A DNA stretch of 25,812 nucleotides from IMG/VR virus record IMGVR_UViG_3300031862_000041, positions 1 through 25,812 of that record; one strand, written 5' to 3'. The notes beneath the pieces are model-generated. The model searched no databases. It saw nothing but the letters and a program-made list of their open reading frames with translations, and had not been told where the DNA came from. The first letter of the stretch is position 1. Each line of letters begins with the position of its first letter. Below, piece after piece: positions 1-25,812 of this stretch. The DNA is from a virus. Position numbers and translations under genes: made by a program.

Positions 1-42
1 CTGTTAATCACTAGGTCGGAGGTTCGAGTCCTTCCGGGGGAG
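1..42 (+). tRNA. tRNA-Asn (GUU), 3' part only; probable attL
   Basis: The window begins inside the anticodon arm: CTGTTAATC carries the anticodon GTT. It is followed by the variable loop, a T arm with stem 18-22/30-34 around TTCGAGT, the acceptor 3' strand CGGGGGA (35-41) and discriminator G at 42, as expected for tRNA-Asn. CCA is not encoded. The 5' half lies outside the window. An integrase starts about 110 bases downstream in the same orientation, the common layout when a phage integrates into a tRNA 3' end, so this segment probably contains the attL core; that part is inference because attR is not visible. Confidence 0.9.
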
Positions 43-72
43 AATAAAGACTTACACCATAATTACTTAGAA

Positions 73-101
73 AGAGGCTCCCAACGAGGGGGCCTTTTGT
101 T
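73..101 (+). terminator. Intrinsic terminator after tRNA-Asn
   Basis: The arms 73-82 and 88-97 form a stem of about 10 bp (with G-U pairs) around a 5-base loop, and the 3' arm runs into TTTTGTT. It is well placed to end the tRNA-Asn transcript before the integrase promoter. If integration occurs in the tRNA, the terminator may be phage-supplied. Confidence 0.7.
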
Positions 102-102
102 C

Positions 103-131
103 TTGCAAATCCCTATCGAAAGGTCTAAAAT
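103..131 (+). promoter_or_regulatory. Sigma70-type promoter of the integrase gene
   Basis: TTGCAA (103-108) and TAAAAT (126-131) are separated by 17 bases. The expected start of transcription near 138 leaves a very short leader whose ribosome-binding site GGAGG (139-143) is almost at the 5' end. The promoter overlaps the tail of the upstream terminator, so integrase expression would be insulated from the tRNA. Confidence 0.6.
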
Positions 132-149
132 CTGAACTGGAGGAAGCCG

Positions 150-1325
150 ATGCGATACCCTAAGCCGTACAAGCCGAAAGGCCAGCCGTATTATTACTTC
201 TGGTATCGAGATCGCCATGGCAAGCGCCGCATGAAATCTACGGGCTGCGAGCGCGCCTCCGATGCCCATGATGAGGTTCGTCGATTCATCGACGCGCTAG
301 GCCAGCGCTCAGCCGGCGTCACCTTCGCTGAGTATGCCCGCCCCTATTTCCTTTGGGATTCCTGCCCCCGCGTGCGCCGGCGCTTGGAGGAAGGCAAACA
401 GATAGGCCGCACTTACGTTCGCAGGAGCCGGGCGCTTCTGGACAAATGGGTGATCCCCGACGCCTTCAGCTCTCTGCTCCTCTCGCAGATTACGCGCGGC
501 AATCTCCTGGACCTGCGCGCCCGCCTGCGGCTCCTGGTCGCCGGGCCCAACACCCTAAACAAGACGATCGCGGCGGTAAAAACCGTGCTCTCGGAGGCCG
601 CTTTCCGAGGGGACATCTCAAGCGATCCTGGGGCCAAGGTCGGCAACATCAAGTACGCGCAGCGCGAACGCGGGGTATTCACGCCGGAGGAAGTGCGGGA
701 GCTGCTTGCGGCGCGCCCCGGACCTATGGGCCAAGATCCGCGGCTCGATGCCGCGCTAACCCTGTTATTCTCGACAGGATGCCGCGTCGGGGAGCTGCGC
801 GCCTTGCGCTGGGAGGCTATCGATCTGAAGACAGGCCGCGCGCGCATCCATCAGGCCTTCCAGGATTCCACTACCTTAGGCCCGGTCAAATGGAATAAGC
901 CCCGAGAGATCGTGATCCCGGCATTCGCCCTAGATCGCCTCAGAACCTTGCGCGAGGCATCGAAGGATAGCCAGCCGCAGGATTTCGTCCTTGCTGACGC
1001 CGCCGGCCGGCCGCTTGGAATCGAAGGCCTGAAGAATGCCTTCGAGCGCACCCTGCAGGCGGCGGAGGGCTTTAGGCGCGCCGGACGCTGGCTCACGCCC
1101 CACTCCTGCCGGCATTCGCTCAACACGGCTCTGCTCGCCTCCGGGCTTTCTCCCCTTCTCGTGCAGACTTATTTGGGCTGGAGCTCGCAGGAGTCGCGCA
1201 TCTTGAGCCGGGTGCAGGCGCAGTATACCCATCTACAGCTCCTGCGGCTGGAGGACGTGGCGGCCAGGATCGAGGAATTATTCGGTCAGACCAAGGAAGC
1301 CAAAGGTTCTATCTTACCTATCTGA
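150..1325 (+). CDS. Tyrosine-family site-specific integrase
   Basis: A 391-residue phage integrase that would catalyse recombination between attP and the tRNA-Asn attachment site. The N-terminal part (about 1-50) is an arm-binding-like region (YYYFWYRDRHGKRR), followed by a core-binding SAM-like domain (about 57-155) and a catalytic domain (about 175-375). The catalytic set is visible: Arg212 in STGCRVGELRALRW, a beta-hairpin Lys (247 or 250), His318 and Arg321 in PHSCRHSLN, Trp344 in YLGWSS at the usual His/Trp position, and the nucleophile Tyr359 in QYTHL. The start is fixed by GGAGG 6 bases upstream of ATG. Length and order match full-length phage integrases, so it looks intact. The gene sits directly after the tRNA, with the repeat-rich island behind it. 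Confidence 0.95.
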   Translation: MRYPKPYKPKGQPYYYFWYRDRHGKRRMKSTGCERASDAHDEVRRFIDALGQRSAGVTFAEYARPYFLWDSCPRVRRRLEEGKQIGRTYVRRSRALLDKWVIPDAFSSLLLSQITRGNLLDLRARLRLLVAGPNTLNKTIAAVKTVLSEAAFRGDISSDPGAKVGNIKYAQRERGVFTPEEVRELLAARPGPMGQDPRLDAALTLLFSTGCRVGELRALRWEAIDLKTGRARIHQAFQDSTTLGPVKWNKPREIVIPAFALDRLRTLREASKDSQPQDFVLADAAGRPLGIEGLKNAFERTLQAAEGFRRAGRWLTPHSCRHSLNTALLASGLSPLLVQTYLGWSSQESRILSRVQAQYTHLQLLRLEDVAARIEELFGQTKEAKGSILPI

Positions 1326-1483
1326 CTGAGCGCGCGGAAAAAAGTAAGCAAGCAATTCCTTATACCATCGACATTTGGAGCGCTACTTACTATCTTACCT
1401 AAATTACCGATTCCTACACACAATCCTATAGAACATCATTGACTTCATTAAGGATGAAAGAACTTACCAAAATTACAATTTCT

Positions 1484-1514
<31 letters not shown>

Positions 1515-1659
1515 GAAGTATAGTAAGTAATAGTAATATAGTATTATGGCATATAGAATTAGCTGCTTACTTTTTTGCTTACTTTTTCTATTACTTATTG
1601 GTTATTGGCAAGCAAGAGCGCGATTGCTTTCTTTATGACATCTCCTTGACCCACTCGGC

Positions 1660-1700
1660 GATTCTCGGTCGCGCTTAGCTGAAAAGCTAAACGCCGAATC
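1660..1700. other. Stable hairpin with GAAA tetraloop
   Basis: GATTC (1660-1664) pairs with GAATC (1696-1700), then after an asymmetric internal loop GCG (1671-1673) pairs with CGC (1692-1694) and TTAGCT (1675-1680) with AGCTAA (1685-1690), closed by GAAA. A competing helix is TCGGCG (1655-1660) with CGCCGA (1692-1697). There is no U-tract, so it does not look like a simple terminator. It might be part of a small RNA or a protein binding site; function unknown. Confidence 0.4.
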
Positions 1701-1832
1701 TGCTCTACTACTTCTACTTCGAGTTGATAGGACATTGTGCATTTCCCATTTGGCCGTAATATTTGATTCATAATATTAGCTTACCATAAAGGATACATTA
1801 TATCAAGCTGGGGAACGATCTGAACGGGTTCA

Positions 1833-1904
1833 AGACGCCGGCCGGATTCGAACCGGCGCATAAAGGTTTTGCAGACCTCTCCCTTGCCTCTTGGGTACGG
1901 CGCC
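1833..1904 (-). tRNA. tRNA-Cys (GCA), complete
   Basis: Read on the minus strand the sequence folds into a full cloverleaf: acceptor GGCGCCG (1904-1898) with CGGCGTC (1840-1834) and discriminator U at 1833; a short D arm with a 3-bp stem; anticodon stem GAGGT/ACCTT around CTGCAAA, giving anticodon GCA; and T stem GCCGG/CCGGC around TTCGAAT. U73 and GCA are the identity elements of tRNA-Cys. CCA is not encoded. It is the only complete minus-strand gene seen, and it sits between the integrase island and the rightward promoters, so it is probably phage-carried cargo, although a host gene cannot be excluded without attR. Confidence 0.93.
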
Positions 1905-1916
1905 TTGGATTCCTAT

Positions 1917-1944
1917 TTGACAAATCCCCACATATTAGTATACA
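1917..1944 (+). promoter_or_regulatory. Promoter P1 with partial operator
   Basis: TTGACA (1917-1922) and TATACA (1939-1944) are spaced by 16 bases. The spacer begins with AATCCCCAC, identical to the left half of the operator in the second promoter, while the right half is missing. Two near-identical copies of a 12-base unit ending TATACATCTG follow in tandem (about 1937-1963), possibly further binding sites. It lies 90 bases upstream of promoter P2 and points the same way. Confidence 0.5.
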
Positions 1945-2006
1945 TCTGATTACTATACATCTGTTTAAAAAATCGCTCAAAAAAAACAAAAAAAGACGAT
2001 TCCCGC

Positions 2007-2035
2007 TTGACAAATCCCCACTGTGGGGATATATT
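2007..2035 (+). promoter_or_regulatory. Promoter P2 with 17-bp palindromic operator
   Basis: A near-consensus promoter: TTGACA (2007-2012), a 17-base spacer and TATATT (2030-2035), with A-rich tracts just upstream (about 1979-1994) resembling an UP element. The spacer holds the perfect palindrome ATCCCCACTGTGGGGAT (2014-2030), so a bound repressor would cover both promoter elements. Transcription would start near 2042 and run into the gene at 2081. The 15-base TTGACAAATCCCCAC is shared with P1 (1917-1931 and 2007-2021). The cognate regulator is not in this window. Confidence 0.75.
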
Positions 2036-2080
2036 ATGGGTATGAATATCAAATACGCCAGAAGCGTAGGAGGTAGAGAG

Positions 2081-2383
2081 ATGACAGTGATCAGGGAATA
2101 CGGTGAGTTCAATCAGCGGCGCTACGGCAACCCGTGGGTTGCCATCGTGGACAAGGCGACGGGCAAGCTGGATTTCACCGTGCGGGTGGGCGGATACACC
2201 GGCGCTTACGGCAAGGGCGAGGCGGGCCAGCTATACCTGACCGAGCCGGTCGAGGGCGCCGTGTATGCCATCGGGCAGAAGGACTACCGGGGAAACAACG
2301 GCGGCTACGAGTATGTCAAGTATGTCGGCGGCCAGTTCGTCCCCGTCGAGAAGACTGGCCTCATCGCGGCGCTACAAGGCTGA
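2081..2383 (+). CDS. Small uncharacterised phage protein (100 aa)
   Basis: I do not recognise a characterised family. The protein is soluble, about 100 residues, rich in Gly and Tyr, with the pattern FNQRRYGNPWVA near the start and QKDYRGNNGGYEYV near residue 70. The start at 2081 is chosen because AGGAGG (2068-2073) lies 7 bases before this ATG and because an in-frame ATG at 2036 would fall before the predicted transcription start of P2. It is the first gene behind the operator-bearing promoter, so it is probably expressed early or under repressor control. Coding potential is strong; function unknown. Confidence 0.75.
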   Translation: MTVIREYGEFNQRRYGNPWVAIVDKATGKLDFTVRVGGYTGAYGKGEAGQLYLTEPVEGAVYAIGQKDYRGNNGGYEYVKYVGGQFVPVEKTGLIAALQG

Positions 2384-2392
2384 CCAGTATGG

Positions 2393-2440
2393 GGGCGGGT
2401 GCAACTCCCGCCCAGCCCTATATCCCGCCGTAGGGCGGGA
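2393..2440 (+). promoter_or_regulatory. Two adjacent, mutually complementary hairpins
   Basis: GGGCGGG (2393-2399) pairs with CCCGCCC (2407-2413), and TCCCGCC (2423-2429) pairs with GGCGGGA (2434-2440). All four arms carry the same core, so alternative pairings (first with third, second with fourth) are possible, as in attenuators. There is no U-tract, so this is not a clear intrinsic terminator. It lies between two small genes. Confidence 0.45.
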
Positions 2441-2447
2441 CATCAAA

Positions 2448-2467
2448 TGCGGCAAAGCCGCAGGAGG
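2448..2467 (+). promoter_or_regulatory. Hairpin abutting the ribosome-binding site of the next gene
   Basis: TGCGGC (2448-2453) and GCCGCA (2457-2462) form a 6-bp stem with an AAA loop. Its last base is the first base of the Shine-Dalgarno AGGAGG (2462-2467) of the gene at 2477. The hairpin could expose or occlude the ribosome-binding site depending on the fold of the upstream pair of hairpins. Confidence 0.4.
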
Positions 2468-2476
2468 TACACGAGT

Positions 2477-2782
2477 ATGGCACGGTATCAGATGCATGAT
2501 GGGACGGTGGTGGACACCGCCAATGCCAGCGCGCATTGGGATGAAGACCAGGATTTCGACGGGAGCAACCGCATTGGGCGCAGCTCCCGCAGCCAGTGGC
2601 ACGACCAAACCCTCTATCGCTCGCGGAAGGGACGCTATTACATCGAGTACAGATCGCGCGTGCAAGGCGAGCAAAATCACGTGGAGTGGGTCAGCCCTGA
2701 GCGGGCGGCGGCCTGGCTGGTGGTCAACGAGCATGAGCTACCCGAGGAGCTAGCGAGGTTTGCCGAGGAAGTATCCGAGTAA
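2477..2782 (+). CDS. Small uncharacterised protein (101 aa)
   Basis: No family recognised. The protein starts MARYQMHDGTVVDT and holds alternating polar and aromatic stretches (FDGSNRIGRSSRSQWHDQTL, YYIEYRSRVQG, then AAAWLVVNEHELPEEL), suggestive of a small mixed alpha/beta domain. The HDGTVVDTANA opening followed later by AAAWLVVNEHE resembles short phage-encoded proteins that probably act early, but this is only an impression. The start at 2477 is preferred over an in-frame ATG at 2399 because AGGAGG at 2462-2467 is 9 bases upstream, and because the extra N-terminal residues would be encoded by the hairpin region. Probably co-transcribed from P2. Confidence 0.7.
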   Translation: MARYQMHDGTVVDTANASAHWDEDQDFDGSNRIGRSSRSQWHDQTLYRSRKGRYYIEYRSRVQGEQNHVEWVSPERAAAWLVVNEHELPEELARFAEEVSE

Positions 2783-2789
2783 ATCAATG

Positions 2790-2820
2790 CGCCGGGGCAC
2801 CTCAGAGCCGGACCCCGGCG
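2790..2820 (+). promoter_or_regulatory. GC-rich hairpin after the small gene
   Basis: CGCCGGGG (2790-2797) pairs perfectly with CCCCGGCG (2813-2820) around a 15-base loop. No U-tract follows, so factor-independent termination is doubtful. It lies just after the stop codon of the preceding gene and just before the small gene at 2831, where it could limit read-through or mRNA decay. Confidence 0.4.
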
Positions 2821-2830
2821 TCGTCGCCAT

Positions 2831-2977
2831 ATGAATCGCAATATGCCCAATCCTAGCCAGGAGCAGATACGCGAGGCCATGCGCATCCTCAGGGCTATTC
2901 CAAGCGCTCGCCGTAGCGAGCAGAGCCGCATTAATGGGCGCAAAGGTGGCCGGCCCAAAAAGAAGCCGCAACCTTGA
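2831..2977 (+). CDS. Small basic phage protein ending in a GRKGGRPKKK tail
   Basis: A 48-residue frame, MNRNMPNPSQEQIREAMR..., containing a short amphipathic helix and ending NGRKGGRPKKKPQP. Short phage and plasmid proteins with a Lys-Gly-Gly-Arg-Pro-Lys-Lys tail are common and usually unannotated; the tail suggests nucleic-acid contact. There is no clear Shine-Dalgarno; ATG 2831 or the in-frame ATG at 2843 may be the true start. Its end overlaps the next gene by 44 bases. It is reported because the composition and the typical ending are protein-like, but function is unknown. Confidence 0.5.
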   Translation: MNRNMPNPSQEQIREAMRILRAIPSARRSEQSRINGRKGGRPKKKPQP

Positions 2978-3821
2978 CGCTATGGTGCGCACGTCGTATT
3001 CTCAATCCATGGCCTCAGTTTTCCGGCATCTGGGCGGCCATTTACTAAATATGGACTTCCGGGAGCTCGGCAAGCTCTACCTGTTCTTTCGCCGCTACCC
3101 GGTCCTCGCCCGCAAGGCTACCGCGCAGCTCCTGAACGATTTGGGCTTCGCTTGGCGGCCGCTGGCCGTCACAACCCTGGCCAGCCGCCTGATTATGCGC
3201 AATCCGCGATTCATCCTAAGCCGTATGCGCGTCCAAAAGACCGCGGCGGGCCCGATCGAGCGCCAGGCGGTCACCATAGGCAGTACCATCGTCAGGGGCA
3301 AGGGCGGCAATATTACCTTCGACGGCTTCTATAGCCTGCAGACAGGCCGAGATCCCCAGCGCAACAGGACGCTAGGCTTACTTGCCCGCGGCGGGGATAA
3401 GCGCGCCCAAGCCCGCCGGCAAGGCAAGCTCAACCCTGCGGATGATATTCCCAAGCCCCAAGATTGGGACGATATACCCCAGCCTTCATCCGCGCGCAGG
3501 GCGCAGGCCATGATCCGAGCGGTGGCTGATACTACGGCCTACGGCAAGCGGCTGCTGCTATCTAAGGGAGACAGCGCCGGCATGGCCCCTGGCCTATATC
3601 GGATCAAGCGCCGACGCGGCTATCTACTGCCCAGTACGGGGAGGAGCGCCCCGCAGCTTGCCATCGTGCAGCACTTCGGCCGCCGGCCTCGCGGGCAGCG
3701 CTGGCAGTGGATGCAAGCCTCCCTTAAGTGGCTGCTCGGCCACGCGCCGATAGCCAGCATGTGGCAGCGGGCGATCGGCAGGGTCACGCAGCAGGCAATC
3801 AGCCAATCGAAGGTACTGTGA
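2934..3821 (+). CDS. Phage structural-type protein, possibly tail/neck-associated (up to 295 aa)
   Basis: A basic protein of up to 295 residues. The central part (about 55-105: RRYPVLARKATAQLLNDLGF ... RNPRFILSRMRVQKT) has the pattern of a widespread phage family in which an N-terminal helix is followed by RN..F....IRV; these are generally annotated as tail or neck proteins. The C-terminal part (PGLYRIKRRRGYLLPS, then QHFGRRPRGQRWQWMQ) also resembles that family. The location before the terminase is unusual for a tail completion protein. The start is uncertain: ATG 2934 overlaps the upstream frame, and ATGs at 2982, 3009 and 3051 are also possible; none has a good ribosome-binding site. The identification is tentative. 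Confidence 0.65.
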   Translation: MGAKVAGPKRSRNLDAMVRTSYSQSMASVFRHLGGHLLNMDFRELGKLYLFFRRYPVLARKATAQLLNDLGFAWRPLAVTTLASRLIMRNPRFILSRMRVQKTAAGPIERQAVTIGSTIVRGKGGNITFDGFYSLQTGRDPQRNRTLGLLARGGDKRAQARRQGKLNPADDIPKPQDWDDIPQPSSARRAQAMIRAVADTTAYGKRLLLSKGDSAGMAPGLYRIKRRRGYLLPSTGRSAPQLAIVQHFGRRPRGQRWQWMQASLKWLLGHAPIASMWQRAIGRVTQQAISQSKVL

Positions 3822-3900
3822 CGATCCGCCGCCGGCCAAAGCGCGTCTTGTCGCGACGCCCGGCCATGCGGAAATAGCGCCGAATTGTGCTTGTAACATT

Positions 3901-3929
3901 TTGACAATTCGTGCACGCCGTGCTACATT
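3901..3929 (+). promoter_or_regulatory. Promoter of the packaging operon
   Basis: TTGACA (3901-3906), a 17-base spacer and TACATT (3924-3929). The predicted transcription start, about 7 bases past the -10 box, coincides with the GTG at 3937. The spacer contains the 8-bp palindrome CGTGCACG (3910-3917), which recurs in the spacer of the promoter at 8384, hinting at a shared regulator. Confidence 0.7.
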
Positions 3930-3936
3930 GTATTCC

Positions 3937-4497
3937 GTGGCCAAGCTCAACGCCGCCCAAGCAGAGCAAATCTATCCGGTATCCCGCATGACGATAGGCC
4001 GCTGGATCAAGAGAGGCTACCTCGCGGCGGATATTCATGGGCAATTCGATGAAGAAGCCCTAAAGGTCGCCTTGGCCTCCAAATCCTCGCGCGGCCGCAA
4101 GCTCAGAAGGCAAGCAGGTCCTGCTCCCGGCGGAAATAGCATAAATCGGCGATATACCTCAGCCGACGTGATCGAGGAGGGCCACCGGGTCCGCAATGCG
4201 CTTAATAAGGCCAAGGCTATTCATGAACAGCTGCGGGTGCGGATCGCCATAAGAAAGATGATTCCGTATAAGATCGCACAGCAGGCGTTCCTGCAGCTTG
4301 GCGGAGTGCTGGAGGTCCAATTTCGCATGTTTAGCGAGCGGGTCGGCGAAAACCTATACGCCGCCGTACAGTCGGGAGAGGCTCTGCCGGCTTTCCGGCT
4401 CCGGCTCCAACAAGAGATCGACGCCTCCATGCGCTCCGTGCTCGCCATGGTCCAGCAGTCCGTGGAGAGTATGCGCCAGGAGGAAGGCGCGCCTTGA
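3937..4497 (+). CDS. Terminase small subunit (Nu1-like), probably from a leaderless start
   Basis: Recognises phage DNA for packaging and recruits the large subunit. With the GTG start the protein is 186 aa. It opens AKLNAAQAEQIYPVSRMTIGRWIKRGYL-like, a MerR/Nu1-type winged-helix segment (about 3-30), followed by a basic linker and a long helical region (NALNKAKAIHEQLRVRIAIR) like the oligomerisation helix of Nu1-type proteins. A longer reading from TTG at 3901 is rejected because those codons are the promoter itself. No Shine-Dalgarno precedes GTG 3937; it lies at the expected +1, so translation is probably leaderless. It overlaps the next gene by 4 bases and begins an operon that ends with the large terminase. 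Confidence 0.8.
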   Translation: MAKLNAAQAEQIYPVSRMTIGRWIKRGYLAADIHGQFDEEALKVALASKSSRGRKLRRQAGPAPGGNSINRRYTSADVIEEGHRVRNALNKAKAIHEQLRVRIAIRKMIPYKIAQQAFLQLGGVLEVQFRMFSERVGENLYAAVQSGEALPAFRLRLQQEIDASMRSVLAMVQQSVESMRQEEGAP

Positions 4498-5180
4498 ATC
4501 TCAGTCTTATCCGATCATCCCTGCAGGCGGAAGGCGCTTGGCCATTCGATATCCACATCACTTGCTCGGGAGCCGAGGAGCTCCCGCTTGAGGCGCTAGA
4601 GGATCTTCAGGGCAATCTCAAACAGCGCACTGAGGAGGACATCATCAAGATCCTGCGCAGCATTCGTCAGTATGGCTTTAGCTTCCCCTTTTTCTATTGT
4701 TCCCTTGACGGGCATCGTTACTGCATGGATGGCCACGGGCGCATCATGGCATTATCCATTTATCGCAGGCTCGGCGGCTCGCTGCCGAGCCTGCCCTGTT
4801 GTCGGATTGAAGCGCGCGACCTGAAGGAAGCCAAAAACAAATTGCTGCGGATGAACTCGCGATATGGCGCCATCAACTCGGAGGCCCTGCTGGAGTTCAT
4901 CGATGACCTCGACCTTAATCCCGATGACCTATCTTTGCCGGACGTGGATATGGACGCGCTGGTCCCTCTGTCCTTAAGCCTCATCGATAACAGCCAAGAG
5001 GAGGATACAAGGACCGGCCGCACGAAGCCGGGTCACGGCGCAATGGTCGTCACCATCGGTACTTTTAGCGAACTGGTGGACATGGCAATCGGCAGCCAGA
5101 TAATCAAGCTCATCGGCGAGCGCTATGAAGGGCGGCGCATTGAAGGGTTCTTCCGCGAATGCCTGCGGTTTATTACCTGA
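4494..5180 (+). CDS. ParB/sulfiredoxin-fold protein
   Basis: A 228-residue protein with a ParB-like N-terminal domain: LEALEDLQGNLKQRTEEDI, a strand giving CSLDGHRYCMDGHGRIMAL (GHGR at 80-83, the ParB phosphate-binding signature), then LPCCRIEARDLKEAKNKLLRMNSRYGAINS and a tail with repeated acidic LDLNPDDLSLPDVDMDAL. This resembles the ParB domain found at the N-terminus of many phage DNA methylases, but no methylase follows; the C-terminal 60 residues are unassigned. The start is TTG at 4494, overlapping the small terminase stop (TTGA), with AGGAGG upstream. It overlaps the next gene by 22 bases, so the two are translationally coupled. Likely role: nucleotide- or DNA-acting accessory enzyme; not established. 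Confidence 0.8.
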   Translation: MNLSLIRSSLQAEGAWPFDIHITCSGAEELPLEALEDLQGNLKQRTEEDIIKILRSIRQYGFSFPFFYCSLDGHRYCMDGHGRIMALSIYRRLGGSLPSLPCCRIEARDLKEAKNKLLRMNSRYGAINSEALLEFIDDLDLNPDDLSLPDVDMDALVPLSLSLIDNSQEEDTRTGRTKPGHGAMVVTIGTFSELVDMAIGSQIIKLIGERYEGRRIEGFFRECLRFIT

Positions 5181-6385
5181 CCAGCCGCGAAGGCGCATCC
5201 ATGTATACGGCCTCCGCGATCCGCCACTTCATGCGGCTGGCCGGGATCGAGGAGGTGGCCGATCAGGAGCGGGCAGAGGCGATATGGTGCTCCATCTGTG
5301 ATCCCGATGAGCTACCGGTGCTCAGGCGCGCCAGGCAAATGGCCGCCGGTCGGCCGGTGATCATGGGAGGATTTGAAGCCTATTTCCCCTACCCTTATCT
5401 GGCATGGGCGGATTATATAGTCATGGGAGCGGCGGAGGGTTTCGTCGAGGCGTACGGCCGCGATCCGCGCGACGCGCTCGCCCTCGATAATGTAGTGAGC
5501 CGCCTCCGGCCCACGGGGGAACCGGACTACCGCATCCGCTATGACCGCTATCCGCTCGTGCGCATGGCGGGCGGCAATCGCTATTACTACATGGGCTCCC
5601 GGGGATGCCATCGCAAGTGCCGCTTTTGCGCCACGAGCTGGACGCAACCCTATAGCCGCAATAGCGATCGCGCCATCAGGGCCGCCGTGCGCCAGGTCGA
5701 GAGGCAGCCTCGCGGCAAACTGACTCTGATCGGCAACGATAGCCGCAATCTGATCAGCTCTCCCGCGGTGGCCGCCCAATCGGTGACCGTAGAGGACTAT
5801 CTGCGCGATCCCGAGCGCTATCGCTCAAGGATGCTGCATTTCGGGATCGAGGGTTGGACGGAGGAGGAGCGCCGCCGGCTGGGGAAGCCGATCCCCGATG
5901 ATCATCTGCGCGAGCTGCTGCGGGTGACGAAGAGGTTGCGGCAGAGGTGTGAATTGTTCTATATCGTTTTCCCCGACTGGGGCGAGGAGCGCCTTGCGCA
6001 TCTATATGACTTGCTGCCATGGGATGTCGAGCTGGCGCCGCAAATCTATCTGAAGATGACCTATTTCGACGCCTGTCCTCATACTCCGCTGGCCGATCAG
6101 GCCATAAGTCCGGTATACTGCGATACCCAGGGAATGTTCTATCGGCTTAATGCGCGGTGCAAGCGCATCCGCATTTTCCCTACGCGCTCGATGGCTCGAT
6201 CGGCCTGGCGGACGTGCCTGCACCGCGCGACGAGCGAGGAGGCCGAGCGTCTGGGCGTACAGCCCACGGATGTCAATCGGCCGGAATCGTTTGACTTGTT
6301 CCGCGCCCGTCTCAGGCAGCTGGGCCTTGAGCCCCTCCTCAGCCGGCACGTAGACTGGTCTGGCATTCACGTGAGCACGAGTTAA
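5159..6385 (+). CDS. Radical SAM protein with B12-binding-like N-terminal domain
   Basis: A 408-residue protein. Residues about 1-100 look like the Rossmann-type N-terminal domain of B12-binding radical SAM enzymes (VYYLTSREGASMY, PVIMGGFEAYFPYPYLAWAD, YIVMGAAEGF), but lack the DxHxxG cobalamin ligand motif. The [4Fe-4S] cluster motif CX3CX2C is Cys150, Cys154, Cys157 in GCHRKCRFCATSW, preceded by YYYMGSRG. The remainder fits a TIM-barrel radical SAM core, with additional Cys in the C-terminal part. The substrate is unknown. It lies between a ParB-fold protein and the large terminase, an odd position for a metabolic enzyme, and suggests a role in modifying DNA, the packaging machinery or a host target. 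Start ATG 5159 begins directly before the first beta strand, with no strong ribosome-binding site but coupled by overlap. Confidence 0.87.
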   Translation: MPAVYYLTSREGASMYTASAIRHFMRLAGIEEVADQERAEAIWCSICDPDELPVLRRARQMAAGRPVIMGGFEAYFPYPYLAWADYIVMGAAEGFVEAYGRDPRDALALDNVVSRLRPTGEPDYRIRYDRYPLVRMAGGNRYYYMGSRGCHRKCRFCATSWTQPYSRNSDRAIRAAVRQVERQPRGKLTLIGNDSRNLISSPAVAAQSVTVEDYLRDPERYRSRMLHFGIEGWTEEERRRLGKPIPDDHLRELLRVTKRLRQRCELFYIVFPDWGEERLAHLYDLLPWDVELAPQIYLKMTYFDACPHTPLADQAISPVYCDTQGMFYRLNARCKRIRIFPTRSMARSAWRTCLHRATSEEAERLGVQPTDVNRPESFDLFRARLRQLGLEPLLSRHVDWSGIHVSTS

Positions 6386-6386
6386 G

Positions 6387-8366
6387 ATGGACGAGCAATC
6401 CCGCGTCGCCTTCACGCCCGAGGAGTGGCAGATCGGGATCCAGAACCAACTGGAGATCCTGCGTATGCTCTGGCAGGAGCATCCCAACCTCACGGTGAGC
6501 GAGTATGCCGAAAAGAAACGGATAATGCCCCCAGGCACCCCTTACCCGGGCCAATGGCGCAACAGCCTGACACCCTATCTCGTCGAGCCCATGAATAATA
6601 TGTGTCCGCAATCGCCCATCCGTCATACCGTCATCATGGCCGGCGCCCAGGTCGGGAAAACCGCGGCCCTAGAGAACGTGCTGCTATATTGGATGGATTA
6701 CGAGCCGACGGCGATCCTATTCATAAGCGCCACCGATGATGCGGTGCAGGCCTGGGCCACCAAACGCCTGGAGCCCGCGCTGGACTCCTGCGGCCTGCGT
6801 GAAAAGTTCGCGGGAAAAGGTAGGCGTACCGGAGATAACGCATATGCCAAGGAGTTCTACGGTGGATGGCTACGCCTGGCCAGCGCGCAGGCCGCGGCGA
6901 GTCTCCGCGCGGATAGCGTGCGCCTGCTGATTCGGGATGAAATCGACGGGGCGCCCATAGAACTGAAGACCGGAGAGGGCGATTGGATGAAAGTCTCGGC
7001 GGCCCGCACGCGCGCTTGGGGCAGTCGAGCGAAGATCCTCGACGTATCTACGCCGAAACTTATCGATGCCTCGCTGATCAGCGAGGCCTATGAGGCGGGA
7101 GACAGGCGGAAGTACTTCGTGCCTTGTCCTTTCTGCGGCAGGGAGCAGATACTTGAATGGGAGCGTTTCCGGCCCGTGATGAGGGACGGCCTCCTTGAGG
7201 ACGCGGTATATGAATGCGAAAATCGGGAGTGTCGGGCGGAGTTGCATAATCACCACAAGACGCAGATGCTGGCGGCCGGCCGCTGGGTGCCGACCGCCCG
7301 ATCCAGCTCGTCGGACATACGATCATATTGGCTCCCATCGCAATACTCGCCCGTAGGCATGTATTCATGGTGCGACATGTATCGGAGTTATATCGATGCG
7401 CAGGATAATCCGACCGATCCTAAGCGCGGCATGCAGGCATTCGTGAATCTTTCCCTCGGTCTGCCCTACAAGGAAACCGGCACCCGACCCGATCTGCGCA
7501 AGCTGATCGCGCTCCGCGGGACTTACAGGCGGGGCGAGGTGCAATCCGGAGTGATCTATCTTACGGCCGGCATCGACGTGCAGCGCGGATCGGAGAAGGA
7601 CCCGAACTCGCCCCCGCGCCTGGAGATGGAGGTCCTCGGCCACGGCCGCGGTTATAAGACTTGGAGCACCGATTATCGGGTCTTCCGTGGGCCCATCGAC
7701 GACCCCTACGCCGGCGCTTGGGAGGAGCTCAATCAGTGGGCGCTGGAGGGAGGCCTAATCTATCGACGGGCCGACGGCGCGCAGTTCTCGCCCGCCATGA
7801 TCCTGGTGGACTCCTCCGACGGGAATGTCACCAACATCGTCTATGGCTTCTGCGGCCGCTGGCGCAGCACGTTCCCCTGCAAGGGCGCGAAGGTGATCAT
7901 CGCCGATCCCAAAAAACGCGAGGTGGGAGACGTGCCCGGGAGCATCTACAAGCGCTGGCGGATCGTGCAGATCGGGGACGCGGATCAAATCCTGTACGAA
8001 GTGAATACCCAGTTCTATAAGCAGCAGCTATACCGGAAGCTCAATACCATTCCGCGCCAGCCAACCGAGCCCCAGGCCAGCGGCTTCTGCGATTTTCCCC
8101 TGGATTACGAGGACGAGTACTTTGCCCAGCTCGCCTCAGAGGAGCAGTTGGCCGACGGCAGCTTCAGGAAGGTGCGGGAGCGCAATGAGAGCCTGGACTG
8201 CCGGGTCTACGCCATGTGCGCGGCCGACGTCTTCCTGATGGGGATTATTGAAGGCCTGCGGAAGGCCGCCCGTGAGGCCGGAGCAACGCTTAAGGCCTGC
8301 GAGGAAATCAAGAGCCCGCACGCCCTGAGCTGGCTGGAGCAGAGAATCAACATCGCTAAAACATAG
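6387..8366 (+). CDS. Terminase large subunit, GpA type
   Basis: The 659-residue packaging motor and nuclease. The Walker A-like GAQVGKT (86-92) and Walker B DEID (184-187) define the ATPase; a CPFC...CENREC zinc-ribbon-like set (Cys247, Cys250, Cys277, Cys282) follows; the nuclease domain begins around LTAGIDVQRG (Asp397), as in lambda gpA-family terminases. The C-terminal tail includes NESLDCRVYAMCA, also typical. The length is as expected. The start ATG is 1 base after the stop of the radical SAM gene, in an operon opened by the small subunit. Unlike the usual order, two extra genes separate the two subunits. Confidence 0.95.
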   Translation: MDEQSRVAFTPEEWQIGIQNQLEILRMLWQEHPNLTVSEYAEKKRIMPPGTPYPGQWRNSLTPYLVEPMNNMCPQSPIRHTVIMAGAQVGKTAALENVLLYWMDYEPTAILFISATDDAVQAWATKRLEPALDSCGLREKFAGKGRRTGDNAYAKEFYGGWLRLASAQAAASLRADSVRLLIRDEIDGAPIELKTGEGDWMKVSAARTRAWGSRAKILDVSTPKLIDASLISEAYEAGDRRKYFVPCPFCGREQILEWERFRPVMRDGLLEDAVYECENRECRAELHNHHKTQMLAAGRWVPTARSSSSDIRSYWLPSQYSPVGMYSWCDMYRSYIDAQDNPTDPKRGMQAFVNLSLGLPYKETGTRPDLRKLIALRGTYRRGEVQSGVIYLTAGIDVQRGSEKDPNSPPRLEMEVLGHGRGYKTWSTDYRVFRGPIDDPYAGAWEELNQWALEGGLIYRRADGAQFSPAMILVDSSDGNVTNIVYGFCGRWRSTFPCKGAKVIIADPKKREVGDVPGSIYKRWRIVQIGDADQILYEVNTQFYKQQLYRKLNTIPRQPTEPQASGFCDFPLDYEDEYFAQLASEEQLADGSFRKVRERNESLDCRVYAMCAADVFLMGIIEGLRKAAREAGATLKACEEIKSPHALSWLEQRINIAKT

Positions 8367-8383
8367 TCTCTCGGCAAACCCTC

Positions 8384-8412
8384 TTGAAAATACGCCGTGC
8401 ACGCGGTAGTAT
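8384..8412 (+). promoter_or_regulatory. Promoter ahead of the head-gene operon
   Basis: TTGAAA (8384-8389), a 17-base spacer and TAGTAT (8407-8412), with transcription expected near 8419, immediately before the ribosome-binding site GGGAGGGG. The spacer contains CGTGCACG, as in the packaging promoter at 3901. It lies in the 66-base gap after the large terminase gene, the first real gap in this operon. Confidence 0.65.
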
Positions 8413-8432
8413 TCTATTCAGGGAGGGGAAGC

Positions 8433-8744
8433 CTGTCCGACCAATCGCAGCCGACCACCGCCGCAACGCTCTCGCGCCTGCCGACCACCCTTGCTCAGTT
8501 CTACCAGCAGCAGCTCGCCTACTGGCAGGGCCAACTGCAGGCCCTGCAGTCGCAGCTCACCATGCTCATGGCCTCGCCGGTGGAATCCTACAGCTTCTCC
8601 GGCGGGGAGGGCCAACAGTCGGCCAAAAGACGCGACCTGCAGCAGGTCCAGAAGGCGGTGATCTTCGCCGAACGGCAGTATGGCTACTACTGGAAAAAGC
8701 TCTACGGCTACGGGAACGTGAACATGAGCCTGAGGAGAAAATGA
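8433..8744 (+). CDS. gpW/DUF6148-like small head protein, apparent CTG start
   Basis: A 103-residue helical protein, SDQSQPTTAATLSRL... QFYQQQLAYWQGQLQALQSQ, then VESYSFSGGEGQQSAKRRDLQ and a second long helix ending QYGYYWKKLYGY. Small proteins of the form helix-beta-helix just before the portal (gpW or DUF6148 type) form head completion or portal-adjacent structures. The frame contains GTG at 8397, but that lies inside the promoter. The only start downstream of the transcription start is CTG 8433, which has GGAGG (8422-8426) at 6 bases; so a CTG start is proposed. Overlaps the next gene by 4 bases (ATGA). Confidence 0.65.
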   Translation: MSDQSQPTTAATLSRLPTTLAQFYQQQLAYWQGQLQALQSQLTMLMASPVESYSFSGGEGQQSAKRRDLQQVQKAVIFAERQYGYYWKKLYGYGNVNMSLRRK

Positions 8745-9019
8745 TCCGCGTACCCGTGATCCACTCCGAGGACATCACCGGCCTGGATCTCACCGGGCGG
8801 CCGGTGGAGCTGGAGTTCGGCACCTTCTGCGGCCGGCCCGTGTCAGATCTTTCTCCGGAGTCTCTTCCGCGCTCGGTGCTCTCCGACATCGAGCGGGCGA
8901 TCATCGACCTGGGCTGGCGGGCTGGCGTGCGCGAGTGCAGCATCACGGTCAGCAGGACGGCAGACAAGGAAAAGAAAAGGAACGAGACGCACATGAAGGT
9001 GAGGCTGACGTATGCATAG
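8741..9019 (+). CDS. Small uncharacterised protein (92 aa)
   Basis: Starts at ATG 8741, overlapping the previous stop (ATGA), with TGAGGAGA just upstream. The protein begins MIRVPVIHSEDITGLDLTGR, then VELEFGTFCGRPVSDLSPES, and ends with a basic stretch and KVRLTYA. No family recognised. It resembles an alpha/beta single-domain protein, and as part of the block between terminase and portal it may be a minor head or regulatory protein. Overlaps the next gene by 8 bases, so it is translated as part of the same operon. Confidence 0.65.
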   Translation: MIRVPVIHSEDITGLDLTGRPVELEFGTFCGRPVSDLSPESLPRSVLSDIERAIIDLGWRAGVRECSITVSRTADKEKKRNETHMKVRLTYA

Positions 9020-9215
9020 CCCGATACGATTTGCGATGATCATGGCCGCCGTGCTCTCCTCGGCCGATAGGGCCTACTTCGATGCAAAGATGCCGGCGCT
9101 CCAGCTCCCGCCGAAGCCCGAAGGTTACGGCGTGCACTTGAGCAAGGCCGAGCGCAGGGGCCGCTCGTGGCAGGAACTACAGACTATCCGCGCCGAGAGG
9201 AAAGCCCATGCCTAG
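9012..9215 (+). CDS. Small uncharacterised protein (67 aa)
   Basis: Starts MHSPIRFAMIMAAVLSSADRAY with a mildly hydrophobic N-terminus, then a basic C-terminal helix (SKAERRGRSWQELQTIRAER). It overlaps the previous gene by 8 bases and the portal gene by 8 bases (ATGCCTAG). The context, a small gene wedged directly before the portal, suggests a small head-associated factor. The first half could be a weak membrane or signal-like segment, but it is too short for confidence. Confidence 0.6.
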   Translation: MHSPIRFAMIMAAVLSSADRAYFDAKMPALQLPPKPEGYGVHLSKAERRGRSWQELQTIRAERKAHA

Positions 9216-11079
9216 GCGTCCATGGGATGCCCGCGATCCGGACTACATCAAGGCCCTGGCCGCGATAAACCGCGCCTACCCGGGAGTGCCCGTCACCCTG
9301 CCCCCGGGTCAGATGTTCAAGCACCCGATCCGCCAGGCGCTGCGCTTCGCCGTCAATAGGGCCATGGCCCGCTTCTTCCCGCAACCGGGATCGGCCGATG
9401 AGCCGCGCCTGCGCGCCGACTACTCCGCGGGAGCGGGCGCCGGAGGATTTCTCACCGGCTGGTCGCGCTCCACCGGCGGCAAGTGGATGGGCGGGCAATC
9501 CAAGCCCATCGGGGGCCGGATCACCTGGCATTGGGGCCTGCGGCAGCAGGCGCGGGACATCGTGGAGGATTCGGTCCATGCCTACGGCTTGGTGCACCGC
9601 AAGGCCGACACCGTGATCGACCGCGGCCTCGCGCTCTCCGCCATGCCCATCGCGGGCGTCCTGGGCATCAGCGAGGAGGAGGCCGACGGGTGGGCGCAGA
9701 AGGTCAACCAGTCCTTCGAGCTGTGGGCGCGCTCCAAGAGCGCCCACCGCTCGGGACTCTGGAATCTCAAGCAGGCCATGCACCAGCTCATGGTGGCCTC
9801 TACCCGCGACAACGATCTCTTCGTGCGCCTGTACTACTCCCAGCGGCAGGATTTGCTCTCGCCGCTCCAGTGGGAGATCATCGACGCCAACCAGATCCGC
9901 GGTGACGCCCTCACCTCCACCAGCATCATGCCCTACAAGTTCTACGACGGAATCGTGCGTAACGGCGACGGGAGCGAGCGGGCGTACAAGATCTGGATCC
10001 AGCCGCCCGAGGATCCGCTGGGCTCCCCGCTCGTCGAGGTTACCGTCCCCCGCGTCGGCGAGAAAAGCGGCCGCGTGATGATGATACACTGGTTCCGGCC
10101 GGAGTACTCCGGACAGGGCCGCGGCTACTCGCAGCTCGGCGTGAGCATGCAGGAGTTCGAGAATCTTGAGGATTACATCCTCTCGATCATCAAGAAAGCG
10201 ATCAACCAGTCGCAGCTCGTCGGAATCGTCACCAACCAGGAGGCCCCGCCCTCCAACCCCTTCGAGAACCTCGGCGTGCCTCCGGCCGGCCCCGCGCCGC
10301 TCCAGGGCTTCGGCTCGGTGAGCGCCCCCCTCGGGGTGGCGATGACCGACAGCCTGGGCCTCGCCTCGCAGGTGAACGTGGTGCCCCTGGAGGAGGCCGC
10401 CTTCAACGTTCCCGGCTCTACGCTGGTAACCTCCGTCGGCCAGGGCGACAAGCTGGACTTCCTGCAGAACAACGCCCCGGGTCCTGAGTTCGACCGCGCC
10501 GTGGACGCCTTCCTGACTCCGCTACTGGCGGCGCATGGCATGAGCATCGAGCTGTTCAAGATGAAGTTCGAGGCCTCCTACTCCGCGGCCCGTGGCGCCC
10601 TCATGGTCGTGTACCGCAACATCGCCATGGAGCGGGAGGCGCTGGACACCGGCTGCCTGTCGGTGATCTACGAGATGTGGCTCGCCTGCGAGATCGCCGC
10701 CGGCCGGCTAAGCTGCCCCGGCTGGGCCGATCCCCGCCTGCGAGCCGCCTGGTGCGCCCATCAGTTCATCGGCTCCCCGCCCGTGCAGATCGACCCGGTT
10801 AAGGAGGCCGACGCGCAGATGAAGTATCTCCAGATGTCGGCCACCACGATCGAGCAGGTCACCCACGAGCGCGGCGGGGGAGACGCGAAGGCCAATCTCG
10901 CCCGCAACAAGCGCGTGTTCGCTGAACTGCCCGTCCCGCCCTGGGCCGTCAAAGCGCCCTCGCCCTTTAACGCCGGAGGGCTCGAGAAGCAGAGCGGTGA
11001 TGAGCGCTCTCCGGAGGCAAGCGAGGGCGACGGAAACCATAACGGCAAGAGGCCTGTGAAGCTTGCGTCCATGAGGTAG
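9208..11079 (+). CDS. Portal protein, lambda gpB family
   Basis: A 623-residue portal, the dodecameric DNA entry ring. It shows the conserved pattern of this family: LRQQARDIVEDSVHAYGLV near residue 115, then NLKQAMHQLMVASTRDNDLF, LQWEIIDANQIRGD, MMIHWFRPEYSGQGRGYSQL, and a helix-rich C-terminal region (LAAHGMSIELFKMKFEASYS, then DPVKEADAQMKYL). GAGAGGA is upstream of the ATG. Size agrees with gpB-type portals. The gene normally sits directly upstream of the capsid protease; here more than 3 kb of lysis-type and unknown genes separate them. Confidence 0.93.
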   Translation: MPRRPWDARDPDYIKALAAINRAYPGVPVTLPPGQMFKHPIRQALRFAVNRAMARFFPQPGSADEPRLRADYSAGAGAGGFLTGWSRSTGGKWMGGQSKPIGGRITWHWGLRQQARDIVEDSVHAYGLVHRKADTVIDRGLALSAMPIAGVLGISEEEADGWAQKVNQSFELWARSKSAHRSGLWNLKQAMHQLMVASTRDNDLFVRLYYSQRQDLLSPLQWEIIDANQIRGDALTSTSIMPYKFYDGIVRNGDGSERAYKIWIQPPEDPLGSPLVEVTVPRVGEKSGRVMMIHWFRPEYSGQGRGYSQLGVSMQEFENLEDYILSIIKKAINQSQLVGIVTNQEAPPSNPFENLGVPPAGPAPLQGFGSVSAPLGVAMTDSLGLASQVNVVPLEEAAFNVPGSTLVTSVGQGDKLDFLQNNAPGPEFDRAVDAFLTPLLAAHGMSIELFKMKFEASYSAARGALMVVYRNIAMEREALDTGCLSVIYEMWLACEIAAGRLSCPGWADPRLRAAWCAHQFIGSPPVQIDPVKEADAQMKYLQMSATTIEQVTHERGGGDAKANLARNKRVFAELPVPPWAVKAPSPFNAGGLEKQSGDERSPEASEGDGNHNGKRPVKLASMR

Positions 11080-11082
11080 AAC

Positions 11083-11427
11083 ATGCCGGAGATCCCTCCC
11101 GTACCCAAGACCACCAAAGAGGCGATCATCGCCCTGTGGTATACGATCCACGACGGGCTAAGCGCGACGATCGAGGAGACGCGCTCGCTGGCCAAGGATA
11201 CCGCCAGCCGCATGCAGGGCATCGAATCGGTCATGCCGCAGCTCTGGACGCGGGAGCAGCATCTGAAGATGCACGCGGACTACGTGGCCTCCGAGGAGGC
11301 CAAGGCCAGGGAGCGCGGCGAGCAGCGCAAGATGAGCCGGCGCGACGTGACCATGCTCTGGCTGGTGGGCGCGGGGCTCCTCTTGAGTTCCCTCTTTAGC
11401 CTGCTCGCGCTCCTGATGGGCAAATAG
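11083..11427 (+). CDS. Small membrane protein, XhlA/holin-associated type
   Basis: A 114-residue protein: a soluble amphipathic N-terminal region (KEAIIALWYTIHDGLSATIEETRSLAKDTA) with a heptad-like helix, a charged linker, then one C-terminal membrane segment (about 90-112: MLWLVGAGLLLSSLFSLLALL). This topology (coiled coil plus one C-terminal transmembrane helix) matches XhlA-type hemolysin-like proteins that accompany holins. It is followed at once by an M15 peptidase and a small two-helix membrane protein, so a lysis role is reasonable but inferred. Confidence 0.65.
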   Translation: MPEIPPVPKTTKEAIIALWYTIHDGLSATIEETRSLAKDTASRMQGIESVMPQLWTREQHLKMHADYVASEEAKARERGEQRKMSRRDVTMLWLVGAGLLLSSLFSLLALLMGK

Positions 11428-11429
11428 CG

Positions 11430-11888
11430 GTGCCCATCATCGCGTCGATCGAGGAGCTGGACCCGCGGATGCAGCCCGGCGTGCGCCGGTATCTGCGCCG
11501 CTGTGGCGAGATCGGAATCCCCCTGAAAGTCCTTGAGACCCGCCGGGAGTTGAGCGTGCAGATGGCCTACTACGCGCGCGGCCGCGCGCCCGCGGACCTG
11601 GTGCGCGCCTACTTCCAGCGTTGCGGCCTGTGGGCGATCAGCGACGAGGAGGCCGCCGCGGTCAACACGAAGACCCTCTACGGTAAGCATATCGAGGGTC
11701 TTGCGGCGGACATCGCGCCGCTATCGCCCGGGGGCAATGTCTGGTGGGCCGCGCCCCGGGAGGTATGGCTGCGGATGTTCGACATCGCAGAGAGCGAATG
11801 CGGCCTGGATGCCTGCGCCGCCGGCAAGTGGCAGGCGTGGCAGTGGGACTGGCCGCATCATGAGTTCGTGCGGGAAGTGGAGGAATAA
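11430..11888 (+). CDS. M15-family peptidase, probable endolysin
   Basis: A 152-residue peptidoglycan peptidase (L-alanyl-D-glutamate endopeptidase/VanY-like). The zinc-binding pattern is visible: GKHIEGLAADIAP with His87 and Asp94, and WDWPHHEF with His143/His144 near the C-terminus; ETRRELSVQMAYYARGR (about 36-52) is the usual upstream strand-helix. No signal peptide is seen, so export would depend on the neighbouring holin-type proteins. The start is GTG at 11430, two bases after the previous stop. Size and motifs agree with compact phage endolysins. Confidence 0.88.
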   Translation: MPIIASIEELDPRMQPGVRRYLRRCGEIGIPLKVLETRRELSVQMAYYARGRAPADLVRAYFQRCGLWAISDEEAAAVNTKTLYGKHIEGLAADIAPLSPGGNVWWAAPREVWLRMFDIAESECGLDACAAGKWQAWQWDWPHHEFVREVEE

Positions 11889-11889
11889 T

Positions 11890-12144
11890 GTGAAAAGGTT
11901 CCTGCAAAAGCTCGGGGACATGTTCCTCGATCAGGCCGGAGGGCTCGACGAGAAGCGCGTGCTGGGCGTGCCCATCGTCGTGACCGCCGTAGTCTATGTC
12001 TGCGTGACGGGCAATCTTGGCGTCTTTGCCGCGCTCGCCGGCCTGGGAACCCTGCTCCTGGGCATCGGAGTGGCCGGCGACCAGGGCAAGCTGGACGTGT
12101 CCTCTAAGCCGGATGATTCGGCATCCGGCATCGTGGGTAGCTAA
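11890..12144 (+). CDS. Probable holin (84 aa, two membrane segments)
   Basis: Starts at GTG 11890, with GGAGG (11879-11883) 6 bases upstream, overlapping nothing. The protein VKRFLQKLGDMFLDQAGGLD is followed by two hydrophobic segments (about 25-40, VPIVVTAVVYVCVTG; about 43-63, GVFAALAGLGTLLLGIGVAG), then a polar tail DQGKLDVSSKPDDSASG. Two short transmembrane helices and a polar C-terminus directly after an endolysin are typical of class II holins. I infer holin from topology and context only. Confidence 0.68.
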   Translation: MKRFLQKLGDMFLDQAGGLDEKRVLGVPIVVTAVVYVCVTGNLGVFAALAGLGTLLLGIGVAGDQGKLDVSSKPDDSASGIVGS

Positions 12145-12146
12145 AG

Positions 12147-12683
12147 ATGAAAGACGGCACCATCGGGCTGCTCAAGGGCGATAGGCAAAAGAGCGCCGAC
12201 CGCGCGATCATGGAGATCACCGGCTCCGAGTACACGCATGCCCGTATCTATATCCTCGGCTTCACCATCGAGAGCACGGTCTGGATGGCGCGGGGGAGGC
12301 TTTTCCCGCGTAGCGGAGTGCTGCTCACTTTAGGCAAGCGGAAATCCGACGCCTACTTCGAGCCTAAGGTCGACAGGACTCCCGAGCAGGCGCGCGCCGG
12401 ACTGGAAAAAGCTATCGAGCTGGTGAACTCCCGCGCCTGGTACGCCTACTTGCTCACCTTCCTGGATTTCATTTTGTATCCGACGCGCGCGCTCTGGCGC
12501 TGGATCTATAAGAAGACCGGCTGGGCGCCGTTTGTCTCCAGCCGCACAAACTGCTCCTACCTCGCCGATCTGTTGGAGAAGGAAATGGGGCTGGACCTCT
12601 GGCCCGATATGCCGGAATCGCTCACCGTGCCCGGGGATTATCCGTATTGCAAGCAACTTGTGCAGACGGGATGGCAGGACTAG
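12147..12683 (+). CDS. Permuted papain-like (YiiX/NlpC-type) cysteine hydrolase
   Basis: A 178-residue protein. DGTIGLLKG, then GSEYTHARIYI with His31, and later SSRTNCSYLADLLEKEMGL with Cys136, give the circularly permuted NlpC/P60 arrangement (His first, Cys later) found in YiiX/YebB-type proteins. A hydrophobic stretch (about 98-122, YAYLLTFLDFILYPTRALWR) could associate with membrane. Family members cleave amide or peptide bonds in peptidoglycan or lipid-linked substrates. It sits between holin-like and spanin-like genes, so a second lytic activity is likely, though a role other than lysis is possible. Confidence 0.75.
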   Translation: MKDGTIGLLKGDRQKSADRAIMEITGSEYTHARIYILGFTIESTVWMARGRLFPRSGVLLTLGKRKSDAYFEPKVDRTPEQARAGLEKAIELVNSRAWYAYLLTFLDFILYPTRALWRWIYKKTGWAPFVSSRTNCSYLADLLEKEMGLDLWPDMPESLTVPGDYPYCKQLVQTGWQD

Positions 12684-12701
12684 TTGGATGAGGAGGAAAT
12701 T

Positions 12702-13307
12702 ATGCGGGAGGTAATGTGTTTAAAATCAAGTGGTGGCTTCTGGCGATCATTTTCTTGGCGGGTCTTGCTCTTGGCGGTTTTGTTATTTGGCGCCATGATC
12801 TGGCCGCTGGCAGCGCAGCAGAGCGCAGGCTCACCGCCGACAAGCGGGAGCTCTATGCCCGACTCGACTCCGCCATTGGAGCTCTTGCTCGCAGCCGACG
12901 CGAAATTAACGGAGCTCAACAGGCAAATACCGATCTTGCAAGAGCAAATCAAGAGCTTGCAGGCCGACTTGGCGACAGCCAGCGCACAAATAGCCAGCTC
13001 CGAGAGCAGCTCCGAGCTGCTCAAGGCGCAATTGCGGGACTCGCAGGACAAGCTGGCGCAATCGGAGAGACAACGGGCGGTATTGCAGAGCTGGCTCGCG
13101 ATGCTCAAATCCTCTTACGACGCGCAATCATCGGCCTTGGAGGCAATCCAGGGCCAGGCGCAAGTAGTGATCGGTGATTATGAGGATGCCTTGAGGGCCG
13201 AGCGGGCGAAAGCCCTGGGCTGGAAGATTGGGGGCGCCGTCGTCGGCGTTACGCTCGGCGCTGCGGCGGCGTATCTCGCCGGGCATTTTATCTTGCATTG
13301 GTGGTAG
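12702..13307 (+). CDS. Spanin-like periplasmic coiled-coil protein, frame A
   Basis: A 201-residue protein with a hydrophobic N-terminal segment (about 20-40: WRVLLLAVLLFGAMIWPLAA, cleavable or anchoring), a Ser/Pro-rich linker, a long coiled coil (about 60-150: KLTELNRQIPILQEQIKSL to LAQSERQRAVLQSWLAML), and a C-terminal membrane segment (about 177-200: GAVVGVTLGAAAAYLAGHF). There is no lipobox. The start ATG 12702 has its own AGGAGG (12691-12696) 5 bases upstream; ATG 12684 lacks a site. The gene encloses a second reading frame (12716-13177) with its own ribosome-binding site. The arrangement recalls Rz/Rz1 but both products carry coiled coils. Exact role in outer-membrane disruption is inferred. 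Confidence 0.72.
   Translation: MREVMCLKSSGGFWRSFSWRVLLLAVLLFGAMIWPLAAQQSAGSPPTSGSSMPDSTPPLELLLAADAKLTELNRQIPILQEQIKSLQADLATASAQIASSESSSELLKAQLRDSQDKLAQSERQRAVLQSWLAMLKSSYDAQSSALEAIQGQAQVVIGDYEDALRAERAKALGWKIGGAVVGVTLGAAAAYLAGHFILHWW
12716..13177 (+). CDS. Rz-like inner-membrane spanin, nested in frame B
   Basis: A 153-residue protein entirely within the gene at 12702-13307 but in another frame. It has a single N-terminal transmembrane helix (KWWLLAIIFLAGLALGGFVI, about 4-25) and then a long alpha-helical coiled coil rich in Ala, Gln, Arg and Leu (about 30-120: ARSRREINGAQQANTDLARA, ANQELAGRLGDSQRTNSQLR), the topology of an i-spanin (lambda Rz). The start is GTG 12716 with GGGAGG (12706-12711) 4 bases upstream, distinct from the site used by the outer frame. 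Both frames look protein-like over about 460 bases. Confidence 0.68.
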   Translation: MFKIKWWLLAIIFLAGLALGGFVIWRHDLAAGSAAERRLTADKRELYARLDSAIGALARSRREINGAQQANTDLARANQELAGRLGDSQRTNSQLREQLRAAQGAIAGLAGQAGAIGETTGGIAELARDAQILLRRAIIGLGGNPGPGASSDR

Positions 13308-13316
13308 GGAGGAGTT

Positions 13317-13739
13317 ATGGGCAGATTCGCACAGGGCTTCCGGACGACCGCTACGCAGAACGCGGTCCTTGAGCTGATCGCGGGGGCGAGCGACCGCGCC
13401 CACCTCGTGGAGCTGGGCCTCACGCTCTGCGCCCAGACGCTGACGCCCGTGGGCCTGGGCTATCCTGCGGCGATCGGCGTCACGCCGAGCTCCTCGGTGA
13501 CCTTCCTCTCGGAGGCGGACGGCGCCACATGCGAGATCAAGGCAGCCCTAGCCTGGAACACTCCGCCGACGACTCCCAGCTACTTCTACCGCCGGGCGAC
13601 GCTCGGCCTGGGGAACGACGAGCTCGTGTGGACTTGGCCAGCGGGCGGCGGTCTGCTGCTGCTCCCATCCACTTCGCTCGTGCTCTGGCTCTTCGCCGTA
13701 GGCTCCGCGCTCGATGGTTGGGCGGTGTTCGAGCAATAA
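13317..13739 (+). CDS. Phage virion-type protein, TTATQNA family (140 aa)
   Basis: A 140-residue Ala/Thr/Leu-rich beta protein that begins MGRFAQGFRTTATQNAVLEL. Phage proteins with a TTATQNA-LEL N-terminus and LGYPAAIGVTPSSSVTFL-like middle are common, of unknown but probably virion-associated function. The C-terminal part (GLLLLPSTSLVLWLFAVGS) is strand-like rather than a membrane helix. GGGAGG (13307-13312) precedes the ATG. It lies between the lysis-type cassette and the capsid protease. A fibre-tip or decoration role is possible; not established. Confidence 0.75.
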   Translation: MGRFAQGFRTTATQNAVLELIAGASDRAHLVELGLTLCAQTLTPVGLGYPAAIGVTPSSSVTFLSEADGATCEIKAALAWNTPPTTPSYFYRRATLGLGNDELVWTWPAGGGLLLLPSTSLVLWLFAVGSALDGWAVFEQ

Positions 13740-14306
13740 ATGGCTGAGCCCGCGACCGAGCGCCTGTTATTCTTCCGCTCCCAGCGGGAGGCCGGCCGCT
13801 GGCAGGAGGCCCTCGATGAGGCCGGCCTGGAAGCGCGCTGCCTCGCCTGGGAGCCCCCGTTCCGAGATGAGCGCGGCTACTGGCAGCCGCCGCGCGTATG
13901 GTGGAAGGATGTCACGGACCGGCTCGGCCGGCTGCTGCACGTCTGGTGGGTCGACGGCGCCTGGTACCGGAACAACCTGCGGATCGCCTTTACCATGGGC
14001 GGGCACCACGAGGTCTACGAGGAGGTCCCGCCGGACTGCATCTATATTGAACCGGGCTACGGCGAGGAGCTCCTGGATCAGGAGATGACCTGCGACCGCC
14101 ATGAGCTGCCTGAATGCGCCCAGATGCGCGAGGACCCGGAATGTCCCTATGAGGAGGCCCACGGGATCGCCACGCGCGAGGAGCGCCTGGCCCGACGCGA
14201 GCACCGCAGTATCCCCGAGGAGGAGGGGGAGGAACCCGAGTCGCGTCTCGATCCCCTGGAGGTCGCCCGGGCCACGCTGAGATTGCGCGCCGGAGGCCGC
14301 CGATGA
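13740..14306 (+). CDS. Uncharacterised protein (188 aa)
   Basis: No family recognised. The start ATG directly follows the previous stop (TAAATGG). The first two thirds look globular with many Trp and Tyr (PPRVWWKDVTDRLGRLLHVW, WVDGAWYRNNLRIAFTMGGH); four Cys lie around 118-137 (DQEMTCDRHELPECAQM, DPECPYE) and could bind a metal. The C-terminus is strongly acidic and then basic (EEEGEEPESRL ... RLRAGGRR). It overlaps the HTH gene by 4 bases (ATGA) and is thus translationally coupled to it. Its role, structural or regulatory, is unknown. Confidence 0.7.
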   Translation: MAEPATERLLFFRSQREAGRWQEALDEAGLEARCLAWEPPFRDERGYWQPPRVWWKDVTDRLGRLLHVWWVDGAWYRNNLRIAFTMGGHHEVYEEVPPDCIYIEPGYGEELLDQEMTCDRHELPECAQMREDPECPYEEAHGIATREERLARREHRSIPEEEGEEPESRLDPLEVARATLRLRAGGRR

Positions 14307-14506
14307 CCGCCCAAGAGATACAGGCGCTTCGCTCCTCCCTTGGCTTGAGCCGGAGCGAGTTGGCCGCACGGATCGGAGTGAGCAAGCGCACCGTGGAGTT
14401 TTGGGAGCAGGGCCGCGGCTTCCCCTGCGGGCCGGCGGAGAAGGCTCTGGAGGGCATACGAAATCTCCGTATATTGACTACTCCGGGAGCGAAGTATCAC
14501 GATTAG
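14303..14506 (+). CDS. Small HTH (XRE/MqsA-type) DNA-binding protein
   Basis: A 67-residue protein starting MTAQEIQALRSSLGLSRSEL, with a helix-turn-helix at about 16-37 (SELAARIGVSKRTVEFWEQG). The sequence has the spacing of MqsA/HigA-type HTH domains, where WEQG.G.P precedes a short helix (AEKALEGI). It overlaps the previous gene by 4 bases. A stand-alone DNA-binding protein in the middle of a structural operon is odd; it may regulate late transcription or form a two-gene unit with its neighbour. No toxin motif was seen next to it. Confidence 0.8.
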   Translation: MTAQEIQALRSSLGLSRSELAARIGVSKRTVEFWEQGRGFPCGPAEKALEGIRNLRILTTPGAKYHD

Positions 14507-14513
14507 CCTGATA

Positions 14514-16121
14514 ATGCGCGAGCAGCTCTACGCCTGCGAGCAGACTTTCCTCATCGACTACCTGAGCCGCATGGAGAATGCCTCCGAGGAGGAGTTGCGC
14601 CTGGCGGCCTCCATGTTTGGAGAAAAGGACGACGAGGAGCAGGACGACATCTACGAGGAGGACGGGGATGAGGCGCGGATAAAGATCGACGGTCCGATCT
14701 CCATGGGGGGCCCATCGCCGCTTGCCCGGCTGTTTGGTTTTGGAGGCGCCTCCTACAAGGATATCATCGCCGCCTGCAGGCGCGCCGAGGCGGGGCCCTG
14801 CTCCCGGGTGACGCTACAGATCAACTCCCCCGGCGGGGAGGTCGCCGGAGTGGATCAGTGCTGGCAGGCGATCCGCTCGCTTTCCGCCTCCAAGCCCTGC
14901 ACGGCGGAGAATCACGGCCTCATGGCCTCGGCCGCCTACTGGCTCGCCTCCAGCTGCACCAGGATCAAGGCCATGTCTCCCGCCTGCGAGCAGGGGTCCA
15001 TCGGAGTGCTGATCGTGGGGATCGACGATACCGGGGCCGGGGAGAAGCTCGGGATCAAGCGCGTATCCATCGTCAGCCGCAACGCGCCAAAGAAGGACTC
15101 TACCGTAGCGACCAAGGCCGGCCGCTCGGCACTCCAGGAGCGGGCCGATGCCATGGAGGGCGTGTTCCTGGCGCGCGTGGCCGAGGGCAGGCGCACGAGC
15201 CCGGAGGATGTGGCGGAGAACTTCGGCCAAGGAGCGGTGCTCATCGCCTCCGAGGCCCTGCGCGTAGGGATGATCGACAGCGTGCAGAGCGAGATGTCCG
15301 TGCCCGACTCCGCAAGCCGCAAGGTACCCGGTGGCATGGTCGCCGAGGCGATTCTCCAGGCGCCGTTTCCGAACTTCCACGCCTGCCGGCTCGCGGAGCC
15401 CAGCGGCGAGAAGACCCGTTACGCCAAAGGCGACCGGGAGCATGAGGGCAAGAAGTACGACGTGATCTATCAAAAGAAGAAGGGCTCCGACTCTTGGGAG
15501 GAGCAATCATACCGATATCCGAAAGGCAGCTGGGACGCCAAGGAAGCGGCCGCGCACTGCCGATCGCATAAGGGCCGATTCGAGGCCGCAAAAGACACGA
15601 AGGGAGAGACCATGAAACTGAGCGAGTTGCTCGCCGAGAACAGCGAAGCTCGGCAGGAGTATGAGAAGGCTCTGGCCGATGCCCGCGAGGCCGGCGTGAG
15701 AAGCGTACAGGCGCGCATCGACGCGGCCAAGCCTTTCCTCGCGCTGCAGGCCAAGCCGGACGGCTATGACGCCGCCGAGGTCGCGCAGATCGCCAAGTTC
15801 GCCGTCGACGTGATCGCCGGTAGCGAGGACCCTGGCGCCCTGCGCGGCTTCGTCCGCCTGGTCGACATGCAGGTGGAGAAGCGCAAGCAGGCCGCCGCGG
15901 AGGCGGAGACCGCCGAGACCGGCGAGACTCCTCCGGTGAAGCTGGAGGAGCATGCCGATCTCATGGCTAAGGCCGCCGCGCTCAAGATCGACGTGAAGGC
16001 GGTGGAGGCTGCGGCGTTGGCCGCGAAAACCGATCCGCTTGAGGCCCTGCGGGGCGAGATCGCCCTACAGGAGGTCGCGCAGCGCGGCGCGAAGCCCGAA
16101 AGCCGCGTGAGGGGGCTATAG
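14514..16121 (+). CDS. S49-type capsid maturation protease with C-terminal scaffold
   Basis: A 535-residue fusion like lambda C/Nu3. The protease domain (about 55-260) has the substrate-binding strand VTLQINSPGGEVAGVD, nucleophile Ser139 in HGLMASAAYWLAS, the helix GSIGVL, and Lys193/Lys194 in RNAPKKDS at the position of the catalytic lysine. An inserted basic segment (about 300-355: GKKYDVIYQKKK ... AAAHCRSHKGRFE) follows, then a long helical acidic/Ala-rich scaffold (about 367-535, KLSELLAENSEARQEYEKAL). ATG at 15612 could start the scaffold separately. The start of the full gene has no clear ribosome-binding site; ATG 14572 is an alternative. Confidence 0.9.
   Translation: MREQLYACEQTFLIDYLSRMENASEEELRLAASMFGEKDDEEQDDIYEEDGDEARIKIDGPISMGGPSPLARLFGFGGASYKDIIAACRRAEAGPCSRVTLQINSPGGEVAGVDQCWQAIRSLSASKPCTAENHGLMASAAYWLASSCTRIKAMSPACEQGSIGVLIVGIDDTGAGEKLGIKRVSIVSRNAPKKDSTVATKAGRSALQERADAMEGVFLARVAEGRRTSPEDVAENFGQGAVLIASEALRVGMIDSVQSEMSVPDSASRKVPGGMVAEAILQAPFPNFHACRLAEPSGEKTRYAKGDREHEGKKYDVIYQKKKGSDSWEEQSYRYPKGSWDAKEAAAHCRSHKGRFEAAKDTKGETMKLSELLAENSEARQEYEKALADAREAGVRSVQARIDAAKPFLALQAKPDGYDAAEVAQIAKFAVDVIAGSEDPGALRGFVRLVDMQVEKRKQAAAEAETAETGETPPVKLEEHADLMAKAAALKIDVKAVEAAALAAKTDPLEALRGEIALQEVAQRGAKPESRVRGL
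15612..16121 (+). CDS. Internal in-frame scaffold protein (Nu3-like)
   Basis: A 169-residue product from an in-frame ATG, preceded by AGGGAGAG (15601-15608) 3 bases upstream. It comprises the entire helical C-terminal domain of the protease gene, with no protease residues, and matches the lambda C/Nu3 layout where the scaffold is translated from its own internal start. The sequence (KLSELLAENSEARQEYEKAL, then the repeated Ala/Glu-rich segments) is charged and helical, typical of a scaffold that is later cleaved. Inferred from architecture. Confidence 0.6.
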   Translation: MKLSELLAENSEARQEYEKALADAREAGVRSVQARIDAAKPFLALQAKPDGYDAAEVAQIAKFAVDVIAGSEDPGALRGFVRLVDMQVEKRKQAAAEAETAETGETPPVKLEEHADLMAKAAALKIDVKAVEAAALAAKTDPLEALRGEIALQEVAQRGAKPESRVRGL

Positions 16122-16122
16122 C

Positions 16123-16680
16123 ATGGAACTTCCCTATGTAGGTGTTACTCAGGACGCCGCCTATGACGCCATCGGAGCCGGGAAGAGCTATCCTCTCGGC
16201 CCTATCGGCTTTTTCCAGGTGTCGGCCGGCTCGATTACGGGCGCGGCCATCAGCACCTCCAGCGCTCCGGCCCTGTACAACCCCGACGGCTCCGGCAAGC
16301 TCGTCCGCATCCTGCGCGTAGCCTACGGCGATGAGTCCGGCACGCTGATCCGGGCCCATATCCGCCGCTACTGGCAGCAGCGGCCCATCCTCTCGGGGCT
16401 CACCGAGGGGGCGGTCCAGGCGCGGAACGGCATCGCCTCGGTGTGCAAGTGGTACACGGCGCTTACCGTGGCCGCCTCCGCGAGCCAGTGGATGCCCGTG
16501 GGCCTGGGCTCCGGCGGGGCGATCGCCGCGCAGTTCTACTGGCTGCAGGACTACACCGAGGGCATCGAGACGGTCAACCCCGGCGAGATCTGGTGGCCCT
16601 ATGTCTCCAACGGCGCTCTGGCGATGGTCGCCTCCATCGGCGTCATCTGGATCGAGACCCCGATCCCGACCGGAAACTAA
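16123..16680 (+). CDS. Uncharacterised virion-type protein (185 aa)
   Basis: A beta-rich protein that begins MELPYVGVTQDAAYDAIGAG and contains LVRILRVAYGDESGTLIRAH, VCKWYTALTVAASASQWMP and PYVSNGALAMVASIGVIWIE. The high share of Gly, Ala, Ser and Ile and the position between the scaffold and the decoration gene suggest a capsid decoration or accessory virion protein. It starts one base after the preceding stop (TAGCATGG) without a Shine-Dalgarno, implying translational coupling. No specific family assigned. Confidence 0.65.
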   Translation: MELPYVGVTQDAAYDAIGAGKSYPLGPIGFFQVSAGSITGAAISTSSAPALYNPDGSGKLVRILRVAYGDESGTLIRAHIRRYWQQRPILSGLTEGAVQARNGIASVCKWYTALTVAASASQWMPVGLGSGGAIAAQFYWLQDYTEGIETVNPGEIWWPYVSNGALAMVASIGVIWIETPIPTGN

Positions 16681-16691
16681 AGGAGTAGAGC

Positions 16692-17189
16692 ATGGCACTA
16701 CAGGCTTCACAGGTTAACAGGACCTACCCGTTCATCCTGGGAGGAACGGCGCTGGTCAAAGAGAATGAGACCCTGCTCCAGGACGCCTCGCGCACCGTGA
16801 TCCTCGACCAGTACACGGTCATGGCGCAGGTCGCGGCCAGCCGCAAATGGGTGCCGTGGACTACCGTCACGGCAACCGATGGAAGCGCGGTCCCCGCGGG
16901 GATTCTGATGAACGATGGCGGGATCAGCGCCGCCGCGCTGGCCGCCGGCGACGTGACGGGCGCGGTGATCCTCGTGGGGACCAACGTGGAGGTCGACACC
17001 GGACAGCTCGTCTTCGACAAAGGCTCAACCGGACAGGGAACCGCGCTGGCCCTGACCACGGTATTTACGGGCAACGCGGCGGGCACGGGGAGCGCGACTC
17101 CGTATATCCTGCTGGTAGCCGAACGGCTGCTCAACATGATCGGCATCTATCCGAAGACCGCGTTCGTCGCCGCCAAGGCCGAGAACTAG
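16692..17189 (+). CDS. Head decoration protein, HDPD/gpD-like
   Basis: A 165-residue protein with the features of the phage head decoration family: an N-terminal arm (LQASQVNRTYPFILGGTALV), then the domain with VPAGILMNDGGISAAALAA, GDVTGAVILVGTNVEVD and LVFDKGSTG. Such proteins trimerise on the capsid surface at 3-fold positions. AGGAG (16681-16685) precedes the start. It is directly upstream of the major capsid gene, as in lambda (D then E). Somewhat larger than lambda gpD, consistent with HDPD-type proteins. Confidence 0.85.
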   Translation: MALQASQVNRTYPFILGGTALVKENETLLQDASRTVILDQYTVMAQVAASRKWVPWTTVTATDGSAVPAGILMNDGGISAAALAAGDVTGAVILVGTNVEVDTGQLVFDKGSTGQGTALALTTVFTGNAAGTGSATPYILLVAERLLNMIGIYPKTAFVAAKAEN

Positions 17190-17198
17190 GAGGAAATC

Positions 17199-18425
17199 AT
17201 GCCTACACCGATTGTCTTTGATGCCCTATCGCGCTTTCTGGCGACGGGATTTCGCGAGATCGACGTGCTGCATCTGCCGACCGCCTTCCAGGCGTTCTTT
17301 GGCCGGCCGGAGACCGGGAGCTTCACCATCTTCTCGCCCAATGCCAACGACCTCGACATCGAGATCGAGCGCATGGACGAGACCGTAGCGGCGCTCGTCC
17401 CGCGCGGGATCAACGCGAAGTTCGGAGGCACCACGCACGCCGACATCCTCGTGGGACGCGGTACGGCCTTCAGCCGCAAGTACCCGCTTACCGAGGAGTC
17501 GGGCACCATCAGCGGAGACCAGATCACCAACCGGGTGATCCCCGACGAGGGGCCCTATGAGAACTGGACGCGCGAGGTCCGTGCGCAGCGTCTTGCGCAG
17601 AAGATCTACAAGATCGCCGTCCAGCGCCACATCCGCCTCCAGGAGATCCTCGCCAGCCAGTCCATCCGGACCGGAAAGCAGAGCGCGCAATCGCTGGCCG
17701 ATACCACGGTGAACATCTACGACTTCCGCCGGAACACGAACCTCACGATCTCTCCGAGCCACGGCTGGGGCTACTCCACCCCGCCGGACCCCCTGGCGGA
17801 CATCGACGCGGCCTGCGATCTGGTGCGGTTCTACGGAAAAAACGCTCCGGACATGGCGGTGTTCGGCGGCGACGCGATGAACTACTTCCTGCACAACACA
17901 AACGTCTACACCGCCTATGCGCACCACTTCTACTGGGACCTGATCCAGTTCAACGCCAAGTTCCAGCCGGATGAGAAGTTCGCGCGGTTCATCGAGGGCG
18001 GCATGATCCCCTTTGGGCAACTACGCACGCCGAAGGGCTACTCGCTCACGATCTTCACCTACCCCGAGATCTACGCCAGCGCGAACGTCGGAGGCACGGC
18101 GACCAAGTACTTCCCGGATAGCGGCGTGCTGTTCGCCTACAGCGGGGCGCGCTGCGACCGCTACTTCGGGCCGCCCGAGAGGGTGCCGATCACCTCGATC
18201 GACGCGGCAAAGATGATGGAGCGCTTCGGGTTCAACCCTGCGGTGCCCCCTCTGCCGGCGGGCGTGATGGGAGCTACCGACGTGGTGCCGCCGCAGATGT
18301 ACTACGTGGACACCTACGATGACGTTACCGCCAAGGCGGTGACCATCCGGGTGCAGGCGGCCCCGATCTACGCGACCACGCGCACCGACTGCTTCGCCTA
18401 TGGAGCGTTCGGCGTCGCGACCTAA
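17199..18425 (+). CDS. Major capsid protein, gpE family
   Basis: A 408-residue protein of the lambda E family. The early PTAFQAFFGRPETGSFTIFS, the YPLTEESGTISGDQITNRVI segment, the helix REVRAQRLAQKIYKIAVQRH, and the later VNIYDFRRNTNLTISPSHGW and LVRFYGKNAPDMAVFGGDAM are typical of this HK97-fold group. AGGAGG at 17188-17193 is a strong ribosome-binding site, suiting an abundantly made protein. It follows the decoration gene in the expected order. Confidence 0.93.
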   Translation: MPTPIVFDALSRFLATGFREIDVLHLPTAFQAFFGRPETGSFTIFSPNANDLDIEIERMDETVAALVPRGINAKFGGTTHADILVGRGTAFSRKYPLTEESGTISGDQITNRVIPDEGPYENWTREVRAQRLAQKIYKIAVQRHIRLQEILASQSIRTGKQSAQSLADTTVNIYDFRRNTNLTISPSHGWGYSTPPDPLADIDAACDLVRFYGKNAPDMAVFGGDAMNYFLHNTNVYTAYAHHFYWDLIQFNAKFQPDEKFARFIEGGMIPFGQLRTPKGYSLTIFTYPEIYASANVGGTATKYFPDSGVLFAYSGARCDRYFGPPERVPITSIDAAKMMERFGFNPAVPPLPAGVMGATDVVPPQMYYVDTYDDVTAKAVTIRVQAAPIYATTRTDCFAYGAFGVAT

Positions 18426-18434
18426 GGCTTGCCG

Positions 18435-18587
18435 ATGGTCGGGGTAGTGGCGGTCATCTGGCTCGGCCCGGGCGTGCTCATGGACAAGGGCAAGATCGTG
18501 GCCGGGCCGGGAGAGAAGGTCTATATGGATTCGCTTACCGCCGAGGCCCACGTGCGAAGCGGCAAGGCGAGGTATCCGCGAAAATAG
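18435..18587 (+). CDS. Very short GPGE-type protein A (50 aa)
   Basis: A 50-residue protein with VIWLGPGVLMDKGKIVAGPGE and a short helix (MDSLTAEAHVRSGKARY). The same WLGPGVL start and a GPGE turn recur in the next gene, and a third gene at 18986 repeats the LGPGEELPEEVL pattern, so these three look like duplicated small domains. Similar short proteins sit between capsid and connector genes of many phages. The role in head-tail joining is inferred. A weak ribosome-binding site precedes it. Confidence 0.6.
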   Translation: MVGVVAVIWLGPGVLMDKGKIVAGPGEKVYMDSLTAEAHVRSGKARYPRK

Positions 18588-18598
18588 CGAGGTGAGAG

Positions 18599-18982
18599 AT
18601 GGCAGAGGAAAGACTTCGACCGTTCAAGTGGCTTGGCCCCGGCGTGCTACACCTGACATCCGGCGCCGCGGTGCAGATCGTCGCGCCCGGAGAATCGGTG
18701 GAGAGGCCCGAGCAGCTGGCGCTCCTGGGAGCGGCGCGCATCGCGGCCCTCGTACAGGAGAAGCTGGCCGTCCCGTTGAGCGAGAAGGCCGAGCCGGTAG
18801 GCGATGCGATAAGCGAGGCGGAGAAGACGGAAGCCCAGACCATCGTCAAGCGGTCGCTTGAGGCGAGCGAGGGCCTGAAGAAAATGGGCGAGTCGGCGAG
18901 TAGACGGGCGAAGCTACAGGGCCGCGAGGAGGCCGAGCGCAAGCTCCCCGATATGCCGGTGGCCGGCCCCGCGAGGAGCTAG
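18599..18982 (+). CDS. GPGE-type small protein B (127 aa)
   Basis: Begins MAEERLRPFKWLGPGVLHLT, then QIVAPGESVERPEQLALLGA, and continues as a long Glu/Lys/Ala-rich helix (SEAEKTEAQTIVKRSLEASE, then RRAKLQGREEAERKLPD). The N-terminal third is homologous-looking to the gene before. Its ribosome-binding region TAGCGAGGTGAGAGATG is identical over 17 bases to that at 22278-22294. Probable head-tail connector accessory. Confidence 0.7.
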   Translation: MAEERLRPFKWLGPGVLHLTSGAAVQIVAPGESVERPEQLALLGAARIAALVQEKLAVPLSEKAEPVGDAISEAEKTEAQTIVKRSLEASEGLKKMGESASRRAKLQGREEAERKLPDMPVAGPARS

Positions 18983-18985
18983 GCC

Positions 18986-19156
18986 ATGAGGCTGCCGGAG
19001 GGCACCTGGTTCCACGGTTTCGGCCTGCGGCTAGGCCCGGGCGAGGAGCTTCCCGAGGAGGTCCTCGCCCGGTTACCCGACGGCCATCCGCTCAAGGCCA
19101 AGACGGCGCAGGCTCCAGCCGAGCACCGCAGCCGAAGGACTGCCGAGGAGCGGTAG
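18986..19156 (+). CDS. GPGE-type small protein C (56 aa)
   Basis: A 56-residue protein: MRLPEGTWFHGFGLRLGPGE followed by ELPEEVLARLPDGHP and a basic tail. It repeats the GPGE turn plus short helix of the two preceding proteins. The start ATG is 3 bases after the previous stop with a GAGGAG sequence upstream; its stop TAG abuts the ATG of the next gene. Function unknown; probably an ancillary head-tail domain. Too short for certainty, but the frame, spacing and motif agree. Confidence 0.6.
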   Translation: MRLPEGTWFHGFGLRLGPGEELPEEVLARLPDGHPLKAKTAQAPAEHRSRRTAEER

Positions 19157-19546
19157 ATGGCCGGAGAGGCCTGGGCGATGCTTGAGCAGGACCTGGCGGC
19201 GACGCTGGAAAGCGATTTCGCCGCTCCGGTCGCGCTCATCACGCCCGCCGGCGTCCTGATCGACACCTCCGCGCACGGCGGGCCGCTCCTGGGCCGCGTG
19301 CAGTACGATTACGTGCTGGAACAGCCCGGAGGCGAGCGGGTCGTGGTGAATGAGCCGGTAGTGATCCTGCGCCTGTCGAGCCTGTCGGTCATACCGAAGG
19401 CCGGCGAGAACTGGGCGATCCAAATCCCGACCTCGCCCAGCGATCCGACCCCTCGGACCTTCAAACTGGGAGGGAGCCGTGCGCCGGAGGTCGCGGCGAC
19501 CATCGGCTTCGTGCGGCTGTTCCCGCAAAAGGCGGAGCAGGCATGA
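19157..19546 (+). CDS. Head-tail joining protein (gpFII-like)
   Basis: A 129-residue protein starting MAGEAWAMLEQDLAATLESD, with strands such as PVALITPAGVLIDTSAHGG, VVNEPVVILRLSSLSV and AIQIPTSPSD, and a C-terminal IGFVRLFPQ. The size, beta content and location between capsid and sheath fit a head-tail joining protein of the lambda FII type. The ATG abuts the preceding stop codon (TAGATGG), so its translation is coupled. Assignment is by pattern and position. Confidence 0.65.
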   Translation: MAGEAWAMLEQDLAATLESDFAAPVALITPAGVLIDTSAHGGPLLGRVQYDYVLEQPGGERVVVNEPVVILRLSSLSVIPKAGENWAIQIPTSPSDPTPRTFKLGGSRAPEVAATIGFVRLFPQKAEQA

Positions 19547-19562
19547 TCTTGAGGAATCCAGC

Positions 19563-20216
19563 ATGAGCGGCTTCAGCCTTATGCCGCAGGTCAAGACGGC
19601 CCTGGTCGATCTGCTGGGCTCCTCGGCAGCCGGCCGTTACGTGGTCGAGGGTTACCAGAAGCAGACCTATGGGGCGGAGGCCATCTCCGGGCAGCTACGG
19701 CATGTGGCCGTATACTACTCCGGCGGCCAGTTCGATAAGGCGCGATCCGGTTGGATGCAGGGCCCTTTCCGCCACGCCATGAGCTTCCGCGTGGAGCTGG
19801 TGCTGGCGGCCGCCGCGCGCATGGATTTGGCGATCCTCGATGATCCGGGCGCAACGGCCCAGGCGCGTCAATCCGCCCTGGCCGCCTCTTTTGAGGCGGC
19901 GGCCGCCGCCGATACCCTCTGGGACGAGCTGGCCGGCCTGATTTGGATGAGCCTGATGGACCCGCGGAACGCCTATCTGGGGGGCCTTGCGATCGCCGAG
20001 CGCTGGATCGGGAGCATCCAGAAGGACAACCCCTCGCCGCGTGGCGAGTTCGTGCTGCTCTCCGGCTCGATGGAGTACACCTGTAGCGGGATCGAGACGC
20101 CCAGCGGAGAGAGTGGAGTCGCGATGCAGGCGATCGACGTGTCGCTTGAGGAGACCGCCGACCTTACCGGGGCCGGCATGGATAGCGCCAAGCAGGGCGC
20201 GAAAGTAGGTACCTGA
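19563..20216 (+). CDS. Tail completion/terminator-type protein (217 aa)
   Basis: Starts at ATG 19563, with TGAGGA upstream; longer upstream in-frame codons are excluded because they overlap the preceding gene and are low-complexity Arg/Ser. The protein is MSGFSLMPQVKTALVDLLGS ..., with YQKQTYGAEAISGQLRHVAV, MSFRVELVLAAAARM and a Ser/Gly/Thr-rich C-terminus. It lies just before the sheath, the place of tail terminator or completion proteins in contractile-tail phages, so that role is inferred. The stop overlaps the sheath start (TGATG). Confidence 0.65.
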   Translation: MSGFSLMPQVKTALVDLLGSSAAGRYVVEGYQKQTYGAEAISGQLRHVAVYYSGGQFDKARSGWMQGPFRHAMSFRVELVLAAAARMDLAILDDPGATAQARQSALAASFEAAAAADTLWDELAGLIWMSLMDPRNAYLGGLAIAERWIGSIQKDNPSPRGEFVLLSGSMEYTCSGIETPSGESGVAMQAIDVSLEETADLTGAGMDSAKQGAKVGT

Positions 20217-21820
20217 TGCCCATACAACCTTCATCCCTTGCGGTAGCCGTGGGGGCCGGCGTTCAGAATGCCGTGTTCACCCCGGCGGCCAATGATATCC
20301 CGCGCAACATCGTGGTGATCGGGACGTTCAATCCATCGCTCTCGCCGACGGCGGAGGTCCCACGGCAGATCTCCAGCCCTGCGGAGGCCGGAGTGCTCTA
20401 CGGGCAGGGTTACATGCTCGCGCGCCTGCTCAAGGCCGTCTTCTCGGGCCTGGGAGCAGGCGGAGCTACCGTCTGGGCGATCCCCCAGGCGGAGGCGGGC
20501 GGGGCGGCCGCCGCCACCTCCAATACTTTCGCGATCACCGGGCCGGCCTCGGCCGCAGGGACGCTGGCCTTCTACGTCTCCGCCATCCGCTACGCGATCT
20601 CGGTCTCCAGCGGCATGACCGCGACCCAGATCGGGGATGCGCTGGTGGCGGCCATGGCCGCCGATCCCGATTGTCCCTGCACCGGGATCAATACGACCGG
20701 CACCGTGGCCCTGACCTCCAAGAGCAAGGGCCCTTGGGGGAATTCCATCCCCGTGGCCGTGAACATCCAGCCCGGAGACGCGATGCCCTCGGGCGTCTCG
20801 GTCACGGTGACCGCGCTCTCCGGCGGCACGGGCGTGCCGACGATCGCCAACGCGCTGGCCGCCCTGGGCACGGGCTCCGGGGCCAACACCCTGCCCAACG
20901 GCCAGGGCATGACTGACCTGGTGCACGGCTACCTGGCCTCCGACACGACCATGCCGGCCACCGCGCAGGATCAGACTACGGTAACCGCGATCTCCACGTA
21001 CAACGGCCTGGCCAATGCCGATCCGCCCACCGGCTGCTACGATCACCTGGTGGGCAAGCCCTTCCGCTGCATCCTGGGGGACGCGACCAACTCCGCCAGC
21101 CTCCCCTCGGCGCTCACCGCCTTCACCGGGGCCAATATCTATGACCGCACCAGCGCTATCCTCTGCGTGGCGGGAAGCCGCACGCATCCTTGCGAGATCG
21201 CCGCCATCGCCACCGGCGTGATTAGCGTGCGCGCCGGGGCCACGGCCCACCGGCCCTATATGGGCATGGTGCTTCCCGGAGTGGAGGCCGGACCCTCGGG
21301 CATGTGGACGGCGGACTACGCCAACCGAGACGCGGCGGTCAAGGCGGGCCTCTCTCCGACCATCGTGCAGGGCGGGGCGGTGGTCCTGCAGAATATCGTG
21401 ACGATGTACGCGGGCAACACCGGGGTGCCCGTGACCTCCAACGGCTACCGGGAGTGGGTCAACCTCTGCAAGCTGCAGAACATCATCGCCTCGATGCTCT
21501 CCACCTTCCGCAGCGCCAAGTGGCAAGGGATCACGATCGTCTCGGACACCGCAGCGGTCACCGATCCGGTGGCCAAGCAGTACGTGCGGTCGATCTCGGA
21601 TGTGATCGATGAGCTAATCGCGCTGGCCAAGGCCTGGGAGGGCAAGGGCTGGATCTATACCTCCTCCTTTACGATCGCCGCGCTCAAGGCGGGAGGGGCG
21701 GTCACGGTGCGCACGGGCGGCGACGGATTCGTGGCGGTGCTCCCCGGTATCCTTTCAGGGGTCGGGAACATCATCGACACGACCTTCCGGTTCGATATTT
21801 CTCTCGCGGGGGTGGCATAA
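20216..21820 (+). CDS. Tail sheath protein, Mu gpL-like
   Basis: A 534-residue contractile sheath subunit. The N-terminus MPIQPSSLAVAVGAGVQNAV and the IPRNIVVIGTFNPSLSP / GYMLARLLKAVFSGLGAGG segments match the start of sheath proteins of the Mu-like group, and the C-terminal IIASMLSTFRSAKWQGITIV, GVGNIIDTTFRFDISLAGVA are typical sheath endings. This is the key evidence that the virion is a myovirus-type particle with a contractile tail. It overlaps the preceding gene by one base, and the tube gene follows immediately. Confidence 0.88.
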   Translation: MPIQPSSLAVAVGAGVQNAVFTPAANDIPRNIVVIGTFNPSLSPTAEVPRQISSPAEAGVLYGQGYMLARLLKAVFSGLGAGGATVWAIPQAEAGGAAAATSNTFAITGPASAAGTLAFYVSAIRYAISVSSGMTATQIGDALVAAMAADPDCPCTGINTTGTVALTSKSKGPWGNSIPVAVNIQPGDAMPSGVSVTVTALSGGTGVPTIANALAALGTGSGANTLPNGQGMTDLVHGYLASDTTMPATAQDQTTVTAISTYNGLANADPPTGCYDHLVGKPFRCILGDATNSASLPSALTAFTGANIYDRTSAILCVAGSRTHPCEIAAIATGVISVRAGATAHRPYMGMVLPGVEAGPSGMWTADYANRDAAVKAGLSPTIVQGGAVVLQNIVTMYAGNTGVPVTSNGYREWVNLCKLQNIIASMLSTFRSAKWQGITIVSDTAAVTDPVAKQYVRSISDVIDELIALAKAWEGKGWIYTSSFTIAALKAGGAVTVRTGGDGFVAVLPGILSGVGNIIDTTFRFDISLAGVA

Positions 21821-22207
21821 ATGGGTGACGTAACGCTGGCCGCAACCTTCATCGACGGCACGGTGATCCGGGCCTCGGGCTTCATCGACATCGAGGGTTG
21901 GGAGTCGGAATCCAACAAGTTGACGCTCGGCATGTTCCCGCGAGACAACAAGTGGGAGGTCTTCGCGGGAAGCGGCGATCTGGACCGCGCCGGAAGCCTC
22001 AAGAGCGTGAGCATCGCGGGAGTGACCTACCGCGTGCTGGGAGACGCGAACCTGAGCCTCCTGCCCGCTGAGTACAAGAACGAGGCATTGCCCACCTCCG
22101 GCGGGAACATCCGCAAGATGACCAAGCAGGTCCGCGCGCTCACCGCGGTGACCATCTCCTGCAACGCGCAGGAGCGGGAGACGCTTCGCGCGATCGCGGA
22201 GGGCTAA
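21821..22207 (+). CDS. Tail tube protein, Mu gpM-like
   Basis: A 128-residue beta-rich protein, MGDVTLAATFIDGTVIRASGF, then WESESNKLTLGMFPRDN, VSIAGVTYRVLGDANLSLLP and LTAVTISCNAQERETLRAIA. The size and position directly after the sheath agree with tail tube (inner tube) proteins. Its ATG directly follows the sheath stop (TAAATGG), implying coupled translation and a high, fixed ratio to the sheath. Confidence 0.82.
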   Translation: MGDVTLAATFIDGTVIRASGFIDIEGWESESNKLTLGMFPRDNKWEVFAGSGDLDRAGSLKSVSIAGVTYRVLGDANLSLLPAEYKNEALPTSGGNIRKMTKQVRALTAVTISCNAQERETLRAIAEG

Positions 22208-22232
22208 AGTAGGAATCTATTTTTTAAGCGTG

Positions 22233-22280
22233 GGGCCGATCCCGAAGAAATAGCGCGCTATGGATCGGCCCAATTTTTAG
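22233..22280 (+). terminator. Long hairpin with T-tract between tube and chaperone genes
   Basis: GGGCCGATCC (22233-22242) pairs perfectly with GGATCGGCCC (22262-22271), and AATTTTTAG follows. The loop contains the perfect palindrome ATAGCGCGCTAT (22250-22261), so the apical part can fold into a second short stem. It is the strongest terminator-like element inside the tail operon and would reduce expression of the downstream, low-copy genes relative to sheath and tube. Partial rather than complete termination is expected. Confidence 0.7.
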
Positions 22281-22291
22281 CGAGGTGAGAG

Positions 22292-22741
22292 ATGAGCGTT
22301 TTCAGCCTGTCCAAAGACGAATCCAAGTACAAACTGAGCCCCGAGGCGGCCCTGGAGCAAGTCAGGCAGCTCCTGGACCACTACAAGATCGACATCGACG
22401 CGCTTCCCGAGAGGCGGGACCGCCAGGCCGTGGAGGGCGCCTGCCATAAGCTGGTGGGCTACTACCGGATGGGCCTGCTGGAGAACGCGCGCGAGGGCTC
22501 GGCGCTCAAGGTACGCCAGCACCTGCAGGCCCCGCCAGGGGAGACCAAGGAACTGCTGTGGGACAAAATGACGGCGAAGGCCAAGCTGGCCACCGACGGC
22601 TTTGACGCGAACGACCGCTACGCGCGGGTGTATGCTCTGATCGCCTGTCTCACCGGGCTGCCGATAGAGGCGATTACGCGCTTGGAGGGGGTGGATCTGG
22701 CGGCGGCCGAGGACTTGGGCGTGCTTTTTCTCTTGGGGTAG
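22292..22741 (+). CDS. Tail assembly chaperone, gpG-like
   Basis: A 149-residue helical protein, SVFSLSKDESKYKLSPEAAL, VRQLLDHYKIDIDALPERRD, ending AAAEDLGVLFLLG. Its position between tube and tape measure, its size, and the overlapping downstream frame match the phage G protein that chaperones the tape measure. GAGGTGAG lies upstream, within a 17-base RBS identical to that of the gene at 18599. The end of the gene is the likely frameshift site (see the next entry). Confidence 0.8.
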   Translation: MSVFSLSKDESKYKLSPEAALEQVRQLLDHYKIDIDALPERRDRQAVEGACHKLVGYYRMGLLENAREGSALKVRQHLQAPPGETKELLWDKMTAKAKLATDGFDANDRYARVYALIACLTGLPIEAITRLEGVDLAAAEDLGVLFLLG

Positions 22742-22896
22742 ATCAGGTCGTCCATCCGATGATGGGCAATCTGTTCTACCGGGGCGTGGCGCCGGCGGAA
22801 ATCCGGGAAATGAGCTTCGAGGAGCTCGCCTACTGGAATCGCTGGCATGAGTTAATGGCCAAGGCCGAGAAGAAGGCGGCGGAGGGCAAGGAGTAG
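22735..22896 (+). CDS. T extension reached by probable -1 frameshift (gpGT)
   Basis: The -1 frame relative to gpG is open from well upstream of the gpG stop to TAG at 22894. It encodes about 53 residues (GVDQVVHPMMGNLFYRGV, then EIREMSFEELAYWNRWHELM and a Lys/Ala-rich end), a pattern of short T domains that contact the tape measure. There is no ribosome-binding site for independent starts at ATG 22759/22762. Slippage could occur over CTT TTT CTC (22724-22732) or at GGG TAG (22736-22741), where P-site GGG can re-pair on the preceding GGG. The fusion would be about 201 residues, sharing the first 149 with gpG. Function known in lambda G/GT; here inferred. Confidence 0.7.
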   Translation, partial: GVDQVVHPMMGNLFYRGVAPAEIREMSFEELAYWNRWHELMAKAEKKAAEGKE

Positions 22897-24416
22897 TGGA
22901 CTTCGCGGTGCGCGCGGTAATCGGCGCGGTGAACCGCTTCTCCGCGGTCTTCGCCCGCATGGGCGTGGACGTGGGCCGCTTCGGCTCCCAGGCGGAGCGC
23001 TCCTTTGGCCGCGCCGAGCGGGCCGGAAGCCTGTTCAAGACCATCCTGGGAGCGAACCTCGCGACGCTCGCCATCCGGCGCCTGGGCCAGGAGATCCGGC
23101 AGATCCCGCAGGTACTGGAGGAGTTCGCCTCTCGCGGCATGGAGATCGGGCGCACGGCTGGGCTTCTGGGGCTCACCGCCGAGGCCTTCCAGCGCCTGAG
23201 CTACGCCGCCAAGCTGACCGATACGCCGACCGAGGCGCTTACCGGGAGCATGAAGATCCTCAACCGCAACCTCGCCCAGCTGCGCGTCGGCACCGGGACC
23301 CTGCACTCCCTCATGGCCAAGGTCAATCCGGCGCTTGCCCGGCAGCTACGCACCGTCCAGGACTCGCAGTCCGCCTTCCTGCTCGTCTCCGATGCCGTGG
23401 TCGGCACCAAGGACGCGCAGCTGCGCGCGGCGATCGCCACGGCTGCTTTCGGCCGGAGAGGCCAGGAACTCATCCCCATGCTCGCCCAGGGTAGAACGCG
23501 CCTCCACGAGCTGATGAAGGAAGCCTCGGTATACGGCACGGTGCTCGACGACAAGGCGATTGCCGCCTGCGCGCGGATGGAGGAAACCATGAAGCGCCTG
23601 CGCGGGGCCGTGCGCTCGGTCAAGGATCAAGTGCTCGGTCTGGTGGTCCAGGGCATCGCCCCCTATCTGGAAAAGGCGCTGGCCTGGGTGGTGGCCAACA
23701 AGGAGATCATCGCCACCAAGATCACCGACTTCATCAGTCGGGCGGGCCGGGTATTGAGGGACCTGCAGCCGGTCTTCGGCTTGCTCCTGAAGGCGGTCGG
23801 TTGGCTCCTGGGGAACAAGGACCGGCTTATCGGGCTGTGGATCGCATGGACCGCCGCGCAGATCGCGCTCAACATGGCGATGGGCGCCAATCCCGTGGGG
23901 ATCGCTGTTCTTGCCTTAGAGGCCCTGATCGGAGTGGCCCTGCTCGTTATCACGCACTGGCGGGAGATCACCGCCTGGACGACCCGGGTCTGGGAGGCAA
24001 TCCGGGGCTTCGGCGAGGGGCTGTGGAACAGCACCATCCCCTACCTCAAGGCGTTTGGCGGCGCGATCATGACCTTCTTGCTGGCGCCGCTTAATCTGGC
24101 GGTCGATGCGGTGCGCGGCATGCTGTGGGTGCTGTCCAAGCTTCCGGGCAAAGCCGGAGAGGGCTTCCGCGGGGCGCTGGATGCGGTGACCGCCTTCCAG
24201 GACAAGGCCAACAGCCTGCTTACGGGTAGCGCCCGGCAGTTCGGTTTCGGCGAGCTGGGCAAGGGCCTGGGCGAGCGGGCGCCCAACGAGGGCATGCGCC
24301 GGCCGGAGGTGAATGTCACCGTGCCGGTCAACGTGGATAACACGAGGGCCCCAGGCGTCAGCTCCATGGTGCGCCGCGCCCCGCCCGTGCTCGGCTACGC
24401 GGGGATCAACCCATGA
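22896..24416 (+). CDS. Tape measure protein
   Basis: A 506-residue protein that sets tail length. Start GTG 22896 overlaps the stop of the T frame. It begins MDFAVRAVIGAVNRFSAVFA, with a helical N-terminal domain (FGRAERAGSLFKTILGANLA, then GLTAEAFQRLSYAAKLTDTP), followed by hydrophobic helices in the middle (about 280-395, including IALNMAMGANPVGIAVLALE and LIGVALLVITHW) and a flexible C-terminus (EVNVTVPVNVDN). These are hallmarks of tape measures. At about 0.15 nm per residue the tail would be about 75 nm, i.e. short. Confidence 0.88.
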   Translation: MDFAVRAVIGAVNRFSAVFARMGVDVGRFGSQAERSFGRAERAGSLFKTILGANLATLAIRRLGQEIRQIPQVLEEFASRGMEIGRTAGLLGLTAEAFQRLSYAAKLTDTPTEALTGSMKILNRNLAQLRVGTGTLHSLMAKVNPALARQLRTVQDSQSAFLLVSDAVVGTKDAQLRAAIATAAFGRRGQELIPMLAQGRTRLHELMKEASVYGTVLDDKAIAACARMEETMKRLRGAVRSVKDQVLGLVVQGIAPYLEKALAWVVANKEIIATKITDFISRAGRVLRDLQPVFGLLLKAVGWLLGNKDRLIGLWIAWTAAQIALNMAMGANPVGIAVLALEALIGVALLVITHWREITAWTTRVWEAIRGFGEGLWNSTIPYLKAFGGAIMTFLLAPLNLAVDAVRGMLWVLSKLPGKAGEGFRGALDAVTAFQDKANSLLTGSARQFGFGELGKGLGERAPNEGMRRPEVNVTVPVNVDNTRAPGVSSMVRRAPPVLGYAGINP

Positions 24417-25678
24417 ACTGGTCCAGTCGCCTGCGGGCGCAGATCACGCTTGAGGCTCCCGATGGGGCTCGGTTTACCGCTTTCTGGCAGGGCGACGAGG
24501 TGGAGTTACCCAAGCAGATCGCGCAGTTTAATCTCCCGCTGTTCGACGGCACGATAGTCCAGGATCTCGGTAGCCGGGGCCTCGCCATCCCCCTGACGCT
24601 ATACTTCGAGGGCGACGACCACGATCGAGAGGCGCTCGCCTTCCTGCGCGCCCTCAAGCAGCGGGGCAGTTGGACCGTCTCGCATCCGGTCTATGGCGGC
24701 TTCTCCCTGCAGCCGATCTCCGCCCGGCTTGCGGTCGAGCCCGTCTCCAGCGCGAACCTGACCAAAGTCGAAAGCTCCTGGATCGAGCCGGCGGCTGCGG
24801 ACCTCGCGGCAAGCACCGCCGAGCTAGGCGCGCAAATCTCGGTCCAGGTGGATGCGGTCAACCAGATCGCCGCCAGCCAGTTCGAGACCGCCCTAGACCT
24901 ATCCGATCCGGAGGGCGCGGCGGCCGCCATGGAGGCGGGGACTCGGTGTCTTTCCCAGATTAAGGCGGGCAAGCTTCAGGCGCTAATCAAGCGGGCTACC
25001 GATCTTCAGGCGACATTTACATCTTACTACGAACAGGCGCAGGCCGCTTTCACCTCTACGCCCATGGACGTGCTAAATGCCGCCGGGCAGTCGCAGGCGA
25101 TCCTCCTGCTGCCCGCGCTGGTCTCCGGCGATCTTACGGCGAAAACCGCGGCGCTAGGGGATTTTGCCGAGCGCATCCTGGATACGCTAATCCCCTCCTC
25201 CGACGTGAGCGCCAGGAATGGGGCGGCAGTCGGCGAGATGTTCTTAAGCGGCGCCCTGTCGGGCGCGGCGGCATCCGTGGCCACCTCGGTGCCCGAGACC
25301 CGCGAGCAGGCGGTGCAGGCGGTATACGACCTGGGCGCCCTGCTTCGCTCTATCACCGCCGGGCTGGACGCCATGCAGTCGGCGAGCGCCGGAAACGCCG
25401 CTGCCGAGCAGTACTTCTCCCAGGGAGGGACCTTCGCGGCCTTGGCCCGCCTGATAGGGCTGGCCGCCGCCTACCTCCTGCGCCTGATCTTCGATCTCAA
25501 GGTCGCCAAGCGCTTTACCCTGGACCGTCCGCGCGCGCCCATCGAGATCACGATCAGCGAGTACGGGGATCTCGGCCCATCAGACTCCTACCTGGACCTG
25601 TTCATCGCCTCCAATCACCTGCGCTCCGATGAGATCATCCTGCTACAGGCTGGGCGCGAGGTAGTGGTCTATGTCTGA
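24413..25678 (+). CDS. DNA circularisation/baseplate protein, Mu gpN-like
   Basis: A 421-residue protein starting MNWSSRLRAQITLEAPDGAR, with FTAFWQGDEVELPKQIAQFN, FDGTIVQDLGSRGLAIPLTL, SHPVYGGFSLQPI and a long Ala-rich helical middle. The N-terminal part resembles the DNA_circ_N domain of Mu gpN, a baseplate component that may also protect linear DNA ends. It overlaps the tape measure by 4 bases and the next gene by 8 bases, consistent with a tail operon. Assignment rests on pattern and position. Confidence 0.82.
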   Translation: MNWSSRLRAQITLEAPDGARFTAFWQGDEVELPKQIAQFNLPLFDGTIVQDLGSRGLAIPLTLYFEGDDHDREALAFLRALKQRGSWTVSHPVYGGFSLQPISARLAVEPVSSANLTKVESSWIEPAAADLAASTAELGAQISVQVDAVNQIAASQFETALDLSDPEGAAAAMEAGTRCLSQIKAGKLQALIKRATDLQATFTSYYEQAQAAFTSTPMDVLNAAGQSQAILLLPALVSGDLTAKTAALGDFAERILDTLIPSSDVSARNGAAVGEMFLSGALSGAAASVATSVPETREQAVQAVYDLGALLRSITAGLDAMQSASAGNAAAEQYFSQGGTFAALARLIGLAAAYLLRLIFDLKVAKRFTLDRPRAPIEITISEYGDLGPSDSYLDLFIASNHLRSDEIILLQAGREVVVYV

Positions 25679-25812
25679 CTTCGCCCTACAGGGCCTGAGT
25701 CCCGCGCAGCTTCGCGAGCAGGCCCGGCTACGGGCATTCCAGGAATCGCTACGCTCCAAGCCGCGGGAGGCATTCACGCTCGTGCTTGCGGACCTGGAGG
25801 TGCCCGTGATCT
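25671..25812 (+). CDS. Baseplate hub protein, gpP-like (partial, runs off the window)
   Basis: The frame starts at ATG 25671, overlapping the gpN-like stop (ATGTCTGA), and stays open to the end of the window. About 47 residues are visible: MSDFALQGLSPAQLREQARL, and EAFTLVLADLEVPVI. A segment like FTLVLADLEVPVI resembles the first strands of gpP/late-control D-type tail hub proteins. The neighbour order in Mu (N then P) agrees. Only the N-terminus is present, so the call is tentative. Confidence 0.6.
   Translation, partial: MSDFALQGLSPAQLREQARLRAFQESLRSKPREAFTLVLADLEVPVI

Follow-up and report, generated by a model that had tools for sequence, protein, structure and literature searches.

In phages, ParBc genes are often found together with CmoX, a phage enzyme verified to carboxymethylate cytosine, or form fusions with DNA methylases, and the role of ParB beside phage DNA-modifying enzymes has been called unknown (PMC12783734). 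Phage T6 has a TET-associated glycosyltransferase (TAGT) that attaches sugar to the phage DNA (PMC13216743). We found ParB-methylase fusions upstream of terminase in Porphyromonas phages and in a series of Bacteroidales loci (L018-L053). Here, we describe a viral locus where the gene for a ParB/sulfiredoxin-fold protein (P0001) is paired, between the two terminase genes, with the gene for a radical SAM (rSAM) enzyme of the B12-domain class (P0002). While ParB paired with a DNA-modifying enzyme or methylase is already known, a B12-domain rSAM as its partner appears to be new, and the literature searched, with incomplete coverage that does not prove priority, gave no description of this pairing. 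We propose that the pair is probably a module for phage DNA modification, with a radical enzyme in place of the methylase that usually accompanies ParB. We know of no enzyme of the cobalamin-type rSAM class that acts on DNA.

The window, that is, the whole stretch of DNA that was analysed, is a 25.8-kb viral record classified as a virus (IMGVR_UViG_3300031862_000041). At its left end, an integrase follows the 3' half of a tRNA-Asn-like sequence, and the contig thus resembles one end of a prophage-type genome; a tRNA-Cys gene is also present. The gene order is TerS-ParB-rSAM-TerL, all on the plus strand, with neighbours abutting or overlapping (Table 1): the TTG start of the ParB gene overlaps the TerS stop (TTGA), the ATG of the rSAM gene overlaps the ParB stop by 22 nt, and the ATG of TerL, which is of the GpA type (E 1e-155), lies one base past the rSAM stop codon TAA. 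The position of TerS is syntenic in three relatives (L003, L005 and L236). The open reading frames, coordinates, strand and overlapping operon between the terminase subunits that an earlier note on this DNA had described were all exact, and its remark that the expected methylase is absent agrees with our finding neither a PF01555 nor a PF00145 methylase in the 25.8-kb contig, itself a genome fragment. No TAGT glycosyltransferase was found among the 20 proteins of the contig scanned with Pfam.

Table 1. Features of the terminase operon and its upstream region in the window
Feature	Position	Strand	Basis
Promoter-like TTGACA-17-TACATT with embedded CGTGCACG palindrome	3901..3929	+	10/12 consensus
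TerS (HTH)	3901..4497	+	PHROG 57 E 1.7e-4, HTH_17 E 8e-4; start uncertain
P0001, ParB/sulfiredoxin-fold protein, 228 aa	4494..5180	+	PHROG 498/620, AlphaFold2 model
P0002, rSAM enzyme, 408 aa	5159..6385	+	PF04055, AlphaFold2 model, viral relatives
P0002 domains: predicted N-terminal B12-type domain and radical SAM barrel			Structure model
CX3CX2C codons (Cys150, Cys154, Cys157)	5606..5629	+	Translation
TerL, GpA type	6387..8366	+	PF05876 E 3e-62, PF20454 E 4e-50

The promoter-like site lies upstream of the TerS-ParB-rSAM-TerL operon and is its putative promoter. The CGTGCACG palindrome occurs twice in the whole contig (3910 and 8396), both times in a promoter-like spacer; the second copy sits in the site at 8384-8412, downstream of TerL. 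In L003 and L005, GTGCAC elements occupy the corresponding two places. Since the TTG at 3901 belongs to the -35 box, it is probably not the start of TerS; GTG at 3937 is possibly an alternative start.

P0001 had no significant Pfam match but was recognized by the profiles of PHROG 498 (E 4e-13) and PHROG 620 (E 1e-10). Its AlphaFold2 model (pLDDT 86.5) matched KorB (Z 10.0), Noc (9.8), Srx (9.5) and ParB (9.1), and predicts an N-terminal ParB-like domain followed by a C-terminal beta-beta-alpha-alpha module, which, judging from sequence, also appears in a solo Vibrio phage ParB. The GHGR signature reported in the earlier note is present at residues 80-83, and across aligned ParBs the G-H-x-R box is conserved at G80 (100%), H81 (77%) and R83 (85%). 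The sole PADLOC match of P0001 was to a type II methylase model, and it covered just the ParB part. The nearest relatives of P0001 are solo or methylase-linked phage ParBs (L010-L014), and the ParB that accompanies the closest rSAM is not one of them, which suggests that the rSAM occupies the slot of the methylase.

P0002 matched PF04055 with an E value of 1.1e-8 (35.8 bits, curated cut-off 29.5). In the radical SAM superfamily, CX3CX2C binds the SAM-cleaving [4Fe-4S] cluster; this motif, which had been read in the gene product before, is indeed there as GC150-HRK-C154-RF-C157, and its three cysteines are invariant in 53/53 aligned family members, with no extra conserved cysteine in the alignment. 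The AlphaFold2 model of P0002, built on these 53 sequences (pLDDT 93.5), best matched MgmA, a cobalamin-dependent C-methylase (9ccb; Z 23.6, rmsd 3.3, 340 residues aligned), over P0002 residues 3-365, and the rSAM family profile detects 9ccb by sequence (E 9e-20). Next, at Z 17-19, came AprD4, MiaB (18.8), RimO (17.9), TsrM, CysS and OxsB; TokK was also among the matches, and AprD4 and MiaB scored like TsrM, OxsB and TokK. TIGR04013, a B12-binding rSAM family, was matched by 38/53 members, weak TIGR00089 similarity was seen, and no PHROG matched most of the P0002 family.

The model supports a B12-binding-type Rossmann fold for the N-terminal domain of P0002. The earlier note had called this fold, and the call stands on the match to MgmA, while the PF02310 B12-binding profile scored 13.7 bits, below its cut-off of 32.1. 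The B12-type motifs that are kept comprise GG (70-71), G90 and the P/D motifs (GG...P, D.V..G); DxHxxG occurs in 1/53 family members and is absent from P0002. AprD4 has a B12-type domain and does not use cobalamin, TsrM and TokK use cobalamin without DxHxxG, and several true cobalamin-dependent rSAM members lack this motif. Cobalamin use by P0002 is a candidate property only.

The closeness of the P0002 model to a C-methylase is a point for the proposed module; on the other hand, the substrate of this nearest solved fold is a protein, and those of the next ones are an aminoglycoside and tRNA. MiaB being among the closest folds, the weak TIGR00089 similarity and the tRNA-Cys gene on the contig would all fit a MiaB- or RlmN-like enzyme with RNA (host or phage tRNA) as its substrate. 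We regard this as very unlikely, since no TRAM domain was seen in the rSAM, the second set of cysteines found in MiaB-type enzymes is not conserved, and an RNA target leaves the linkage to ParB and terminase unexplained. We also give very little weight to the idea that the product of P0002 is a free small molecule or nucleotide, as a viperin-like anti-defence or defence product, with ParB as a nucleotide-binding regulator. ParB/Srx folds do bind nucleotides, and relative L173 has a sub-threshold viperin-type match (E 0.006); however, PADLOC gave no defence match for P0002, its closest folds are of the methylase and methylthiotransferase types, and the genes lie in a packaging operon and not in an early or moron locus.

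Exact-peptide scans of viral and genome contigs with P0001 or P0002 alone, and tblastn of P0002 against phages and plasmids, found nothing. A degenerate DNA pattern for RGC..KC.FC returned 119 stretches from viral contigs, including four true relatives (L063, L090, L113 and L068), and the profile made from these and P0002 (A3) retrieved 78 loci; clustering of the relatives at 70% identity gave 63 non-redundant viral clusters. Since the loci were selected on rSAM sequence only, their gene neighbours provide an independent readout. A ParB-like ORF lay immediately upstream on the same strand in 51/59 clusters with at least 500 nt of upstream sequence, a count that relied on a ParB profile to which many of these same genes had contributed, and the eight clusters without it were mostly distant, low-scoring members. 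An independent PHROG scan matched 50/53 upstream genes, P0001 included, to ParB-like PHROG 498, a family in which the annotated proteins are DNA methyltransferases. The ParB and rSAM ORFs overlapped in 47 clusters, by exactly 4 nt in 15. As a control, a different phage rSAM family with the same pattern (23 sequences) had an upstream ParB in 0/20 (Fisher p 1e-12 against 51/59), and the initial pattern scan alone gave 6/6 versus 0/20. ParB pairing was also found in 17/72 of a third, large group of shorter rSAM proteins and thus reaches beyond the P0002 family. Cellular matches, taken from 4 scored candidates per genome in 398 genomes of one phylum, were open frames of 552-696 aa, which exceed almost all phage rSAM proteins in length, and this search says little about prophage copies of the pair.

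Terminase genes normally adjoin, as the earlier note had remarked, and this is seen in the closest TerL relatives (L003-L005, 55-56% identity), from which the rSAM is absent: in L003 TerS lies directly before TerL, and in L005 one overlapping 100-aa ORF lies between them. Since close relatives of the TerL lack the pair, it is an optional cassette in the TerS-TerL slot. Other rSAM genes fill this slot in L138 (TerS-rSAM-TerL) and in L236 (TerS-ParB-rSAM-two small ORFs-TerL), where TerL is 50% identical to that of the contig. Across the family, TerL was found by sequence seeds within 2 kb downstream in 38/60 loci; Pfam confirmed 40/41 TerL candidates (Terminase_6N 23, Terminase_3 11, GpA 6), and the ParB-positive loci missed by the seeds yielded 9 proteins of TerL_nuclease type. 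With four terminase families downstream, the ParB-rSAM unit has moved between phage lineages as a cassette, and it holds its place at the terminase operon across lineages. TerS precedes the pair in this contig, and the pair precedes TerS in many other loci. The check proposed in the earlier note, whether the two genes recur together beside terminase elsewhere, was thus clearly borne out, with ParB upstream in the clusters counted above and TerL downstream in most.

The place of the rSAM gene within the terminase operon in most relatives would also suit an enzyme that modifies a packaging or head protein (terminase, portal or ParB itself). Protein modification of this MgmA- or RimO-like kind is the strongest rival to the module, and it draws on MgmA as the best fold match and on RimO: MgmA acts on a glutamine in methyl-coenzyme M reductase, and the target of RimO is ribosomal protein S12. 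We nevertheless consider it unlikely, since a target conserved across four unrelated terminase families is hard to imagine, although ParB itself could be one. Moreover, the constant partner is ParB, elsewhere the companion of DNA-modifying enzymes, and two islands hold a DNA glycosyltransferase, one of them with a C5-methylase.

Whether or not a methylase is present, it is ordinary for a ParB-like gene to lie beside terminase, and the unusual part is the rSAM partner. In Vibrio phage X29, a solo ParB with no enzyme partner lies just upstream of TerS-TerL, and such solo ParBs beside terminase in some phages count against the module. Together with the weak correlation between ParB and TerL distances (0.19, p 0.01) and the close TerL relatives without the pair, they would fit a ParB that is itself a packaging or DNA-segregation factor, with the rSAM as a hitch-hiking accessory gene that has an unrelated job. 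We judge this to be quite improbable, since nearly every rSAM, in a wide range of phage lineages, is translationally coupled to ParB and since, in two relatives, each enzyme gene has a ParB of its own.

These two relatives place the rSAM in larger islands. The closest rSAM relative (L173, 44% identity) lies in the order ParB-TAGT-ParB-rSAM-TerS-TerL, and L226 reads ParB-TAGT-ParB-rSAM-ParB-C5-methylase-TerL, so that TAGT, rSAM and C5-methylase genes are each preceded by their own ParB. Over all loci, the partners of ParB include N6-methylase fusions, a Dam-like gene (L012), a PAPS reductase (L045), an SPL-like rSAM (L040), TAGT, C5-methylase and the P0002-type rSAM, and ParB looks like a generic partner common to several enzymes. 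ParB genes are also swapped: distances between ParB and rSAM were not significantly correlated in a mirror-tree comparison at saturated divergence (Spearman 0.08, p 0.10), which fits with the relatives of P0001 differing from the ParB of the closest rSAM. The premise that ParB-type domains sit beside or are fused to DNA-modifying enzymes, which the earlier note had stated, is borne out by the phage fusions, by CmoX (PMC12783734) and by the TAGT/C5-methylase islands. TAGT was found in 2/50 relative contigs (L173 and L226 only) and C5-methylase in 3/50. This rarity speaks against the module, as do the uncorrelated ParB-rSAM distances and the sub-threshold PF02310 score with no DxHxxG. Since both enzymes are missing from most relatives, the substrate is probably unmodified DNA; a chemistry dependent on prior C5-methylation or TAGT was rejected on the same counts.

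Together, the ParB partners and the ParB-TAGT-ParB-rSAM(-ParB-C5-methylase) islands support the DNA-modification reading of the earlier note as far as context goes, while DNA as the substrate is what we infer from them. In the module that we favor, the ParB-fold protein would engage the DNA of the phage and bring its translationally coupled rSAM partner to it, its role probably being that of a nucleotide-dependent DNA-binding adaptor. The rSAM would cleave SAM to yield a 5'-deoxyadenosyl radical, and this radical chemistry may install a group, by C-methylation or similar, on an otherwise inert carbon of the DNA. Since the rSAM is made from the terminase operon, marking would be timed to packaging, with newly replicated DNA marked before or during that step, and the benefit would most likely be evasion of restriction in the next host. 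A broader version, which we put forward only tentatively and hold to be less likely than the module itself, is that of a widespread phage system in which a ParB adaptor directs a cobalamin-type rSAM to unmodified DNA, leaving on base or sugar a new carbon-linked modification that is independent of a methylase or hydroxymethyl precursor. If the module is real, a radical route to altered DNA, missed by methylase-centred annotation, is present in dozens of uncultured phage lineages, and there is a new nucleoside to seek, a new way past restriction and a handle on the role of ParB-fold proteins beside phage DNA-modifying enzymes. The two small genes are a ready test system.

Several known systems resemble the pair in part. 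MgmA (9ccb) and the B12-binding rSAM proteins of TIGR04013/TIGR04014 are the closest solved fold and profile relative, but MgmA acts on protein in methanogens, has no ParB partner and is about 16% identical to P0002. SPL-like rSAM genes near phage ParB (L040 and L014) likewise combine radical SAM with ParB, but they are short, belong to another rSAM family without the B12-type domain and, in L014, lie on the opposite strand. The ParB and PAPS-reductase pair, which we take to be of the IbrB/IbrA type and which occurs once (L045), also couples a ParB-fold protein to a nucleic-acid-type modification enzyme but uses PP-loop chemistry. TAGT (PF20691) hypermodification is linked to the pair where TAGT adjoins ParB-rSAM in L173 and L226, whereas 48/50 relative contigs are without TAGT. 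CmoX with ParBc shares the arrangement of a ParB gene accompanying a phage DNA-modifying enzyme, but CmoX is a cytosine C5-carboxymethyltransferase, a C5-methyltransferase homologue that uses carboxy-SAM, and no radical enzyme is involved (PMC12783734). ParB-DNA methyltransferase fusions (PHROG 498; Porphyromonas phages) share with this locus the family of the ParB-like N-terminal domain and the place beside TerS/TerL, a ParB of the PHROG 498/620 type beside terminase being common to both; here, in contrast, ParB stands on its own as a protein, and an rSAM of the B12-domain class takes the place of the methylase.

We found that the CGTGCACG palindrome occurs only twice in the whole contig, once in the spacer of each of two promoter-like sites, of which one precedes the terminase operon (TerS-ParB-rSAM-TerL; rSAM, radical SAM). 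The TerL relatives L003 and L005 carry GTGCAC elements flanked by TACC/GGTA half-sites at positions matching these two copies (~605 and ~3360 in L003; ~95 and ~3027 in L005). Judged from sequence, the CGTGCACG/GTGCAC element looks like a candidate late-gene operator.

Features of the window and of two related loci
Feature	Locus	Position	Remarks
tRNA-Asn-like sequence, 3' half, GTT anticodon loop	window	1-42	directly ahead of integrase gene
GAA trinucleotide repeat	window	~1483-1514	AT-rich non-coding stretch
Phage-borne tRNA-Cys (GCA)	window	1832-1905	- strand; Rfam match too
Promoter-like TTGACAAATCCCCACTGTGGGGATATATTAT	window	2007-2037	5' of an early gene
Promoter-like site, CGTGCACG in spacer	window	3901-3929	ahead of terminase operon
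Promoter-like site, CGTGCACG in spacer	window	8384-8412	ahead of next head operon
ParB-TAGT-ParB-rSAM-ParB-C5-methylase island	L226	3553-10031	
ParB-TAGT-ParB-rSAM island	L173	3733-9018	

The palindrome CCCCACTGTGGGG sits within promoter-like TTGACAAATCCCCACTGTGGGGATATATTAT and is likely a repressor operator. The tRNA-Asn-like half at the left end of the window is a probable attachment site. Outside the AT-rich stretch that holds the GAA repeat, the contig is 63% GC.

In the islands of L226 and L173, which carry relatives of the window's rSAM, the ParB copies preceding TAGT (TET-associated glycosyltransferase) and rSAM are nearly identical, and a related ParB precedes the C5-methylase in L226. 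A second phage rSAM family, of the HTSRGC.RKCGFCMV type, also has ParB upstream (L080, L085, L110, L127, L143, and L160), as do 17 of the 72 members of the wider cluster around it; in L080 and L085, this rSAM is followed by TerS-TerL. A different rSAM of 269 aa lies exactly between TerS and TerL in L138 (980-1789), whose TerL is a close relative of the window's, and no ParB was found with this rSAM. SPL-like radical SAM genes adjoin a ParB-methylase in L040 (5147-7098) and lie near a solo ParB in L014 (5995-7971).

In L011 (655-2258), the 3' end of a solo ParB gene overlaps the start of the next gene, which encodes 351 aa including a Walker A motif; both lie upstream of a terminase-like gene. 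In L237 (4369-6977), a PAPS reductase gene takes ParB's position immediately 5' of a distant member of the window's rSAM family, and in L045 (3622-5303), ParB adjoins a PAPS reductase/DUF3440 gene, a pair that we take to be IbrB/IbrA-like.

Follow-up and report, generated by a model that had tools for sequence, protein, structure and literature searches.

Two overlapping reading frames in the lysis region of a virus genome each predict a coiled-coil protein with a hydrophobic N-terminus, and the question that this locus raises is whether both frames are coding and, if so, whether their products stand in for a spanin complex, which in its classical two-component form requires an outer-membrane lipoprotein (PMC6139136). 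The window, as the analysed stretch is called here, spans a virus record of 25.8 kb that carries genes for terminase, portal, lysis proteins, a ClpP-like protease and capsid. At its left end lie a tyrosine integrase gene (150-1325) and, on the minus strand, a tRNA-Cys (GCA) gene (1832-1905) that is possibly an attachment site or a phage-borne tRNA. Between the early genes and the terminase sit a gene for a 228-aa product with no Pfam or NCBIfam match (4494-5180) and, directly after it, one for a Radical SAM protein (PF04055; 5159-6385).

We refer to ORF 12716-13177 (153 aa) as the inner or i gene and to ORF 12702/12714-13307 (201 aa when read from ATG 12702) as the second or outer gene; the frames of the two differ, and their features are collected in Table 1. 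A first-pass annotation had described an inner ORF lying wholly within the outer one in another frame, each preceded by its own Shine-Dalgarno (SD) sequence, and both SD sequences, both starts and the nesting are found in the window exactly where it had placed them. Absent from that account was ATG 12714, a second in-frame start of the outer gene that overlaps GTG 12716 and represents the form common to the relatives described below.

Table 1. Features of the dual-frame locus and the adjoining lysis genes (window coordinates)
Feature	Position	Strand	Basis
Small protein with C-terminal TM segment	11083-11427	+	conserved in L023; similar proteins in L020, L026
Endolysin candidate	11430-11888	+	position
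Holin candidate	11878-12144	+	homologues directly precede the pair in L001, L002, L020, L026
178-aa gene, no family match, inserted between holin and pair	12147-12683	+	sequence
AGGAGG SD, 5 nt before ATG 12702 (optional longer N-terminus of second product)	12691-12696	+	sequence
GGGAGG SD before twin start	12706-12711	+	sequence; SD-like sequence at comparable place in relatives
Twin start ATGTG: ATG 12714 (second) and GTG 12716 (i), shared G	12714-12718	+	2- or 4-nt spacing in 14/17 loci
i-spanin-like gene	12716-13177	+	sequence; Rz-like spanin PHROG matches
N-terminal TM helix of i product	~12734-12790	+	hydropathy
Gly/Pro-rich tail of i product	~13139-13174	+	sequence
Second (outer) gene, +1 relative to i	12714-13307	+	sequence; dual-frame constraint; ATG 12702 adds 4 residues
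Signal-peptide-like N-terminus of second product, likely cut ...WPLAA/QQS, no lipobox	12714-12815	+	cut site inferred from -3,-1 rule
Pro-rich N-terminal part of mature second product, predicted to be unstructured	12816-12872	+	sequence, model
Long helix/coiled coil of second product	12873-13211	+	AlphaFold2 model
C-terminal hydrophobic Gly/Ala-rich helix, wholly past i stop	13212-13304	+	sequence, model

Shuffling of synonymous codons in the window alone gave a probability of 0.11 that the +1 frame would be open given the i protein, and of 0.015 that the i frame would be open given the second protein. As these values are only moderate and the single case is not decisive, the matter was settled with relatives. 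Direct searches with either product found none in viral_contigs or phages, and a later viral scan with the second product returned only L063 and L085 again; because both products evolve too fast for direct search, relatives were sought through the terminase and portal. The portal search gave L001 and L002 (portal 75% identical), the terminase alignment 38 loci and a six-member portal alignment 80 loci. The pair was recognised in 15 other virus contigs (L001, L002, L020, L023, L026, L055, L057, L058, L060, L063, L064, L066, L084, L085 and L096), giving 16 loci with the window, and in truncated form in L062, giving 17, and the second ORF lies in +1 relative to i in every one. Aligned with MAFFT, the pairs are nearly unalignable, with ~10-28% identity to the window's products, and must therefore be old. 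The GC content of the loci ranges from 37% to 65%, which rules out an artefact of base composition. When ~110 loci were scanned for +1 pairs with hydrophobic segments at the N- and C-terminal ends, these pairs came back together with one unrelated match (L123); the scan is specific only when membrane features and position are required, since background ORFs also give -2/+4 starts with open frames and the geometry by itself is not proof. No host genome was found in scans of genome_contigs. The spanin-like pairs of L001 and L002, whose genomes are otherwise nearly identical, have identical N-termini and similar C-termini and differ strongly between them in both frames, which may reflect fast divergence or recombination inside the dual-coded gene.

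Combined over 16 loci, the probability of the open frames fell to 6e-6 for the +1 frame given i and to 1e-17 for the i frame given the second protein. Substitution patterns pointed the same way. Over the same DNA, L063 and L085 are 56% identical in i and 53% in the second product, and their differences at i codon positions 1/2/3 number 46/36/42, against, for example, 153/93/284 in neighbouring genes; six such genes together have a third-position share of 56%, from which the share in the pair is reduced with p 1e-6, and identical codons encode 82% of conserved residues compared with 50% in control genes (p 5e-9). For L001 and L002 the position-3 share was 0.32 in the pair and 0.77 in control genes. 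L023 and L057 had 71% identical codons versus 47% (p 1e-4) and no significant drop in position-3 share (p 0.26). Between the window and L026 the position-3 share was 0.36 versus 0.46 (p 0.004) and codon identity gave p 0.064, this strongly diverged comparison, like that of L026 with L055, being too distant for a strong selection test. In a mirror test, with second-frame synonymous codons shuffled, the i frame was conserved beyond chance in all five pairs tested; a null that retains identical codons was uninformative, because selection on the second frame itself keeps those codons. The neighbouring genes lack the dual-frame substitution pattern. Dual coding with purifying selection on both frames is thus well supported by these sequence comparisons. 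The first-pass annotation had called for a per-frame comparison of this kind and had held that homologues with a broken inner frame, and constraint in one frame only, would speak against its reading; neither was seen among the relatives that carry the pair.

Start sites in the relatives are our own calls. On these calls, the second gene starts at -2 or +4 relative to i, a spacing of 2 or 4 nt, in 14 of the 17 loci. The window, L020, L023, L026, L057, L062, L084 and L096 have ATGTG (second ATG, inner GTG), L060 has GTGTG, and L063, L064, L066 and L085 have ATGAATG, in which the inner ATG is followed 4 nt later by the second; the start region of L058, ATGGGTGTG, is compatible with either spacing. 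The starts are 16 nt apart in L055 and 61 nt apart in L001 and L002, where the second start has its own SD. An SD-like sequence stands a few bases upstream of most twin starts and is weak in L064. The separate ribosome-binding sites noted earlier are thus real in the window but not typical, one SD preceding both starts in most relatives, and nesting likewise fails as a general rule, for several relatives have the start of i upstream of that of the second gene, which then outruns the end of i. The natural reading would be that both starts compete for initiation on one ribosome-binding site; the extra SD and ATG 12702 of the window are a further chance for the outer gene to start.

Both products were modelled as single long helices with hydrophobic N- and C-terminal ends. 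The i product, with one long predicted helix or coiled coil over residues 6-141, has the predicted N-terminal TM domain and periplasmic helical domain that characterise an i-spanin. It weakly matched Rz-like spanin PHROGs 2466 (E 3.7e-5) and 214 (E 2.7e-4), and the i product of another member matched Rz-like spanin PHROG 739, matches that are weak and of a kind that coiled coils can inflate. In the AlphaFold2 model of the second product, helices span residues 54-95 and 100-196, with pLDDT mostly 80-92 in the coil, and in profile searches it matched many unrelated coiled-coil families. All 17 second products have a type-I-like signal peptide without a lipobox, ending in A/S before Q, E, D or S, and the Pro-rich stretch is found in the GC-rich group. 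A hydrophobic C-terminal segment, weakly hydrophobic in L001, L002 and L060, is present in every complete second product, and the C-terminal helix '..AYLAGHFILHWW' of the window resembles '..AYLAGHYIFRIW' of L026. Hydropathy and the -3,-1 rule are the basis of the signal-peptide and TM calls. The architecture first read from the window, namely an N-terminal hydrophobic segment and long coiled coil in both products, a C-terminal membrane segment in the outer one and a lipobox in neither, was borne out.

The pair is located after the endolysin and holin genes, and its two genes overlap within the lysis cassette as those of two-component spanins do. The candidate in the endolysin slot of the window matched no family; among close relatives the contents of this slot are unrelated (an Amidase_2 protein in L002, 6350-6931; in L001, 5905-6372, a protein with a YkuD-like match below cut-off), and the holin genes beside it are conserved. 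The gene inserted before the pair in the window had no tblastn match in L001, L002, L020 or L026. No o-spanin lipoprotein candidate was found in the searched flanks of the loci, the one lipobox match there being unrelated and 1.4 kb downstream in L058. In L052 and L054 a holin gene of the same type and, after it, the gene for a small TM protein precede a single ORF of 242 aa (L054 11030-11758), which lies close to where the pair would be and has no second frame open. Its product has N- and C-terminal hydrophobic segments, and its C-terminus is like those of the second products of L020 and L057 (E 0.002-0.01), LYEGGHALKVW of L054 resembling IYEGGRALKWWK of L020; this protein may be a one-protein version of the pair, the similarity being weak.

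Because of its position, its architecture and the lack of another candidate, the pair is likely to be an outer-membrane disruption module. If the host is diderm, as we assume, the locus would quite likely be a dual-coded envelope-protein pair in place of a two-component spanin, and the pair probably functions like one, an assignment that draws on position, architecture and weak profile matches. The fuller proposal, a lipoprotein-free spanin system in which a type II and a type I protein, encoded on nearly the same DNA from overlapping or 4-nt-spaced starts behind one SD, would jointly disrupt the outer membrane, we consider evenly balanced. The earlier suggestion of a different type of dual-coded spanin system accordingly fits the +1 dual coding, the two-frame selection, the cassette position, the Rz-like matches and the missing lipobox, its spanin part being a matter of interpretation.

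A single message with closely spaced starts (ATG 12714, optionally 12702; GTG 12716) would be read in two frames. One would yield an i-spanin-like protein of type II topology, anchored in the inner membrane and extending into the periplasm as a helical rod. The product of the +1 frame would be exported by means of a cleavable signal peptide and would consist of a Pro-rich N-terminal part, a long coiled coil and, at the C-terminus, a hydrophobic helix. The choice of start by the ribosome would set the ratio of the two proteins, whose rods would assemble across the periplasm and, once the endolysin had cut the peptidoglycan, cause disruption of the outer membrane, with the C-terminal helix of the second product possibly taking over from the usual lipid anchor. 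The classical spanin mechanism is not directly applicable to a system that lacks an outer-membrane anchor, and two models may be envisaged. Type II and type I inner-membrane rods could lie antiparallel, their distal Pro-rich and Gly/Pro-rich ends touching the outer membrane, or the C-terminal helix of the second product could enter the outer membrane and so bridge the two membranes.

The pair resembles each known spanin type in part. As in lambda Rz/Rz1, the second gene lies in the +1 frame of a type II inner-membrane coiled-coil protein within the lysis cassette (PMC6139136), but Rz1 is a short Pro-rich outer-membrane lipoprotein, whereas the second product here combines a coiled coil with a C-terminal TM segment. 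With no lipobox in the second products and no linked lipoprotein ORF to serve as o-spanin, the pair is not classed as a two-component spanin. Embedded spanins have the o gene in the distal half of the i gene, ~70% of them starting at 0.4-0.5 of its length (PMC6139136), whereas the starts here are mostly 2-4 nt apart and the second product, at least as long as the first, outruns the i stop. In overlapped spanins of the P2 LysB/LysC type the second gene also runs beyond the end of i, but examples overlap by 70 bp (T5) and 155 bp (Jersey) (PMC6139136), as against ~300-500 nt here, where the lipobox is missing. The unimolecular spanin T1 gp11 shares an exported N-terminus and a C-terminal TM domain; it is, however, an N-terminal lipoprotein from a single gene and mainly beta, unlike the helical second product, which has no lipobox and is paired with an i-spanin-like protein.

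Dual coding could also be real with only the inner product of spanin type, the second being another lysis-cassette protein that adjusts when lysis occurs, for example a membrane protein with a coiled coil that resembles an antiholin or XhlA. We regard this as unlikely: 3 of 15 second products weakly matched PHROG 937 'hemolysin' and one matched 1193, and a coiled coil with a C-terminal TM segment is XhlA-like, but the cassette already has a holin candidate and a small C-terminal-TM protein (with similar proteins in L020, L023 and L026), the second product has an export signal, and the flanks offered no other o-spanin candidate. Improbable, in our view, is a second product that acts alone in the manner of a u-spanin, its N-terminus exported and its C-terminus carrying a TM segment, with the type II protein as a chaperone or regulator. 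The single ORF of L052 and L054, at the same place and with a similar C-terminus, and the signal and C-terminal TM domain of T1 gp11 (PMC6139136) would suit this view; against it, the second product has no lipobox, hence no known outer-membrane anchor, and the i frame is as strongly conserved as the second. Ribosomal frameshifting near the 5' end, yielding two products from one start, is highly improbable: T TTA AAA follows just after the twin start in the window, but this heptamer is missing in L020, L023, L026, L057, L084 and L096, each frame has its own start codon at the right place, and the starts of L001 and L002 are 61 nt apart; as a general mode of production it was rejected. The notion that the second frame is left open in +1 as a by-product of a coiled-coil gene in GC-rich DNA, as the window's 0.11 would allow, is scarcely credible and already contradicted by the same arrangement in AT-rich relatives (37-41% GC), the absent third-position excess and high codon identity relative to control genes, the conserved signal peptide and C-terminal helix, and the near-coincident starts.

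In a limited literature search we found no description of this arrangement. Among 677 phages with Gram-negative hosts, 91 yielded no spanin in the lipobox-led survey of Kongari et al. (2018); the criteria of that survey left out other topologies, and it allowed a type I inner-membrane protein with a C-terminal TM domain as a possible spanin, with none reported (PMC6139136). The dual-coded pair is a concrete candidate for this topology, selected over large distances. Its twin start is a compact route to two proteins from one initiation region, and gene callers will miss such pairs. As the candidate pair is kept by selection, lipid-free disruption of the outer membrane becomes directly testable.
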